A stretch of 64,000 nt of DNA from Iocasia fonsfrigidae (lineage in GTDB: Bacteria; Bacillota; Halanaerobiia; Halanaerobiales; DTU029): contig NZ_CP046640.1 of assembly GCF_017751145.1 (NCBI RefSeq), positions 1,902,137 through 1,966,136 on the forward strand. Direction: 5' to 3'. Each line of letters begins with the position of its first letter. Position 1 is the first letter of the stretch. The translations under genes were made by a program, and so were the position numbers. Shown one piece after another: positions 1 to 64,000 of this stretch. Below the pieces are notes generated by a model. The model had not been told where the DNA came from, made no database searches, and saw only the letters and a program-made list of their open reading frames with translations.

Positions 1-298
1 CCCCAGCAAGCTCTTTTTCATAATTCCAGATTTGTCCTGCCGGGTGATTGGCCAGTGGTATTAATTGAGATGAAAAACGGTAGAGTTTAAACCCTTCTGC
101 TATATTATGCCAGAGTAGTCTTGTTGTATTTTTCAGGTTTGAACGAGCTATTTTTTCAATTCGATAGATTTTACTATCTTTATCCTCCAGCTTCTGAAAC
201 TTACCAAGAGGGACTGTCCTGGCTGTTGAACAATTCTTTATTATAGAACTAATACAGGCATAGCCAAAATCTATTTTATGATAAATGTTTTTATTCAT
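1..298 (-). CDS. uvsE: UV DNA damage endonuclease UvsE, partial (N-terminal part)
   Basis: This is the N-terminal ~99 residues of a reverse-strand gene that runs off the left edge. The translation begins MNKNIYHKIDFGYACIS and contains an ARSNLKNT block and then LYRFSSQLIPL. These match the start of the UvsE/UVDE family, TIM-barrel endonucleases that nick 5' to UV photoproducts in an alternative excision repair pathway. The ATG at 298-296 is preceded by an AAGGTGG ribosome site about eight bases upstream, so this start is well supported. The metal-binding half lies outside the window, so catalytic residues cannot be checked. The gene is divergent from the flavodiiron gene across about 200 bp. 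Family assignment rests on remembered motif similarity. Confidence 0.82.
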   Translation of the reverse strand, partial: MNKNIYHKIDFGYACISSIIKNCSTARTVPLGKFQKLEDKDSKIYRIEKIARSNLKNTTRLLWHNIAEGFKLYRFSSQLIPLANHPAGQIWNYEKELAG

Positions 299-413
299 TT
301 ATTGGACCACCTTATTGATAAATGATATATTATTATGTGCCTGGAAAAGAGATATAATACTTTAAAAAAATTTTAAACTATCAACAATAATATTTAAATA
401 GAATGAAATAATT

Positions 414-436
414 ATTATTAATGATAATTATTTAAA
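414..436. promoter_or_regulatory. Candidate Fur/PerR-type operator upstream of the flavodiiron gene
   Basis: ATTATTA-A-TGATAAT (414-428) is a 7-1-7 inverted repeat with one mismatch. It overlaps TGATAAT-T-ATTTAAA (422-436), which matches the left half of the 7-1-7 Fur/PerR consensus. The site lies just upstream of a putative -35 box for the flavodiiron gene and within the divergent spacer shared with uvsE. PerR control of oxygen-detoxification genes is known in clostridia. Here it is inferred from the motif only, and the region is A+T rich enough for chance matches. Confidence 0.35.
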
Positions 437-438
437 GC

Positions 439-468
439 TTGTATTTTAAATGGAATAGATGATATACT
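439..468 (+). promoter_or_regulatory. Putative promoter for the flavodiiron gene
   Basis: TTGTAT (439-444) and TATACT (463-468) are separated by 18 bp. The predicted transcript would start a few bases downstream, leaving a short leader before the AGGAG site at 490-494. The -35 box is only a 4/6 match, so this is a modest call. Confidence 0.4.
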
Positions 469-502
469 TTAAAGTGATATACTTAATAAAGGAGTGAGCG
501 AT

Positions 503-1693
503 ATGAATAGAGAAATAAATATAAGAGAGGATGTTTACTGGGTAGGGGTTAATGATCAGGAGACCAGTATTTTTGAGTCCTTATGGCCATTACCCAATGG
601 GGTTTCTTATAACTCATATTTAATTGTAGATGAAAAGGTTGCTTTGATAGATACCGTAAAAATTACATACCATGATTCTTTTATTGATAAAATTAAAAAA
701 ATACTGGGTAATAAAAAAGTAGATTATCTAATAGTTAATCATATGGAACCAGATCATTCTGGGTCAATCAAGGCTTTAAAAAAGGAATATCCAGAAATAC
801 AAATTATAGGAAATAATAAAACTGCTGCTTTTCTGGAAGGGTTTTATGGATTAACTGATGACATAAAAATCATCAAAGATGCTGAAGTATTAAAACTAGG
901 TAAACATGAACTAAAGTTTCATCTAACTCCTATGGTACATTGGCCTGAGACGATGATGACCTTTGAAAAATCTGAAGGAATTCTTTTTGCTGGGGATGCC
1001 TTTGGTGGTTTTGGAGCCTTACAGGGTGGGATATTTGATGATGAATTAGATATTAAGTATTATGAAGATGAAATCAGGCGTTATTATACTAATATAGTTG
1101 CCAAATATAGTCCAATGGTTCAAAAGGCTTTTGAAAAACTGGCTGATACGGATATCAAGGTAATAGCTTCTACACATGGTCCTGTCTGGAGGAGTAATCC
1201 TGACTATATTATTGATGCATATGATAGACTTAGTAGTTATCAGGTAGAAGAAGGTGTAGTAGTTGTTTATGGCTCAATGTATGGCAATACTAAAAAAATT
1301 GCAGAAAATATTGCCAGATGTCTTGCTGAAAATGGTATCAGACAGATCAGGCTATATGATGCTGCTAGAACCCATCTTTCATACTTGTTGAGTGATATAT
1401 GGAGGTTTGAGGGGTTGATTATAGGTTCCTGTACTTATAATACGGAACTATTTCCCCCGGTGGCAGGATTGACCTCTGCCTTATTAAATCGTAGAGTAAA
1501 GAACCATAAATTAGGTATTTTTGGAACATATAGTTGGAGTAGTGCAGCCAAAGATAGTCTCCTGGAATTTGCTGAAAAAGCTAAACTGGATTTAATAGAA
1601 CCAGTCTTTGAAGCAAAATATGCCCCTGCTCAAGATGATTTGAAACAAGCCAGTCAATTAGCCCAAAATATGGCACAGGCATTAAAGGGCTAG
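503..1693 (+). CDS. fprA: Flavodiiron protein (FprA-type O2/NO reductase)
   Basis: This 396-aa cytosolic flavoprotein belongs to a family that reduces O2 to water, or NO to N2O, at a diiron site fed by FMN. Residues 1-250 form a metallo-beta-lactamase-like domain. The full diiron ligand set is visible: H80, E82 and D84 in HMEPDH, then H146 (VHWPE), D165 (AGDAF) and H225 (STHGP). H85, the last residue of that motif, is also present. A flavodoxin domain starts at about residue 252 with the FMN loop GSMYGNTKK. Length is typical of the two-domain class with no rubredoxin fusion. I chose the ATG at 503 over the GTG at 494 because the AGGAG at 490-494 overlaps the GTG and is 8 bp from the ATG. A metallophosphoesterase gene follows after 11 bp and may be co-transcribed. 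It indicates an anaerobe that must remove oxygen. Confidence 0.93.
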   Translation: MNREINIREDVYWVGVNDQETSIFESLWPLPNGVSYNSYLIVDEKVALIDTVKITYHDSFIDKIKKILGNKKVDYLIVNHMEPDHSGSIKALKKEYPEIQIIGNNKTAAFLEGFYGLTDDIKIIKDAEVLKLGKHELKFHLTPMVHWPETMMTFEKSEGILFAGDAFGGFGALQGGIFDDELDIKYYEDEIRRYYTNIVAKYSPMVQKAFEKLADTDIKVIASTHGPVWRSNPDYIIDAYDRLSSYQVEEGVVVVYGSMYGNTKKIAENIARCLAENGIRQIRLYDAARTHLSYLLSDIWRFEGLIIGSCTYNTELFPPVAGLTSALLNRRVKNHKLGIFGTYSWSSAAKDSLLEFAEKAKLDLIEPVFEAKYAPAQDDLKQASQLAQNMAQALKG

Positions 1694-1704
1694 GGTGGTG
1701 TTTT

Positions 1705-2430
1705 ATGAAGGTTTATGCTATTGGTGATCTGCATTTATCCTTTGCTGAAAAGGCAGAAATAGGCAATTTAGAAAGTGCTGTTGTATATAAACCTATGGAT
1801 ATATTTGGCGAAAAATGGAATGCACATTATCAAAAGATTTATGATAACTGGTCCAAAAAGGTGGTAGATGATGATTTAGTATTAATACCAGGTGATATTT
1901 CATGGGCAAGTGATCTTTCAGAACTGGAGTATGATCTAGATTTCTTAGAATTACTACCAGGTAGAAAGGTATTAGTTCGTGGTAATCATGATTATTGGTG
2001 GCAGGGTATTACTAAATTGCGGGGTTTTATGCCAGATGATATATCTTTAATTCATAATGATAGTTTTGTGCTAGGTAATATTGCTGTCACTGGTACCAGG
2101 GGTTGGATTGTTCCTAATAATAATAGTTTTTCTGACCATGATGAAAAGATATATAGACGGGAACTTACTAGATTAGGGATGGCTTTAGAGACCATCCCTG
2201 CTAGTATAGAAAGGGTTATTGTTATGCTGCATTATATGCCGGTTAATGAGGATCACGAACGAAATGAAATTATTGAGCTATTACAGAAATATAACGTTGA
2301 GCAGTGTGTATATGGTCATTTACATGGAGAGGAGTCTCATAGGCTTGCTTTAAAGGGGAGAAAGTGGGGGATTGACTTTTTGTTGGTTAGCTCAGATTAT
2401 ATTAATTTTAATCCAATTTCTATAATATAA
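1705..2430 (+). CDS. Calcineurin-like metallophosphoesterase (COG1768-type)
   Basis: This 241-aa protein carries the full metallophosphoesterase signature. GDLH is at residues 7-10, GDISW around D64, GNHDYWW with N94 and H95, an LHYMP block with H176, and GHLHG with H205 and H207. Together these give the usual two-metal phosphoesterase site. It resembles the COG1768 group of predicted phosphohydrolases, whose substrate is not known to me. There is no signal peptide or membrane segment, so it is likely cytosolic. It begins 11 bp after the flavodiiron gene, at an ATG with GGGTGG upstream, which suggests a two-gene unit. Nucleotide or phosphodiester substrates are possible, but nothing here decides. 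Confidence 0.8.
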   Translation: MKVYAIGDLHLSFAEKAEIGNLESAVVYKPMDIFGEKWNAHYQKIYDNWSKKVVDDDLVLIPGDISWASDLSELEYDLDFLELLPGRKVLVRGNHDYWWQGITKLRGFMPDDISLIHNDSFVLGNIAVTGTRGWIVPNNNSFSDHDEKIYRRELTRLGMALETIPASIERVIVMLHYMPVNEDHERNEIIELLQKYNVEQCVYGHLHGEESHRLALKGRKWGIDFLLVSSDYINFNPISII

Positions 2431-2683
2431 AATTGGATATATTTAATTATTAAAAAAAATAATTAAAATTTTCAAAATTAAAGGAATTAGACTTATTTTA
2501 TAGAATATTTAAAGTAAGTATGATAAAAGAGGGTTTTATTATTAGGTTTTGAAAAGTGATCCCCCGGGATTACAAGGGCATAAGAGAATAAGATTTCCTG
2601 GAATAACACTTTTTCTTAAAGAATAAATTAGAAATACCTGGTAAAAGATATAAAAGATATATAAAAAAAGTCTTTTTATCAGT

Positions 2684-2689
2684 TATAAT
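2684..2689 (+). promoter_or_regulatory. Putative -10 box of the EF-G-like gene
   Basis: A perfect TATAAT lies 38 bp before the chosen start. The sequence 17 bp upstream (ATAAAA) is a poor -35 box, so this call is weak. The rest of the 2431-2714 spacer shows nothing I can name. Confidence 0.3.
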
Positions 2690-2726
2690 TAATCTTAAGA
2701 AAAAACAGGAAGGGTTGGTGGTTATA

Positions 2727-4781
2727 TTGAGTAATACTCAAAAAATCAGAAACTTATGCTTGATTTCCCATGGAGGGGCTGGAAAAACTACTTTAACAGA
2801 AATGACTCTCTTAAATGCAGGGGTGATAGATAGTGCTGGCAGTATTGAAAATACTAATACACAAGCTGATTTCACCCCAGAAGAAAAGAAACATCAATTT
2901 TCTATTAATAATTCGTACTTTTCATTTTCATGGGGAGATAAATTTGTAAATCTTATAGATACCCCTGGATATGCAGACTTTAGGGGAGAGGTTGCCGGGG
3001 CTTTAAGAATGGTTGAAGGTGCAGTATTATTAATAGACGGAACAGCTGGTATAGAGGTAAATACTGATTATGTCTGGGCAATGGCTGAAAAGAATCAATT
3101 ACCACGTTTTATTTTTATCAATAAAATGGATAAGGATGGTGCTGACTTTAATAAGGTCTTTAATGAAATAAAGGATGCTTATCAGGGCAATTTCATACCA
3201 TTGACAATTCCTGTTGGTGAAGGAGAAGGATATAAAGGCATTATAGATCTTCTTCAAGAAGTGGCTTTTTCCGGTGAAAAAGATGTAGATAAGATTGAAA
3301 TACCAGCAGAATTAACTGATACTGTTGAAGAATTAAGAATGGAACTCCTGGAATCTGTTGTTGAACTTGATGAAGAATTAATGGAAAAATACTTTGCGGA
3401 TGAAAAAATTAGTGATAAAGAATTAATTAAAGGGCTGGTTGCTGGTGTTGCTTCAGGTGAGATTATACCTGTAATGGTGGGATCAGCACTTAAAAATTCT
3501 GGTATTAAAAAACTATTTGATCTCCTTATTAATTTGGTACCATCTCCTGATGCTAAGGGGGTAATAGAGGGTGTTTGGCAGGGTGAAAAGGTTGAAGTAA
3601 GTATTACTGTAGATGAACCTGCTGTTGCTCTGGTAGCTAAGACAATGGTTGACCCTTATATCGGTAAATTATCAATTTTTAAGGTTGAATCAGGCACACT
3701 GACAAAAGATAGTGAGGTTTTTATTCCTCGTGCTAATGAGACTGCTAAGTTGAGTAAATTATACCGCTTAAATGGTAAGGAACAGGAAACTGTAGAAAAA
3801 TTGACAGCTGGTGAGATCGGAGCGGTTGCTAAAATCGACCTTTTGGAGACATCAGATACTATGGTAGAAGGTATTAAAATGTCATTAAAAGATATTGATT
3901 TTCCTGTACCAATGTTAACCCAGGCTGCTTTACCTGCCAGTGAAGGTGATGATGAAAAAATGTCAGCTGCCCTTAACAGGATAAGTCAGGAAGATGTGAC
4001 CTTTAAGGTAGAATATAATAAAGAAACCAAGGAACTATTAGTTACATCAATGGGTACAGTACATCTGGATGTTATCAAAGATATTTGTCAGAGGAAATTT
4101 GAGGCATCTTTTATCACAAAGGTTCCTAAGGTAACATATAAAGAAACTATTCAGAAAAAAGTTGAGGTTGAAGAAAAATATAAAAAGCAATCAGGTGGAC
4201 GTGGTCAGTATGGTCATGTTTTCTTGAGGATGGAACCCCTGCCGAGGGGTAAGGGCTTTGAATTTGATGAAGAAATTTTTGGTGGGGCAATTCCTAACCA
4301 GTATATTCCTGCAGTTGAAAAAGGTATTGTTGAAGCCAAAGAAACAGGTGTTGTAGCTGGTTATCCTGTTGTTGATTTTAAAGTAGTTGTATATGATGGT
4401 TCATATCACCCGGTAGATTCATCAGAAATGGCCTTTAAAATAGCCGCTTCTAAGGGTTTTAAAAATGGTATGCAGAAGGCTAAGCCGGTATTATTAGAAC
4501 CAGTTATGCAAGTAGAAGTAACTGTACCTGAAGAATATATGGGGGATATTATGGGTGATTTTAATTCCCGTCGAGGAAAGATACTTGGAATGGAACCAAT
4601 TGATAGTAAACAGGTTATTAAAGCCCATGTACCACAGGCTGAAATGTTTAGCTATGCAATTGACCTTAAATCAATTACTGGTGGGCATGGTAGTTATACT
4701 ACGGTGCTTGATCATTATGATAAGGTTCCATCTAAAATCGAAGAAGAAATAATCCAACAACGTCAGAATGAAGAAGAATAA
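2727..4781 (+). CDS. Elongation factor G-like translational GTPase
   Basis: This ~684-aa EF-G family protein is full length. The P-loop is SHGGAGKT (residues 14-21), differing from the usual GHIDAGKT of canonical EF-G. G3 is DTPGY (78-82) and G4 is NKMD (132-135). Later parts contain the beta-barrel domain II, a domain IV block (SGGRGQYGHV) and the C-terminal TGGHGSY region. The variant P-loop and overall form fit the EF-G-like paralogue group (sometimes EF-G2) rather than the main str-operon FusA. Its exact role in translocation or ribosome recycling is uncertain. The start is ambiguous: in-frame TTG 2715, GTG 2718 and TTG 2727 all follow the AGGAAGGG at 2707-2714. I chose 2727 because it gives the usual short lead into the G domain. 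A strong terminator follows. Confidence 0.85.
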   Translation: MSNTQKIRNLCLISHGGAGKTTLTEMTLLNAGVIDSAGSIENTNTQADFTPEEKKHQFSINNSYFSFSWGDKFVNLIDTPGYADFRGEVAGALRMVEGAVLLIDGTAGIEVNTDYVWAMAEKNQLPRFIFINKMDKDGADFNKVFNEIKDAYQGNFIPLTIPVGEGEGYKGIIDLLQEVAFSGEKDVDKIEIPAELTDTVEELRMELLESVVELDEELMEKYFADEKISDKELIKGLVAGVASGEIIPVMVGSALKNSGIKKLFDLLINLVPSPDAKGVIEGVWQGEKVEVSITVDEPAVALVAKTMVDPYIGKLSIFKVESGTLTKDSEVFIPRANETAKLSKLYRLNGKEQETVEKLTAGEIGAVAKIDLLETSDTMVEGIKMSLKDIDFPVPMLTQAALPASEGDDEKMSAALNRISQEDVTFKVEYNKETKELLVTSMGTVHLDVIKDICQRKFEASFITKVPKVTYKETIQKKVEVEEKYKKQSGGRGQYGHVFLRMEPLPRGKGFEFDEEIFGGAIPNQYIPAVEKGIVEAKETGVVAGYPVVDFKVVVYDGSYHPVDSSEMAFKIAASKGFKNGMQKAKPVLLEPVMQVEVTVPEEYMGDIMGDFNSRRGKILGMEPIDSKQVIKAHVPQAEMFSYAIDLKSITGGHGSYTTVLDHYDKVPSKIEEEIIQQRQNEEE

Positions 4782-4809
4782 AAGATCTATAAAAATAATT
4801 TAGTTTTAG

Positions 4810-4842
4810 ATGACTCCTGTATTTTACGGGAGTCATTTTTAA
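4810..4842 (+). terminator. Rho-independent terminator after the EF-G-like gene
   Basis: An 11-bp stem (ATGACTCCTGT with ACGGGAGTCAT, one G-T pair) closes a 5-nt ATTTT loop and is followed by a run of T. It lies 29 bp after the stop codon. Confidence 0.85.
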
Positions 4843-4930
4843 TTTAGATGAATTTTTTTGTGTAATGTTAATTTTATTATATATCACTAGGAACTATGTA
4901 ATTCTAAAATTGTGATAATTTTAAAGCCCA

Positions 4931-5053
4931 ACAAATATATTTACTTCCCTTGTCGTGCGCTGCGGTGTCCTACCTCCGCTTACTGTCTAGAAATTCTCCT
5001 TCGGCGTCCTGCCTACGGATAATTTCTAGAGTCGTCCAGTAAATTATATTTGT
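4931..5053. repeat. Nested inverted-repeat element, copy A
   Basis: A ~123-bp element is bounded by ACAAATATATTTACT (4931-4945) and AGTAAATTATATTTGT (5038-5053). Inside is a second stem, TCTAGAAATT (4986-4995) with AATTTCTAGA (5021-5030). It also holds two small hairpins with the same loop: GGT-GTCCT-ACC (4964-4974) and GGC-GTCCT-GCC (5003-5013). A second full copy lies at 51012-51135 and a left-arm remnant at 17786-17806. Similarity extends about 30 bp upstream of the left arm. It sits in the 412-bp spacer between the EF-G terminator and the lipoprotein cassette. It could be a MITE, an extragenic palindrome family or a structured RNA. No protein is encoded. Confidence 0.8.
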
Positions 5054-5148
5054 CTGGTATAAAGTTGTTAGTTAATAAAGTACATTAGTTTTATGGTGCA
5101 AATTACCTAAAAAAGTAAATTTATGCTGTTTGTAATGGTAATATATGT

Positions 5149-5154
5149 TATAAT
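5149..5154 (+). promoter_or_regulatory. Putative -10 box of the lipoprotein/LysM/PAAR-like cassette
   Basis: A perfect TATAAT lies 40 bp before the lipoprotein start. The -35 candidate 17 bp upstream (CTGTTT, 5126-5131) is weak. No other promoter-like pair was found between repeat copy A and the gene. Confidence 0.35.
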
Positions 5155-5193
5155 GTTACTTAACTAAAAATACCAAAAGGGGTTATTAAGAAG

Positions 5194-6351
5194 ATGATAG
5201 AAAAAAAATCTATTAAAAAAACATTGATATTACTTATATCACTAATCTTACTTATTACTTTAGCTGCCTGTAGTAATGATGAAACTACCTTAAATCAGAA
5301 TAAGGAGAAGAATGAACAGATAACTAAAGCCAGGCTGGCAAGGGAGGAAGCTGAGAAAGGGAATTCAAATAATGTAAACTACAAAATGAAATTAATTCAA
5401 CTACATGAAAAGTCAGAATTTGTCTTGACAAAAGAGATACATAGCAATGGAGATGGTAGTTTAAAGGGGACGGTTGAATATGACTATGATACTCATGGAA
5501 ACCTATTATCAATAACATACATTGATAAAGATAATACAATAATAGGTAATATTAAGTATAAGTATAATGACAGAGATTTAGTTATAGAAAGAGTGGTAAA
5601 TAAACAGCCAAATTACTTTGCTAACAGGTGGGTAGCAGGGTCTTGTGCCTGGGGTATGGTTAAAGAGGTGCAGGAATTTCCACGTTATTTTAATGGTATA
5701 GCAAAATATAGCTATAATGAAGATGACCAACTTATTGAGTATCTTGAAAAAGATAAAGAAACAGGAGAAAAATTGCGGACTGTTAGAAGAGAATATTATC
5801 CAAGTGGTAATCTGAAATATGATTATGAATGGAGGGAAACAGGATATGAATGTGAAATATTTTATGATGATGTATATATCAGGCATGCCTATGAGTGGGT
5901 AAAAAGAGTTGAGAGAGAAGAAGGAAAGAATACTATTACTATAAAACAGGATTATGATGAAAAGGGTAATATTATAAAGGGGATTACTATTATTACTGAT
6001 TCTGATGGTAATGTTGTAAGTGAGTCTGAAGACAATTATGAATATGATGAAAAAGGTAGGAATGTGAGGTTTAGTTGTGAGATTATAAGTATTGAATATG
6101 AATATGATGAAAAAGGAAATGAAATAAGGCAAGTAAAAAGAGATAGTGCGGGTAATGTTGACGATATATATGAATTAGAATATGATGATAAAGGTAATAT
6201 GATTAAGTCAATAACTAAAAATCCAGATGGTTCTATTTTTAGTTATAGTCAAAGTTATTATGATAAATATAATAATAGAATAAAAATTATCAGAAAAAAA
6301 GATGGAAATATAGAAAAAAAGTATGAATACGTATATAAAATAATTCCTTAG
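5194..6351 (+). CDS. YD-repeat-like lipoprotein
   Basis: This 385-aa protein has a lipoprotein signal: two lysine clusters, a hydrophobic stretch and the lipobox LAAC with C26. The mature part is built from roughly 20-residue units of the form Y-x-Y-D-x-x-G-N, for example YDTHGNL, YNEDDQL, YDEKGNI, YDEKGRN, YDEKGNE and YDDKGNM. These resemble the beta-hairpin YD repeats of RHS/teneurin shells. The array is too short to form a closed RHS cage, and no RHS core-associated motif or C-terminal toxin is seen. It would be anchored in a membrane facing the periplasm or outside. It is the first gene of a three-gene unit: the next gene begins 13 bp downstream behind a strong GGAGGAG site. The function is unknown; an adhesin-like or scaffold role for its partners is inference. 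Confidence 0.7.
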   Translation: MIEKKSIKKTLILLISLILLITLAACSNDETTLNQNKEKNEQITKARLAREEAEKGNSNNVNYKMKLIQLHEKSEFVLTKEIHSNGDGSLKGTVEYDYDTHGNLLSITYIDKDNTIIGNIKYKYNDRDLVIERVVNKQPNYFANRWVAGSCAWGMVKEVQEFPRYFNGIAKYSYNEDDQLIEYLEKDKETGEKLRTVRREYYPSGNLKYDYEWRETGYECEIFYDDVYIRHAYEWVKRVEREEGKNTITIKQDYDEKGNIIKGITIITDSDGNVVSESEDNYEYDEKGRNVRFSCEIISIEYEYDEKGNEIRQVKRDSAGNVDDIYELEYDDKGNMIKSITKNPDGSIFSYSQSYYDKYNNRIKIIRKKDGNIEKKYEYVYKIIP

Positions 6352-6364
6352 GAGGAGAGGCTAA

Positions 6365-9300
6365 ATGATTGATGATAATGTGATTTCTAATAAGAAAGTA
6401 GAGTATGAGCGTGACAGAAATGACCCTAATGATTCAGGTAAATTTTATTTAGAGGATGAGGAAAGTGGTGAAAAAATTGAACTGATTGATTTTGATTGGG
6501 TTGAAGGAATGGGTGTAAATAGAAATGAGAAGATCGCCGAAGCAACAGCCCAAAAATACACAACCCTTTTTCGCCTAACAGATGAACAGGTGAGGTTTGA
6601 TGCTGCGGCAGGTGCCCTGGAGATAGCAGGTAGAGGGATGACTTATGCTGAGGCTTATAGTAATACTGCTGGTGCGCTGGGAGAAAACATAGCCAATATC
6701 AGTGTAATGGCGCTAAGTTCTTATACCAGTTTATCTTTAGACTATATGTATCACGATTATTTTAATGATGAGAATGATGAAAGTGAGGAGCCTCATCCCA
6801 GTAATAAGGTTGATTTAAATGAAGAGAGGGTTCAAAAGGCTGCCGATAACCTATACCTCCAGACTTTATTATTAATAGGTGGGGAGTTTTTTAACCAGGC
6901 AGAACAGTATGCCCAGGAAGCCCTGGTAAAGAAGTATTCCAGTCCTGATACCATTGCTAATCTGATCAAGGAGAGGGGATCAGATGGTTTAAAAAGCGCT
7001 AAAGCAATTAAAACCCTTATGTCAGAATATTTTTGTAACTGGGGCCCGGCAATCATTAAACTGGCCCCTAAGGTAAAACACGGTGGTTTTGCAACAGCAG
7101 GTGAATATCTGGCAGCCCTTAATAGAGAGCTTATGTTAAATCGAATATCATGTAGGGTCAATATGATCCTTCTCTGTTTAGGGGTAACCCTGATGAAGAC
7201 AGAACATCCTCTGGCAGCACTCCTGGGTGCTGCTGTCCTGGTCTCTGCTCAACCGGTCTCTATGGGGGTAAGAAAGGCGGCAGAGCATAAACTAAAGGAG
7301 AAAGAGAATAATAGTGCTCAAATAGATGAAACTAAACAGACAGATATATGGGATGAAGTCCTGGATACCGTTTTTGAGGAATTCAAGAAGCAGTTTAATT
7401 TAGTAGAATTATTTAATGGGGTTAGTCAGATGTATCTCTTATGTGACCTTCATACAGATGACCCAAGGATAGCCGAATTTGAGATTGATGCCCCTGGTGG
7501 GATTGAAGGTTTTGAAATACTCTGGAGGGGCAATGTCAAAAGCCTTGCCAATTTAGATTTTAAGTGTTTAGCTAAACATGAAGGTATAGGGGATGTAAGT
7601 GAGTTTACCAATAAAATTAAAGGCCTATCAGCTTGTTATGGTACTGTGGAAAGTATTGGTGGAATGATGAACCGTAAATTTGAAAAAAAGGGAAACGAAG
7701 CGATTAACCAGCTGGACGAGGATTTTGTAGCCTTTTTTGACCATAGGGGGATAAAGAGCGCAGATGTAATGAGGAGGATAATTACTGATATTTTTCAAAA
7801 ATGGGAATGGGACCCCTATGAACACAGTTATAAAGAAGTAATAGTAAAAGAAGGAGATACCCTTGAAGATATAGCCCATGATCATTTTATAAGTTGTGAG
7901 GCCCTGAGAAAGGCAAATAATCTTCATGAGAATCAGAATATCAAAGAGAGGGCAACCTTAAAGATTCCCCCATTAACCAAGGTTCCATATGAAATAAAAC
8001 AAGGTGATAGTTTAAGTGAGATAGCTGTAGAATATGATACAGATGTAGCCACACTAAAACGCCTTAATAATCTAGAGGGGGGTACAATCTATACAGGAGA
8101 TATTCTCCTGGTTCCATTTGAAATTGATTGGGCCTATGAGGACCGCAGATGGACATCCTTTAAAAACCCTGAGTTTAATATAACCCCGAGATTAACACAT
8201 AAAAAGAAGACAAAGGATATAATGGACAAACATAATTTCTTATTCTTACCAGGATATACTGTCCCTGAAGTAAAAGACCATTTAAAAGTAATTAACAAAC
8301 ACTTTCCGGAGAGGTATCTAAAGTTCCTGTTGGAACAGGGGATTAATGTCGGTATTGATACCAGGGGTCGGGTGCCTTTTCATCAGGTGAGACATATCAG
8401 TATTATTGACAGGCAGGCCGATAAATTTGGTATAGGCTTACGTTATGCTGATAAAAGCTATAAAAAAATTTTGGAGTTAAGTCATAATGAGTTCTTTATA
8501 AAGGAAGAACTTAATGATAAATTATTTAGTAAAATAGATAAAAATTTTGAATATGACTACCTGATCTTTAAAGACCCTGATGTACTCTTACCCCATGTTT
8601 TTTTCAAAAAAAATCATGACAGGCTATATGGGAGTTTAGGAAAAAACAAAGAAGAATTAACTTCCCCAGAAGATCCCTATCAATTTACAGCAGGTTTTGG
8701 TGAAGAGAAAAACTATAAAAAATCCAATGGTATGGGGGTAATTAAGTTAAACGGTCATACTATTGGTGAAAATATTAGGTTTTTGAGAAAAACCAGGGGA
8801 CAGCTGAAAGAAGAATATGAAGAAAATATCTATAAAGAAGGAACAAAGAAACTAATGTTAAAAGTTAATTATACTTTTACCCCCCATGGTAAACTGGACT
8901 TCAACTCCTTATTTGACCTCTATGATAAAACAGAACTAATCATCAAATATGGTAGCCCTGGAGACGGGCCAGCTATAGCAAACATACTGGAGATAGATGA
9001 TTTTCAGAATGGGGATTATGGTATTAAATTACCCAGGTATCATCTAATCTCAGGTACATTATATGCTCGGCAATATAACCAATATATTAATAATGAAATG
9101 ATAAATTGTGTGGGTGATAATATAAAAATAAATTTAAGTTCTGGTAAGATCTATAATTATAAATTAAATAAGGAAGATGGAGAAAAGATCTATAATATGG
9201 CTAAGGGTATTATTATGGGAGACAGGCCTATTGGTCAGGATATTAAACTGATTAAAGAAACAGAGGAAGGAATTTTAGAGTATAGGGATGATGATCAAGT

Positions 9301-9988
9301 AGAATATCGATTTTCTATTAAGGAAAATACGCTATTAATTGAATTAAAGAACCACCATTCTATAAGAAAAGCCTGGGGAAATATGCAGTCAGTTAACTCT
9401 ATTTTAATAGAAAATTTTAAAAATGGGGATTATGGTTTGCGTTTGCCTTATGAGTACCTGGGAGATTATTGTGCACTGATGGTAGGTACCAGGGGAAGAG
9501 AAGAGATAGATGAAGGGCGAGATTACCATTTATATTCCCAGAAAAGCTACTGTGATATTAAGGATTATAAATTAAATGGACTTTACCCTGAGGGTATTAA
9601 TAATAATGGTGAAGACTGTTTTTCTAAACAATATATTTTTAATGAACTGAGATATAAACTTAGTAATGGAAAAGGTAACCTCTATATAGATGGTTTTAGG
9701 ATGGGTGATTTGGATATTGAGAAATTGGTCTATGAAGGAGAACTGAGTTTTCGTTACAGGTTTAAAAAGGGTTTATATACACTTGACTGTAGATTCAGGC
9801 AAAAACTTAATGAAAAAACATATCAGGTTGATGAACTGATAATTAACTATAGGGGAAGACTGAGGGATAATTATTTAGGTAAATGGAAACTGATCTTGAT
9901 AAAGAATTTTAAAAATGGTGATTACAATATTAAGTTACCCGGGGTAATTGTATCACATTTACCAGGTAGTAATTATATAGCATACTAG
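6365..9988 (+). CDS. Large LysM-domain protein with repeated FxNGDYG modules
   Basis: I do not recognise this 1207-aa protein as a whole. Residues 1-250 are mostly charged and helix-like. About 257-305 contains a hydrophobic stretch that could insert in a membrane. Two LysM domains follow at about 492-537 (KEGDTLEDIA) and 541-587 (KQGDSLSEIA). They are likely glycan-binding, or structural as in phage and injection baseplates. The C-terminal third has three copies of a beta-rich module ending in ILIENFKNGDYG-like motifs with F at residues 880, 1018 and 1182. A fourth copy lies in the next gene. There is no N-terminal signal peptide. The gene sits between a YD-repeat lipoprotein and a PAAR-like protein, 4 bp before the latter's annotated start. 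The context suggests a structural or carrier protein of a surface or injection apparatus. No enzymatic motif was seen. Confidence 0.72.
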   Translation: MIDDNVISNKKVEYERDRNDPNDSGKFYLEDEESGEKIELIDFDWVEGMGVNRNEKIAEATAQKYTTLFRLTDEQVRFDAAAGALEIAGRGMTYAEAYSNTAGALGENIANISVMALSSYTSLSLDYMYHDYFNDENDESEEPHPSNKVDLNEERVQKAADNLYLQTLLLIGGEFFNQAEQYAQEALVKKYSSPDTIANLIKERGSDGLKSAKAIKTLMSEYFCNWGPAIIKLAPKVKHGGFATAGEYLAALNRELMLNRISCRVNMILLCLGVTLMKTEHPLAALLGAAVLVSAQPVSMGVRKAAEHKLKEKENNSAQIDETKQTDIWDEVLDTVFEEFKKQFNLVELFNGVSQMYLLCDLHTDDPRIAEFEIDAPGGIEGFEILWRGNVKSLANLDFKCLAKHEGIGDVSEFTNKIKGLSACYGTVESIGGMMNRKFEKKGNEAINQLDEDFVAFFDHRGIKSADVMRRIITDIFQKWEWDPYEHSYKEVIVKEGDTLEDIAHDHFISCEALRKANNLHENQNIKERATLKIPPLTKVPYEIKQGDSLSEIAVEYDTDVATLKRLNNLEGGTIYTGDILLVPFEIDWAYEDRRWTSFKNPEFNITPRLTHKKKTKDIMDKHNFLFLPGYTVPEVKDHLKVINKHFPERYLKFLLEQGINVGIDTRGRVPFHQVRHISIIDRQADKFGIGLRYADKSYKKILELSHNEFFIKEELNDKLFSKIDKNFEYDYLIFKDPDVLLPHVFFKKNHDRLYGSLGKNKEELTSPEDPYQFTAGFGEEKNYKKSNGMGVIKLNGHTIGENIRFLRKTRGQLKEEYEENIYKEGTKKLMLKVNYTFTPHGKLDFNSLFDLYDKTELIIKYGSPGDGPAIANILEIDDFQNGDYGIKLPRYHLISGTLYARQYNQYINNEMINCVGDNIKINLSSGKIYNYKLNKEDGEKIYNMAKGIIMGDRPIGQDIKLIKETEEGILEYRDDDQVEYRFSIKENTLLIELKNHHSIRKAWGNMQSVNSILIENFKNGDYGLRLPYEYLGDYCALMVGTRGREEIDEGRDYHLYSQKSYCDIKDYKLNGLYPEGINNNGEDCFSKQYIFNELRYKLSNGKGNLYIDGFRMGDLDIEKLVYEGELSFRYRFKKGLYTLDCRFRQKLNEKTYQVDELIINYRGRLRDNYLGKWKLILIKNFKNGDYNIKLPGVIVSHLPGSNYIAY

Positions 9989-9992
9989 GGAG

Positions 9993-10955
9993 GTGATTGA
10001 GATTAATAAATATTTTGAATTTGATTTAGAAAATACTAGGGATTTTCTAAATGATGAGGAAAAAGAAAACAGAGAGGGAAAATTAAAGCTTGGTGATAAT
10101 TTTATTGGGAAGGAAATTAAAAGTAGTAATAAGGAATTATTTGATTGTGAGGATTGTTATGGTAACAAATATGTTTTAAAGGATAATAGTGATTTGCATA
10201 TCTATAGCAGTAGCAAATCAGGTTCTCAAATACATACATTGTTAATTCATAAGTTTGAGGATGGTGATTATGGCTTATGGTTGACTAAACAGGCCCCATA
10301 TTATTATGAAGATGGAAAGATAGTAAATTATTTTACTACTGAGGAAGCTACAGTGGGAGAGATAACTGCTATTAATAAAAATAAATATCTTCAGGAAGAG
10401 AATAGGATTATGGATGATTTTCTTTGGATTTATGCAGGTGATGATATAATATTTCCCAGTGAAGTTGAGGAACAACAGGTTAAACAGGGTGAAGGGAATA
10501 GTGATGGTGTTGGTAGTGAAGCTGGTATAGTAGCTGCTGGGGGAGCTGTCGATACAAAGAATGGAGAAGAAGGAGAAAATAAAAAGGGAAAGGATTCTAT
10601 TGTTGATATTGGAAAAGATGGTAAGTTATATGTTTGTCATGGTGCTATCTTAAAATGTAGTAAAGGAACTGTCCCGTGTACACTTAATGTAATCGATAAA
10701 CATCAAGTATATCTTAAGAGTAAACCTATAGCAACTGTTGATGATAGTAAACCTGTCAATATATCAAGTTTTGCTACCTGTAAAAGGCATGATTCTCCTC
10801 CATGTACACCAAAACTAAGTGGAAAATGGAAGGGTGGGAAAGAAAGTGTCTTAGTTCATGGTGTTCCTGTTTTACTGAAAACTTCAACTATTAAGTGTGC
10901 TTATGGGGGAACAATAACGATAATTAACCCTGGCCAGGGTCTTGTCAGTGAGTAA
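9993..10955 (+). CDS. DUF4280-type PAAR-like protein with N-terminal FxNGDYG module
   Basis: This 320-aa protein has two parts. Residues 1-120 are one more copy of the module in the preceding LysM protein (FEDGDYG at 88-94). Residues 155-205 are a Gly/Glu/Lys-rich linker. Residues 213-316 match the DUF4280 PAAR-like family: CHGAILKC, a TLNV block, VLVHGVPVL, KCAYGGTI and a closing INPGQ, with cysteines at 215, 222, 229, 263, 271 and 302. PAAR-like proteins cap the spike of type VI and related contractile injectors. No sheath, tube or VgrG gene is in the window. The start is odd: the only classical in-frame start, GTG 9993, overlaps its own GGGAGGTGAT ribosome site. An ATT at 10002 would be better spaced. 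A terminator follows. Confidence 0.8.
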   Translation: MIEINKYFEFDLENTRDFLNDEEKENREGKLKLGDNFIGKEIKSSNKELFDCEDCYGNKYVLKDNSDLHIYSSSKSGSQIHTLLIHKFEDGDYGLWLTKQAPYYYEDGKIVNYFTTEEATVGEITAINKNKYLQEENRIMDDFLWIYAGDDIIFPSEVEEQQVKQGEGNSDGVGSEAGIVAAGGAVDTKNGEEGENKKGKDSIVDIGKDGKLYVCHGAILKCSKGTVPCTLNVIDKHQVYLKSKPIATVDDSKPVNISSFATCKRHDSPPCTPKLSGKWKGGKESVLVHGVPVLLKTSTIKCAYGGTITIINPGQGLVSE

Positions 10956-10962
10956 TTAAGGA

Positions 10963-10997
10963 AGAAACCTGATATTTATAGATGGGTTTCTTTTTTG
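10963..10997 (+). terminator. Terminator of the PAAR-like cassette
   Basis: GAAACC and GGTTTC arms enclose a ~15-nt A/T-rich loop and are followed by six or more T residues, 8 bp after the stop codon. Confidence 0.7.
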
Positions 10998-11014
10998 TTA
11001 ATGTGGGATTGTCC

Positions 11015-11043
11015 TTGACTGATAAAGGGTATTAATATATAAT
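11015..11043 (+). promoter_or_regulatory. Strong sigma-A-type promoter for isocitrate dehydrogenase
   Basis: TTGACT (11015-11020) and TATAAT (11038-11043) are separated by exactly 17 bp. It lies about 150 bp upstream of the start codon, giving a leader of roughly 140 nt. That leader contains a GATCAC...GTGATC inverted repeat at 11133-11153. Confidence 0.75.
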
Positions 11044-11132
11044 GTATTAAAATCTAGTTATATTGTAATCTTACTTTAAAAGTTGATTTACATAATACAA
11101 AGGACTAAAAGTCTTATTAATATTGGAGTTGG

Positions 11133-11153
11133 GATCACTATTTTGAGGTGATC
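11133..11153. promoter_or_regulatory. GATCAC/GTGATC inverted repeat in the icd leader
   Basis: Six-bp perfect arms (11133-11138 and 11148-11153) flank a 9-nt spacer, about 40 bp before the start codon and upstream of its ribosome site. It could be an operator or an RNA hairpin. No known consensus was recognised. Confidence 0.25.
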
Positions 11154-11190
11154 TGCCAATAAATAATTGATATATTAGGGGGCTATATTT

Positions 11191-12387
11191 ATGGAGAAGT
11201 CAGTTGTAGAGAAGGCGAAAGCACATTTTGCTGCATTGATTGAGGATCAATTTGAAAGAATTGAGCAGATGAAAACTGTCAAGGATTTTGTTGATTATGA
11301 TAATCTGGACAAAATAATAATTGGTGTTGTTGGTGGTGATGGTATTGGACCATTTATTACTAAACAGGCTCAGCGTGTTCTGGAGTTTTTACTAAAAGAG
11401 GATGTAAAAAAGGGTAGGGTTGAATTTAAAGTAATAGATGGTTTGACTATTGAAAACCGTGCTAAGTGTAAACAGGCTATACCTGATGATATTTTAGAAG
11501 AGCTTAAAAAATGTCATGTAATTTTAAAGGGGCCGACTACTACCCCGAGGGCAGGTGACCAGTGGCCTAATATAGAAAGTGCTAATGTTGCTATGAGAAA
11601 AGAACTGGATCTCTTTGCTAATGTACGTCCGGTTAAAGTCCCTGAGGAAAATATCGATTGGATTTTCTTCCGCGAAAATACAGAAGGCGCTTATGCCCTG
11701 GGGAGTGATGGTATAAGGGTAAATGATGACCTGGCTGTAGATTTTACTGTTGCTACTTATGAGGGGTCATATAGGATTATTAAGGCAGCCTTTGATTATG
11801 CTAAAAAAAGCGGTATGAATAAGGTTACTGTAGTTACTAAGGCAAATGTTGTTAAAACTACTGATGGTTTATTTTTAGATATTGCTAAAGATATTTCTAA
11901 AGACTACCCGGAAGTTGAGTGGGATGACTGGTATATAGACATTATGACTGCAAAATTAGTTGATGAAAAACGCAGGAGTCAGTTTAAAGTAATGGTGCTT
12001 CCTAATTTATATGGAGATATTTTGACTGATGAAGCCGCTGAATTTCAAGGTGGGGTTGGTACTGCTGGTAGTGCTAATCTTGGTAAAAAATATGCGATGT
12101 TTGAGGCGATTCATGGCTCTGCACCAAGAATGGTAAAAGAAGGTAGGGCTAAATACGCTGACCCCAGTAGTATAATCAGGGCAGCCGGGATGTTGCTTGA
12201 CCATATTGGATATACAGATAAAGCACATAGACTACAAATGGCGCTTGATATTTGTGGTGATTATGAAAAGAAATTAGTACTAACAGGTAGGGATAATGGT
12301 GCTACCGGTGCTGAGTTTGCTGATTATCTTATGGAAACAATTAGAGATGATAATATAGAGAATAAATGGAAAGAGTTTACTGATTAA
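11191..12387 (+). CDS. icd: Isocitrate dehydrogenase (isocitrate/isopropylmalate dehydrogenase family)
   Basis: This 398-aa cytosolic enzyme oxidatively decarboxylates isocitrate to 2-oxoglutarate with NAD(P)+. Visible are VGGDGIGP near residue 47, the substrate loop ESANVAMRK with S130, N132 and R136, R146, FRENTEGAY with R161 and Y168, the metal-binding NLYGDILTDEAA region, and EAIHGSAPR in the cofactor loop. The SxN pattern favours isocitrate over isopropylmalate. NADP or NAD preference cannot be read safely. The start is ATG 11191 after an AGGGGG site. It is a single gene with its own promoter. Citrate synthase lies at 27.9 kb and glutamate dehydrogenase at 25.2 kb, consistent with a citrate-to-glutamate branch. 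Confidence 0.88.
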   Translation: MEKSVVEKAKAHFAALIEDQFERIEQMKTVKDFVDYDNLDKIIIGVVGGDGIGPFITKQAQRVLEFLLKEDVKKGRVEFKVIDGLTIENRAKCKQAIPDDILEELKKCHVILKGPTTTPRAGDQWPNIESANVAMRKELDLFANVRPVKVPEENIDWIFFRENTEGAYALGSDGIRVNDDLAVDFTVATYEGSYRIIKAAFDYAKKSGMNKVTVVTKANVVKTTDGLFLDIAKDISKDYPEVEWDDWYIDIMTAKLVDEKRRSQFKVMVLPNLYGDILTDEAAEFQGGVGTAGSANLGKKYAMFEAIHGSAPRMVKEGRAKYADPSSIIRAAGMLLDHIGYTDKAHRLQMALDICGDYEKKLVLTGRDNGATGAEFADYLMETIRDDNIENKWKEFTD

Positions 12388-12407
12388 TAAGGTTTAATTT
12401 ATTATAG

Positions 12408-12580
12408 GGCAAAGTTGAGCCTGGTAGGGGTTTGTTTGGTGATAAACTGAACATATCTTTGCCAGGTTTATTAATACTCTTTAATTCCTTGAATTTAATA
12501 TTTATATATGATATAATTATATAGAAATACTTATACATAAAAAAATTAACCCCACATAGGTTCACGTGTGAGGCTTAATT
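12408..12580. other. Intergenic hairpins after icd
   Basis: GGCAAAG (12408-12414) pairs with CTTTGCC (12457-12463) around an inner GTTT/AAAC stem. A second imperfect hairpin near 12543-12580 pairs AATTAA and CCACA with TGTG and TTAATT. Either could end the icd transcript or act in the leader of the next operon. Neither has a clean T-run, so I do not call a terminator. Confidence 0.3.
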
Positions 12581-12675
12581 ATTCTTATAATTATGAAAAA
12601 TTTGTAAATAATGCATATAAAATCTAAATATATAGAGGTGATTTATAAAAGGTAATTTTTAAGGGGGTAATTATT

Positions 12676-13860
12676 TTGGAGAAATTTGCTGTGTTGGGAG
12701 CAGGAAACGGTGGTCAGGCTATGGCTGCATATCTTGCATTAAATGGGTGTAAGGTTAATCTTTATAATCGAAGTAGGGAAAGACTGGAACCAATTATTAA
12801 GAAGGGTGGTATATTTCTTAGTGGTATCTACCAGGGCTTTGGCAGATTAAATAAAATTACCGATAACATAGAAGAGGCCCTTAGTGGTACTGATATAATC
12901 ATGGTTGTTACACCTGCTGTTGCCCATAGATATCTGGCAGAAAAAATGAGTCCTTATCTTAGGGATGGACAGAAAATAATTCTTAATCCAGGTCGGACCG
13001 GTGGTACCTTAGAATTTTATAATATTTTAAAATCTAATAATTGTAATGCTGATCTTATTATATCTGAAACCCAGACATTTTTGTATGCCAGTCGTGTTGT
13101 AGGACCAGCCCGGGCAAAGATATTTGGTGTGAAAAACAGGGTTGCCATAGCAGCCTTTCCAAGTAATAGAACAAGGGAAATTATTGATAAACTTTATAAA
13201 ATTTTACCTCAATTTTCACCAGTAGAAAATGTGATGAAAACAAGTTTAGATAATATAGGGTCTATCTTTCACCCGGCCCCTACATTACTTAATATGGCCT
13301 GGATTGAATCTACTGATGGTAATTTCTCATATTATCAACAGGGTATTTCACCAGCTATAAGTAAGATAATGGAAAAAATGGATCAGGAGAGAATGAATGT
13401 GGCTGAGTCACTGGGTATAAGCCCTATTAGTGCCTTAGACTGGCTGCGAATGTCCTATGGGGCAAGGGGGAAGAGTTTGTATGAATTACTACAGAATAAT
13501 AAGCAGTATGAAGGGATAGGGGCTCCAGAGGAGATTAAACATAGATATATATTTGAGGATGTTCCTATGGGTCTTGTTCCAATTTCTTCACTGGCTAATT
13601 ATTTTGGTATAAGTACACCTACCATAGATATGATTATAGAGCTGGCAAATCTTGTTTATGATACTGATTTTAGGAAAATAGGCAGGACTGTTAAGTCTTT
13701 AGGTTTGCTTGGTTTGAATAAAAAAGAGATAATTGACCTGGTGAATAAAGGTAACATCAGTAATGTTGAGGTACATCCAAAACTGCGTAGGACTTTATAT
13801 AAGGGTCTAGATAATATAATTTACGGTCAATTTGCAGAATACCAGAAAGAGGTTGAATGA
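12676..13860 (+). CDS. NAD/NADP octopine/nopaline (opine) dehydrogenase family protein
   Basis: This 394-aa protein begins with a Rossmann dinucleotide motif GAGNGGQA (residues 8-15). It has a C-terminal helical domain of the octopine/nopaline dehydrogenase type, with the conserved SIFHPAP block placing the likely catalytic His at 199. Family members reductively join an amino acid and a 2-oxo acid, or run the reverse. The substrate here is unknown. The start is TTG 12676, 6 bp after AGGGGG. The stop codon lies just before the TTG start of a B12-binding protein, and a Crp/Fnr regulator follows, so the three form an operon. That pairing with a B12 protein is unusual for opine dehydrogenases and suggests a dedicated amino-acid pathway. 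Confidence 0.8.
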   Translation: MEKFAVLGAGNGGQAMAAYLALNGCKVNLYNRSRERLEPIIKKGGIFLSGIYQGFGRLNKITDNIEEALSGTDIIMVVTPAVAHRYLAEKMSPYLRDGQKIILNPGRTGGTLEFYNILKSNNCNADLIISETQTFLYASRVVGPARAKIFGVKNRVAIAAFPSNRTREIIDKLYKILPQFSPVENVMKTSLDNIGSIFHPAPTLLNMAWIESTDGNFSYYQQGISPAISKIMEKMDQERMNVAESLGISPISALDWLRMSYGARGKSLYELLQNNKQYEGIGAPEEIKHRYIFEDVPMGLVPISSLANYFGISTPTIDMIIELANLVYDTDFRKIGRTVKSLGLLGLNKKEIIDLVNKGNISNVEVHPKLRRTLYKGLDNIIYGQFAEYQKEVE

Positions 13861-13861
13861 A

Positions 13862-15514
13862 TTGAAAAAACTAATAATTGGTGCTTCTGTTGGTAATTGT
13901 GTTCATGTTGCTGGAGTTTTAAATTTTTTGCGACTTGCAGAAGAACACGGCTATCGAGCCAAATTTCTGGGGCCGGCTATTTCTATTAATTATTTGCTTA
14001 ATGCTGTCGAGGAAGCCTCACCAGATATGGTAGCTGTAGGTTACAGGTTGACCCCTGAAACAGCTTATAAAATATTAAAGAGATTAAAAGATTCTGTGGA
14101 AGAAAGGGGTCTAAGTTCTTACAAATTTGTTTTTGGAGGAACCCTACCAGTTGCTCGTAAGGCTCAAGAGGTAGGGTTTTTTGATGCAGTCTTTAGTGGT
14201 CAGGAAGAAATAGAAGAAATTATTGCCTATCTTGAAGGCAAGTCACTTAGTGATCGAGATATTTCTTATGGGAAAAACCTCCTGAATAGAATAGCTCTTA
14301 AAAAACCTTATCCTTTATTAAGACATCACTTTGGTTTGCCCTCTGTAGATGAAACGGTAGATGGTATTAAAGAAATAGCTAAGAGTAAGGTTCTGGACAT
14401 AATATCTCTAGGGCCTGATCAAAATGCCCAGCAGTCTTTTTTTAGGCCTACCGATATGGATGAAGATGAGAAAGGTGCTGGTGGGGTTCCGATCCGGACA
14501 AAAGAAGATTTAATAAGGCTCTATGATGCCAGTAGAACAGGGAATTATCCTTTGATGAGGTGTTATAGTGGGACAAGGGATGTCTTTCAAATGGCAGATC
14601 TTTTGCTCGATACGATAAATAACGCCTGGTGTGCTGTTCCCCTTTCATGGTATAATAAGCTTGATGGACGTGGTCCAAGGGGGTTACTAGCATCAATCAA
14701 GGAAAATCAGTTATTGATGAAATGGCATGGTGAGAGGAATATACCTGTTGAGGTTAATGAATCACATCACTGGAGTTTGCGTGATGCCCATGATACCATT
14801 GCTGTAGTAATGGCTTATTTAGCTGCTTATAATGCTAGAAAAATGGGAGTAAAAACATATATTGCTCAATATATGTTTAATACTCCTAATGGAACAAGTG
14901 CGGATATGGATATTGCGAAAATGATGGCTAAAAAAGAGTTAATTGAAAATCTTAAAGGAGAAAATTTTCAGGTTTTAACACAGGTTAGGGCTGGTTTAAG
15001 TAGTTTTCCAGCACAGCCTGATAGGGCTAAAGGTCAATTGGCTTATGCTACTTTTTTAGGGATGTCTTTAAGACCAGATATTGTCCATGTTGTTGCCTAC
15101 TCAGAAGCTGATCATGCTGCTTGGAGTAGTGATGTTATTGAAAGCTGCCAAATTGCCCGTCAGGTAATAAATAATTTAGTGTATAATTATCCTGATATAA
15201 GTCATGATCCAGGAATCATTAAACGAAAACAAAAATTATTATCTGAAAGTAGGGTGTTATTAAATCATATAAAAAATTTAGCTGATAATGGTGTTGCTGA
15301 TCCCTGGTCTGACCCTGTAACTCTTACCCGGGCAATTAAATCTGGCCTTATTGATGCACCACACTTAAAAGGTAATTCTGAAGGGGTTGGTTTACTTAAG
15401 ACTAAGATAGTAAATGGAGCCTGTTATGCCTATGATTACAAGAAAAATAAGATACTTAGTGAATTAGATAGAATCGAACAATTAAAGGGGGTTTCAAGCA
15501 ATGGATACTTATGA
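13862..15514 (+). CDS. Cobalamin-binding-domain protein with mutase-like C-terminal region
   Basis: This 550-aa protein starts at TTG 13862, preceded by GAGG at 13849-13852 and 1 bp after the stop of the opine dehydrogenase gene. Residues 1-100 resemble a B12-binding Rossmann domain: IIGASVGNCVHVAG, then FLGPAI and AVGYRLTPE. The usual DxHxxG motif is here C13-V-H15-V-A-G18, so the His ligand is kept and the Asp is replaced. Residues ~110-430 look like an alpha/beta barrel, with GRGPRGL, NESHHW and RDAHD blocks and DPWSDP near the C-terminus. Glutamate mutase or aminomutase-like proteins are the nearest idea. No precise family is claimed. It shares a transcription unit with a Crp/Fnr regulator, whose start overlaps it by 14 bp. 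Confidence 0.62.
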   Translation: MKKLIIGASVGNCVHVAGVLNFLRLAEEHGYRAKFLGPAISINYLLNAVEEASPDMVAVGYRLTPETAYKILKRLKDSVEERGLSSYKFVFGGTLPVARKAQEVGFFDAVFSGQEEIEEIIAYLEGKSLSDRDISYGKNLLNRIALKKPYPLLRHHFGLPSVDETVDGIKEIAKSKVLDIISLGPDQNAQQSFFRPTDMDEDEKGAGGVPIRTKEDLIRLYDASRTGNYPLMRCYSGTRDVFQMADLLLDTINNAWCAVPLSWYNKLDGRGPRGLLASIKENQLLMKWHGERNIPVEVNESHHWSLRDAHDTIAVVMAYLAAYNARKMGVKTYIAQYMFNTPNGTSADMDIAKMMAKKELIENLKGENFQVLTQVRAGLSSFPAQPDRAKGQLAYATFLGMSLRPDIVHVVAYSEADHAAWSSDVIESCQIARQVINNLVYNYPDISHDPGIIKRKQKLLSESRVLLNHIKNLADNGVADPWSDPVTLTRAIKSGLIDAPHLKGNSEGVGLLKTKIVNGACYAYDYKKNKILSELDRIEQLKGVSSNGYL

Positions 15515-16172
15515 GCCATTTTTAAGGAATTTTATCCTCTTTTCTGAGATGAGTGATAGTGATCTTATTGCAATCAGCGCTCTACTGGAGAGTAGTAGTT
15601 CCCACAATGGAGAAATAATCTTTATGCAGGGTGATATAGGGAATAATGTTTATTTCATAAAAAAGGGTAAGGTTAAGGCTGTAAGAAACAACGTAAATGG
15701 TGATGAACAGATACTCGAAATACTTCAGCCAGGTGATGTTTTTGGGGAAGTAGTTTTATTTGGTATAGATGAATACCCTGCTACTGCTATCGCCCTTGAT
15801 GAAGTGGAACTTGTCTTTTTATCAAAAACGAGATTTAAAGAATATTTTACTGCCAATCCACAGATAGCCTGGGGGATGTTAAGGGTCATGGCTAAAAAAT
15901 TGTACAGAGCGCAGAGAAAAATAGAGAACCTGGGATTAAAAGACACCCGGGCCAGGGTGGCTACCTTAATTATTGATATGTTGATTGACTTTGGGGAGAC
16001 AGAAAATGAATTAGTACTGGACATCAATAGGCAGGAAATGGCAAATTATATTGGGACCAGCAGAGAGACTGTTAGCAGGGTCTTAAGTGATTTTAAAAAT
16101 GAAGATATTATAGAGGTTAATGGCAATAGGATATTTATCAAAGATTTTAGTGCTTTAAAGGAATGGACATAA
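15501..16172 (+). CDS. Crp/Fnr family transcriptional regulator
   Basis: This 223-aa protein has an N-terminal cyclic-nucleotide-binding-type beta roll (about residues 10-125, with GDIGNNVYFI and GDVFGEVVLF). A long dimerisation helix follows, then a C-terminal winged HTH in which RQEMANYIGTSRETVSRVL is the recognition segment. There are no N-terminal cysteines for an Fe-S cluster, so it is not a classical Fnr. The effector is unknown. ATG 15501 is preceded by AAAGGGGG. The reading frame overlaps the upstream B12-protein gene by 14 bp, implying translational coupling and a role in controlling that operon. A site in the 12.6-kb promoter region was searched for but not convincingly found. Confidence 0.88.
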   Translation: MDTYEPFLRNFILFSEMSDSDLIAISALLESSSSHNGEIIFMQGDIGNNVYFIKKGKVKAVRNNVNGDEQILEILQPGDVFGEVVLFGIDEYPATAIALDEVELVFLSKTRFKEYFTANPQIAWGMLRVMAKKLYRAQRKIENLGLKDTRARVATLIIDMLIDFGETENELVLDINRQEMANYIGTSRETVSRVLSDFKNEDIIEVNGNRIFIKDFSALKEWT

Positions 16173-16202
16173 GCCTGTTGGGTAATAGTATAAATTTAAG
16201 GG

Positions 16203-17690
16203 GTGATAATACTGGAGGTAGTATTAATTATACTGGCAGGTATTTTAATTACAATTCCTGTCAGGTTTTCAGCTTTATTTTTTTTAGCGTGGTTTGGACT
16301 AATCCCCTTTATATATGCTATCTCTGGTGATAAGCCCTCCCAGGGGTTTAAAAAAGGGGTTTTTCTGGGCATAATAATTGTTCTGATGACATCATATTGG
16401 TTATATTACCCACTAAGGTATTATAGTGGGTTGTCTCTGATGTTCTGTCTTATTATATTATTGAGCTTTTATTTGCTGCTTGCTGTTTTTTACGGTCTAT
16501 GGGCCTGGTTTTATTTATACATAAAGAGAAATAGGTCTATAAATCCTCTCTGGCTGGCGCTTACCTGGACTGCCTTTGAGTATATTAGATTTAGAGTATT
16601 TCGGCCGTTTCCCTTTGCTTTTATTGCTTATACACAGGCATCTTTTAAACAATTATTACAATTTGCTGACCTTGGTGGAGTATTTTTAATAAGCTTTATT
16701 GTTATTTTAATAAATGCTTTTTTTTATAAGTTCTTTATTGAAAGAAAGAAAGGGAATGCTTTATTTATTATTATAATTTTTATAATTATTTTTTCTTATG
16801 GAGGTATTAAATTATCAAATTATAAGAACCAGGATTATAATTATATAAATCTAGGAATTGTTCAAACAAACCTGGATCCGGTAGAAAAATGGAAAACAGC
16901 AAACATTGAATCAAATATAAATTATCTTGTAGAAGAGTCCAGGAAAATAAATGATATTAATTTAATTATCTGGCCAGAATCATCACTTACCTTTGACTTT
17001 ATTAGAAATGAGTATTACCGGGAAAGATTTGTAGGATCATTAAAGGGTATTTCTTTTCCTCTTTTAACAGGGAGTCTATCAATTATAGATGATGACTTCA
17101 AAAAATATAATAGTGTTTTTCTTCTTGCAGCAGATGGTAAAATAATGGGGAGATATAATAAAATAAAACTCCTTCCCTTTGGTGAGTATATTCCTTTCAA
17201 GAAATTAGTTGAAAAAATAACTGGCTATACTAACTCTCCCAACTACCCGGGAGGGGATATCAATATTCTGAACTTACCGTCATTTAGCTGGCGGACAGTT
17301 ATTTGTTCTGAGATTCTCTATCCAGATTTTGTTATGAAAGGGATTAAGGAGGCAGATTTGATTATAAATCAGTCCAATGAGGCCTGGTTTCAGAGTAGTA
17401 ATTTGAGCCGACAGATGTGGACAACTGCTGTTTTCAGGGCTGTAGAAAATAGGAGGGCTGTAGTGAGATCGGGTAATAAGTCCTTTGGAGGTGTTATTTC
17501 TCCAGCTGGTATAAATATTAAGAAGGTCTATTCAGGTGATATGTCAACTGTTAAAGCTGCTGTTCCTTTAAATCGGGAAACTACATTTTATCAGCTGTAT
17601 GGTGATTTTATTGGTTATATATCAACCCTGATTCTGTTGATACTATTTTTGTTAAAGATTGTTTTAAAGTATCTCAAAAACAAACAGTAA
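16203..17690 (+). CDS. lnt: Apolipoprotein N-acyltransferase
   Basis: This 495-aa membrane enzyme adds the third acyl chain to the N-terminal cysteine of lipoproteins. Its N-terminal ~190 residues hold about six transmembrane segments. A nitrilase-like domain follows, with the catalytic triad visible as E in IWPESS, K in YNKIKLLPFGEY and C in TVICSEI. A last membrane helix lies near the C-terminus. Length is typical (~500). The start is uncertain: GTG 16203 overlaps its AAGGGG site, and no better-spaced ATG, GTG or TTG lies in frame nearby. Lnt is rare in monoderm Firmicutes, so its presence supports a diderm envelope. It sits between the Crp-ended operon and a terminator. Confidence 0.88.
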   Translation: MIILEVVLIILAGILITIPVRFSALFFLAWFGLIPFIYAISGDKPSQGFKKGVFLGIIIVLMTSYWLYYPLRYYSGLSLMFCLIILLSFYLLLAVFYGLWAWFYLYIKRNRSINPLWLALTWTAFEYIRFRVFRPFPFAFIAYTQASFKQLLQFADLGGVFLISFIVILINAFFYKFFIERKKGNALFIIIIFIIIFSYGGIKLSNYKNQDYNYINLGIVQTNLDPVEKWKTANIESNINYLVEESRKINDINLIIWPESSLTFDFIRNEYYRERFVGSLKGISFPLLTGSLSIIDDDFKKYNSVFLLAADGKIMGRYNKIKLLPFGEYIPFKKLVEKITGYTNSPNYPGGDINILNLPSFSWRTVICSEILYPDFVMKGIKEADLIINQSNEAWFQSSNLSRQMWTTAVFRAVENRRAVVRSGNKSFGGVISPAGINIKKVYSGDMSTVKAAVPLNRETTFYQLYGDFIGYISTLILLILFLLKIVLKYLKNKQ

Positions 17691-17702
17691 ATCTTTATTA
17701 TT

Positions 17703-17736
17703 GACTCTGTGTCTAAATATAACACAGGGTCTTTTT
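17703..17736 (+). terminator. Terminator after lnt
   Basis: GACTCTGTGT (17703-17712) pairs with ACACAGGGTC (17722-17731), with one G-T pair and a 9-nt loop, followed by TTTTT. Confidence 0.85.
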
Positions 17737-17785
17737 ATATTAGGATAATGTGATTCCAAAATTGTAATTAAAAACTTTGAAGCTC

Positions 17786-17806
17786 GATAAATATATTTAC
17801 TTCCCT
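17786..17806. repeat. Nested inverted-repeat element, truncated copy C
   Basis: GATAAATATATTTACTTCCC matches the left arm of copy A at 4930. About 30 bp upstream also resemble the flanks of copies A and B (an AAATTGT...TTGAAGC stretch). Identity stops abruptly near 17806, before the internal hairpins, so this is a left-end remnant. It lies between the lnt terminator and asnB. Confidence 0.6.
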
Positions 17807-17904
17807 ATGAAAAGAAAATGTCTAAAATTGCTATCATGTATACAGTCAAGATTGAATAATAGTACATATGAATAATATAGTGTATTAATAAGGGAGGCCA
17901 AAAA

Positions 17905-19746
17905 ATGTGTGGAATTGCTGGTTGGATTGATTGGCATAGGAATATAAGTGATAATTTAGATATTTTAGAGGAAATGCAAGAAAGTCTTAGCCATCGTGGT
18001 CCTGATGATAGTGGTGACTGGTATTCAAATAGGGCAGGATTTGCACACAGGAGATTAATAGTAATTGACCCTGAGGGGGGCAAGCAACCTATGCTGGCTC
18101 AACAGGGCAGAAAAACCTATGTCCTTGTCTATAATGGTGAACTATATAATACAGAAGATCTTAGACAGATACTTCTTAATAAAGGTTATAATTTTAATGG
18201 GCATTCAGATACAGAGGTTTTATTACAGTCCTATTTAGAATGGGGAGAAAGATGTGTTGATTACTTTAACGGGATATTTGCCTTTGCTATCTGGGATGTC
18301 TGTGAAGAAAAATTATTTATGGCCAGGGATCGGATAGGTGTTAAACCACTTTTTTATGCTCAATTAAAAAATGGTCTTGTTTTTGCATCAGAAATAAAGG
18401 CTTTATTAAAACATCCTGAAATAGAACCCTGTATAAATGCAGAGGGGCTGGCAGAGGTATTAATTCTAGGCCCAGGTAGAACACCTGGTAACGGTATATT
18501 TAAAGGTGTTATGGAATTGAAACCTGGTTTTTCTTTGACATACCAGAAAAACAGTCTGAAACTCACTAAATACTGGGAACTTGTGAGTAAAGAACATACA
18601 GATACGCTAGCTGAAACAGTGGAAAAAGTCAGGTATCTTTTTACTGATTCTGTAAAACGCCAATTGATTTCAGATGTGCCGATCTGTACTCTACTATCAG
18701 GTGGTCTAGATTCCAGTGCTATTAGTGCTGTAGCCAGTAGAGAGCTGAAAAAAAATGGCTATAGGGGGTTAGCTACATATTCTGTTGACTATGAGGGTAA
18801 TGAAAGGTTTTTTAAGGCAAATGATTTTCAACCTGAAACTGATAATTACTGGGCGGCTAAGGTAGCAGATAACATTAACTCCAAGCATCATAATGTAGTG
18901 CTGGATAATCATCTTTTAAGTGAAAAATTAAGGGAGGGTGTTTATGCCAGGGATTTACCGGGGATGGCTGATATTGATGTTTCCCTGTATTTACTGGCTA
19001 AAGAGATAAAAAAGGATTTTGTTGTAGCAGTATCTGGTGAGTGTGCTGATGAGATATTTGGTGGTTATCCCTGGTTTTACCGGGAGGAAGCCCTGGGAGC
19101 CGGTATTTTTCCCTGGTCAAGGAGGTATAGAGAACGGATAGCCTTATTATCAAGGGAAGTCAAGGAGAGAATTTCCCCTGAAGAATACCTGTTTGAGAGA
19201 TATCAAGAGGCATTAGCTGAGGTTCCTGTCTTAGCAGGTGAAGATGAGAAGAACGCACGTATGAGAGAGATGTTTTATCTTAATTTGACACGTTGGATGC
19301 CTGTTCTATTGGATAGAAAGGATAGAATGAGTATGTATACTGGATTAGAAATCAGAGTACCTTTCTGTGACCATCGGCTGGTAGAATATCTCTGGAATAT
19401 ACCATGGGAAATGAAGTCTTATGGCGGACAGAGAAAGGGATTACTCCGTGAATCCCTTAAAGGTATTCTTCCAGAGTCGGTTAGAAATAGACCTAAAAAT
19501 CCTTATCCCAGGACCTTTAATCCGCTTTATTATCAGGAAACAAAAGCCTTGTTAATAGATATATTGAATAATAAAAATAAGCCACTACATTCTGTGATAG
19601 ATATAGAAGCAGTACTTAATCTAACTGAGAAGAAAGGGGATTTTGATATCCCCTGGTTTGGTCAATTAATGCGTTTACCTCAGCTTTTTGCTTATCTTCT
19701 ACAATTAAATATCTGGTTGGAAGACTATCATGTAAGAATATCTTAG
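17905..19746 (+). CDS. asnB: Asparagine synthase (glutamine-hydrolysing)
   Basis: This 613-aa enzyme makes asparagine from aspartate, glutamine and ATP. Cys2 directly follows the initiator Met (MCGIAGW) and is the glutaminase nucleophile. The N-terminal glutaminase domain (about 1-200) shows SHRGPDD and YNGELYN. The synthetase domain has the PP-loop SGGLDSS at about residue 265 and SGECADEIFGGYPWFY further on, then the DRKDRMSM block and RVPFCDHRLVEY. Length is typical of the 600-residue AsnB class. The ATG is behind AGGGAGG. It is convergent with rqcH on the other strand, with only 8 bp between stops. An asparaginase lies at 31.5 kb, giving opposite reactions in one neighbourhood. Confidence 0.93.
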   Translation: MCGIAGWIDWHRNISDNLDILEEMQESLSHRGPDDSGDWYSNRAGFAHRRLIVIDPEGGKQPMLAQQGRKTYVLVYNGELYNTEDLRQILLNKGYNFNGHSDTEVLLQSYLEWGERCVDYFNGIFAFAIWDVCEEKLFMARDRIGVKPLFYAQLKNGLVFASEIKALLKHPEIEPCINAEGLAEVLILGPGRTPGNGIFKGVMELKPGFSLTYQKNSLKLTKYWELVSKEHTDTLAETVEKVRYLFTDSVKRQLISDVPICTLLSGGLDSSAISAVASRELKKNGYRGLATYSVDYEGNERFFKANDFQPETDNYWAAKVADNINSKHHNVVLDNHLLSEKLREGVYARDLPGMADIDVSLYLLAKEIKKDFVVAVSGECADEIFGGYPWFYREEALGAGIFPWSRRYRERIALLSREVKERISPEEYLFERYQEALAEVPVLAGEDEKNARMREMFYLNLTRWMPVLLDRKDRMSMYTGLEIRVPFCDHRLVEYLWNIPWEMKSYGGQRKGLLRESLKGILPESVRNRPKNPYPRTFNPLYYQETKALLIDILNNKNKPLHSVIDIEAVLNLTEKKGDFDIPWFGQLMRLPQLFAYLLQLNIWLEDYHVRIS

Positions 19747-19754
19747 CCCGGTTT

Positions 19755-21503
19755 TTAGTTCTTTAGTTTATTGATAAGTTCTTTAGCTGGATTGGCATAT
19801 AGGGTCTGGTATTCTTCATAATATACCAGGCCTGGTTTAGCTCCCTTGGGTTTCCTGACATTTTTTACTTTTGTATAATCAACAGGTACATTTTCTGACA
19901 TTCTCCCTTTACTATAATAAGCAGCTATAACAGCGGCTTCATTAACTGTTTCCTGGGGTATATTGTCATTTGTATGGTTTCGAATTATTACATGTGAACC
20001 AGCTATTTCCTTGACGTGCAGCCAGATGTCTTCACTATGTGCAATTTTTTTGGTCAGCCGGTCATTCTGATAGTTGTTACGACCGGCTAAAATATGATAA
20101 CCCTGTGAAGATATAAATTTATAAGGTGGTAATGGTTTGTTGCTTTTCTTTTTTTGTTTGTTTTTCTTCTTTTCTTTAAGATAGCCCTCTTTGATTAATT
20201 CCTCTCGAATTTCTTTCAAATCACTTTGAGATTCAGCCTGCTCAATGTTCAGGGAGACTTGTTCTAAGTATCTTTCTTCATGTCTTAAAATACCCAGTTG
20301 TTTTTTAAGGTGTTTAATGCTTTTTTTAACTTTATTATATTTCTTATAATATTTCTGCGCATTCTGAGCCGGTGTTAAAGAGGGATCAAGGTCAATTTTA
20401 ATTTTACTTTGTTCTACATCAAAATAATTTACTAATTCAATCTCTTCTAATCCCTTTTTTAGCTGATATATGTTAGCTGTAATCAATTCACCATATTGCT
20501 TATACCTATCTGCGTTAGCAGCATCCTCTAATCCATTATGGTATTTCTTTTGTTTTTTTCTGTTTTTAGTCAGGTATTTATTAATAATATTATTCAGTCT
20601 ATCTTTAAAATTATCTAGCTTATTATTGGTAACTTCATTGGAATAATAGTAATCAAAAAGTTCGCCGGTACCGGGATAGGTATGATCCTTTATATTTTTC
20701 TGGTGGAGTAAGGGATAGGCAGATAGATAAGAAATATTATTATGCTTATCCAGTCCTACAGCTGGTCTAAATTTCCCCTGTTTAACTTCTTGAAAGATTG
20801 ATAAAAAACTGTTTTTAATTCTTTCTCTATCTTCCTTACTAAGGGTTGAATAATCGATTTTAAAGTCAATACCTGCCCTAAAAATAATTTCTTTTGCCAT
20901 ATAGGGTCCAATACCCCGGTAATTGTACATAATTGCCTTATCTGCCCGGTCAGAAAAATCATCAGGTATATATGAAAAAAAATCCTCTTTACTAACAACT
21001 GTTGGGTCAATTTTGTCCTGTCTCGGTGGATATTGATAATCTAAACCAGGATATAATTGACGCTGTTGGCTCTGCTGTTTGTTTATCCGTTTTAAAGCAT
21101 CAAGGATTATACCATCTTCATTAATCAGTATTATATTACTGTATTTCCCCATAACTTCAGTAATAAGATAATATTTTTCCTTTCTTAATTTTATATGAAA
21201 AATAAGTATTCGTTCGAAATCAGGTTGCTCTATTTTATCAATAATACCGCGGTGGAGATATTTGCGTAATAACATACAGAAATCGGGTGCCTTAAGGGGG
21301 TTTTCATAATCCAAATTACTAATATGAAGGCGGTTGTAAGCAGGGTCTGTTGAAATAAGCATTTTTCTATTTTGGTTCTCACACCTGATAGTAAAACTAA
21401 GGGTATCATTATTTATTTGATATATTTTATCTATTCTTCCCCCCAGAATATTTTCTGTTAAATCGTTTTTAATAGCTGTCAGCATAATACCATCAATTGA
21501 CAT
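19755..21503 (-). CDS. rqcH: Ribosome-associated quality control protein RqcH (NFACT/FbpA family)
   Basis: This 582-aa protein has the full NFACT layout: an N-terminal NFACT-N domain starting MSIDGIMLTAIKNDL, central coiled coils (about 270-440), and a C-terminal NFACT-R domain with GYHILAGRNNYQNDRL and DIWLHVKEIAGSHV. RqcH binds stalled 50S subunits and directs alanine tailing. In the tRNA-binding DR pair (97/98 in Bacillus), this protein appears to have E97-R98, a conservative change. An ATG preceded by AAGGAGTGATT gives a firm start. It is the orthologue of yloA at the head of the Bacillus ylo cluster and is divergent from the Ca-ATPase gene. Older annotation calls it fibronectin-binding. 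Confidence 0.9.
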   Translation of the reverse strand: MSIDGIMLTAIKNDLTENILGGRIDKIYQINNDTLSFTIRCENQNRKMLISTDPAYNRLHISNLDYENPLKAPDFCMLLRKYLHRGIIDKIEQPDFERILIFHIKLRKEKYYLITEVMGKYSNIILINEDGIILDALKRINKQQSQQRQLYPGLDYQYPPRQDKIDPTVVSKEDFFSYIPDDFSDRADKAIMYNYRGIGPYMAKEIIFRAGIDFKIDYSTLSKEDRERIKNSFLSIFQEVKQGKFRPAVGLDKHNNISYLSAYPLLHQKNIKDHTYPGTGELFDYYYSNEVTNNKLDNFKDRLNNIINKYLTKNRKKQKKYHNGLEDAANADRYKQYGELITANIYQLKKGLEEIELVNYFDVEQSKIKIDLDPSLTPAQNAQKYYKKYNKVKKSIKHLKKQLGILRHEERYLEQVSLNIEQAESQSDLKEIREELIKEGYLKEKKKNKQKKKSNKPLPPYKFISSQGYHILAGRNNYQNDRLTKKIAHSEDIWLHVKEIAGSHVIIRNHTNDNIPQETVNEAAVIAAYYSKGRMSENVPVDYTKVKNVRKPKGAKPGLVYYEEYQTLYANPAKELINKLKN

Positions 21504-21636
21504 GATAAATCACTCCTTTAACTAATTATAGTATAAGGTATATCTATATATCAGTCAATTAAATAGATTGTTCTTTTTATTAAGCCCTGTGAATAGTATT
21601 AAAATGATAGAATTGCTAAACACAGGAGTGATTATT

Positions 21637-24327
21637 ATGTTAGCAGAAAAGGAGTATTACCTCTTAAATCAGGAAGAACTTATTGATTATTTTGGATTTT
21701 CCCTAACAGATGGTTTATCAACAAGAGAGATCAGAAAAAGGCAGCTACAGTATGGTAGAAATAGATTAATTACATCAAACAGCAAGGGAATCGTATCTAT
21801 CTTTATTGACCAGTTCAGAGATTTTATGATAATTGTTTTAATGGCAGCAACCTGTTTATCATTTTTAATGGGTGAGATAAGTGATGGAATTACTATTTTT
21901 GCTATTATAATTATTAATGGGATTATGGGTTTTATTCAGGAATATAGGGCAGAGAGGTCATTGGCTGCTTTAAGTAAACTGGCTGCACCAGAGGCCAGGG
22001 TTATTAGAGATGGCAGACTTGAGGAAGTGGCTGCTGAGGAATTAGTACCTGGTGATTTAATTGCTTTAGAAACTGGAAATCGTGTCCCAGCTGACTGCAG
22101 ATTATTAGAAGCAGCAGCTCTTCAGGTAGATGAATCCCTCCTTACTGGTGAATCAATAACAGTTGCTAAATCAACAGGGAAATTATATGCAGCTGGTCTT
22201 AATATCACAGAACAAACAAACATTTTATTTATGGGAACAACAGTTACCCGGGGCAGGGCAAAAGCAGTAGTAGTTAATACAGGTATGGATACTGAAATGG
22301 GCAAGATAGCAGACCTGCTTAATAATGAAAATGATAATATGACACCACTTCAAAAAAGATTAAAGCACCTTGGTAAATGGCTGGTAATTATGAGTCTATT
22401 ACTTACTTTTTTGATAGTGATTGTTGGTATTTTAAAGGGGCAGTCCATTTATCAAATGTTTCTGGCAGGTGTCAGTCTGGCTGTTGCTGCAATACCAGAG
22501 GGTCTGCCTGCTATAGTAACCCTTGTTCTAGCCCTAGGTGTACAAAAAATGATCAATAATAATGCAATTGTTCGCAAATTACAATCGGTGGAAACACTTG
22601 GTTGTGCCACAGTAATCTGCTCTGATAAAACAGGAACCCTTACTAAAAATCAGATGACCTTAAAGAAGATATATTTGAACCATAGAATAAACAACTTTAA
22701 TCCCGACAGTGAGCTTAAAGGACTTGAGAATGTATTAAAAATTGGTGGTGTTTGTAATACAGTACAGCTCAAGGAAGCAGAAAATAATAGTAAACTTAAT
22801 CGAGTAAAGGAGTTTTTTATAGGTAGTAAGATACCGGAGTTTCTAGGTGACCCCACAGAAATTGCTCTGGTAAGGGCTGTTTATGACTATGGGTATAGTT
22901 TTACTTCTTTGAAAAAAGACTATCAGATAAAAACAGAGGAGGGTTTTGATTCTAGACGAAAACGAATGTCAGTTATTGTTCAAATGCCTAAAGGTGATAC
23001 TGAATTATGGATCAAGGGAGCCCCAGAACTTATTTTACAGAGGTGTACCTATCTTGAAGTCAACGGAAAGAAAGAAAAAATGACTGAACAGTTAAAAAGA
23101 GAGGTACAGCGGGCTAATGATTCTATGGCCAGAGATGCCCTGCGTGTTCTAGCTATAGGATACAGAAAAGTAAATAATAGAGTAGCTAAAAATAGAGCGG
23201 CAAATTATGAAAAAGATTTAACTTTGCTGGGATTAGTTGGTTTAATTGACCCTCCCCGTGAAGAGGCATACCAGGCTGTATTAAGTTGTCATAAGGCAGG
23301 TATAAAACCAGTAATGATTACTGGAGATCACAAGATTACTGCTCGTGTTATAGCAGAAGACCTTGGTATTATTCCAGGAAGAGGCAGGGTTATTACAGGT
23401 GAAGAGATCAAGGGAATGGATGATAAAACACTTAATAATATTACCAGAGATGTAATGGTTTTTGCCCGGATATCCCCCGAAGATAAGTTGAGGATTGTCA
23501 GGTCGTATAAAGAAAATGGTGAAATAGTTGCGATGACAGGTGATGGAGTTAATGATGCCCCAGCAGTAAAAGAAGCAGATATTGGGATTGCCATGGGTGA
23601 ACAGGGTACAGATGTGACCAAAGAAGTGTCATCACTTATCCTGGGTGATGATAATTTTGCTACGATTGTTAAAGCTATTGCTGAAGGACGGAAAATATAT
23701 AATAATATCCGAAAATTTATTCGTTATTTACTGGCCTGTAATACTGGTGAATTGCTGGCTGTTTTTCTTGGTATCCTTATGGGGTTACCTATACCACTAT
23801 TGCCGATACAGATATTATGGGTGAATCTGGTTACTGATGGACTGCCTGCTTTGGCACTGGGGATGGATAATGATAGTGATGATGTAATGGAAAAACCACC
23901 CCGGGATCCAGAAGAGAGTATTCTGGCAGGTGGTATGGTAGCTCATCTTATTAGTCAGGGTTCATTGATTGGTATTAGTACAATGACAGCATTTTTAATA
24001 GCCATCTATCATCTGGAAGTTGATCTCAATACAGCTAGAACTATGGCTTTTTCTACACTTGTATTTTCTCAATTGTGTTTTGTATTTAGCTGTCGTTCAG
24101 AAGATTATGCTTTCTGGCAGCTTTCCCCGTTTTCTAATATCTATTTACTTGGGGCTGTATTACTGTCATCTATAATGCAGCTGGGGGTAATTTATTCTCC
24201 ATTTTTGTCCAGATTCTTTAAAACCAGCATATTAAATATAGAACAATGGATTATTGTCTTAATTCTTTCTTCCTGGTCAACTATTGTCATTGATCTGATC
24301 CGGGGTATTTTCAGGAAGAAAAGGTAA
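21637..24327 (+). CDS. P-type cation ATPase, calcium-transporting type (P2A-like)
   Basis: This 896-aa membrane pump has a cation ATPase N-terminal domain, an actuator domain with LTGES, and PEGLP in M4. The phosphorylation motif DKTGTLTK carries Asp at about residue 330. MITGDH and the hinge GDGVNDAP (about 635) follow, then four C-terminal membrane helices, including [13 protein letters not shown]. The PEGLP motif and length fit SERCA-like Ca2+ pumps such as Bacillus YloB; Mn2+ or other ions remain possible. I chose ATG 21637 with AGGAG at 21624-21628 rather than the 69-bp longer frame starting at 21568. In B. subtilis yloA-yloB are adjacent. Here rqcH is inverted relative to it. Confidence 0.9.
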
Positions 24328-24404
24328 AAGAGATTTTATTAGCGATTTTAGATTTGATTAAATAATAACTTTGTTAACCTCTTAGTTTTTCTATTATAAA
24401 TACT

Positions 24405-24833
24405 CTATAGTATTGTTCTTCTTTTTATCTGGTTAGAGAGAATAATTAATGTATTTGTACTACCATATCTTTGTATTTGGTATATTAATGATTCTAAATC
24501 ATTCACTTCTTTAAAAATTGCATATACAACCATAGAATAAGACCCTGTTACATGATGGCAGCTTATTACGTTGGAATGGTTTTTAATTAACTCCATAAAT
24601 TCTTTTCGTTTATCAATATCTATAGAAACATTGATTAAAGCACGGATGTTTTTGCCTAATTTAGCAGGGTCTATAATTGCAGTATAGCCTTTAATTACTT
24701 TACTGGTCTCTAATTTTTTAATTCTTTCTGAGACAGCAGGGGCAGTTAATCCTACTTGCTTACCAAGGTCTTTCATAGATATACGGGCATTTTCCTGTAA
24801 AATTTTTAAAATTTCATAGTCTATCGAATCCAA
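24405..24833 (-). CDS. Lrp/AsnC family transcriptional regulator
   Basis: This 142-aa regulator has an N-terminal HTH (LQENARISMKDLGKQVGLTAPAVSERIKKL broken around residues 10-40) and a C-terminal RAM ligand-binding domain with VTGSYSMVVYAIF. TTG 24833 is the start, 7 bp after GAGGAAG. Such proteins form dimers to octamers that sense amino acids. It is divergent from glutamate dehydrogenase across a 319-bp A+T-rich spacer. It is a good candidate to control that gene and the aminotransferase, citrate synthase and asparaginase genes beyond. The ligand is unknown. Confidence 0.88.
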   Translation of the reverse strand: MDSIDYEILKILQENARISMKDLGKQVGLTAPAVSERIKKLETSKVIKGYTAIIDPAKLGKNIRALINVSIDIDKRKEFMELIKNHSNVISCHHVTGSYSMVVYAIFKEVNDLESLIYQIQRYGSTNTLIILSNQIKRRTIL

Positions 24834-25152
24834 GAGAACTTCCTCCCCTATATTTAAATTAATTATATAAAGAAATATACTTATACAATTAATTATAACA
24901 TATAGTATAAAAAATATAAATAATATATTTTAAAGGAATTATCTAATACACTTAATTTTATAAATACTAATTTGAATATAAAAACTCGCTAAATAAAATA
25001 AAGCTAAAATATTATATACTAAAATAAATGAAGTAAATATATATTAATCTTTATAATTAAAGTAGTATTAGCAAAAATATTTACAAAGATTAAGTTAAGT
25101 GTTATTATAAAAATGTAAGATAAATTTACTTAAATTAAAGGGGGCTTTTATA
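24834..25152. other. A+T-rich divergent control region with direct repeats
   Basis: This 319-bp spacer between the Lrp-type gene and glutamate dehydrogenase has very low G+C. AATTAATTATA occurs twice (24857-24867 and 24887-24897), with starts 30 bp apart, near three helical turns. This could suit multimeric Lrp-family binding. TATAAA-like boxes are too many to choose a promoter. No ORF of note is present. Confidence 0.35.
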
Positions 25153-26433
25153 ATGGCAGAAAAAACCTTAAATCCATTTGAAATTGTTCAATTACAAGTT
25201 AAGAAGGCATGTGATGAACTGGGAGAAAATGAAGCAGTTAGGAAAATTTTGAGTGTACCAGAGAAAGTAATGGAGGTTAATATTCCAGTTGAGATGGATA
25301 ATGGTACAACGAGAATATTTACTGGATACCGGGTCCAGCATAATACATCTGCTGGGCCAACTAAAGGTGGAATCCGTTTTCATCCTAAGGTAAATAAAGA
25401 TGAAGTTAAAGCATTAGCCACCTGGATGACTTTTAAATGTAGGGTTATGGATTTACCATATGGTGGTGCCAAAGGTGGTATAATTGTTGAGCCCAAAGAA
25501 TTATCTATCAGAGAACTGGAAAGGTTAGCCAGGGGTTATGCCAAATCTATAGCTCAAATTATTGGTGAAAGAGTTGATATTCCAGCTCCAGATGTGAATA
25601 CTAATGGACAAGTTATGTCCTGGATGGTTGATGAATATTCACTTTTAAGAGGTGTTGGACAAACTTTACCTGCTGTATTTACAGGAAAACCAGTTGAATT
25701 TGATGGTTGTCTAGGAAGAACAGAAGCGACTGGATATGGTGTTGCTATTATAGCAAGGGAAGCTAGTAAGTTAAAAGATTTAGAGATGAGTGGAGTAAGA
25801 TTTGCAGTACAAGGTTTTGGTAATGTAGGAAGTCATACCGCTATGTATGCCGAAGAAATGGGCGCAAAGGTAGTAGCAATATCTGATATAGATGCTTGTT
25901 TAATTAATGAAAAAGGTTTAGATGTAAAAGCTTTAATGAAATATATGAAAGAAAACCGAACTATTTCAGGATATCCAAAAGCAGATGAAATAAATCGGGA
26001 TGAAATATTCAAGCAAGAGTGTGATATTTTTGCTCCATGTGCTCTGGAGAATGCTATAACAACCAGAAATGTTGAGCAAATAAAAGCTGATATTATTGTT
26101 GAAGGGGCCAATGGACCAACTACACCTGAGGCGGAAAATGAATTGTTAAAAAGGGGTGTATTAATTGTTCCAGATATATTAGCCAATGCTGGTGGTGTTA
26201 CGGTTTCATATTTTGAATGGGTACAAAATCTTCATAATTATTACTGGTCATTTGAAGAAGTACAGGAAAAGCAAGAAAGAAAAATGGTAGCAGCTTTTAA
26301 ATCTGTAGTGGAAATGATGAAGGCTAAGAATGTGGATATGCGAAAGGCTGCTTATATGATAGCCATTGAAAGATTGGCTACACCAATGCGACTGCGGGGT
26401 TGGTTTAAAGATGGGACTTATAAACGAGCATAG
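25153..26433 (+). CDS. gdhA: Glu/Leu/Phe/Val dehydrogenase, likely glutamate dehydrogenase
   Basis: This 426-aa enzyme interconverts glutamate with 2-oxoglutarate and ammonia. The substrate region shows TSAGPTKGGIRFHP with its binding Lys, the catalytic region PYGGAKGGI, and PAPDVNT. The NAD(P)-binding part contains VQGFGNVGS, followed by an ISDIDA segment that suggests NAD-type specificity (acidic residue after beta 2). Length fits the hexameric family near 420 residues. The ATG is behind AAAGGGGG. The aminotransferase gene begins 42 bp downstream and is probably co-transcribed, coupling ammonia and transamination. The Lrp-type regulator is divergent. Confidence 0.9.
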   Translation: MAEKTLNPFEIVQLQVKKACDELGENEAVRKILSVPEKVMEVNIPVEMDNGTTRIFTGYRVQHNTSAGPTKGGIRFHPKVNKDEVKALATWMTFKCRVMDLPYGGAKGGIIVEPKELSIRELERLARGYAKSIAQIIGERVDIPAPDVNTNGQVMSWMVDEYSLLRGVGQTLPAVFTGKPVEFDGCLGRTEATGYGVAIIAREASKLKDLEMSGVRFAVQGFGNVGSHTAMYAEEMGAKVVAISDIDACLINEKGLDVKALMKYMKENRTISGYPKADEINRDEIFKQECDIFAPCALENAITTRNVEQIKADIIVEGANGPTTPEAENELLKRGVLIVPDILANAGGVTVSYFEWVQNLHNYYWSFEEVQEKQERKMVAAFKSVVEMMKAKNVDMRKAAYMIAIERLATPMRLRGWFKDGTYKRA

Positions 26434-26475
26434 TAATTTAAACTATAATTATAATTTAATGAAAGAGGTGAAAAA

Positions 26476-27663
26476 GTGGGTAGAGAGTTATCTAAAAAAA
26501 ATTCAAATATTTCTCCTTCTGTTACCCTGGCTATTTCAGCCCAGGCTAAAGAAATGATAGCAGCCGGGGAAGACGTAATAAATTTTGGGGTTGGAGAACC
26601 AGATTTTAAGACCCCAGAAAATATAAAGAAAGCTGCTATGAATGTTATTGAAAATGGTAATATTGGCTATACAGCAGCATCAGGATTGCCGGAGTTAAAA
26701 AATGAAATATGTAAAAAATTCAAGAAAGATAATAAGCTTGATTATAAGCCAGATAATATTATAATATCATCTGGAGCAAAACACTGCTTATATAATGCTT
26801 TTCAAGCTATCTGTAATCCAGGGGATGAAGTTATAATAGCTGTACCGTACTGGGTAAGTTATCCTGAGTTAATAAAGATGGCAGGTGCTAAACCAGTGAT
26901 GGTTGAAACTACTGAAGAGGAAGAATTTAAATATACAAGAGAAAAACTGAAGAATGCTGTAACTAATAAAACAAAGGCAATCCTACTAAATAGTCCTAAT
27001 AATCCAACTGGGACAGTTTATGAAACCGATGATTTAAGGGTTATTGCTGAAATTGCTATAGAAAACAATATATATATAATAGCAGATGAAATATATGAAA
27101 AATTAATTTATAAAGGTGAACATGTTAGTATTGCTTCTCTTGGTGATGAGCTTAAAGAGTTAACTATAGTAATAAATGGTGTATCAAAGTGTTATTCTAT
27201 GACTGGATGGCGAATAGGTTATGCAGCAGCCAATAAAGATATAGTAAAAGTAATGTCAAATATTCAAAGCCATGCAACCTCTAATCCTAATACTATTGCC
27301 CAATATGCTAGTATTGAGGCCTTAAGTGGGCAGCAAGCCTCTCTTGATATAATGAGAGCTGCTTTTATGAAAAGAAAAAAATATATGTTTGAAAAAATTA
27401 ACTCAATAGACAATTTGTCTTGTCTTAACCCTAGAGGGGCATTTTATATAATGATGAATATTTCAGAGCTTATAGGAGAAAATTTCAACGGTTATCAGAT
27501 AGATAATTCAATGGATTTTGCAAAATACTTATTGGAAAAAGAAAAGGTAGCAGTTGTACCAGGTATAGGATTTGGTAGAGAAAACTATGTACGGTTATCT
27601 TATGCTACATCTATGTCAAATATTAAAGAGGGATTAAAGCGAATTGAAAAGGCTTTAATTTAA
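26476..27663 (+). CDS. Pyridoxal-phosphate aminotransferase, class I (aspartate aminotransferase-like)
   Basis: This 395-aa fold-type I aminotransferase has the PLP Schiff-base Lys at 238 in SKCYSMTGWRIGY. Other family motifs are SPNNPTGT, ADEIYEKLIY and a VGEPDF substrate-loop segment near the N-terminus. It most resembles subgroup Ib aspartate aminotransferases that swap aspartate/oxaloacetate with glutamate/2-oxoglutarate; other amino acids are possible. The start is GTG 26476 behind AAAGAGGTG. It follows glutamate dehydrogenase at 42 bp and is followed by a bidirectional terminator, so the two genes form a unit. Confidence 0.88.
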   Translation: MGRELSKKNSNISPSVTLAISAQAKEMIAAGEDVINFGVGEPDFKTPENIKKAAMNVIENGNIGYTAASGLPELKNEICKKFKKDNKLDYKPDNIIISSGAKHCLYNAFQAICNPGDEVIIAVPYWVSYPELIKMAGAKPVMVETTEEEEFKYTREKLKNAVTNKTKAILLNSPNNPTGTVYETDDLRVIAEIAIENNIYIIADEIYEKLIYKGEHVSIASLGDELKELTIVINGVSKCYSMTGWRIGYAAANKDIVKVMSNIQSHATSNPNTIAQYASIEALSGQQASLDIMRAAFMKRKKYMFEKINSIDNLSCLNPRGAFYIMMNISELIGENFNGYQIDNSMDFAKYLLEKEKVAVVPGIGFGRENYVRLSYATSMSNIKEGLKRIEKALI

Positions 27664-27772
27664 ATTACTTAATATTAAAATACTTTGTAATATATAATCT
27701 CTGTAAACTGAATACTTTTTGAACAGCACTTTAAATATTTTATAGAATTTAGTATAATTAAATATATATCTA

Positions 27773-27834
27773 AAAATAAAGACCTTAAACAATAATTTAA
27801 GCCAATATAATTAAGGTCTTTATTTTAGTTTTTT
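27773..27834. terminator. Long-stem bidirectional terminator after the aminotransferase gene
   Basis: Perfect 16-bp arms AAAATAAAGACCTTAA (27773-27788) and its complement (27811-27826) enclose a 22-nt loop. A/T runs on both sides allow termination in either direction. A second T-run follows at 27829-27834. Confidence 0.75.
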
Positions 27835-27876
27835 GTTAAAAATATATATTAAAAATTCAAGGTTAGAGGTGAAAAA

Positions 27877-29199
27877 ATGGATGTTAATAAATGGCTTAAG
27901 ACAGTTTCGGGAGAAGTGGAAAGGGTTAATAAAATTTCTAAAGAATACTATAATAAATATGATATAAAACAAGGATTAAGAAATTCTGATGGCACAGGAG
28001 TTGTTGTTGGTTTTACTAAAATTGGTTCTGTCCATGGCAGTAAATATGTTAACGGTAAAAAAACACCTGTTGATGGAAAGTTGATATACAGAAATATAGA
28101 AATTAATGATTTAATTAAAAGCTTTAAAGAATTTGGATTTGAATGCACTGTATATTTACTATTATTTGGCAAATTACCATTAAAAAATGAACTAGACAAT
28201 TTCAATGAAATTTTGGATGGTTATCGAAGAATGCCACCAGCTTTTACTGAAAATATGATCTTAAAAAGTCCTAGTAATAATGTTATGAATAAATTACAAA
28301 GGAGTATATTAGCTTTATATTCCTATGATCAAGACCCTGATAGTCTGGAAATAGATAAAATTTTATTGCAAAGTATAAAATTAATTGCTAGATTTCCAAC
28401 GATTATTTCTTATGGGTATCAAGCAAAGTGCCATTATTTTGATAATCAAAGTTTGTATTTGCATAATCCCAAGAAAGGTATTGGAACAGCTAAAAATATT
28501 CTGCATATGATTAGAGCTGATAACCTTTATACTGCATTAGAAGCAGATATATTGGATTTGCTATTAATATTACATGCAGAACATGGTGGAGGAAATAATT
28601 CTGCTTTTACAACCCATGTTGTTTCTTCAACTGGAACCGATACTTATTCAGCAATAGGAGCAGCTGTAGGAAGTTTAAAGGGTCCTAAACACGGTGGTGC
28701 CAATTTAAAAGTAGTAGAGATGGTTAATGATATTAAGGCACATATTGATTATACGGATATGGTGCAACTAAAAGATTATTTAATTAAAATATTAAAGAAA
28801 AAAGCCTTTAATAGAAAAGGTTTAATCTATGGTATGGGACATGCAGTTTATACTAAATCTGATCCTAGGGCAGTGATCTTAAAAGAAAAAGCTGCAGAAT
28901 TGGCTAAAGAAAAAAATCAAATGGACGAATTTGATTTATATTGTAATATAGAAAAATTAACAAAAGATATTTTTAAAGAACTTAAAGGAGAGGATGCAGA
29001 AATATGTGCTAATGTAGATTTATATTCCGGGTTTGTTTATAAACTTTTGAACATACCTAAAGAACTATATACACCATTATTTGCTACAGCTAGAGTAGCC
29101 AGTTGGTGTGTTCATAGAATAGAACAGCTTGTTAGTGACGAGAAAATCATCAGGCCGGCTTATAAATCATTAAAGAATGATGAATCTGGAATGTATTAA
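27877..29199 (+). CDS. gltA: Citrate synthase
   Basis: This 440-aa enzyme condenses acetyl-CoA and oxaloacetate. Catalytic regions are visible: AEHGGGNNSAF with the first His, KHGGAN, GMGHAVYTKSDPRA with the second His, and NVDLYSGFVY with the Asp. The unusual length (about 60 longer than the shortest class) and the N-terminal extension fit the clostridial citrate synthase group. Methylcitrate activity cannot be excluded. ATG 27877 is behind AGAGGTG. With icd (11.2 kb) and glutamate dehydrogenase it would provide glutamate carbon. It stands alone, between a terminator and the long nhaC leader. Confidence 0.88.
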   Translation: MDVNKWLKTVSGEVERVNKISKEYYNKYDIKQGLRNSDGTGVVVGFTKIGSVHGSKYVNGKKTPVDGKLIYRNIEINDLIKSFKEFGFECTVYLLLFGKLPLKNELDNFNEILDGYRRMPPAFTENMILKSPSNNVMNKLQRSILALYSYDQDPDSLEIDKILLQSIKLIARFPTIISYGYQAKCHYFDNQSLYLHNPKKGIGTAKNILHMIRADNLYTALEADILDLLLILHAEHGGGNNSAFTTHVVSSTGTDTYSAIGAAVGSLKGPKHGGANLKVVEMVNDIKAHIDYTDMVQLKDYLIKILKKKAFNRKGLIYGMGHAVYTKSDPRAVILKEKAAELAKEKNQMDEFDLYCNIEKLTKDIFKELKGEDAEICANVDLYSGFVYKLLNIPKELYTPLFATARVASWCVHRIEQLVSDEKIIRPAYKSLKNDESGMY

Positions 29200-29460
29200 A
29201 GTTATATTAAGTGAAAATGGAGAAGTGTATAATTATTATAATAATGTTGAGAAGCTTGTTTAACTTAATATTATTAAGTATAATAATATTATTTTTTGAA
29301 AAACAAGGAAATATGCTAATATTCATTTGATATATACTTTACATTTTTTTTATATAATATTAAAATAATAATATATTGTTGATTTAATTAAAAATTTCTC
29401 GAATATTTATGGGATTTGGGGATTGAAAAGGAAATTAAGAATATTCTCAATGTACTAAGA

Positions 29461-29489
29461 TTGACATTAATTTATGTTTCTAGATAAAA
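29461..29489 (+). promoter_or_regulatory. Possible distal promoter of nhaC
   Basis: A perfect TTGACA (29461-29466) is followed 17 bp later by ATAAAA (29484-29489), an imperfect -10. If used, it would give a leader of about 340 nt containing the hairpin at 29610-29697. Confidence 0.35.
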
Positions 29490-29609
29490 GAGAGTAAGTC
29501 TAAATGCCTGTAGTTTGCCAAATCTATAGGGGAGTATTTTAGTCAATTAAATTGGGTTATTAATTAATTTATGTTTTTTGAATATAAAATAATATAAGAA
29601 TATAAGTAG

Positions 29610-29697
29610 CCAAAAGGCGTCTTTATAATTTCATCAAAAGATAAATTAATGAAAGATAAATTACATTTGATAAATTATGGTTCTAGATGCTTTTTGG
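29610..29697 (+). other. Structured leader hairpin before nhaC
   Basis: CCAAAAGGCGTC (29610-29621) can pair along its whole length with GATGCTTTTTGG (29686-29697), using two G-T pairs, around a ~64-nt A/T-rich loop. TCTTTTATTTG follows. It lies within a 638-bp gene-free stretch (29200-29837). The first half of that stretch is plain A+T-rich DNA in which I see nothing else. Attenuator, riboswitch or terminator are all possible. Confidence 0.4.
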
Positions 29698-29837
29698 TCT
29701 TTTATTTGACGTCAACATTTGATTATTGTAATATAGCAGCTAGTCTGTTATAAATAATACTTATATAGAGAGGGGGTAAGGACTGGTAACATACGAATAA
29801 TTAATATTACTAAAATAAGGAAGGAATGTTGTAAACG

Positions 29838-31229
29838 ATGAAAAAAACTAATGAATTACCTTCAATGTTGCAAGTTTCTATAGTGTTAGTTGGGTTTTTG
29901 GCATTAGCATTTATCTTTACAAGTCTGGGTATAGAAATACATTTAGCAATATTTGCTGGATGGTTTTTAGCGATAGCAGTAGGGTTAAAATTAGGTTTTT
30001 CCTATAAGGAAATGGAAAAAGCTGTTATTGACGGCATATATAATGGGATGGATGCCATAATTATTCTTCTGGCAGTAGGTGCTTTAGTAGGGACCTGGAT
30101 TTCAGGAGGAATTGTACCTAGTATAATTTATTATGGATTAAAGGTAATTCATCCTAATATCTTTTTGCTAGCCACCTTAATTATTTGTAGTCTTACTTCT
30201 CTATCTACGGGTACTTCCTGGGGAACAGCAGGAACAGCAGGTATTGCTATGATGGGGATAGGAGCTGGATTAGGTATACCTGCTCCTATGACAGCAGGGG
30301 CAGTATTATCGGGTGCTTATTTTGGGGATAAACTTTCTCCATTATCTGATAGTACTATTTTAGCTTCTTCAATGTCTGATGTTGATGTCATAGATCATGT
30401 AAAAGGAATGTTTCCGGCTTCTATAGTAGGATATATTATAGCAGCTTTAGGTTTTACAATTGCAGGGTTTACTGTTGGTGGTGGATCTGCAGATTTAAGT
30501 CGGGTTAATGAAGTTATAAATGCAATTGAAGGGATGTTTAATATCAGTTTGATTTCTTTACTACCAATGGTAATTGTCATTGCTTTACTGGCTATGAAAA
30601 AACCATCAATTCCTGTGATAAGTTTTGGAGCTGTTTTAGGTATTATTTGGGGAGTGCTTTTTCAGGGATTAAATTTTGTTGATGCAATAGGAACAGCCTG
30701 GACTCAAATTCCTAAAGATACAGGACTTGAATTTATTGATAATATTTTAAGCCGTGGAGGTATGAATTCCATGCTCTGGTCTGTTGGAATAATACTTTTT
30801 GGATTAGGTTTTGGCGGCCTTCTGGATAAGACTGGAATTTTAAAGGCTATTGCCAGTAGAATAGAAAAGGGAATTAATTCTGGCGGTTCATTAACGGTTA
30901 CGACAATAATTGTGGGCTTTCTTGGGAATCTATTTGGGAGTGCAATGTATGTTTCATTAATTTTGACCCCCAAAATAATGCAAGAAAAGTATGATGAACT
31001 TGGCTATGATAGAAGAGTTCTATCGAGAAATACTGAGTTTGGAGGCACTCTTACTTCAGGTATGGTTCCATGGAGTGATAACGGGATTTACATGGCTGGA
31101 ATTTTAGGTGTAGCTACTCTTGATTATTTACCATATATGTGGTTATCTTTTGCTTGTATTGCGGTAAGTATTTTTTATGGATTTACAGGTGCCTTTATGT
31201 ATAGGACTAATAATGGGGTAACTGAATAA
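29838..31229 (+). CDS. nhaC: Na+/H+ antiporter, NhaC family
   Basis: This 463-aa inner-membrane antiporter has about 11-12 hydrophobic segments. Conserved NhaC features include the TSLSTGTSWGTAGTAG block in a central helix, GAYFGDKLSPLSDST (acidic and polar residues in the ion path), and a late SGMVPWSDNGIYM block. It exchanges external protons for internal Na+, fitting a salt-adapted anaerobe; malate-lactate type variants of the family exist. ATG 29838 has AAGGAAGG about 12 bp upstream. It has an unusually long upstream region with a hairpin and is followed by a lone asparaginase gene. Confidence 0.88.
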   Translation: MKKTNELPSMLQVSIVLVGFLALAFIFTSLGIEIHLAIFAGWFLAIAVGLKLGFSYKEMEKAVIDGIYNGMDAIIILLAVGALVGTWISGGIVPSIIYYGLKVIHPNIFLLATLIICSLTSLSTGTSWGTAGTAGIAMMGIGAGLGIPAPMTAGAVLSGAYFGDKLSPLSDSTILASSMSDVDVIDHVKGMFPASIVGYIIAALGFTIAGFTVGGGSADLSRVNEVINAIEGMFNISLISLLPMVIVIALLAMKKPSIPVISFGAVLGIIWGVLFQGLNFVDAIGTAWTQIPKDTGLEFIDNILSRGGMNSMLWSVGIILFGLGFGGLLDKTGILKAIASRIEKGINSGGSLTVTTIIVGFLGNLFGSAMYVSLILTPKIMQEKYDELGYDRRVLSRNTEFGGTLTSGMVPWSDNGIYMAGILGVATLDYLPYMWLSFACIAVSIFYGFTGAFMYRTNNGVTE

Positions 31230-31264
31230 CTTAATTTAGATACAGATTAAAATACTATAATTAG

Positions 31265-31306
31265 TATCCCCCAAATATAAATTTACAAATAAAAAAGTGG
31301 GGGATA
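31265..31306. other. Hairpin after nhaC
   Basis: TATCCCCCA (31265-31273) pairs perfectly with TGGGGGATA (31298-31306) around a 24-nt A-rich loop. It is likely the end of the nhaC transcript, but no T-run follows on the + strand. Confidence 0.45.
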
Positions 31307-31493
31307 TTAATTAAATTAATAATAATCTTTAAAAGTCTGTGTTCAAAAAGGGTATAAATAGGGGATATATACTGATACTTTTCGAGACTTTAAAATGTAC
31401 TTAATTATAGTTATTTATTAAATATAAGTAAAATTTTTTATGATGGGAATATTACCAGTATATTAATCAATATTTAAGTGAAGGGGATAGAGT

Positions 31494-32528
31494 ATGAAAA
31501 AAATACATTTTATAACAACTGGTGGAACTATTGCTTCTTCTGAAGGGGAAAAAGGGTTGGAACCTACTTTTAATGATGAAGAATTGTTATCTTATATACC
31601 TGAAATAAGCGAACTGTGTGATATAAGCGGAGAACCAATCATGAATATTGATAGTACTAATATGAGACCTGAAGGAGTTAAAAAGATTGCCCAAACAATT
31701 TACCATAATTACGAAAAATATGATGGTTTTATAGTAACTCATGGAACTGATACAATGGGATATACTTCGGCATTATTAACATATATGTTATCCAATATTA
31801 AAAAACCAGTCATTGTTACTGGTTCACAGGTGGCAATAGGACAGCCTTATACAGATGCTAAAAAAAACATTTCTGATGCAGTTAGGTTTGCCCTTGAACA
31901 GGTTCCAGGTATATTTGTTGCTTTTGATGGTCGAATAATTAATGGTACAAGGGCTGTGAAAATAAGAAGTAAGAGTATGAATGCCTTTGAAAGTATTAAT
32001 ATGCCTTATGTTGCGTATATTAAATTGGGAAAGATTACTTATGATAGAGATAGTAAAGAACATCGTAATAAATATGAGATAATGAATATTAATCCTAGTA
32101 AACCTTTTAGGTTAGAAACTGAATTATGTACAGATGTTTTTCTATTAAGATTATATCCTGGTATTGATCCGACTATTTTTGATTTTATAAAGGAAAATTA
32201 TAAAGGAGTAATTATTGAAAGCTATGGTGTTGGTGGTATCCCAAATTTGGATGGTTATAATATTATTGAAAAAGTAAAAGAACTGATAGGTGCAGGTCTT
32301 GCTGTAGTAATAACAACACAATGTATGGAAGAAGGGATTAATTTAGATGTTTATGAAGTAGGACGAGATTTGGCAGAAGCTAATAATATAATTACTGTGG
32401 CAGATATGAATACTGAAACCATAATTGCTAAATTAATGTGGGCCTTAGGAAATTTTAGCGATCTTAATGATGTGAAATGCTTTATGGAAACAGCGATGTT
32501 TGGAGATATGAATATTGAAGAAGAATAA
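31494..32528 (+). CDS. ansA: Asparaginase
   Basis: This 344-aa asparaginase/glutaminase family amidohydrolase hydrolyses asparagine to aspartate and ammonia. The first active-site Thr is T12 in TTGGTIAS. The second motif is THGTDTM with T85 and D86. VTGSQ and the DAKKN lysine block complete the site. There is no signal peptide, so it is likely the cytosolic form. ATG 31494 is behind GAAGGGG. A terminator follows. Products would feed the nearby aminotransferase and glutamate dehydrogenase. Confidence 0.9.
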   Translation: MKKIHFITTGGTIASSEGEKGLEPTFNDEELLSYIPEISELCDISGEPIMNIDSTNMRPEGVKKIAQTIYHNYEKYDGFIVTHGTDTMGYTSALLTYMLSNIKKPVIVTGSQVAIGQPYTDAKKNISDAVRFALEQVPGIFVAFDGRIINGTRAVKIRSKSMNAFESINMPYVAYIKLGKITYDRDSKEHRNKYEIMNINPSKPFRLETELCTDVFLLRLYPGIDPTIFDFIKENYKGVIIESYGVGGIPNLDGYNIIEKVKELIGAGLAVVITTQCMEEGINLDVYEVGRDLAEANNIITVADMNTETIIAKLMWALGNFSDLNDVKCFMETAMFGDMNIEEE

Positions 32529-32535
32529 AGAAATG

Positions 32536-32566
32536 ACTGTCAGTTTTAAAGAGCTGACAGTTTTTT
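32536..32566 (+). terminator. Terminator after asparaginase
   Basis: ACTGTCAG (32536-32543) pairs with CTGACAGT (32554-32561) around a 10-nt loop, followed by a T6 run. Confidence 0.88.
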
Positions 32567-32688
32567 GATTAATTTTATAATATAAATTAATGTTTTAAGG
32601 TAGTAGTAGAAAAGGGCAGATAACTTCTTGTCAAAACTACTCTGGTGTGATATTATTAATGAAAGTTAACTATTTTAGGGGGATATAG

Positions 32689-32940
32689 ATGAGTGTAAAC
32701 TTAATTAATATTGGATTTGGAAATATTGTAGCTGGAAATAGAGTAATTGCTATAGTAAGTCCTGAATCTGCTCCAATCAAAAGAATTATTCAGGAAGCAA
32801 GAGAAAGAGGAATGTTGATTGACGCGACCTATGGCCGTAGAACCAGGGCAGTAATAATTACAGATAGTGATCATGTTGTACTCTCTGCTATACAACCTGA
32901 AACCGTCTCACATAGGTTAAGTGATCATGAGCAGGGGTAA
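32689..32940 (+). CDS. remA: RemA-family (DUF370) regulatory protein
   Basis: This 83-aa protein matches the DUF370/RemA family over its full length: [19 protein letters not shown] at the start, PESAPIKR, and [11 protein letters not shown]. In Bacillus RemA is a DNA-binding activator of matrix and osmoprotectant genes and lies directly upstream of gmk, as here. ATG 32689 is behind GGGGGAT. The gene begins the conserved remA-gmk-rpoZ-coaBC run. The YicC-family gene (yloC) that normally separates yloB from remA is missing from this position. Confidence 0.92.
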
Positions 32941-32961
32941 GTGGACAGGGAGGCATTTCCA

Positions 32962-33531
32962 ATGAGACAGGGGCATCTTTTTGTTGTTTCAGGTCCTTCA
33001 GGTGCTGGTAAAGGAACAGTATTAAAAAGATTAATAAATGAATATGATAATCTTGAGTATTCTATCTCTGCTACTACCCGTCATTCCAGGAAAGGTGAAG
33101 TAGATGGCAAAGATTACTTCTTTTTAACAGAAAATGATTTCTTTAAATTAGTTGATGATGATAGGTTTATTGAATGGGCCAAAGTACATAATAATTATTA
33201 TGGTACCCCCAAAGATTATGTTCTGGAGATGATAGAAAAGGGTAAAGACATAATCCTTGAAATAGATATTCAGGGTGCTAAACAGGTGTGTGAATCTTAT
33301 CCAGAAGCAATTTTTGTCTTTCTAGCCCCACCTTCTTTAGAGGAATTAGCTAGAAGATTAGATCAACGGGGTTCAGAGAATAGGCATACTAAAGAGGTTA
33401 GACTTAATAATGCCAGGGAAGAAATGAAAGAAAGAGAAAATTATGATTATGAAATTATTAATGATAAAATAGATCAGGCTGTACTTAAACTCAAATCGAT
33501 TATTATTGCTGAAAACTGTAAAATAAAATAA
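32962..33531 (+). CDS. gmk: Guanylate kinase
   Basis: This 189-aa enzyme phosphorylates GMP to GDP with ATP. The P-loop is SGPSGAGKG at residues 10-18. The GMP-binding region shows the SATTRHSRKGEVDGKDYFF block, and the lid has RLDQRGSE. I chose ATG 32962, with GGGAGG 8 bp upstream, over the GTG at 32941, which touches the remA stop. It is part of a tight run with remA and rpoZ (14 bp to the next gene). Confidence 0.95.
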   Translation: MRQGHLFVVSGPSGAGKGTVLKRLINEYDNLEYSISATTRHSRKGEVDGKDYFFLTENDFFKLVDDDRFIEWAKVHNNYYGTPKDYVLEMIEKGKDIILEIDIQGAKQVCESYPEAIFVFLAPPSLEELARRLDQRGSENRHTKEVRLNNAREEMKERENYDYEIINDKIDQAVLKLKSIIIAENCKIK

Positions 33532-33545
33532 GGGGATGATAAAAA

Positions 33546-33761
33546 ATGATAATATACCCATCTCTAGATGATTTAATGAAAAAAGTTGATAGCCCTTACT
33601 CACTTGTAATTCTGGCCGCCAGGCGTGCAAGGCAGTTGAACCTGGGTGGGGCTGGACTACTGGAAGAATATAGGTCAAAGAAGGCTGTTTCTCAGAGTCT
33701 AGAAGAAATTGATCAAGAAAAAATAAAATATAGGACAAAATATAAAAAAGACATAAAATAA
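33546..33761 (+). CDS. rpoZ: DNA-directed RNA polymerase omega subunit
   Basis: This 71-aa subunit has the omega core: IYPSLDDLMKKV, then SPYSLVILAARRARQLN. The tail is charged. Omega supports assembly of the beta-prime subunit. ATG 33546 follows AAGGGG. Its place between gmk and coaBC is the standard Firmicute order. A long reading frame on the opposite strand here is not a gene. Confidence 0.92.
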   Translation: MIIYPSLDDLMKKVDSPYSLVILAARRARQLNLGGAGLLEEYRSKKAVSQSLEEIDQEKIKYRTKYKKDIK

Positions 33762-33776
33762 GGGGGAGACTGGGCT

Positions 33777-34955
33777 TTGAAAAAGGAAATACTCCTTGGA
33801 ATTACTGGTGGTATAGCTGCTTATAAGGTGGTTGAAGTGGCAAGCAGGCTGACCAAAATGGGTTATTCCGTAAATACAGTTATGACTGAGGGAGGGACGA
33901 AGTTTGTTGCTCCTCTTACTTTTCAAAGTATTACCCATAACCCTGTACATACTGATTTGTTTTCACCACCAGAGCACTTTAATGTTAAACATATTTCTCT
34001 AGCAGATAGGGCTGATTTATGTCTGATAGCCCCTGCAACAGCAAATTTTATTGGCAAATTGGCTGGTGGAATTGCTGATAATCTTTTATCTACCATAATT
34101 ATGGCTACTAAGGCCCCTGTTTTAATAGCACCATCCATGAATGTTAATATGTATCATAATTCAATTTTCCAGGATAATATATCTTATTTAAAGAAAAAGG
34201 GATATGAAGTAATTGACCCAGATAAAGGATATCTTGCCTGTGGTTATCAGGGTGAAGGAAGATTACCTGAACCAGAATTATTAGTAGATTTAATTACAGG
34301 GCGGTTAAGTGAGAAAGATTTTGCAGGCAAAAAGATACTGGTGACAGCAGGACCTACCAGGGAATACCTGGATCCAATCCGTTTTCTCAGTAATAAATCA
34401 TCAGGAAAGATGGGTTATGCCCTGGCCCGTACAGCAGCCAGGCGAGGGGCGGAAGTAACCCTGCTTTCCGGGCCAGTAAATTTAACTCCTCCCTATGGTG
34501 TAGAGACAATTTTCATCGAAAGTGCTAGTCAATTAGCTGAAGAGGTTAAGCTGCATTCGCAAAATTATGATATAGTTATTATGGCAGCAGCAGTTGCAGA
34601 TTTTAGACCTGCAGATTACCAGAAAGAGAAGATAAAAAAAGGAAAACAGTTTGATAATTTTAAATTAAATATGATGCGGAACTCTGATATATTAGAAGGT
34701 ATCGGTAGACATAAAAAAAAGCGTCAAATACTGGTTGGTTTTGCTGCTGAAAGTGAAGACCTGCTCAATAATGCCCGTGATAAAATGGAAAAAAAGAATC
34801 TTGATATGATTGTAGCTAATGATATTGCAGGGTTTACCAGTGACCAAAATAGTGTTACAATTATTACTAAGAAATATGCTAAGGATATACCATTGATGAA
34901 AAAAACAGAGATTGCTGGTATAATTTTTGATGGGATTAGTGAATTACTAAAGTAG
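33777..34955 (+). CDS. coaBC: Bifunctional phosphopantothenoylcysteine decarboxylase / phosphopantothenate-cysteine ligase
   Basis: This 392-aa two-domain enzyme carries out two steps of coenzyme A synthesis. The flavin decarboxylase domain (about 1-180) shows GITGGIAAYK, KHISLADRADL with the catalytic His region, APSMNVNMY and ACGYQGEGRLPEP with its Cys. The ligase domain has TAGPTREYLDPIRFLSN, MAAAVADFRP and IVANDI. TTG 33777 is the start, behind AGGGGGAG. It is the last gene of the remA-gmk-rpoZ group. In Bacillus priA follows directly, while here lgt, metK and a membrane protein intervene. Confidence 0.94.
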   Translation: MKKEILLGITGGIAAYKVVEVASRLTKMGYSVNTVMTEGGTKFVAPLTFQSITHNPVHTDLFSPPEHFNVKHISLADRADLCLIAPATANFIGKLAGGIADNLLSTIIMATKAPVLIAPSMNVNMYHNSIFQDNISYLKKKGYEVIDPDKGYLACGYQGEGRLPEPELLVDLITGRLSEKDFAGKKILVTAGPTREYLDPIRFLSNKSSGKMGYALARTAARRGAEVTLLSGPVNLTPPYGVETIFIESASQLAEEVKLHSQNYDIVIMAAAVADFRPADYQKEKIKKGKQFDNFKLNMMRNSDILEGIGRHKKKRQILVGFAAESEDLLNNARDKMEKKNLDMIVANDIAGFTSDQNSVTIITKKYAKDIPLMKKTEIAGIIFDGISELLK

Positions 34956-34956
34956 A

Positions 34957-34984
34957 GGGCAGGGGTGGATTAACCCTGTCCTTC
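34957..34984 (+). terminator. Possible terminator after coaBC
   Basis: GGGCAGGG (34957-34964) pairs with CCCTGTCC (34974-34981), with one G-T pair. Only a short TTCT tail follows, so termination may be weak. Confidence 0.4.
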
Positions 34985-35029
34985 TAAAATGTTTTAGTTA
35001 GTAATTGAAAGTGATTTTTATTAGGAAGG

Positions 35030-35806
35030 ATGGTTATTATTATTGATCCTGTTGCTTTTTATATTGGCTCACTTGGAATACGCTGGTATGGGGTCATAAT
35101 TGCTGCTGCTACCCTGATTGCTATGTTTTTAATAAATAGAGAAGCTGCTCAACAGGGGATAGCTAGTGATTTTTTCCTTGATTATTTTTTGATTACTATA
35201 CCAGCAGCAATAATAGCTGCCAGATTGTATTATGTTGTTTTTAATTTTAAGATATATAAAGGTAATATAAGGCGTATTTTTGCCTTTCGTGAAGGTGGAA
35301 TTGCTATACATGGTGCAGTACTGGCTGGACTGCTAGTTTTAATAATTCTAAGCAGAAAAAGAGGGGTGTCTTTCTGGCAGGCAGCCGATATTATAGCCCC
35401 TGCCCTTGTTCTGGGGCAATCGTTCGGCCGCTGGGGGAATTTTATCAACAGAGAGGCATATGGTGGAATTGTAAGTAAGGAATTTATAAGTATTTTCCCT
35501 GATTTTATTGAAAGGCAGATGCATATAAATGGTTACTATCACCACCCGGCTTTTTTATATGAATCCAGCTGGGATTTGCTTGTATTTATCTTTTTAATAT
35601 CTATTAGAAGGAAAGAATTTATTAAAAAAGGTGATTTATTCTTGTTATATCTGATTACTTATTCTCTGGGGCGTTTTTTTATCGAAGGAATCAGAACCGA
35701 TAGTCTGATGTTAGGTCCCTGGCGTATTGCTCAGTTAGTCAGTATATTTGCCATTGTTTTAGGGGGATTATTAATTTATATACGACATAAGAAACTAATT
35801 AGATAA
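35030..35806 (+). CDS. lgt: Prolipoprotein diacylglyceryl transferase
   Basis: This 258-aa integral membrane enzyme transfers diacylglyceryl from phosphatidylglycerol to the lipobox cysteine. The signature segment GQSFGRWGNFINREAYGG is intact, and the essential His near the end of helix 1 region and RPG-like LGRFFIEGIRTDS are recognisable. There are about seven membrane segments. ATG 35030 immediately abuts AGGAAGG (35023-35029), an unusually short spacing, but no other classical in-frame start is near. Together with lnt it implies fully triacylated lipoproteins, and the YD-repeat lipoprotein is a likely substrate. Confidence 0.93.
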   Translation: MVIIIDPVAFYIGSLGIRWYGVIIAAATLIAMFLINREAAQQGIASDFFLDYFLITIPAAIIAARLYYVVFNFKIYKGNIRRIFAFREGGIAIHGAVLAGLLVLIILSRKRGVSFWQAADIIAPALVLGQSFGRWGNFINREAYGGIVSKEFISIFPDFIERQMHINGYYHHPAFLYESSWDLLVFIFLISIRRKEFIKKGDLFLLYLITYSLGRFFIEGIRTDSLMLGPWRIAQLVSIFAIVLGGLLIYIRHKKLIR

Positions 35807-35849
35807 TATTGTTTTTCTTATGACTTAAAAAATAACGGAATTAGATGGT

Positions 35850-35878
35850 TTGACAGTATTATTTTATTATGCTAAACT
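35850..35878 (+). promoter_or_regulatory. Promoter for metK
   Basis: TTGACA (35850-35855) and TAAACT (35873-35878) are 17 bp apart, 55 bp before the metK start. The leader is too short for an S-box, and none of its motifs is seen. Confidence 0.6.
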
Positions 35879-35932
35879 AAAAATATTGTTTAAATTTCCA
35901 AAATAAAGTTTAATCCAAGGTGGTGTATAATC

Positions 35933-37114
35933 TTGACAGAGAGATATTTTTTCACCTCTGAATCAGTAACTGAGGGTCACCCAGATAAAGTGGCAGATCA
36001 GATATCTGATGCAGTGTTAGATGCTATTATAAGTAAGGACCCTATGGCCAGGGTTGCCTGCGAGTCATTTGTCACTACAGGTTTAATCCTTGTTTCTGGT
36101 GAGGTTTCAACTGATTGTTATGTAGATATTACTGAGATTGCCAGGAAGACTGTTAAGGAGATTGGTTATAATAGGGCTAAATTTGGGTTTGATGGTGATA
36201 CATGTGCTGTTTTAACGGCTATTGATGAGCAGTCTCCTGATATTGCCCTGGGTGTTAATAAAGCAATAGAGTCTAAGATGGGAGAAGAAGAAAATCAATT
36301 GGGTGCTGGAGATCAGGGGTTAATGTTTGGTTATGCCTGTAATGAAACAGATGAACTAATGCCCCTTTCTATAACCCTGGCCCATAAACTTGCCAGAAGA
36401 CTGGCTTTTGTTCGTAAAGATAAAATAATACCGTACTTAAGACCAGATGGCAAAACACAGGTTACAGTCGAATATATTGATGGGGCCCCGGTTAGAATAG
36501 ATAAAGTAGTTGTTTCTTCCCAGCATCATCCAGAGGTAGATAATAAGGAAATAAGTAATGATATTATTAAACATATCATCAAAGAGGTTATTCCAGAAAA
36601 ATTTATGGATGATAAGACTGAATTATTAATTAATCCTACAGGTAGATTTGTTATTGGAGGTCCTCATGGTGATACTGGCCTGACCGGTAGAAAGATTATT
36701 GTTGACACATATGGTGGTGCTGCTAGACATGGTGGTGGGGCTTTTTCTGGAAAAGACCCGACCAAGGTTGATCGTTCTGCTGCATATGCAGCCCGTTATG
36801 TTGCCAAAAATATAGTTGCAGCAGGATTAGCCGCTAGGTGTGAAGTTCAGCTTGCTTATGCTATTGGTGTTGCCCGACCTGTTTCTATTATGGTTGATAC
36901 ATTTGGAACAGGTAGGATAGATAATAATAAACTAGATAGTCTGGTAAAGAAGGTGTTTGATCTTAGACCAGAAAAAATTATAGAGGTTTTAAACCTTCGC
37001 CAACCAATCTATAAACAGGTCGCTAGCTATGGTCATTTTGGAAGGGCAGACCTTGATTTGCCCTGGGAGAGAATAGATAAGGCGGCTGTTTTAAAGAAAG
37101 AGGCTGGTTTATGA
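35933..37114 (+). CDS. metK: S-adenosylmethionine synthetase
   Basis: This 393-aa enzyme makes SAM from methionine and ATP. It shows [13 protein letters not shown] at the N-terminus, [12 protein letters not shown] in the ATP site, [13 protein letters not shown], and the [19 protein letters not shown] phosphate-binding block. Length is typical. TTG 35933 is behind AAGGTGGTG. It has its own promoter and is followed by a terminator, so it is a single-gene unit. It supplies SAM to RsmB, RlmN and RsmD encoded nearby. Confidence 0.95.
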
Positions 37115-37128
37115 TATAGGCTTTTAAT

Positions 37129-37154
37129 ACCGGAGGTTATCCTTCGGTGTTTTT
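37129..37154 (+). terminator. Terminator after metK
   Basis: ACCGGAGG (37129-37136) pairs with CCTTCGGT (37141-37148), with one G-T pair and a TTAT loop, followed by GTTTTT. Confidence 0.82.
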
Positions 37155-37175
37155 CTTAGAATAAGAGGTGATAGA

Positions 37176-38234
37176 ATGGGAGATAGGTCAGAAAGTAAGG
37201 TTATTAATTTAAGTGCAGCATTTAAGGGACTGCGGTATGCGCTGATAATAAGTTTACTTATCTCAACAATACTTATATTATATACCATAGAGATTGATCA
37301 CCTTAGAGAAGCCATTTCCAGTATAAGCTTTAAAATGATTATTCTGTTGATGGTTTTATTATTGACAAACTGGTTGGCTGCTGGAGTCAGGTTAAAGGTA
37401 ATGGTTTTAACAGTTGGAGGTAATATTAGTCTTTTGGAAGGTATAATTATTTATCTGGGAGGCTCTTTCATTTCCAATGTTACTCCCTCTGCAACTGGTG
37501 GTGGTCCATATCAGATCTATATATTACATAAAAAGGGACTGACTGTTGGTCAGGGTACAATGGTTATTGTAATTAATTTTATTCTTAGAATTTCATTTTT
37601 CAGTATTGCAAGTTCTATGTTTCTATTATTTTTTAACAAATATATATCACCAGGGGTTATTCCATCTTATATTTTTTATATTGCCTTGGGTGTTGGTATG
37701 TTAATAACTATTTCAATCCTGGTACTAAGTCTTGTTCCAGGGGTAATAAATTATATTCTGGACTTTTTATTTAAAATCCAAAAAATAAGGACACTTGTTA
37801 AAAAGAGTTATCGGATAAAAAAATTGTTGGCCAGGGCCAAAAGAGAATTAAAGGAATTTCACCTTTCCCTTGAATTGTTATGGAAGAACAAAATCAGGCT
37901 ATTTTTAGTCTGTTTATATACTATTCTTTATTGGAGCTCATTATTTATGATTCTTCCGATTTTGTTGATTGGTCTTGGTTTAGAACCTTATTTTTTAAGG
38001 TCTTTTATTATGCAGACTATTTTCAACTTAGTAATACCGTATATGCCTACACCAGGAGCCAGTGGTATTGCTGAGATTGGTTTTGCTTCCTTATTTGTTT
38101 CTTTTATTCCTAAAGGACTAATTGGTTTGGTAACACTGGTCTGGAGATTTATTATCTATTATTTAGTATTAATCCTAGGTGGTTTTTTTGCCTTGCGGGA
38201 ATTAGGCTGGCAGAGGGGAAAAAGGAATGACTGA
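37176..38234 (+). CDS. Flippase-like membrane protein (lysylphosphatidylglycerol synthase transmembrane-domain family)
   Basis: This 352-aa protein has about eight hydrophobic segments and the family block NVTPSATGGGPYQIYILHKKG, followed by a late PTPGASGIAEIGFA block. These mark the UPF0104/COG0392 group, the membrane half of MprF-type proteins. Such stand-alone forms are predicted flippases for lipids or glycolipids; the substrate is unknown. There is no aminoacyl-transferase domain. The ATG is behind AAGAGGTGAT. It overlaps priA by 8 bp, so translation of priA is likely coupled to it. Confidence 0.82.
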   Translation: MGDRSESKVINLSAAFKGLRYALIISLLISTILILYTIEIDHLREAISSISFKMIILLMVLLLTNWLAAGVRLKVMVLTVGGNISLLEGIIIYLGGSFISNVTPSATGGGPYQIYILHKKGLTVGQGTMVIVINFILRISFFSIASSMFLLFFNKYISPGVIPSYIFYIALGVGMLITISILVLSLVPGVINYILDFLFKIQKIRTLVKKSYRIKKLLARAKRELKEFHLSLELLWKNKIRLFLVCLYTILYWSSLFMILPILLIGLGLEPYFLRSFIMQTIFNLVIPYMPTPGASGIAEIGFASLFVSFIPKGLIGLVTLVWRFIIYYLVLILGGFFALRELGWQRGKRND

Positions 38235-40464
38235 TTATGTGAAAATAATTGTTGATATACCCTTATCACATCTGGATAATAGTTATGATTATCGGGTGCC
38301 AAAGAAATATAAGGATATAATTAAAATAGGGCATGCAGTCAAGGTAAGGTTCGGCAACAGGATGGTAGTTGGTTTTGTAATAGGCTTTAGTAATACTACT
38401 GACCTGGATAAAGATAGAGTTAGGGATATAAGTTCTATTATAACAAAAGAAGAGTTATTTAATGAGGAAATGCTGGAATTATTTAAATGGATGGCTTCAT
38501 ATTATAAATGCCTTCTGGTTAAAGTAATAAAATCAGCTATTCCCACTGGTGTAATAACAGGAAAAGTCAAAAAGAAAAGGGTCCGATTTCTTAGCTTAAA
38601 TCAAAATCAGGAAGAGACTGATAGAATAATAAATGAACTGAGGAAAAAAGCCCCTAAACAGAAAGAGATTCTGGAGTTTTTATTAGCTAATGATGAGTAT
38701 CTAAGTACAAGTCAACTGGCAGAGCGGGTTAGTACTTCAGCAGGGACTGTGAGCAGGTTGATAAAAAAGGGTTATTTAAAATATGAGGAGAAGATCAGTA
38801 GAAGAAGACCGTATTTTAAGAAAAGCAGTCCTGGCAGCAGCAAACCGGAATTAACCAAAGAACAGCAAGAAGTAATTAACAAGATATTAGTTAATATAAA
38901 AGGGAATAAAACAGATAGCTATTTATTACATGGTGTTACTGGTAGTGGCAAAACTGAGGTATATCTGCGTATAATAGAAGAAGGTCTCAGTAGGGGTAAG
39001 GGTGCTATAGTACTTGTCCCTGAAATTTCTCTTACTCCCATGATGGTCAGGATATTTTATCAGCGTTTTGGTGATAAAATAGCTGTTCTTCACAGTAATT
39101 TATCACTTGGGGAACGTTATGATGAATGGAGAAGGCTGTATTATGGAGAGGCTTTAATAGCCATTGGGGCAAGATCAGCGGTTTTTGCTCCAGTAAAAAA
39201 CTGTGGTCTGATTATAATTGATGAGGAACATGAGACATCATATAAACAGGGTGAAAACCCTTATTACCATGCACGTGAAGTAGCCTTAAAAAGGGTAAAA
39301 TTAAGTGGGGGGGTAGTGATTCTTGGTTCTGCTACTCCTTCATTGGAGAGTTATTATTATGCTCAAGAGGGTAAATTTAAATATCTGGCTTTGACCGAGA
39401 GAATCAATGCAGAAGAAATGCCACCTGTTAGTATTATTGATATGAGGGAAGAACTAAGAAACGGTAATACCTCTATCTTTAGTACCAGTCTAAAAAAGGC
39501 AATCAACAATTCACTATTAAAAAAAGAACAGGTCTTAATTTTTTTAAATAGAAGGGGATATGCAAATTTTATACTTTGCCGGGAATGTGGGCATGTTATA
39601 AAATGTAAAAACTGTGATATATCACTTACCTATCATGAATCTGAAAATAGTCTGCGCTGTCATTATTGTGATTTTACTAGTATTGTTCCCCGAAACTGCC
39701 CTGCCTGTGGTAGTGTGTTTATCAAAAAATTTGGTATTGGTACTGAAAGAATCGAAGAGGAGTTAAAAAAGGAATTTACCGGTGCTGTTATTGAGAGAAT
39801 GGATGTTGATACAACTACCAGAAAGGGGTCACACTATGAAATATTAGAGCGGATCGAAAAAGGGGAGACAGATATACTGGTAGGTACCCAAATGATTGCT
39901 AAGGGACATGATTATCCTAATATATCTGTAGTAGGTGTTATTACAGCAGACAATATTCTTAATTTACCTGATTTCCGTTCGGGAGAGAGGACCTTTCAAT
40001 TGCTGACTCAGGTTGCTGGAAGGACTGGACGCGGTAGTAAAAATGGTGAAGTTATTATACAGACTTATACTCCAGAACACTATAGTATTATCGCAGCCAG
40101 TAAACATGATTATTTACAATTCTATAATCAAGAGATAAATTCAAGGAAGAAACTCTTTTATCCCCCCTTTTCACAACTGGTAAATATTATTATTCAGGGT
40201 TATCAAGAACAAGGAGTAGTTAAAGCCGCTGAGCAACTTAATGTCTTTCTAAAAGATTATCAGCAATATATCAAAGAAATATTAGGGCCTTCACCTGCCC
40301 CTATAAATAAACTGCGTAATCGTTACAGATGGCAGATTATTTTAAAAATACAGGGATGGGCAAAGAGGAATTTTATCCTGGCAGAAACAAGGAGTAAATT
40401 TCTACCCGAACAGGATAAGGAGATTGGTTTTATTATTGATGTTGATCCTATTAAAATGTTATAA
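38227..40464 (+). CDS. priA: Primosomal protein N' (replication restart helicase)
   Basis: This 745-aa superfamily 2 helicase reloads the replisome at stalled forks. An N-terminal 3'-end-binding domain is followed by Walker A GVTGSGKTEVY, DEEHETSYK and GSATPSLESYY. Zinc-binding cysteine pairs appear in CRECGHVIKCKNC, CHYCDF and CPACGS. Late helicase motifs include GTQMIAKGHDYP and QVAGRTGRG. Length is typical. ATG 38227 overlaps the end of the membrane protein gene. It begins the priA-def-fmt run conserved in Firmicutes. Confidence 0.95.
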   Translation: MTDYVKIIVDIPLSHLDNSYDYRVPKKYKDIIKIGHAVKVRFGNRMVVGFVIGFSNTTDLDKDRVRDISSIITKEELFNEEMLELFKWMASYYKCLLVKVIKSAIPTGVITGKVKKKRVRFLSLNQNQEETDRIINELRKKAPKQKEILEFLLANDEYLSTSQLAERVSTSAGTVSRLIKKGYLKYEEKISRRRPYFKKSSPGSSKPELTKEQQEVINKILVNIKGNKTDSYLLHGVTGSGKTEVYLRIIEEGLSRGKGAIVLVPEISLTPMMVRIFYQRFGDKIAVLHSNLSLGERYDEWRRLYYGEALIAIGARSAVFAPVKNCGLIIIDEEHETSYKQGENPYYHAREVALKRVKLSGGVVILGSATPSLESYYYAQEGKFKYLALTERINAEEMPPVSIIDMREELRNGNTSIFSTSLKKAINNSLLKKEQVLIFLNRRGYANFILCRECGHVIKCKNCDISLTYHESENSLRCHYCDFTSIVPRNCPACGSVFIKKFGIGTERIEEELKKEFTGAVIERMDVDTTTRKGSHYEILERIEKGETDILVGTQMIAKGHDYPNISVVGVITADNILNLPDFRSGERTFQLLTQVAGRTGRGSKNGEVIIQTYTPEHYSIIAASKHDYLQFYNQEINSRKKLFYPPFSQLVNIIIQGYQEQGVVKAAEQLNVFLKDYQQYIKEILGPSPAPINKLRNRYRWQIILKIQGWAKRNFILAETRSKFLPEQDKEIGFIIDVDPIKML

Positions 40465-40486
40465 TAAAATTCTGGAGGTGAATTAT

Positions 40487-40945
40487 ATGGCTATTTTACC
40501 GATTAGAAAAGTTGGTGATCCGGTTTTAAGGAGTAAGGCCAGAAAGGTCAAGGAAGTTACAGAAAAAACAAGGGAATTAATAGAAAATATGGCTGAGACT
40601 ATGTATGATGCCCCTGGTTCAGGTTTGGCTGCACCACAGGTTGGTATCTTACAGCAGATTATTACTATTGATGCAGATGATGGCAGAGGCTTAATAGCAT
40701 TGATTAACCCAGAAATTCTTACTGTTTCAGATGAAAAGATAATTATGGAAGAGGCTTGTCTGAGTGTCCCGGGTGAAAAAGGGGATGTTATTCGGCCTAG
40801 ACGTGTTACAGTAAAGGGTTTAAATAAAGATAATGAAGAAATTGTAATTGAAGCTGATAAATATTTGGCTAGGGTTTTACAGCACGAGATAGATCATCTA
40901 AATGGTATATTATTTATTGATAAGTTAGGAAACAGTCTGAGGTGA
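40487..40945 (+). CDS. def: Peptide deformylase
   Basis: This 152-aa metalloenzyme removes the N-formyl group from new proteins. Three motifs are complete: GSGLAAPQVG (44-53), EACLS with C91, and QHEIDHLNG with H133, E134 and H137. I chose ATG 40487 with GGAGGTGA upstream; the longer frame to 40424 lies inside priA. fmt follows after 1 bp, joining formylation and deformylation in one unit. Confidence 0.95.
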   Translation: MAILPIRKVGDPVLRSKARKVKEVTEKTRELIENMAETMYDAPGSGLAAPQVGILQQIITIDADDGRGLIALINPEILTVSDEKIIMEEACLSVPGEKGDVIRPRRVTVKGLNKDNEEIVIEADKYLARVLQHEIDHLNGILFIDKLGNSLR

Positions 40946-40946
40946 T

Positions 40947-41897
40947 ATGATGAAGGTAATTTTTATGGGGACACCTGATTTTGCTGTATATAGTCTTGAA
41001 AAACTGGCAGGTGATCAGGAAATAAAAATTAAAGGGGTTGTTACACAACCTGATCGAAAAAAGGGCAGAGGGATGAAATTACAATCCTCTCCAGTAAAAA
41101 AAACAGCCTTGAAGCTGGGTTTAAATCTTTTGCAGACAGATAATGTTAATAGTCCTAATTTTATAGCAGAACTCAAAGAATTAGAACCTGATATAATTGT
41201 TGTGGTTGCCTTTGGACAAAAATTAAGTAGTGAATTCCTTGCTATACCGAGCTGTGGATGTGTTAATTTACACGCCTCATTATTACCACAATATAGAGGC
41301 TCCAGTCCGATAAATAAAGTGATTATAGATGGTAATACTATTACTGGTGTTAGCACAATGTATATGGATGAGGGCTGGGATACTGGTGATATAATATATA
41401 AAAAAGAAGTACCAATAGAGAAGGCTGATACTGCCGGCACCTTACATGATAAACTGGCAGTGGCTGGTGCTGATCTTCTGCTGAAAACTATTCTTGATAT
41501 TGCGAAAAGAACAGCTCCCAGGGAAAAACAGGATGATAGTCTGGCCTCTTTTGCTTATAAGTTAGTCAAGAGTGATGGTGAGATAGACTGGAGTAAAGAG
41601 GCCAAATCTGTTTATAACCATGTAAGGGGAATGAATCCCTGGCCCGGGGCTTTTACTCATTATCAGGGGGAATTAATTAAAATCTGGCAGGTCAGTATTG
41701 TTGAAGATAATAAATATATTAATAATGATAAATCAGTAGGGGAAATACTGGTTGCTGATGAGCAAAATGGTTTACTTGTTATGACAGGAAAGGGACTAAT
41801 TAGTCTAGAAAAAATTCAGCTAGCAGGCAAACAGAGGATGCTGGTCGAGGAATTTTTACGCGGCTATGATTTATTGCCGGGGAGTAAGTTTAAATAA
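40947..41897 (+). CDS. fmt: Methionyl-tRNA formyltransferase
   Basis: This 316-aa enzyme formylates initiator Met-tRNA. The N-terminal formyltransferase fold shows FMGTPDFAV, NLHASLLPQYRGSSP (Asn and His of the active site) and DEGWDTGDI. The C-terminal OB-like domain follows, with WPGAFT. Two adjacent ATG codons (40947, 40950) could start it. It is adjacent to def. Confidence 0.95.
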   Translation: MMKVIFMGTPDFAVYSLEKLAGDQEIKIKGVVTQPDRKKGRGMKLQSSPVKKTALKLGLNLLQTDNVNSPNFIAELKELEPDIIVVVAFGQKLSSEFLAIPSCGCVNLHASLLPQYRGSSPINKVIIDGNTITGVSTMYMDEGWDTGDIIYKKEVPIEKADTAGTLHDKLAVAGADLLLKTILDIAKRTAPREKQDDSLASFAYKLVKSDGEIDWSKEAKSVYNHVRGMNPWPGAFTHYQGELIKIWQVSIVEDNKYINNDKSVGEILVADEQNGLLVMTGKGLISLEKIQLAGKQRMLVEEFLRGYDLLPGSKFK

Positions 41898-41941
41898 AGA
41901 TGGTTTTCTTATTTTAAGTATCTTAAGAAGGGGGTTAAGAA

Positions 41942-42637
41942 ATGTATTTTCCACTTTTTTATGATCCAACAATTATTATAATAATACCTGCCTTTTTGTT
42001 GGCCATTTATGCTCAGTATAAGGTTAAGGGGACATTTAACAAATACAATAAAATTTACTCTAACTCTGGTTTAACAGGGGCAGAGGCTGCTCGCAAATTG
42101 CTGTCTAAACAGGGAATTACTGATGTGGCAGTACAACAAATTGAAGGTAGGCTTGCTGATCATTATGACCCTCAAAAAAAAGTTTTAAATCTATCAAGAG
42201 AAGTATATGGTAATAATTCTCTGGCTGCTATTGGCGTGGCTGCTCATGAGGCTGGGCATGCTATTCAGGATGCTAGAGATTATAGACCACTTAAAATTAG
42301 GGCCAGTTTAGTTCCAGCTGCTAATATTGGCTCAAGTATGGGGTTGCCATTAGCCCTTTTTGGTTTTTTTATCAGGGCAGATTTTATGATTATGCTTGGT
42401 TTAGTATTATTCCTGGGTGCTTTTTTATTTCATTTAGTGACCTTGCCAGTTGAATTTAATGCCAGCAATAGGGCTATTAACTTACTAAGTAAAAATAAGT
42501 ACCTAACAGGAAAAGAACTACAGGGTGCTAAAAAGGTTTTACGCAGTGCAGCCTTTACCTATGTAGCTGCAACACTGGTAGCCCTGGCTAATTTATTAAG
42601 AATCTTAATGCTATTTGGTATGGGCCGGGATGATTAA
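41942..42637 (+). CDS. Zinc metallopeptidase, YugP-like membrane protein
   Basis: This 231-aa protein has the HEAGH zinc motif at about residues 102-106 (AAHEAGHAIQDA), a later VEFNASNRA block supplying the third ligand, and three or four hydrophobic segments. This matches the neutral zinc metallopeptidase family PF04298, often next to fmt and rsmB in clostridia. The substrate is unknown. ATG is behind AAGGGGG. It sits 44 bp after fmt and 17 bp before rsmB. Confidence 0.88.
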   Translation: MYFPLFYDPTIIIIIPAFLLAIYAQYKVKGTFNKYNKIYSNSGLTGAEAARKLLSKQGITDVAVQQIEGRLADHYDPQKKVLNLSREVYGNNSLAAIGVAAHEAGHAIQDARDYRPLKIRASLVPAANIGSSMGLPLALFGFFIRADFMIMLGLVLFLGAFLFHLVTLPVEFNASNRAINLLSKNKYLTGKELQGAKKVLRSAAFTYVAATLVALANLLRILMLFGMGRDD

Positions 42638-42654
42638 AGGAGAATATATAGTTA

Positions 42655-43995
42655 ATGACTATCCGAAGAGATGCACTTACTATACTTGAAGAAATAAAAG
42701 ATGGTGCTTATTCAAATATTGTACTTTCCAGAAGACTGCCCCGGATCCTTGATAAAAGGGACAGAGCTTTACTGACAGAAATTGTTTATGGGGTATTACG
42801 ATATAAAAATAGACTGGATTACTATATTATTAAATTATCAAATAGACCTCTAAAAAAAATAGACAGTGCTGTTTTAACTGCCCTTAGGATGGGTATATAT
42901 CAGCTGCTTTTTCTTGAACGGATACCTGATCGGGCAGCTGTTTATGAGACAGTTAATGCCTTAAAAGGTCTGACACATCAAGGTGGTATAAGATTTGCTA
43001 ATGCTTTATTACGGGGGTTTATTAGAAAAAAAAAGCAGGTATTATTTCCTGATAAGGAAAACGACCCTATATCATACCTGGTTCATTATCATTCACACCC
43101 CCGCTGGCTTGTTGAATTATGGCTTAAACAATATGGTTTTACCCGCACATTAAAACTGTGCAGCTTAAATAACCAGCCTCCAGGTCTATATATCAGGATG
43201 AATACTTTGAAAATACATTCCAGAGAATTTATACAGACCTTTGTAACTGACCAAATAGGGTTAACAGCAGAACCGGTCAATGGTTCATACCAGTTGAAGG
43301 GTTTTAATTCTATTACTGAACTGCCTTTATTTAATGACGGAGGATTTATTATTCAGGGTCCTGCTGCTACTCTGGCCGGATTATTACTGGGGGTTAGACC
43401 AGGTATGCGTGTTCTGGATATGGCTGCTGCCCCTGGTGGTAAAACCACTCACCTGGCTGAGTTAATGGATAATCAGGGTAGTATCATTGCCCTGGATATC
43501 TATCAACATAAACTAAAATTGATTGAAGAAAATTGTCAGCGTATGGGTGTAAAAATTGTCAAAACTGTTAAGAATGATGGTAGGGAATATAGGGATAATA
43601 AGAAGTTTGATATGATTTTGGTTGATGCACCGTGTTCTGGCCTGGGATTGATTCGTCAGAAACCGGAGATAAAATGGAATAAAAGTCAACAGAATATTAA
43701 AGAGATTATTAAAATACAGAGGGAATTACTGCTCAATGCCGTACAGTTAGTTAAAAAGAATGGTTTGATATTATATACTACATGTACCCTTAATAGTAGT
43801 GAAAACCAGGATATAATAAATGACATACTTTCTGCCCACCAAAGAAAACTGGAATTAATTGATTTAAGTAAAGATTTGGCAGAACTGGGACTGGCCAAAA
43901 CATATCCGGTTGATAGTAATGGCTTTCTGGAAATGTTTCCACCAGAAAGTATAACAGAGGGTTTTTTTATGGCCAAACTTAAAAAGGTAAAATAG
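42655..43995 (+). CDS. rsmB: 16S rRNA (cytosine-967-C5)-methyltransferase
   Basis: This 446-aa enzyme methylates C967 in the 30S head. The N-terminal NusB-like domain (about 1-140) shows DKRDRALLTEIVYG. The SAM domain has AAAPGGKTTHLAE, and the catalytic Cys motifs are DAPCSGLG and YTTCTLN, both intact. Length is typical. ATG 42655 follows AAAGGAG. It is followed by rlmN after 12 bp. Confidence 0.94.
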   Translation: MTIRRDALTILEEIKDGAYSNIVLSRRLPRILDKRDRALLTEIVYGVLRYKNRLDYYIIKLSNRPLKKIDSAVLTALRMGIYQLLFLERIPDRAAVYETVNALKGLTHQGGIRFANALLRGFIRKKKQVLFPDKENDPISYLVHYHSHPRWLVELWLKQYGFTRTLKLCSLNNQPPGLYIRMNTLKIHSREFIQTFVTDQIGLTAEPVNGSYQLKGFNSITELPLFNDGGFIIQGPAATLAGLLLGVRPGMRVLDMAAAPGGKTTHLAELMDNQGSIIALDIYQHKLKLIEENCQRMGVKIVKTVKNDGREYRDNKKFDMILVDAPCSGLGLIRQKPEIKWNKSQQNIKEIIKIQRELLLNAVQLVKKNGLILYTTCTLNSSENQDIINDILSAHQRKLELIDLSKDLAELGLAKTYPVDSNGFLEMFPPESITEGFFMAKLKKVK

Positions 43996-44007
43996 AAGGG
44001 ATTTTTA

Positions 44008-45054
44008 ATGAATAAGCAGGATTTAAAGTCTTTAAAAAGAAATGAATTAAGTAAATGGTTTGCTAAAAATGGTTTTCCAGCTTTTCGAGCAGAACAGGTC
44101 TTTAACTGGTTGTATAAGAATGGTATTGACTGTTTTGAAGATATGTCTAATTTACCTGCTGATTTGATTGACTATTTAAAGGAGAAAGCATATTTTGAAA
44201 GGCTTATTAAGGTTGATACTATTGAGGCTGAAGATGGTACTATCAAGTATTTATGGGGTTTATCTGATGCAGAGCAGATAGAGAGTGTATATCTGCCTTT
44301 TGCTGATGGGAGAAATAGTATCTGTATTTCCAGCCAGCTAGGTTGCCAGATGGGATGTAGTTTTTGTGCAACCGGTAAAAGTGGGTTTATCAGAAATCTT
44401 ACTACAGGTGAGATTGTTGACCAGGCATTTCAGATGCAGAAAGATATAAGTAAAGCTGCTTATGGAGAACCTAGAATCTCCAATATAGTTTTTATGGGTA
44501 TGGGGGAACCATTAGAAAACTTAGAGGCGGTCATGAAGGCTGTTAATATATTTAATGATGAAAAGGGTTTTAATATTGGTATGAGAAAAATTACTATTTC
44601 AAGCTCGGGTATTGTTCCTGCTATCAGAAAATTAGCAGACCTTGAAGCACAGTTAGTACTGGCTATTTCATTAAATGCCCCGGTAAATAGCCTGCGTAAC
44701 AGACTTATGCCGATTAATAAGAAATACCCTTTAGATGAACTATTATCAGCAGTACGTTATTATATTAATAAAACTAATCGTAGGGTTAGTTTTGAATATG
44801 TTTTAATAAATGGGATTAATGATACAATAGAAATGGCAGAGAAAACGGCTGATTTACTAAAAGGCTATTTGTGTCATGTAAATCTAATTCCTTTAAACCC
44901 GGTTGTTGGTTTTGGTTTTCAGGGACCTGGCAGGGAAAATATGATTGATTTTAAAGGAATTTTAGAAGAGAGAGGAATTGAGTGTACTATTAGACAGGAA
45001 AGAGGTTCCGAGATACAGGCTGCCTGTGGACAGTTGCGTCACCTTAATAAATAA
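44008..45054 (+). CDS. rlmN: Dual-specificity 23S rRNA/tRNA (adenine-C2)-methyltransferase RlmN
   Basis: This 348-aa radical SAM enzyme methylates A2503 of 23S rRNA and A37 of some tRNAs. The Fe-S motif CQMGCSFC is present with GKSGFIRNLT downstream. MGMGEPLEN follows, and a C-terminal IRQERGSEIQAACGQL carries the second methyl-carrying Cys. Cfr is less likely given this synteny. ATG 44008 follows GAAGGG. Confidence 0.94.
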   Translation: MNKQDLKSLKRNELSKWFAKNGFPAFRAEQVFNWLYKNGIDCFEDMSNLPADLIDYLKEKAYFERLIKVDTIEAEDGTIKYLWGLSDAEQIESVYLPFADGRNSICISSQLGCQMGCSFCATGKSGFIRNLTTGEIVDQAFQMQKDISKAAYGEPRISNIVFMGMGEPLENLEAVMKAVNIFNDEKGFNIGMRKITISSSGIVPAIRKLADLEAQLVLAISLNAPVNSLRNRLMPINKKYPLDELLSAVRYYINKTNRRVSFEYVLINGINDTIEMAEKTADLLKGYLCHVNLIPLNPVVGFGFQGPGRENMIDFKGILEERGIECTIRQERGSEIQAACGQLRHLNK

Positions 45055-45066
45055 GGGGTGGATAAG

Positions 45067-45774
45067 ATGCAATACAAGATTTATACAAATATAGGTAAGG
45101 TTCGGGATGATAATGAAGATAGCTATTTGGTTAAAATGGAACCATACCCTTTGATAGCAGTTGCTGACGGCATGGGGGGGCATAGTGCTGGGGAGGTGGC
45201 CAGTAAACTGGCGGTTGATTTTATAAATGAATATAATTTTGTTTTTCAAAATAACCTTTTAAAGGAAATAGAAGATAGTATTAATGCCGCAAACATGAAT
45301 ATTCACAAGCTTGGAAATCAAAAGCAGGAGTATCGTGATATGGGTACAACTCTTTCAATGGGTATAATCTACCAAAATTCTTTATATATTGGACATGTAG
45401 GAGATAGTAGAATATATCTTTTCAGGGATAATACTGGCAAACAACTAACCACTGATCATTCCCTGGTAAATCAACTACTTAAAAATAATCAAATAACATG
45501 TAAAGAGGCCTTTAATCATCCACAACGACATATAATTACCCAGGCATTGGGTACTTCTAGTAACTTAAAGGTTGAGACCAAAAAGGTTTCCTTACAGAAT
45601 AATGATATCCTGTTATTCTGTACTGACGGTTTAAGTGATATGGTTAAATTTAATATTATTGAAGAGTTGTATCAGAGTCATTCTAATCTAAAAGAGTTAA
45701 GTAATAATTTGGGAGAAAAGGCCCTGGAAAATGGTGGTAATGATAATATTACATTTATTCTCTTCCGGGTATAA
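45067..45774 (+). CDS. prpC: PP2C-family Ser/Thr protein phosphatase
   Basis: This 235-aa phosphatase reverses PrkC phosphorylation. It has the PP2C metal residues in VRDDNEDS, VADGMGGHSAGE, GHVGDSRIYLF, LTTDHSL and CTDGLSDMV, ending in GGNDNITFIL. I chose ATG 45067 with AAGGGGTGG upstream over GTG 45058. The kinase gene starts 14 bp downstream, the usual phosphatase-kinase pair. Confidence 0.94.
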   Translation: MQYKIYTNIGKVRDDNEDSYLVKMEPYPLIAVADGMGGHSAGEVASKLAVDFINEYNFVFQNNLLKEIEDSINAANMNIHKLGNQKQEYRDMGTTLSMGIIYQNSLYIGHVGDSRIYLFRDNTGKQLTTDHSLVNQLLKNNQITCKEAFNHPQRHIITQALGTSSNLKVETKKVSLQNNDILLFCTDGLSDMVKFNIIEELYQSHSNLKELSNNLGEKALENGGNDNITFILFRV

Positions 45775-45788
45775 TATGGGGTGTAAGC

Positions 45789-47711
45789 ATGCTGGAAAAA
45801 GTATTAAATAAACGTTATAAAATAATAAAGGAACTGGGTAAGGGTGGTATGGCTATTGTCTATGAAGCCCAGGATGATCTCCTTGACCGCAAAGTGGCCC
45901 TCAAGATGTTACGTCCTGAATATATAAATGATAAGGATTTTGTAAAGAGATTCAGGCATGAAGCCAAGGCAGTTGCCCGTTTGTCACACCCAAATGTAGT
46001 TAATATTTTTGATATTGGACAGGATGGAAAATATCATTACCTGGTGATGGAGGATGTTGATGGTTATAACTTAAAGGATATTATTAAGGAAAAAGGTAGA
46101 CTGGATACCTTTGAGGCTTTGGATATAGCCCGGCAGATATGTGCTGCCTTAATAGTCGCCCATAACAATAATATTATTCATTGTGATATTAAGCCTCATA
46201 ATATTTTATTAACCCCTGATAAACAGGTAAAAGTAACTGATTTTGGTATTGCCAGGGCAGCAACATCATCCACCTTGACAATAACTGATACTGTTGTAGG
46301 GAGTGCCCATTATTTTTCTCCTGAGCAGGCCAGAGGTGGAGAAATAAAGAGTTATTCAGACCTATATTCACTGGGCATAGTAATCTATGAAATGTTGACA
46401 GGTCAAGTTCCTTTTAAGGGTGATAGCCCGATTTCTGTAGCTTTAAAACATATCCAGGAAAAACCTAAACGACCTGGTCTGATTAACCCTGATATACCTG
46501 AAGAAGTTGAAAAATTAGTAATGAGGGCTATTGCTAAAGAACCTTCAGTTAGATTTCAGAATGCTGATGAGATGAAAAAGAGTATTAATAAGGTCATTGC
46601 TAAGCTAAAAGATAATATTAAACCAGCTAATTTTGTTGCTTCAGATAATGACGAGACCAAGGTTTTAAAAAGAGTAAAGGTAGATAGTAGAGATAAGGGG
46701 ATAAAAACGGGTAGTGATGAGAGGGAATATCTAAGTCAGCAAAAAGAAAGAGGAAAAATAGCCTGGGTTAAATGGATCGTGGCATTAGTTATCTTTCTAG
46801 CAATTACAGGGATAACTATGTTTATCTTTTATCAACGCTATATGGATGTTCCAGTTGTTGAGGTTCCAGATATTATTGGTATGAACCTTCAGGAAGCAGC
46901 TAAAGAGGCAGCCCAGGTAGGGCTGCAGATAGAGGAGCAAAATGAAGGGGTTAACCACCCGGAAATTCCAAAGGGGGATATTATTTCTCAGTACCCGACA
47001 GGTGGTGAAAGAGTCCGTCAGACCAGGGTTATTATGGTTACTGTTAGTAAAGGACCTGCCAGATTAAAAGCACCTGATTTTCTGGGGTTAACCTTAAGAG
47101 AGGCCCGGGTTATATTGGATAATAATAACCTTATCATGGGGAAGGAAGAGTATATCTATTCCAGTGAGATTACAGAGGGGGAGATAGTTAACCAAGATCC
47201 TGAACCTGGTGAAGAGATTGGGGTAGAAGAAGAAATTGACTTCATTATCAGTAAAGGTCCAGAACCAAACCGGGTAATAATGCCAGAGCTTCTGGGGTTA
47301 AGTAGGGAAAAAGCAGTTGAAAGAATTGAAGCATATAATCTTACTCTTGGTGAAATAAATGAGGAGTATAGTAAGAGATTTAAGGAAGGCCAGGTTGCCA
47401 AGCAGCAGTATAGTTCTGGCAATGAAATTGCCGAAGGAAGTAAAATTAATATTACAATTAGTAAGGGGCTGCTCAACGAAGATAATGCTGATGTTCACTC
47501 AGGGGTATTTAAAATTCAGTCAGTCCCTGCTGGCCCGAGGAATCAAGAGATAAAAATAATTATCTATGATAACAATGGAAGTGATCTTATATATAATAAA
47601 AAACATCAACCAGGGGATTATATTGCTTTGAACTTTAATAGTGTTGGTCCAACAATATTTGAGGTATATACTAATGATCAATTGTGGCAAGAGTACAAGC
47701 TGGGATATTAA
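45789..47711 (+). CDS. prkC: Ser/Thr protein kinase with PASTA domains
   Basis: This 640-aa membrane kinase senses muropeptides or lipid II. The kinase domain (about 1-270) shows GKGGMAIVYEA, ALKM, the catalytic loop HCDIKPHNILL (HCD instead of HRD), DFGIARA and YFSPEQARG. One membrane helix lies near 325-347. Three PASTA repeats follow outside (about 355-420, 425-490, 493-560), with a short extra beta-rich C-terminal region. Its order with prpC and rsgA is as in Bacillus. Confidence 0.94.
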   Translation: MLEKVLNKRYKIIKELGKGGMAIVYEAQDDLLDRKVALKMLRPEYINDKDFVKRFRHEAKAVARLSHPNVVNIFDIGQDGKYHYLVMEDVDGYNLKDIIKEKGRLDTFEALDIARQICAALIVAHNNNIIHCDIKPHNILLTPDKQVKVTDFGIARAATSSTLTITDTVVGSAHYFSPEQARGGEIKSYSDLYSLGIVIYEMLTGQVPFKGDSPISVALKHIQEKPKRPGLINPDIPEEVEKLVMRAIAKEPSVRFQNADEMKKSINKVIAKLKDNIKPANFVASDNDETKVLKRVKVDSRDKGIKTGSDEREYLSQQKERGKIAWVKWIVALVIFLAITGITMFIFYQRYMDVPVVEVPDIIGMNLQEAAKEAAQVGLQIEEQNEGVNHPEIPKGDIISQYPTGGERVRQTRVIMVTVSKGPARLKAPDFLGLTLREARVILDNNNLIMGKEEYIYSSEITEGEIVNQDPEPGEEIGVEEEIDFIISKGPEPNRVIMPELLGLSREKAVERIEAYNLTLGEINEEYSKRFKEGQVAKQQYSSGNEIAEGSKINITISKGLLNEDNADVHSGVFKIQSVPAGPRNQEIKIIIYDNNGSDLIYNKKHQPGDYIALNFNSVGPTIFEVYTNDQLWQEYKLGY

Positions 47712-47723
47712 AGGGAGGAAGCA

Positions 47724-48557
47724 ATGAAAGGTATAGTGACTAAGGCTGTTGGGGGATTTTTCTTTCCAGCAGACAGTAATCAGAAGATATATCAAACTAA
47801 GGTTCGCGGAAAAATAAAAGATAAGATCTATCCAGGTGATCTAGTGGAGTTTACTGATGGGGTTATAGAAAGGCTTTATCAACGAAAAAATCTTCTTTTT
47901 AGACCTAGTATTGCCAATGTTGATCAAGTACTTATTATGTTAGCCATGGATCAACCAGCTTTTGATAGGAGGTTATTAGACCGTTTTTTGCTAATGGTTG
48001 AAGATATGAGGCTGAAGCCCCTTATTATCATTAATAAAATGGAGCTAAGTATGAATAAATCCCCAGTAGAGGGTTTTGAAGATTATTTTCAGGCAGGTTA
48101 TAAAATATATTTTATAAGTGTAAAAGAAAAAAAAGGTCTTGATATCTTAGGTAAAACACTAGATGAACATGTTAATGTTTTAACAGGACCTTCAGGGGTA
48201 GGTAAATCATCTTTAATTAATGAAATGACTGATGCAAAACTGGCTGTTGCTGAACTTAGTCCTAAATTAAAACGTGGTGTTCATACTACTAGACATGTTG
48301 AATTGCTACCTGTTAATAAAGGTGGCTGGTTAGCGGACACACCTGGTTTTACTTCATTATCTATTAAGCATATAAAACATCAGGAATTAAGGTATTTTTT
48401 CCCCGAGTTTAGTGATTATCTGGATAAATGTCAGTTCAGGGGATGTAGTCATACACATGAACCAGGATGTGCTGTTAAAGATGCAGTTAGTAATGGTTTG
48501 CTTTCCAGAGATAGGTATAAGTCATATCAATTATTTTATGAAGAAATAAATAAGTAG
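47724..48557 (+). CDS. rsgA: Ribosome small-subunit biogenesis GTPase RsgA
   Basis: This 277-aa circularly permuted GTPase assists 30S maturation. An OB fold comes first. The G motifs appear in permuted order: NKME (G4), GPSGVGKSSL (G1), a TTRH G2 loop, then DTPGF (G3). A zinc knuckle closes it with CQFRGCSHTHEPGC. ATG is behind AAAGGGAGG. The C-terminal end is close to rpe (start 13 bp downstream). Confidence 0.94.
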   Translation: MKGIVTKAVGGFFFPADSNQKIYQTKVRGKIKDKIYPGDLVEFTDGVIERLYQRKNLLFRPSIANVDQVLIMLAMDQPAFDRRLLDRFLLMVEDMRLKPLIIINKMELSMNKSPVEGFEDYFQAGYKIYFISVKEKKGLDILGKTLDEHVNVLTGPSGVGKSSLINEMTDAKLAVAELSPKLKRGVHTTRHVELLPVNKGGWLADTPGFTSLSIKHIKHQELRYFFPEFSDYLDKCQFRGCSHTHEPGCAVKDAVSNGLLSRDRYKSYQLFYEEINK

Positions 48558-48569
48558 GGAGTGTATGCG

Positions 48570-49217
48570 ATGTCATTATTTTCACCGTCAATTCTGGCAG
48601 CAGATTTTAGTAATTTACGGGAAGAAATTAAAAAAGTTGAAAAAGCTGATTTCCTCCACTTAGATGTAATGGATGGTAGATTTGTTCCTAATATAAGTTT
48701 TGGGCCAGGTCTTATTAAAGCATTGAGACCTTATTCATCATTGAAATTTGATACTCATTTAATGATTGTTGAGCCTGAAAAATATATAACTACCTTTGCA
48801 GAAGTAGGTAGTGATCTCATTACTGTCCATGCTGAGGTAGTTACTCATTTAGACCGGGTGATTTCACAGATAAAAGATAAAGGCTGTAAGGCAGGTGTAG
48901 CATTAAATCCGTCAACCCCCTTAAATGTACTGGAATATGTTCTTGATAAAATTGATTATATTTTATTAATGACTGTAAACCCTGGATATGGCGGCCAAAG
49001 CTTTATCCCACTAATGTTTCAAAAGATAGTAAAATTAAAAGAACTTATTCAGGAAAGTAATCTGGATATAAAAATAGAAATTGATGGTGGGGTTAATTTA
49101 GACAACATTAATGAATTGTCTAATGCTGGGGTAGATATATTTGTGGCTGGTTCGGCAATATTTAAAACAGATAATCCAGCTGATACCTTAGCTAAAATGC
49201 GTGAAAAGACTAAATAA
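48570..49217 (+). CDS. rpe: Ribulose-phosphate 3-epimerase
   Basis: This 215-aa TIM-barrel enzyme interconverts ribulose-5-P and xylulose-5-P. Motifs include SPSILAADF, HLDVMDGRFVPN, DTHLMI, TVNPGYGGQSF and EIDGGV. I chose ATG 48570 over GTG 48561 because AGGGAG at 48556-48561 overlaps the latter. It closes the rsgA unit ahead of the TPP riboswitch. Confidence 0.95.
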   Translation: MSLFSPSILAADFSNLREEIKKVEKADFLHLDVMDGRFVPNISFGPGLIKALRPYSSLKFDTHLMIVEPEKYITTFAEVGSDLITVHAEVVTHLDRVISQIKDKGCKAGVALNPSTPLNVLEYVLDKIDYILLMTVNPGYGGQSFIPLMFQKIVKLKELIQESNLDIKIEIDGGVNLDNINELSNAGVDIFVAGSAIFKTDNPADTLAKMREKTK

Positions 49218-49264
49218 AGGGTGTTTATTGCAGGATTTTTAACTTTTTTGATGAATATACTTAA

Positions 49265-49352
49265 ATGGGGAGCCTAACTGGAGGGCTGAGAGGATACTCA
49301 TATCGACCCACTGACCTGATCCTGGTAATGCAGGCGAAGGGAAAAATCTTTA
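49265..49352 (+). ncRNA. TPP riboswitch (THI box)
   Basis: The conserved core is readable: GGGGAGC at 49267, GGGCTGAGAGGATAC, GACCCACTGACCTGATC and CTGGTAATGCAGGCGAAGGG. These are the two arms that bind the pyrimidine and pyrophosphate of thiamine diphosphate. It directly precedes a thiamine transporter and a thiamine diphosphokinase, so it should repress them when TPP is abundant. Confidence 0.95.
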
Positions 49353-49354
49353 CT

Positions 49355-49398
49355 GCTCCTCTGGTTTTGCTTACTAAAATAACAGGAGGAGATTTTTT
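49355..49398 (+). promoter_or_regulatory. TPP riboswitch expression platform
   Basis: GCTCCTCTG (49355-49363) can pair with CAGGAGGAG (49383-49391), which contains the ribosome site of thiT. T6 follows at 49393-49398, immediately before the ATG at 49399. The same hairpin could therefore hide the ribosome site or end transcription. Which operates cannot be read from sequence. Confidence 0.6.
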
Positions 49399-49929
49399 AT
49401 GCCAAATAAAAGGGTAAGAATGATGACAGAGATGGGGCTTGCTGTTGCCCTTAGTGTTGTCTTGAATTTTTTTCGATTATGGAAAATGCCTCAAGGAGGT
49501 TCAGTAAGTCTGGAAATGATGCCTATTCTAATTATTGCCCTGCGCTGGGGTGGTTTTCCCGGTATGTTAACTGGTTTCATCTATGGCTTAGCCCAGCTTA
49601 TGTTTGATGCCTATATTGTTCACCCTGTACAATTACTGCTTGATTATCCGGTAGCTTATATGTTACTTGGTCTAGCTGGTTTTATTGTAATTAAAAATAG
49701 GAGTCAGCGGTTATTTTACTGTACAGCCTTTGCAGGTGTTTTAATTGGTGGTTTAGGACGGTTTTTATCACATCTTTTATCAGGGGTAATATTTTTCGGC
49801 CACTATGCACCTGAAGGGCAGAATGTCTGGTTATATTCTACGATATATAATGGGAGCTTTATATTACCGTCTTTGATTGTATCTTTTATTATTATTATTC
49901 CATTATATAAGGCACTGGATATGAATTAG
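49399..49929 (+). CDS. thiT: Energy-coupled thiamine transporter ThiT
   Basis: This 176-aa ECF-type S component binds thiamine in the membrane and works with a shared EcfAAT module that is not encoded here. It has six hydrophobic segments and the family features VLNFFRLWKMPQGGSVSLEMMP, broken by LRWG and HPVQLLLDYPVAYMLLG further on. The Trp and Glu residues of the thiamine site are present. TPP riboswitch control supports the substrate. Confidence 0.93.
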   Translation: MPNKRVRMMTEMGLAVALSVVLNFFRLWKMPQGGSVSLEMMPILIIALRWGGFPGMLTGFIYGLAQLMFDAYIVHPVQLLLDYPVAYMLLGLAGFIVIKNRSQRLFYCTAFAGVLIGGLGRFLSHLLSGVIFFGHYAPEGQNVWLYSTIYNGSFILPSLIVSFIIIIPLYKALDMN

Positions 49930-49963
49930 TTATATTTTGTTCTTATAATAAAGGGAGATAAAA

Positions 49964-50614
49964 ATGCGTGATTCTGCAGTTATAGTATTAAATGGGAAAT
50001 TAATAGCTGGTAGTAATGAGTATAAAAAGTTAATAGATTTTGAGGATAGGATTGTAATTGGGGTGGATGGTGGTAGTTTATTATTGGAAGAGATAGGTTT
50101 TCTACCTGAGCTTATTATTGGAGATTTAGATTCTCTAACAAAGTATAAAATTAAGGAATATAAGCTAAAAGGAATAAAAATCATAGAATATCCCCGGGAA
50201 AAAGATGAGACAGATGGGGAACTGGCAGTTGATTACTGTTTGTCCAATCACATAAATGATCTTATTATTACTGCTTCTTTGGGGGGAAGATTTGATCAGC
50301 AGTTAGCCAATGTCTTTTTGCTTGAATATGCTTCCAAACAGGGTATCAATGCTATTATAAAAGAACCAGGAATTGAAATAGGCATTGTTAAAGGGAAAAA
50401 GAAATTTAATGATAAAAAAGGTATGGGATTATCATTACTACCTTTAAGTAGACAGGTAACTGATGTAGATATTTCAGGGTGTAAATATAAGCTGGATAAG
50501 GCCAGGTTAATTAGATATAAGACACGGGGTATTAGTAATCTAATAGAGAGTGAATCTGCCAGTGTAAGGATTAAAAATGGGGTATTGGTCTATATCTTGC
50601 GTAATAATACATAG
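49964..50614 (+). CDS. thiN: Thiamine diphosphokinase
   Basis: This 216-aa enzyme transfers pyrophosphate from ATP to thiamine. It shows GVDGGSLLL, IGDLDSL (Asp-rich metal site), EKDETDGELA and the LGGRFDQQLANV block. Being directly after thiT, 35 bp downstream and under the same riboswitch, it traps imported thiamine as TPP. It is the equivalent of Bacillus yloS at the same place in the cluster. Confidence 0.92.
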   Translation: MRDSAVIVLNGKLIAGSNEYKKLIDFEDRIVIGVDGGSLLLEEIGFLPELIIGDLDSLTKYKIKEYKLKGIKIIEYPREKDETDGELAVDYCLSNHINDLIITASLGGRFDQQLANVFLLEYASKQGINAIIKEPGIEIGIVKGKKKFNDKKGMGLSLLPLSRQVTDVDISGCKYKLDKARLIRYKTRGISNLIESESASVRIKNGVLVYILRNNT

Positions 50615-50684
50615 AGAATATTGTTATATCCTGACCCTTTGTTTAATAGTATTAAATGAGGATTTAAACAGGGGGGGAAATAAG

Positions 50685-50882
50685 TTGAATATAAAATTAG
50701 GTGATTTTGTTGTCAGAAAGGAAGAAAAGAATGACCTTTTATTCCAGGTTACAGGTTTTGATGGTGATTTTGCCTTATTAAAAGGGGTAAGGATTCCTAT
50801 TATAACGGTTTGTTCACTTAATAAATTGATTAAATTAAATAGAAAAAGAGAAGGTCTTAAAGCACTCAGGCGTGTAAAATAA
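50685..50882 (+). CDS. Small protein resembling the N-terminal domain of YabG
   Basis: This 65-aa protein starts at TTG 50685, after a G-rich ribosome site (GGGGGGG at 50671-50677). The segment LGDFVVRKEEKNDLLFQV, followed by FALLKGVRIPII, resembles the first ~60 residues of the sporulation protease YabG, which begins with a similar GDIVxRKS...ALLKG pattern. The protease part is absent: the gene ends in a basic tail and a clean terminator. It could be a stand-alone domain or a decayed remnant. Family resemblance is from memory. Confidence 0.6.
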   Translation: MNIKLGDFVVRKEEKNDLLFQVTGFDGDFALLKGVRIPIITVCSLNKLIKLNRKREGLKALRRVK

Positions 50883-50913
50883 AGGGTAGTTAATCATTAA
50901 CTACCCTTTATTT
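50877..50913. terminator. Perfect long-stem terminator after the YabG-like gene
   Basis: AAATAAAGGGTAGTTAA (50877-50893) and its exact complement (50897-50913) are separated by TCA. The A/T ends let it work on either strand. It overlaps the stop codon. Confidence 0.85.
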
Positions 50914-51011
50914 ATAATTTCTTAAATTATGCAGGATTTTTATTTGATATTTAGAATTTATAATATATAATTAAATATGTAACTTTGAAATTGTGGATAA
51001 CTTTAAAGGCC

Positions 51012-51135
51012 GACAAATATATTTGCTTTCCTTGTCGTGCGCTACGGCGTTATGCCTACTCTTACTGTCGAGAAATTGTCTTTTGGTGTCCTACCTCCAG
51101 ACAATTTCTAGAGTCGTTCAGCAAATATATTTGTC
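51012..51135. repeat. Nested inverted-repeat element, copy B
   Basis: GACAAATATATTTGCT (51012-51027) is perfectly complementary to AGCAAATATATTTGTC (51120-51135). The inner stem is AGAAATTGTCT (51071-51081) with AGACAATTTCT (51099-51109). Small hairpins are GGC-GTTAT-GCC (51046-51056) and GGT-GTCCT-ACC (51085-51095). It matches copy A along its whole length, in the same orientation, and lies in the 353-bp spacer before the M48 protease gene. Nothing else is seen in that spacer. Confidence 0.82.
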
Positions 51136-51235
51136 TGGTTTATGATTGTTTATTGTTTTGATTATGAAAAAGTTTTAGGCTATAGATGAAGCCAGTTTAT
51201 TATTACATACTCAATGAAACAGGAGGGGGCGTTTT

Positions 51236-52021
51236 GTGAAGATATCATTTAAAAGATATTTTTGGTTTTTATCTATCTTTATAGTGTTATTGTTATTAAG
51301 CTCCGTAACATTTGCAGTATCTGATTATGAGGAATATGTAGCTAAACTTAATCTTGATGATTTATATGATGAATATGGCGATAACATTTATAAACTTGAT
51401 GGTAATGATTATTTTGTTAAGATATTAGATAATTTAACAAACAGGCTTGACACAAAACTTCATTTTGAAATACATTATGTGGATTCAGATGTGGTAAATG
51501 CTTATTACATAGGTGATGGGAAGGTTGTTTTATTCAGGGGATTATTAGATAGACTGGCTAATAGTGATCAGCGTGCAGCGGTTATAGCACATGAGATGGG
51601 GCATGGAGTTAATGACCATATTGATGGTCAATTAAAGAGTGTCATTGGGCTTGGTATTGGCAGCTGGTTACTGGACCAGATTGTTGGTAAGGATTCTTCA
51701 GATAATACTTATAATTTATTAAAAAAATTTGGGCTGACATTGATTAATAAGGGTTATTCCAGGGAAAACGAAGAAGAAGCAGATTTGTTTTCTGTAAAAT
51801 TGTTAGATAAATCAGGTTATAATCCCAGTGGTGCTGTACAAGTAATGCAGATTTTGGATAGACTTAATGGTAGTTATAATAGTGAATTACTGGAATTATT
51901 ACAAACCCATCCTAACCCTCAGACCCGTATAGAATATATGACAAAAGAAATAAAAAAGACTACTGGTAAAAAACCTGAATACCTTAGTGGTGAGTACCTA
52001 GATCTTTATTTTAATGATTAG
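51236..52021 (+). CDS. Secreted M48-family metalloprotease
   Basis: This 261-aa protein has an N-terminal signal peptide (basic start, hydrophobic core to about residue 27, then FAVSD). The zinc motif HEMGH has H119, E120 and H123. The third ligand lies in ENEEEADLFSVKL. THPNPQTRIEYM near the end is typical of Oma1/BepA-like M48 proteases, which in diderms act on outer-membrane assembly or periplasmic quality control. The start is GTG 51236 behind GGAGGGGG. A 9-bp hairpin (52039-52063) follows without a T-run. Confidence 0.87.
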   Translation: MKISFKRYFWFLSIFIVLLLLSSVTFAVSDYEEYVAKLNLDDLYDEYGDNIYKLDGNDYFVKILDNLTNRLDTKLHFEIHYVDSDVVNAYYIGDGKVVLFRGLLDRLANSDQRAAVIAHEMGHGVNDHIDGQLKSVIGLGIGSWLLDQIVGKDSSDNTYNLLKKFGLTLINKGYSRENEEEADLFSVKLLDKSGYNPSGAVQVMQILDRLNGSYNSELLELLQTHPNPQTRIEYMTKEIKKTTGKKPEYLSGEYLDLYFND

Positions 52022-52102
52022 CTCTAATATAATTTTTTAACCCTGATTCTATTTATCAGGGTTATGTTGATAAACAAAGCTTTAAAAAAGGGTGATTATA
52101 AA

Positions 52103-52942
52103 ATGAGACAGATAGACAAAAAAGAGATTGTATCAGCAGTGGCTCAACTTGTACAGGAAGCAAATTATTTCCTCGGTGATGATATGCTTAAAGCCCTTCA
52201 TGATGGTAAAAGGGAAGAAGAATCTGTGATAGGTCAGGATATTTTCGCACAATTGCTGGAAAATGCTGGCATAGCAGCAGGAGAAAGGGTGCCTGTTTGT
52301 CAGGATACAGGTGTAGCTGTAATTTTTCTGGAGATCGGTAATGAAGTATATATAAATGGTAATATTTATAATGCTGTTAATGAAGGTGTCAGCAAGGGGT
52401 ATCAGGACGGGTATTTAAGAAAATCAATGGTTAAATCTCCTATTGACAGGATTAATACAGGGGATAATACCCCTGCTGTAATTCATACCAGGATAGTTCC
52501 AGGGGATAAACTAAAGATAATTGCTGCTCCTAAAGGAGGGGGTAGCGAAAATATGAGTAGACTGCAGATGTTAAAGCCTGCCGATGGTATTGAAGGGGTT
52601 AAAGAGGTAGTTATCAATGCTGTCAGGGAGGCTGGCGCTAATCCTTGTCCACCAATTATAGTCGGGGTCGGTATTGGTGGTAATTTTGAAAAGGCTGCTC
52701 TAATGGCCAAGGAAGCCCTACTTAGACCAGTAGACGACAGTAGTGAAAACCCAGTGATTGCTAGGCTTGAACAGGAATTATTAAAGGATATAAATAAACT
52801 GGGAATCGGGCCACAGGGGTTAGGTGGAAAGAAGACTGCCCTGGCAGTTAAGATAAAGGAATATCCCTGTCATATAGCCTCATTACCAGTAGCAGTCAAT
52901 ATCAACTGTCATGCGGCCAGACATAAAGAAATTGTATTGTAG
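52103..52942 (+). CDS. fumA: Fumarate hydratase class I, alpha subunit
   Basis: This 279-aa subunit of the oxygen-sensitive two-subunit class I fumarase/tartrate dehydratase family carries the [4Fe-4S] cysteines in PVCQDTG, NPCPP and NINCHAARH. Other family blocks are PKGGGSENMS and VGVGIGGNFEKA. I chose ATG 52103 behind AGGGTGAT over ATG 52064. The beta subunit follows at 10 bp. Fumarase is more likely than tartrate dehydratase because of the malic enzyme next to it. Confidence 0.88.
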   Translation: MRQIDKKEIVSAVAQLVQEANYFLGDDMLKALHDGKREEESVIGQDIFAQLLENAGIAAGERVPVCQDTGVAVIFLEIGNEVYINGNIYNAVNEGVSKGYQDGYLRKSMVKSPIDRINTGDNTPAVIHTRIVPGDKLKIIAAPKGGGSENMSRLQMLKPADGIEGVKEVVINAVREAGANPCPPIIVGVGIGGNFEKAALMAKEALLRPVDDSSENPVIARLEQELLKDINKLGIGPQGLGGKKTALAVKIKEYPCHIASLPVAVNINCHAARHKEIVL

Positions 52943-52952
52943 GAGGGATATT

Positions 52953-53495
52953 ATGGAGATAAGCACACCACTGTCAACAAAGGATATAGCAGGCTTAAAA
53001 GCTGGTGATAGGGTTTATATTAGTGGTACGATATTTACGGCCCGTGATGCAGCACATAAGAGGTTGGTAGAATTAATTAAAAAAGGGGAAGAACTACCTA
53101 TACCACTTAAGGGACAGGTAATATATTATGTTGGTCCAGCACCTGCCAGACCAGGTAAAGTAATTGGTTCAGCTGGACCAACTACAAGTTATCGGATGGA
53201 TCCCTATACACCAGTGTTATTAGAAAATGGTTTAAAAGGTATGATTGGTAAAGGAGGCCGTTCAACTGAAGTTAAAGAGGCTATTTCTAAATATAAAGGG
53301 ATTTACTTTGCTGCTGTAGGTGGGGCAGCTGCTTTGATTGCAAATTCTATTAAAAAAGCTGAAATAGTTGCCTATCCTGAACTTGGTCCAGAGGCAATTC
53401 ACCGCTTAGAGGTAAAAGATTTGCCTGTTTTTGTAATCAATGATATCTATGGTAATGACCTCTATGAAGATGGGATAAAATCATATTGTAAATAA
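52953..53495 (+). CDS. fumB: Fumarate hydratase class I, beta subunit
   Basis: This 180-aa subunit shows LKAGDRVYISG, TARDAAHKR, YYVGPAPARPG, GPTTSYRMD and GKGG in the substrate pocket, then AVGGAAAL. It pairs with the alpha subunit to hydrate fumarate to malate. ATG 52953 follows AGGAGGG; the longer frame lies inside the alpha gene. It is followed, after 104 bp, by malic enzyme. Confidence 0.88.
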   Translation: MEISTPLSTKDIAGLKAGDRVYISGTIFTARDAAHKRLVELIKKGEELPIPLKGQVIYYVGPAPARPGKVIGSAGPTTSYRMDPYTPVLLENGLKGMIGKGGRSTEVKEAISKYKGIYFAAVGGAAALIANSIKKAEIVAYPELGPEAIHRLEVKDLPVFVINDIYGNDLYEDGIKSYCK

Positions 53496-53599
53496 ATATA
53501 TACATCAGATTAAAAGTTGATAATGATGACAGAGCAGGTAAAATATTATATAATTAGGTGAAGAAATTTAAATAATTATAATTCTAGGAGTGATAACAG

Positions 53600-54826
53600 A
53601 TGTCAATTTATGATGAAGCCCTGGATATGCATAAGAAAAATCGGGGAAAGATAAGCATTAAAAGTAAAGTTGCTGTGAAAAACAAGCATGACCTTAGTAT
53701 GGCATATTCACCAGGTGTAGCTGAACCATGTAGAAAGATTGAAGAAAATAGAGATGCTATTTATGAATATACTAATAGAGGGAATTTTGTGGCAGTCGTA
53801 TCCTCAGGGACAGCAGTACTGGGGCTTGGTGATATTGGTCCTGAAGCTGCTCTGCCTGTTATGGAAGGTAAGGCTGTTTTATTTAAAGAGTTTGCCGGGG
53901 TTGATGCCTTTCCAATTTGCGTTGGAACAAAAGATGTTGATGAGATTGTTAAGTTTGTAAAATTGTTGGAACCAACCTTTGCTGGAATCAATCTGGAGGA
54001 TATTGCAGCACCGGAATGTTTTGAAATTGAAAATCGTCTCAAGGAAGAAACAAATATGGCTATTTTTCATGATGACCAGCATGGGACTGCTATTGTAAGT
54101 TTGGCTGGTCTTATAAATTCCTTAAAACTCATTGAAAAAAAAATAGACGATATAAAAATTTTAGTGAATGGTGCAGGAGCTTCAGCTACCTCTGTAACTA
54201 AATTGTTGTTAAAAGAGGGTGTTCAAAACATAGTTGTTTGTGATAGTAAGGGGGCTATTTATGAGGGAAGAAAAGAAAGGATGAATCCTGCTAAAGAAGA
54301 ACTGGCTGCCCTTACTAATCCTGATAAAATTAAAGGTGAATTAGCTGATGTAATCAAAGATGCTGACGTATTTATTGGTTTATCAGTTGCCAATGTCCTG
54401 AGTGAAGAAATGGTTAAAACTATGAAAGATAACCCTGTAATATTTGGTCTCTCTAATCCAACACCTGAAATTGCACCTGAATTAGCCCAAAAAGCTGGGG
54501 CAAAGATTATTGCTACTGGTAGGTCTGATTATCCCAACCAGATAAATAATGTGCTGGCCTTTCCAGGTGTTTTCAGAGGTGCCCTTGATGTTAGAGCAAA
54601 AGATATTAATGAAGAGATGAAATTAGCTGCAGCACATGCCATTGCTAATTTGGTAGGGGAAGACCTGGCTGCAGATTATGTTGTGCCTGCTCCATTTGAT
54701 CCCAGGGTAGCCCCTGAGGTAGCAGCTGCAGTTGCCAGGGCAGCAGTTGATAGTGGTGTGGCCAGGGTAGATATATCTGCTGAAGAGATAAAAAAACATA
54801 CCAGGGAATTAAGCTCTATTACTTAG
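53600..54826 (+). CDS. Malic enzyme (oxaloacetate-decarboxylating malate dehydrogenase)
   Basis: This 408-aa enzyme converts malate to pyruvate and CO2 with NAD(P)+. It has the short bacterial form with [12 protein letters not shown], the [11 protein letters not shown] metal site and [10 protein letters not shown]. The Rossmann motif is NGAGASATS, followed by LSNPTPE. There is no phosphotransacetylase C-terminal domain. ATG 53600 is behind TAGGAGTG. With fumarase it would turn fumarate into pyruvate. Confidence 0.92.
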
Positions 54827-54857
54827 TAGAAATATATTAAAAAATAGTATATAAATT

Positions 54858-54895
54858 AAAAGAGTAATTCTTATTTTACTAAGAATTACTCTTTT
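54858..54895. terminator. Bidirectional terminator between malic enzyme and rpmB
   Basis: AAAAGAGTAATTCTTA (54858-54873) and its exact complement (54880-54895) enclose a 6-nt loop. The A/T ends serve both converging genes. Confidence 0.88.
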
Positions 54896-54923
54896 ATAAA
54901 TAATAATAATATAGAGATGTATA

Positions 54924-55154
54924 TTAATATGCCCTGTTAACCTTTCCTGATTTCAGGCATTGAGTACAAACCTTTATTCTTTTGGGACTTCCATCAATAA
55001 TAGCCTTAACCTTTTTCAGGTTGGGTTTTTGTCTCCTGCCGGATACCTTGGTAATATGTCTACCAACGCCTCCTTCTTTTTTGGCCTTACCACGTCTAGT
55101 GATATTGTTAGCCTTGACACTACCTTTACCGCAAATTTCACAAACTCTGGCCAT
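54924..55154 (-). CDS. rpmB: 50S ribosomal protein L28
   Basis: This 76-aa protein begins MARVCEICGKG and ends with a second pair CTQCLKSG, giving a four-Cys zinc-type L28. HITKVSGRRQKPNLKKV is the rRNA-binding core. It is somewhat longer than usual (about 62) owing to an expanded middle (KAKKEGGVG). ATG is behind GGAGGTGG. In Bacillus it is likewise transcribed against its neighbours between thiN/spoVM and yloU. Confidence 0.94.
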   Translation of the reverse strand: MARVCEICGKGSVKANNITRRGKAKKEGGVGRHITKVSGRRQKPNLKKVKAIIDGSPKRIKVCTQCLKSGKVNRAY

Positions 55155-55381
55155 CCTACTCCACCTCCTCTTATTAACAATGTAATATTTATTTAAATTG
55201 ATTTTGCGTCCAAAACATATTTTATCATAGGTAATAAAGAATAAGCAAGTAGAAAAGCAGGATTTTTCTAGTTATTTATTGAATATATTAAGTATTATAA
55301 ATAAAAGAGATAGTGAAAACTCTTTTATTCTTGCATAGGAAAATATAATATAGTAGAATAGTTATGAAAAGAGGTGAAAGC

Positions 55382-55744
55382 ATGGAAAAGGAATGGACAA
55401 ATGACTATGGTAAAATAACAATAGCTAAAGAGGTTATTGCTAAAATAGCAGGTCTTGCCGCCATGGAATGCTATGGTTTAGTAGGTATGGCCTCCAGTAA
55501 GGTGCAGGATGGAATTGCCCATTTACTGGGATGGGAAAACCTTAGTAAGGGGGTTATTGTTGAAGTTGAAGATGATAATGTTAGTTTAGAACTAAATATT
55601 ATTGTTGAATATGGTACCAATATTCACCAGGTAGCACATAATATAATAGAAAGGGTTAATTATACCCTTGAAGATAAAGTCGGAATAAAAGTTACAGAAA
55701 TAGAGGTCAATGTACAGGGAGTGAGGGTTGGTAATGCAGGTTAA
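55382..55744 (+). CDS. yloU: Asp23/Gls24 family envelope stress protein
   Basis: This 120-aa protein starts at ATG 55382 with GAGGTG upstream and matches the Asp23/Gls24 family (GKITIAKEVIAKIAG, MASSKVQDG and a VNVQGVRV end). It overlaps the fakA start by 11 bp. In many Firmicutes yloU and fakA are paired; a role in envelope or lipid homeostasis is likely. Confidence 0.93.
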   Translation: MEKEWTNDYGKITIAKEVIAKIAGLAAMECYGLVGMASSKVQDGIAHLLGWENLSKGVIVEVEDDNVSLELNIIVEYGTNIHQVAHNIIERVNYTLEDKVGIKVTEIEVNVQGVRVGNAG

Positions 55745-57377
55745 TGAAAAAGTCAGAGGATTTATCAAAACTATTAATGGAGATAAATTTAAAGAGATGT
55801 TACTTTCTTCCCTGATGTGGTTGAAAGAACAGCAATCCTTAATAGATTCTTTAAACGTTTTTCCAGTTCCTGATGGTGATACCGGTACAAACATGTATCT
55901 TACCTTTCTTGATGCAGTTAAAGAGGTAAAAAAAATTAAAGAAAATGATGTAAGTAAGATTAATGAAGCCCTTGCTAAAGGCGCATTAATGGGAGCCAGA
56001 GGTAATTCTGGTGTTATTTTATCTCAGTTATTACGGGGGTTCTCCCTGGCAAATAAAGACAATAAATTAATGGACAGCAGTCATCTGGCTGATTCCCTGA
56101 GAAAGGCTTCGGAAATAGCCTATCAGGGGGTATTAAAACCAGTTGAGGGTACTATCTTAACTGTTTCCAGAAAGGCTGCTGATGGTGCTGAAATGGCCTA
56201 TAAAAAAGAGCTCGATTTGGTAGCTGTACTGGAAAATACAATTGCCTATGCGCGTGATGCTCTGAAAAAAACACCCCAGATGCTGCCTGAACTAAAGGAG
56301 GCAGGGGTTGTTGATGCTGGGGGACAGGGGTATCTAACGATTCTGGAAGGACTCTTAAAGGGTTTGATAGGGCAGAAGGCTTATGAACATAAAGATCTGG
56401 AATTAATTCAGGCAACAGAGAAAAAAAATATAAAACAGAACTTAAAATATACTTATTGTACCCAAGTGCTTATTGAGACTAATAGTAAAAGGAATATTAA
56501 GAAGTTAAGGAGTGAGCTGGAGGATTTTGGTGATTCTCTCCTTGTTGTTGGTACTGATAATATTATAAAAATTCATATTCATACCAATCACCCAGGTGTA
56601 ATCCTGGAATACGGTCTTAAAATAGGTTCATTAAATGATATCAAGATAGATAATATGCGACTCCAGAGTGAAGAAAAGATACGCCAGGAGGAAAAGAAAC
56701 AAAAAAAAGAGTTTATTTCCAGTCAGGGAAAAGGTATTATTGCTGTCGGCCAGGGTGAAGGTATCAAAAAAATACTACATGACCTGGGGGTCGATATTAT
56801 CATTGATGGTGGACAATCAATGAATCCAAGTACTAATGATTTTTTGAAGGCTATAGAGGATATAAATAGTCTTGAATTGATTATTTTACCAAATAACAAA
56901 AATGTTATTTCTGCTGCCAGACAGGCTGCTTCACTAAGTGATAAGAAGGTTGAAGTAGTACCTACTAAATCTATCCCTCAGGCAATTAGCAGTTTGCTTG
57001 TTTTTAATGAAGAGGCGGTTTTAAGTGACCTTAAAGATGCAATGATAACTGAGATGGAGAATGTTAAGACAATAGAGATTACAACTGCTGTTAAGGACTC
57101 TAAAGTAAATGGACTTGAAATTAAAACTGGTGATGTTATCGGGTTATTTAATCATGATATTAAACTACATGGTAGTGATTATAATGAGGTTGTTATAGGG
57201 ATGATTAACGAAATACTGGATGATGAAGAACTGCTTACTATTTATTATGGTGAAGAGGTAAGTAAAGAGGAAGCTATTGCCTTAAAGGAACAGATATTTA
57301 ATAATTTTGATTTTGATGAAATAGAGATATATAATGGCAAACAGCCCCTCTATCCCTTCATTATATCACTTGAATAG
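55734..57377 (+). CDS. fakA: Fatty acid kinase catalytic subunit FakA (DAK2 domain)
   Basis: This 547-aa kinase phosphorylates fatty acids held by FakB. The DAK2 nucleotide domain (about 8-200) includes NVFPVPDGDTGTNMY with its metal-binding Asp residues, GARGNSGVILSQLLRG and DAGGQGYL. A middle and a C-terminal DhaK-like domain follow (IKIHIHTNHPG, YYGEEV). I chose ATG 55734 with GAGGG 6 bp upstream. A DegV/FakB gene comes next. Confidence 0.93.
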   Translation: MQVNEKVRGFIKTINGDKFKEMLLSSLMWLKEQQSLIDSLNVFPVPDGDTGTNMYLTFLDAVKEVKKIKENDVSKINEALAKGALMGARGNSGVILSQLLRGFSLANKDNKLMDSSHLADSLRKASEIAYQGVLKPVEGTILTVSRKAADGAEMAYKKELDLVAVLENTIAYARDALKKTPQMLPELKEAGVVDAGGQGYLTILEGLLKGLIGQKAYEHKDLELIQATEKKNIKQNLKYTYCTQVLIETNSKRNIKKLRSELEDFGDSLLVVGTDNIIKIHIHTNHPGVILEYGLKIGSLNDIKIDNMRLQSEEKIRQEEKKQKKEFISSQGKGIIAVGQGEGIKKILHDLGVDIIIDGGQSMNPSTNDFLKAIEDINSLELIILPNNKNVISAARQAASLSDKKVEVVPTKSIPQAISSLLVFNEEAVLSDLKDAMITEMENVKTIEITTAVKDSKVNGLEIKTGDVIGLFNHDIKLHGSDYNEVVIGMINEILDDEELLTIYYGEEVSKEEAIALKEQIFNNFDFDEIEIYNGKQPLYPFIISLE

Positions 57378-57387
57378 GGGTGTGAGA

Positions 57388-58266
57388 ATGAAGATTGGTC
57401 TTCTAACAGATAGTACTTGTGATTTGAGCCAGGAATTAATAGATAGATATGAGATAGAAATCGTACCACTAACACTCCATTTTGGGGAAGATATTTTTCA
57501 GGATATGTTAGAGTTAACAGGTGAGGATTTTTTTAAGAAAATAAAAGAATCGGAAGAACTACCGACAACTTCTCAGCCGTCTATTGGATTTTTTGTAGAG
57601 AAATATCAGCATATGTCCCAAAAATATGATGTTATTATATCTATACATCTTTCAGGTAAATTAAGTGGTACCTGTCATTCTGCCCTGATGGCTGCTGAAC
57701 AGGTAAGCGGGGTTCAGATTGAAGTTATTGATTCTCTGTCAGCCAGTCTGGGTATAGGATTTCTTGTTCTACTGGCTGCAAAATTAATAGAGGTAGGTAG
57801 AGATCTTAATGATATTATTGAGATATTAAAAAAGGCAAGAGATAAAATTAGTATATATTTTACAGTTAATGACCTCAGTTATTTAGAAAGAGGCGGAAGA
57901 ATAGGTAAAGCCCAGGCTTTTTTTGCTTCGGTTTTAAATATTTACCCGGTTCTTAGTATCCCAGGGGATGACGGAAGGATATTGCCCTATGAAAAAATCA
58001 GAGGCAAAAAAAGAATTGCCAGGAAACTATCTAGATTAGTAAATACAGAATTATCAGCAGCCAACAATGGCTGGGTTGCTTTTATTCATGGACTTGATGA
58101 GCTGGATAATTATCAATTTTTTAAAGAAAGTGTTTTAAATAATATATCTAAGGCTAATGGAGAATACCTTAATTTTTCAAACTGGATAAGCCCTGTCCTG
58201 GGCTGTCATACAGGACCTTCTGTTTATGGAGGAGTTGTCATAAAAGGGGATTTTCTTGAATTATGA
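57388..58266 (+). CDS. fakB: DegV family fatty-acid-binding protein (FakB-type)
   Basis: This 292-aa protein has the DegV fold: LLTDSTCDL at the start, a fatty-acid-binding TTSQPSIG loop, SIHLSGKLSGT, YLERGGRIGK, and GPSVYGG at the C-terminus. It presents fatty acids to FakA, which is encoded directly upstream. I chose ATG 57388; the longer frame overlaps fakA. Its stop overlaps the recG start (ATGA). Confidence 0.92.
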   Translation: MKIGLLTDSTCDLSQELIDRYEIEIVPLTLHFGEDIFQDMLELTGEDFFKKIKESEELPTTSQPSIGFFVEKYQHMSQKYDVIISIHLSGKLSGTCHSALMAAEQVSGVQIEVIDSLSASLGIGFLVLLAAKLIEVGRDLNDIIEILKKARDKISIYFTVNDLSYLERGGRIGKAQAFFASVLNIYPVLSIPGDDGRILPYEKIRGKKRIARKLSRLVNTELSAANNGWVAFIHGLDELDNYQFFKESVLNNISKANGEYLNFSNWISPVLGCHTGPSVYGGVVIKGDFLEL

Positions 58267-60314
58267 AAAATGAACTACCAAAAAGTGTTCAATTTATCAA
58301 AGGGGTCGGCCCTGCCTATAAAAAATTACTGGGGAAGTTAAATATCACAACTGTAGAAGATTTGTTGTATTATTTCCCTCGTGATTATCAGGATAGAAGT
58401 AAATATGTTCCTATGAATTCTGTTAAACCCGGGCAAGAAATTACTATTAAGGGTAAGGTTTTAAAGATTTATGAACAGAAGATCAAGCGGGGATTAAGAA
58501 TTCTAAAGGTAACTATTAGTGATGGTAGTGATTGTATAAATGGTACATGGTTTAATCAGTCATACTTAAAGAAAAAGTTTCAAAAAGGGAAGGAATATAT
58601 TTTTAGTGGTAAACTATCTGATAAAGCCTGGGGCTTCGGAAAAAAAGAGATTAATAACCCTGTCTTTGAGGAACTTGAGAGTGGGGAAACGATACATACT
58701 GGACGGGTAGTACCAATTTATGCGTTAACAGAGGGTATAAGTCAGCAGAAATTACGGGAAATTATGTATAAAGCCTTAAGTGATTTTGCCTGTCATGTAA
58801 ATGACCTACTGCCCGATTATTTGATTAAAAAATATAGATTTCCTGATACAACAACAAGTCTCTGGGGATTGCATTTTCCCAGGGATAGAAAACACTATAT
58901 TGCTGCCAGAAAGAGACTGGCCTTTGAAGAACTATTTTTGCTACAGTTACTGGTTTTACAGCGGAAAAAGAATCTTACTGGAGTTAAAGGTGTAGAACAT
59001 AAAGGGGAAATCAATACTCTGGATAAATTTAAGGAGATATTACCATTTGAACTTACCACTGCCCAGCAGAGGGTCTGGACTGAAATTAAGAGAGATATGG
59101 CTAGACCAGTACCAATGCAGCGTCTTCTGCAGGGAGATGTTGGTTCTGGGAAAACAATAATAGCTGCTATGGCTTTAGTGGAGACTATGGCTAATACTTA
59201 TCAGGGCATAATGATGGCCCCTACAGAGATACTTGCTGAACAACATTATCTAAAATTAAAACCATTATTAAGGGATCTAGGATTTAATGTTGTATTATTG
59301 ACCGGTAGCTTAAAAGAGTCTGAACGCAGTAGGCTAAAGGAGTTAATAAAAAATAAAGAAGTAGATTTAATCATAGGAACACATGCCCTTTTTCAGGAAG
59401 ATTTAGAATACTATAAAATAGGCTTAATTGTTATAGATGAACAACATAGGTTTGGTGTAGAACAGAGGTTTAAATTAAAGGACAAGGGTGATAACCCTGA
59501 TTTATTAGTCATGACTGCTACACCAATACCCAGAACACTTGCTCTTACCCTATATGGAGATATGGATTTATCGATTATTGATGAACTACCGCCTGGACGC
59601 AGTCCTGTAATTACTACCTGGAGGACAGAGAAAGCCCGCAGCTCAATCTATAGTTTTGTAAAAGAGAAAATTAATAAAGGTCGACAGGTCTATATAGTTT
59701 GTCCATTAATTGAAGAATCTGAAGAAATAGTCGCTGTATCAGCAATGGAGATGTTTAAAACCTTAACTAAAGATACTTTTTCCCAGTATAGACTTGGTTT
59801 ATTACATAGTAAAATTACGCAGGAAGAAAGAAAAACTGTTATGAAAGACTTTCGAGAAGGGAAAATAGATATACTGATCTCTACTACAGTTATAGAGGTT
59901 GGTGTTGATGTTCCTAATGCCTCAATAATGATAATTGAGAATGCTGAAAGGTTTGGTCTTGCCCAGTTACACCAGTTAAGGGGTAGGGTAGGTCGTGGTA
60001 AATATCAATCCTATTGTATTTTGATTGCTAATCCCAGGACCGAGGAAGGTACCAAGAGATTAAGTGTTATGACCGAGACTGATGATGGATTTAAAATTGC
60101 TGAAGCTGATTTAGAAATAAGGGGTCCAGGGGAATTTTTTGGTATTAGACAGCATGGACTCCCTGACCTAAAGGTTGCTAATATACTAAAGGATAATAGG
60201 ATACTAATTACTGCCAGAGAGGAAGCAGAGGGACTTATTAATAATAATGGAATTTTAAAATACAAGTATCCATGCTTATATAATAAGTTACTAAATCTAG
60301 AATTAAAAGTATAA
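58263..60314 (+). CDS. recG: ATP-dependent DNA helicase RecG
   Basis: This 683-aa helicase remodels stalled forks and recombination intermediates. An N-terminal wedge/OB domain is followed by GDVGSGKT, DEQHRFGV, TATPIPRTL, VIEVGVDVPNA and QLRGRVGRG. Length is typical. It is translationally coupled to fakB and ends at a strong terminator. Confidence 0.95.
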   Translation: MKNELPKSVQFIKGVGPAYKKLLGKLNITTVEDLLYYFPRDYQDRSKYVPMNSVKPGQEITIKGKVLKIYEQKIKRGLRILKVTISDGSDCINGTWFNQSYLKKKFQKGKEYIFSGKLSDKAWGFGKKEINNPVFEELESGETIHTGRVVPIYALTEGISQQKLREIMYKALSDFACHVNDLLPDYLIKKYRFPDTTTSLWGLHFPRDRKHYIAARKRLAFEELFLLQLLVLQRKKNLTGVKGVEHKGEINTLDKFKEILPFELTTAQQRVWTEIKRDMARPVPMQRLLQGDVGSGKTIIAAMALVETMANTYQGIMMAPTEILAEQHYLKLKPLLRDLGFNVVLLTGSLKESERSRLKELIKNKEVDLIIGTHALFQEDLEYYKIGLIVIDEQHRFGVEQRFKLKDKGDNPDLLVMTATPIPRTLALTLYGDMDLSIIDELPPGRSPVITTWRTEKARSSIYSFVKEKINKGRQVYIVCPLIEESEEIVAVSAMEMFKTLTKDTFSQYRLGLLHSKITQEERKTVMKDFREGKIDILISTTVIEVGVDVPNASIMIIENAERFGLAQLHQLRGRVGRGKYQSYCILIANPRTEEGTKRLSVMTETDDGFKIAEADLEIRGPGEFFGIRQHGLPDLKVANILKDNRILITAREEAEGLINNNGILKYKYPCLYNKLLNLELKV

Positions 60315-60344
60315 AAGGAGTTGGTTGATAAACCAACTCCTTTT
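60313..60344 (+). terminator. Terminator after recG
   Basis: A perfect 14-bp stem AAAAGGAGTTGGTT with its complement, loop GATA, ends in TTTT and overlaps the recG stop region. Confidence 0.88.
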
Positions 60345-60504
60345 GGGAGAGGAGAAATTGGAGGAAGAGTTTTAAATGGGGAGGACTTAACACTTACTCC
60401 TTATTTAAATCCTCATCCCCTAAATGGAACTACTATTAGTATAACTTTCTTTTTATGTAATATACATAAATTAAAAAATATTTTTTCTAAATTATTAAAG
60501 AGCC
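60345..60504. other. Gene-free stretch between the recG terminator and the palindromic element
   Basis: It is G-rich at first, then A+T-rich, with an imperfect GGGGAGGA / TCCTCATCCCC pair near 60378-60420. It can be translated as a short frame, but the composition looks like a decayed extragenic repeat rather than a gene. I see no ribosome site. Confidence 0.3.
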
Positions 60505-60730
60505 TGTTCGAAAAGTTATTGCTTATACTCCGGTGATTATATATCCATTCACTCACTGCCCTCTTCTATTATAAACGCATTGTTGAGGCCAGTACTAACG
60601 AATCGACTTGCACCACAGGTACTCCGTATTTGACTTGAGCCCACAAGAACAGTTTAATGTTGTGTTGCAGCGGTAGCACCTTAACTTCGTTCCGGGAAAT
60701 ATAATCACCTAAAACAATTCTTTTCGAACA
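60505..60730. repeat. MITE-like palindromic element
   Basis: This 226-bp unit has two nested pairs of perfect inverted repeats. Outer: TGTTCGAAAAG (60505-60515) with CTTTTCGAACA (60720-60730). Inner: GGTGATTATAT (60532-60542) with ATATAATCACC (60699-60709). The interior is clearly richer in G+C than its surroundings. Its minus strand holds a 54-codon frame (60569-60733, ATG to TAA) that spans it but has no ribosome site. It separates recG from rsmD. No target-site duplication was evident. Confidence 0.6.
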
Positions 60731-60756
60731 CATACTTAAATCAAAAGGAGTGTTTT

Positions 60757-61299
60757 ATGCGTATCATTGCAGGAATTGCTGGTGGTAGAAAACTAAAATC
60801 TATTAAAGGCACCCCAACTAGACCAACTTTGGACCGGGTTAAAGAGTCCTTATTTAGTATTATTAATTTCTATATACCTGCTGCCCGTGTACTTGATTTG
60901 TTTGCAGGATTTGGTAGCCTCGGTCTGGAGAGTTTAAGTAGGGGGGCCAAAGAACTGTTACTAGTAGAAAAAAACAAAAGAAATATACAGGTTATTAAGG
61001 ATAATATAGAGAGATGTAATTTCTCTGATAAAGCGGTAGTACTCAGAGAGGATGTTTTTATATTTTTACAGAACATCAGCAGTAATTTTGACCTTATTTT
61101 AATGGATCCCCCTTATGGAAAAAACTATGCAGCTAGAGCTCTGGAGTTGATTATAAAAAATAGAGTGATAGCCCAAGATGGCATAGTAGTTGTAGAACAT
61201 GGTGTTGAAGAAGAAATGAAAGAATACCAATCTCTTGAGTTTATTAAATCTAAGTCATATGGTGATACAGGTATAACAATATATTCTGCAAAAGGGTGA
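60757..61299 (+). CDS. rsmD: 16S rRNA (guanine-966-N2)-methyltransferase
   Basis: This 180-aa enzyme methylates G966 of 16S rRNA. It shows RIIAGIAGGRKL, PTLDRVKESLFSI, LDLFAGFGSLGLE for SAM and the catalytic MDPPYGKNY. ATG is behind AAAGGAG. coaD starts 4 bp after its stop, the usual pairing. Confidence 0.94.
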   Translation: MRIIAGIAGGRKLKSIKGTPTRPTLDRVKESLFSIINFYIPAARVLDLFAGFGSLGLESLSRGAKELLLVEKNKRNIQVIKDNIERCNFSDKAVVLREDVFIFLQNISSNFDLILMDPPYGKNYAARALELIIKNRVIAQDGIVVVEHGVEEEMKEYQSLEFIKSKSYGDTGITIYSAKG

Positions 61300-61303
61300 T
61301 AAA

Positions 61304-61792
61304 ATGACTAGTAAAGTGGTTTATCCCGGGAGTTTTGACCCAATTACAAATGGACATCTTGATATTATAAAAAGGGCCTGTAGTGTGTTTGATGAAGTTA
61401 TTGTAGCTGTTTTTCATAATCCCCAGAAAAAACCCCTGTTTTCAATGGAAGAAAGAGAAAAATTCCTCATTGAAGCAACCAGAGGGATAGATAATGTAAT
61501 TATAGATAAATTTGAGGGTCTAACAGTTGATTATGTTAAATCAAAAAAAGCTATTGCAATTATTCGTGGACTGCGTGCTGTATCTGATTTTGAAGGGGAA
61601 TTTCAGATGGCATCCTTAAACAAACAGATTGATGGTGAGGTTGAAACAATATTTTTTATGACAGATACGAAATATGCCTTTTTGAGTTCAAGTGTTATAA
61701 AAGAAGTAGCCCAATTTGGGGGTAATATAGCTGAGCTTGTCCCTGAACAGGTGGAAGAAGAACTAATGAAAAAATATCATATTTATAAATAA
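61304..61792 (+). CDS. coaD: Phosphopantetheine adenylyltransferase
   Basis: This 162-aa enzyme makes dephospho-CoA. It shows YPGSFDPITNGHLDII with the nucleotidyl-transferase HxGH-like TNGH, IIRGLRAVSDFEGE, and the C-terminal FLSSSVIKE. With coaBC at 33.8 kb, two of the CoA pathway genes are in this window. It is convergent with ylbJ. Confidence 0.95.
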   Translation: MTSKVVYPGSFDPITNGHLDIIKRACSVFDEVIVAVFHNPQKKPLFSMEEREKFLIEATRGIDNVIIDKFEGLTVDYVKSKKAIAIIRGLRAVSDFEGEFQMASLNKQIDGEVETIFFMTDTKYAFLSSSVIKEVAQFGGNIAELVPEQVEEELMKKYHIYK

Positions 61793-61828
61793 TTTTAACT
61801 TTGATTTTTTTTATTATTGTATTACATT

Positions 61829-63061
61829 TTACCCATGGAAGTGAAAAAATATAATTTTAATCTTTTTTAATATATTTAATAGCAGCGCAATTACAAGTGA
61901 ACAGATGATAATTCCCACAAAAATTATCAAGGTAAATAACCAGCCATTATGAATATTGAAACCCTGTACAAAAGGAGCAAAGGTTGTTTCAATACGTTCT
62001 CCAGAAAAAGTAAAAATAAATATAGTTAGAATAGCAGCCAGTATACCTTGTAATATCCTTGAAAAAAAATAGGGTTTAAGGCTAATATCAGTACCATTAA
62101 CCATAGTAGCTACCTGGGCATGGACAGATAGACCACTCCAGGCTATAATGGCATTGGCTATGATTAGTTGATGAATCAAAGGTGCTTGAGCCTGGCTAGC
62201 CAGATTAGAACCATTGGTAATCTCAAAAAAACCGCTTATTAATGGTAATATCATGGCTTCGGTTAATCCTAAAGGCCGTAGTAAGATGATTATCAGTCCC
62301 CCAATAGCATCAAGAAAACTGGTAACAATGAAGATTCTGGTTACAACTGAAAAAAGGATAATAAAACCGCCCACCAGAAACAGGGTGTTGATCGATTCTT
62401 TTATCGAATCACCCAGTAATTCACCAAATGTACGCCCATCATTTTTTTTAGCGGCTATTAATTCAGTAACTGCATAAGAAAAGATATTTTTCCTTCTACT
62501 TCTGTGGTTATTTTTATATCTTGTATTTTGTATTTTACCTTCTGTTCCTTTATAGAATCGTAATAGGATGCCGATAATAATACTGGAGATATAATGAGCT
62601 GCAGCGATTATTATGCCTAACTCTGCCTTGTGAAACATACCAACTGCAACAGCCCCAATCATAAAGAGGGGATCTGCAGTGTTGGTAAAACTTACCAGTC
62701 TTTCGCCCTCAGTTTTAGTACAGAGATTTTTTCTTCTAAGGTTACCGGTTATTTTTGCTCCTATCGGATAACCGGAGGCCAACCCCATGGCCATGGCAAA
62801 AGCCCCTACACCCGGGACCTTAAAAAGCGGCTGCATAAGGGGTTCAAGTAATGCCCCCATAAAATGTACTACTCCAAGCCCCATTAATATTTCTGCTATT
62901 ATAAAAAAAGGTAGCAGTGAGGGAAAGACTACATCCCACCAGACTTTTAGTCCCTCTAAAGCTGCATTGAAAGCATCTTCAGAAAATACAATAATAAAAA
63001 CAGTAATCAGGATAGCAATTAATGCTGATATAATTATCCTTTCATTTTGTTTATCTCTCAT
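61829..63061 (-). CDS. ylbJ: Sporulation integral membrane protein YlbJ
   Basis: This 410-aa polytopic protein has about eight hydrophobic segments. It contains FPSLLPFFIIAEILMG, GLASGYPIGAKI and FTNTADPLFMIGAVAVG, the signature of the YlbJ/SpoIVB-linked nucleoside-recognition (gate) family. In Bacillus ylbJ is needed for spore cortex formation and also lies near coaD (ylbI). ATG is behind AGGGGG. Whether this organism sporulates is not shown. Confidence 0.88.
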   Translation of the reverse strand: MRDKQNERIIISALIAILITVFIIVFSEDAFNAALEGLKVWWDVVFPSLLPFFIIAEILMGLGVVHFMGALLEPLMQPLFKVPGVGAFAMAMGLASGYPIGAKITGNLRRKNLCTKTEGERLVSFTNTADPLFMIGAVAVGMFHKAELGIIIAAAHYISSIIIGILLRFYKGTEGKIQNTRYKNNHRSRRKNIFSYAVTELIAAKKNDGRTFGELLGDSIKESINTLFLVGGFIILFSVVTRIFIVTSFLDAIGGLIIILLRPLGLTEAMILPLISGFFEITNGSNLASQAQAPLIHQLIIANAIIAWSGLSVHAQVATMVNGTDISLKPYFFSRILQGILAAILTIFIFTFSGERIETTFAPFVQGFNIHNGWLFTLIIFVGIIICSLVIALLLNILKKIKIIFFHFHG

Positions 63062-63356
63062 TAAGATTAACCCCCTATATAAATTTGCTATAGTTAATAA
63101 TTATTTTTCAGCAAAGAGGATTATAACTAATAGAGATAATTAATTTGAATTTATACAGGAATTATTTTAATCCTAAAATTAATAAGAAAATTAACATATG
63201 TATAGGTATTTAAAAATGCCAGTAAAGCTTTTATCCAGATAATTAACAATAATTTATGAATTTATAGAGTATTAATATAAATAGAACAATAGATTTTAAA
63301 GAAAAATTATGGAAGTCTGTTTTACAGTAGATTTATTCATAAAAAATAAAAAGATG

Positions 63357-63385
63357 TTTACTTTCCAGTTAAAAAGGATTATAAT
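63357..63385 (+). promoter_or_regulatory. Promoter for the retropepsin-like gene
   Basis: TTTACT (63357-63362) and a perfect TATAAT (63380-63385) are separated by 17 bp. Transcription would start near 63392, just upstream of the palindrome. Confidence 0.65.
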
Positions 63386-63415
63386 AGAAAATATCTAATA
63401 ATAATAGGGATGCGT

Positions 63416-63440
63416 TTATTTACAATAATATTGTAAATAA
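63416..63440. promoter_or_regulatory. Perfect 12-1-12 palindrome, candidate operator
   Basis: The core TTTACAATA-A-TATTGTAAA (63419-63437) extends by three more paired bases on each side. It lies about 30 bp after the -10 box and 37 bp before the start codon, a place where a bound repressor would block transcription. No regulator family is claimed. Confidence 0.6.
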
Positions 63441-63476
63441 TAACATTTAAAAAATTAGTTACGAGGGGGAATTATA

Positions 63477-64000
63477 ATGTTGAGTAAGATAAGTATAATT
63501 ATATTATCATTGTTTTTACTATTTACTTTTTCTGTTCTGGCAGAAACGCCAGATATTATGCAAATTTTGACTGGAGGGCAAATAATAGATCAGAATGCTG
63601 AAAGTACTGTTCCTTTTGAAGCTATTGAAGCTATTAATGATATTGTAGTTAATGTAAAATTAAACTCTAATGATGAAGAATTTCGTTTTATTTTTGATAC
63701 TGGTGCTGGAGTAACAACGATAAACAAAAGCCTTGCTGACAAACTTGGTTTGGACAAGATAGCTGAGGTATCTGCTGGAGATGGTTTTCAATCACAAAAT
63801 ATATCTCTGGTGAGCTTAGATAGTATTGTTCTGGGAAACACAGGGGTAAAAGATTGTGGAGCAGCCATCTTTGATCTGGATAATGTATTTGATTCAATAG
63901 ATGGAATTCTTGGGAGTAATTTTTTGAAGAATTTTATTGTGAAAATTGATTACCAGTCTAAATTAATTTCCCTTTACACAAAATCAGATCTAATTAAGAC
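63477..64000 (+). CDS. Secreted retropepsin-like aspartic protease, partial
   Basis: The first ~174 residues are in the window and the gene runs off the right edge. A signal peptide (LSKISIIILSLFLLF, then SVLAE) is followed by a retropepsin-like domain. The active-site motif is FIFDTGAGVTTI with D74, T75 and G76, and a later ILGSNFLKNF block matches the end of one pepsin lobe. Such single-domain proteins work as dimers and probably act in the periplasm or outside. ATG 63477 is behind GAGGGGGA. The substrate is unknown. A long palindrome lies in its 5' region. Confidence 0.75.
   Translation, partial: MLSKISIIILSLFLLFTFSVLAETPDIMQILTGGQIIDQNAESTVPFEAIEAINDIVVNVKLNSNDEEFRFIFDTGAGVTTINKSLADKLGLDKIAEVSAGDGFQSQNISLVSLDSIVLGNTGVKDCGAAIFDLDNVFDSIDGILGSNFLKNFIVKIDYQSKLISLYTKSDLIK

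What the first reader, a model, noticed from the sequence alone, without database searches (positions are those of the whole stretch)
5194..10955. Orphan LysM / PAAR-like cassette without a visible injection machine
Three tightly spaced genes encode a YD-repeat lipoprotein, a 1207-aa LysM protein and a DUF4280 PAAR-like protein. PAAR and LysM domains are both common in spikes and baseplates of contractile injectors (established). No sheath, tube, baseplate or VgrG gene is nearby (seen here). The set may be an effector/spike module for an apparatus encoded elsewhere, or a separate surface system. The combination is not one I can name.
Basis: partly seen in the sequence, partly recalled or inferred. 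Interest (0 to 1): 0.75.

Follow-up and report, generated by a model that had tools for sequence, protein, structure and literature searches.

The report
Satellite cargo cassette for hidden injector
These three genes look like a detached cargo cassette (a membrane-anchored protective protein, a large putative toxin and a spike tip) for a syringe-like contractile injection machine that sits about 0.6 million bases away in the same genome, and that machine belongs to a widespread gene cluster in Gram-positive-type bacteria that I could not find described.

Summary
The three genes are real and co-oriented, with gaps of 13 and 4 nt. The DUF4280 protein is a PAAR-like spike tip: its four signature cysteines are present, and its predicted fold matches a PAAR-like T6SS effector on its VgrG spike (Z 14.5) and PAAR proteins (Z about 8). 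The machine is not in the window but is in the same genome, about 0.6 Mb away: TssD/Hcp-like tube, two VgrG-like proteins, an adjacent conserved 725-aa putative sheath, FHA, PP2C, Ser/Thr kinase, DnaJ- and Hsp70-like proteins, with its own lipoprotein/LysM/DUF4280 set. In 398 genomes of the phylum, 12 of 13 with the putative sheath carry DUF4280 (7 of 385 others do). A ~90-aa 'NGDYG' domain occurs three times in the LysM protein, once in the DUF4280 protein, elsewhere in the genome only in such cargo proteins or before VgrG. Lipoprotein genes outnumber intact cargo genes in arrays; one relative carries a Lipase_3 body. Best reading: an orphan effector-immunity-spike cassette for a contractile system spread through Bacillota, matching the 'unknown phage-like translocation system' postulated in 2021. 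Toxicity, immunity and sheath identity are inferred. Outright T6SS or eCIS membership is not supported.

The parts
5194..6351 (+). YD/RHS-repeat lipoprotein, proposed immunity (protective) protein
   Evidence: Lipobox ITLAAC; RHS_repeat 36.6 bits; homologous lipoproteins lie directly upstream of each cargo gene or cargo fragment
6365..9988 (+). 1207-aa cargo (effector) protein with LysM and NGDYG domains
   Evidence: LysM 2.9e-21; 91%/74% identical halves in a decayed copy and 30%/43% in the machine-locus copy
6365..7774 (+). N-terminal mostly helical region (res 1-470), proposed toxic body
   Evidence: Present in three G000 copies and one relative (G057), absent from or replaced in most other cassettes; no Pfam or PDB match
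7157..7249 (+). hydrophobic stretch (res 265-295) in the N-terminal region, possible membrane hairpin
   Evidence: Hydropathy scan; hydrophobic at the same place in the machine-locus copy and in G057
7832..7969 (+). LysM repeat 1 (res ~490-535)
   Evidence: HMM matches
7988..8116 (+). LysM repeat 2 (res 542-584)
   Evidence: Pfam LysM
8708..9043 (+). NGDYG domain copy 1 (res 782-893)
   Evidence: Profile search
9176..9454 (+). NGDYG domain copy 2 (res 938-1030)
   Evidence: Profile search
9650..9943 (+). NGDYG domain copy 3 (res 1096-1193)
   Evidence: Profile search
9993..10955 (+). DUF4280 PAAR-like spike-tip protein
   Evidence: DUF4280 5.7e-29
10047..10292 (+). NGDYG domain copy 4, at the N-terminus of the DUF4280 protein (res 19-100)
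   Evidence: Profile search
10632..10937 (+). DUF4280 (PAAR-like) domain with the four conserved cysteines C222, C263, C271, C302
   Evidence: Alignment; model pLDDT about 87 here, Z 14.5 to 9jg8_B, 8.2 to PAAR 4jiw
4808..4838 (+). terminator-like hairpin between the upstream EF-G-like gene and the cassette
   Evidence: 14-pair stem with T-rich tail; a consensus match only

Best explanation
The three genes are an orphan (satellite) effector-immunity-spike cassette of a contractile injection machine encoded elsewhere in the same genome (G000:C1 about 2.503-2.537 Mb; the window lies at 1.902-1.966 Mb). Proposed mechanism: the DUF4280 protein is a PAAR-like cone that caps a VgrG-type spike. The 1207-aa protein is the cargo, with a variable N-terminal body, two LysM repeats and three NGDYG domains at the C-terminus. 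The cargo docks on the tip protein, which carries a fourth NGDYG domain, and is fired with the Hcp-like tube when the sheath contracts. The lipoprotein, anchored outside the cytoplasmic membrane, protects the producer and its kin. The kinase, phosphatases and FHA proteins of the machine locus probably gate firing from the membrane. Shown by computation: gene content, fold of the tip, domain sharing, co-occurrence. Inferred: docking through NGDYG, toxicity and envelope target, immunity, contraction.
For: (1) The tip fold is PAAR-like, with four conserved cysteines (PMC5014421). (2) The same genome holds a locus with TssD-like tube, VgrG-like proteins, and the same lipoprotein/LysM/DUF4280 set. 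(3) The putative sheath co-occurs with DUF4280 in 7/7 genomes of the class and 12/13 of the phylum sample (Fisher p 2e-8 and 2e-17, not corrected for phylogeny). (4) The NGDYG domain is found only in cassette proteins and directly before VgrG: 14 of 15 whole-genome hits, the last a 22-residue remnant. (5) In relatives the LysM-like cargo and DUF4280 are one fused protein (G050, G056, G005). (6) A relative's cassette has a Lipase_3 body, and its homologue in G000 is attached to VgrG instead. (7) Intact lipoprotein genes outnumber intact cargo genes in arrays. (8) Core genes are conserved (sheath 63-85% identity) while cargo is 26-29% over part of its length and lipoproteins 23-39%. (9) LysM has been shown to couple VgrG to effectors in T6SS (PMC10673891).
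Against: The 725-aa protein could not be shown to be a sheath: model pLDDT 48, no Pfam, PDB-profile or fold match. The tube match to TssD is below the curated cut-off (best 3.2e-5). No toxin domain is recognised in this cargo's N-terminus. Between the window and the decayed copy the lipoprotein (64% aa) diverges more than the N-terminal cargo (90%), which is not what a tightly matched toxin-antitoxin pair predicts, although a recombination tract could explain it. There is no experimental evidence at all.
Confidence: 0.78

Rival explanations
1. The LysM protein is a structural baseplate or spike-extension part (like P2 gpX or the eCIS LysM protein), not a toxin, and the lipoprotein is an anchor or adaptor.
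For: LysM domains are core parts of phage and eCIS baseplates (PMC10673891); the N-terminal region has no known toxin domain.
Against: No LysM-protein counterpart was identified in the conserved core order of the 63 full-flank loci (the profile set did not include the cargo, so this is indirect); the cargo body is swapped between genomes, once for a Lipase_3 body; lipoprotein arrays with cargo fragments are not expected for structural genes.
Confidence: 0.12
2. The cassette is a relic: a duplicated fragment of the machine locus on its way to decay, with no present function.
For: A third copy at 1.486 Mb is decayed (LysM region deleted, no DUF4280), and the machine-locus LysM gene is split in two frames.
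Against: All three window frames are open and intact, with DUF4280 cysteines and LysM repeats preserved. It is the only complete LysM/DUF4280 set in this genome. Intact detached cassettes also occur in G057 and G050.
Confidence: 0.07
3. A separate cell-surface or adhesion system, unrelated to any injector.
For: A lipoprotein and LysM domains suggest the cell envelope.
Against: PAAR-like fold, NGDYG sharing with VgrG proteins, paralogous set inside the machine locus, strong co-occurrence.
Confidence: 0.03

Closest known systems
DUF4280 PAAR-like proteins (Francisella IglG; T6SS effector BtpeA on its VgrG spike, PDB 9jg8/9jg9)
   Same: DUF4280 fold, four cysteines, tip position on a VgrG spike (PMC5014421)
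   Different: Here the protein has an N-terminal NGDYG domain and is paired with a separate LysM cargo; host is a Bacillota-type bacterium
Type VI secretion system effector-immunity cassettes (orphan vgrG/PAAR islands, LysM-linked effectors)
   Same: Detached cassettes with spike part, cargo and adjacent protective protein; LysM coupling of effector to VgrG (PMC10673891)
   Different: No family-level TssC/VipB in the genome; protective proteins are YD-repeat lipoproteins; linker is the NGDYG domain
'Unknown phage-like translocation system' of Gram-positives postulated for PAAR_H2/DUF4280 (PMC8651086; also PMC5349215)
   Same: DUF4280 next to Phage_GPD-type VgrG in Bacillota, without recognised T6SS/eCIS genes
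   Different: Here the missing machine is proposed: 725-aa putative sheath, TssD-like tube and further conserved genes
eCIS and haloarchaeal CIS (PMC8213781, PMC11566945)
   Same: Contractile injectors that use PAAR, VgrG and LysM parts; haloarchaeal form works like T6SS and its closest Cis11 relatives are in Bacillota
   Different: No Phage_sheath_1 family protein in this genome; different accessory genes (FHA, PP2C, kinase, DnaJ/Hsp70-like)
Polymorphic toxin systems (PMC3482391)
   Same: Conserved delivery end, swapped bodies, arrays of protective genes with toxin fragments
   Different: The variable part is N-terminal and the delivery end C-terminal, the reverse of the usual order

Membership tests
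DUF4280 / PAAR-like spike tips | DUF4280 domain over curated cut-off | tested here: met
   101.3 bits against 26.3
DUF4280 / PAAR-like spike tips | Four conserved metal-binding cysteines | tested here: met
   C222, C263, C271, C302 (invariant or at least 90% in 23 sequences; PMC5014421)
DUF4280 / PAAR-like spike tips | PAAR cone fold | tested here: met
   Model res 209-319; Z 14.5 to 9jg8_B, 8.2 to 4jiw; the top seven rows are PAAR-type spike tips
DUF4280 / PAAR-like spike tips | Binds VgrG | not testable with these tools
   VgrG-like genes exist in the genome; binding needs experiment
Type VI secretion system | Hcp/TssD tube | tested here: inconclusive
   TssD is the only recurrent Pfam family (11/12 and 14/21 members), best 3.2e-5, member 1 20.4 bits below the 25.8 cut-off; PDB Hcp1 E 0.0066
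Type VI secretion system | TssB/TssC (VipA/VipB) sheath | tested here: not met
   No VipB hit in the genome (TssB not searched); the 725-aa candidate has no Pfam match
Type VI secretion system | VgrG spike | tested here: met
   Phage_GPD at four places, two over cut-off; vgr_GE 1.5e-8 and 1.9e-9, under its curated cut-off
Type VI secretion system | TssJ/TssL/TssM membrane complex and ClpV | not tested
   None recognised by Pfam among the locus genes scanned; genome-wide search not run
eCIS | Phage_sheath_1-type sheath | tested here: not met
   No PF04984 hit in the genome
Effector-immunity (polymorphic toxin) cassette | Protective-type gene adjacent to each cargo gene | tested here: met
   Lipoprotein directly upstream in window, machine-locus and decayed copies and in relatives
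Effector-immunity (polymorphic toxin) cassette | Conserved delivery part with swapped toxin body | tested here: met
   C-terminal part shared, N-terminal bodies differ, Lipase_3 body in G051
Effector-immunity (polymorphic toxin) cassette | Toxicity and neutralisation | not testable with these tools
   Needs expression experiment

The most novel reading that the evidence does not exclude
Bacillota, including ordinary single-membrane Gram-positives (Paenibacillus, Brevibacillus, Lysinibacillus, Clostridium), carry an undescribed lineage of contractile injection machine: a single 725-aa sheath, an Hcp-like tube, DUF4280 tip, a kinase/phosphatase/FHA membrane platform and DnaJ/Hsp70-like parts. 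It is armed by detached cargo cassettes such as this one through a dedicated NGDYG docking domain.
Probability: 0.6. Interest if true: 0.9.

Novelty: new variant of a known kind. Interest (0 to 1): 0.77.

Why it matters
[quoted passage not shown] This cassette leads to a concrete candidate: a gene cluster with the same genes in 61 of 63 loci that had full flanks, drawn from 276 loci with sheath relatives in a collection of 84,980 species. That makes the question testable by gene deletion and imaging. The NGDYG domain is a marker for finding further cargo, here already two more detached VgrG cassettes at 0.60 and 0.98 Mb.

Tried and rejected
Full-length LysM protein against 84,980 genomes: no relative by seed patterns, because the cargo diverges fast; the C-terminal half against the order gave only the own genome. 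Sheath candidate: AF2 with 16 rows gave pLDDT 48 and no usable fold match; Pfam, PDB profiles, plasmids and phages gave nothing meaningful; short NS1 matches (E 0.003-0.03 over about 40 residues) are taken as chance. p426 against PDB: none. N-terminal cargo body against PDB: none. Rejected: filing the machine as a T6SS (VipB not met) or eCIS (Phage_sheath_1 not met). Not supported: a known phage or plasmid origin of the sheath candidate, as no phage or plasmid record searched encodes it. Repeats around the cassette gave no obvious mobile-element ends. The antisense ORFs are taken as shadows. Papers: ten searches found no description of this gene cluster; preprints and most subscription journals are not held.
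Full report
OBSERVATION. The three genes are exactly as described: 5194-6351, a 385-aa YD/RHS-repeat protein with a clear lipobox (ITLAAC); 6365-9988, a 1207-aa protein with two LysM repeats at residues ~490-584; 9993-10955, a 320-aa protein ending in a DUF4280 domain (101.3 bits). Gaps are 13 and 4 nt, so they are probably one operon, set off from the upstream EF-G-like gene by a terminator-like hairpin at 4808-4838. No VgrG, sheath or tube candidate lies in the window.

THE TIP. Across 23 sequences the DUF4280 domain keeps the four cysteines (C222, C263, C271, C302) that define PAAR-like proteins (PMC5014421). The predicted model is confident over this domain (pLDDT about 87; whole protein 66). 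Foldseek gives two significant PDB matches, both the PAAR-like effector BtpeA on the VgrG spike of a type VI secretion system (9jg8, 9jg9). VIA-align gives Z 14.5 to it and 9.9-6.7 to phage and T6SS PAAR-type tips, standing above the rest of the list.

THE MACHINE ELSEWHERE. The window is G000:C1:1902137-1966136 in a single-contig genome. A second DUF4280 gene lies at 2506479. Reading that region shows a minus-strand locus of about 34 kb (2.503-2.537 Mb). In transcription order it holds: a 725-aa protein; a 146-aa protein whose only Pfam match is TssD/Hcp (5e-4; found in 11 of 12 relatives, best 3.2e-5, below the curated cut-off); lipoprotein/cargo arrays; a 2146-aa cargo ending in a VgrG domain; a VgrG-like protein (vgr_GE 1.5e-8); two conserved proteins of 426 and 229 aa; an Hsp70-like protein; a 256-aa protein; DnaJ; two FHA proteins; a PP2C phosphatase; a lipoprotein; then the paralogues of the window genes (YD lipoprotein, LysM protein split in two frames, DUF4280 protein); a PP2C-TPR protein and a Ser/Thr kinase. 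A third, decayed copy at 1.486 Mb keeps the lipoprotein but has lost the LysM region and has no DUF4280 gene. The window copy is thus the only intact LysM/DUF4280 set.

CONSERVATION. In 59 genomes of the class, the 725-aa protein occurs in 7 and DUF4280 in 8; all 7 share. In 398 genomes of the phylum it is 13 and 19 with 12 shared (Fisher p 2e-8 and 2e-17; not corrected for shared ancestry). In a collection of 84,980 species, 276 loci encode relatives of the 725-aa protein; the best 80 come mostly from Paenibacillus, Brevibacillus, Lysinibacillus, Clostridium, Aneurinibacillus and Halanaerobiia. Of 63 loci with full flanks, the tube-like gene directly follows the 725-aa gene in 62. Tube, DnaJ, FHA2, FHA1, PP2C, PP2C-TPR, p426, p229 and Hsp70-like genes are each found in 61 to 63, and the kinase in 56; in the nine gene orders printed, the eight cases that reach that far show these genes in this order after the sheath candidate. 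In L145, L163 and L219 a DUF4280 gene and a VgrG gene follow the PP2C-TPR gene. This is the strongest reason to call the 725-aa protein a sheath. Direct evidence failed: model pLDDT 48, no structural or profile match.

CARGO LOGIC. A ~90-aa domain ending in 'I.nF.NGDYGI.LP' (named NGDYG here) occurs three times in the window LysM protein, once at the N-terminus of the DUF4280 protein, and just before VgrG in the 2146-aa cargo. Sequences not used to build the profile were detected too (for example G008, 8e-14). A whole-genome search finds it in the three LysM/DUF4280 sets, in the VgrG cargo and in two more VgrG-fused proteins at 0.60 and 0.98 Mb; the only other hit is a 22-residue remnant near the decayed copy. 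In relatives the LysM-like cargo and DUF4280 are sometimes one protein (G050, G056, G005). The C-terminal part is shared while bodies differ; in G051 the body is a class 3 lipase (Lipase_3, 22.8 bits against 22), homologous to the body that is attached to VgrG in G000. This is the modular pattern of delivered effectors. LysM itself has been shown to couple effectors to VgrG (PMC10673891).

PROTECTION. A lipoprotein (or, in part of the VgrG class, a TM-anchored homologue) precedes each cargo gene. In arrays, complete lipoprotein genes are followed by ~90-200-aa N-terminal cargo fragments and outnumber complete cargo genes: 3 to 1 in the G000 VgrG class, 2 to 1 in G008, several to 1 in G057. Cargo and lipoproteins diverge far faster than the core. 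Both fit protective genes kept after their toxins are lost. Against it, the window and decayed copies share a ~97% identical tract over 6.65-7.85 kb of the cargo while the lipoprotein is 64% identical; I read this as recombination, but it weakens the pairing argument.

WHAT IT WORKS LIKE AND WHAT IT IS. It works like an orphan T6SS effector cassette. Its tip is a member of the DUF4280 PAAR-like family (three features met). The machine is not filed as T6SS (VipB-type sheath not met; membrane complex not tested) nor as eCIS (Phage_sheath_1 not met). Zhang et al. [quoted passage not shown] Lays et al. raised the possibility in 2016 (PMC5349215). The cluster found here is a candidate for it. My paper searches found no description, but preprints and most subscription journals were not searchable.

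UNCERTAINTY. Belongs with the machine: about 0.9. Cargo is an effector: about 0.75. Lipoprotein is immunity: about 0.7. Target is another cell's envelope: about 0.55 (inference from a hydrophobic stretch at residues 265-295, LysM and the extracytoplasmic partner). The 725-aa protein is a contractile sheath: about 0.75.

Noticed in passing
G000:C1:593000-602300 and 972000-980900 (L138, L139): Two further detached cargo cassettes of the VgrG class; 2.2 kb of their NGDYG-VgrG ends are 97.8% identical while the upstream cargo bodies differ, which suggests gene conversion of the delivery end.
   Followed up: partly
window 6651-7850 and L019 9200-10342: About 97% identical DNA tract between the window cargo and the decayed copy, with 56-87% identity on the lipoprotein side: mosaic exchange between loci.
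   Followed up: partly
L003:9432-13077: The machine-locus LysM gene is split into two overlapping frames inside the LysM region, so the window cassette is the only intact one.
   Followed up: no
L066, L069, L071, L076: In several relatives the machine locus sits directly beside trpB/trpA genes; in G000 it does not.
   Followed up: no
window 12676-16172: A dehydrogenase-like protein, a B12-binding-like 560-aa protein without any NCBIfam match and a Crp-type regulator form an unnamed gene set downstream of the cassette.
   Followed up: no
L141, L142, L163, L219: Some machine loci carry two tube genes, and L219 also two sheath-like genes, which may build alternative tubes.
   Followed up: no
L021:464-3103: Hsp70-like 879-aa protein (weak DnaK match) conserved beside the injector in nearly all loci; chaperone, actin-like assembly factor or recycling motor is open.
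   Followed up: no
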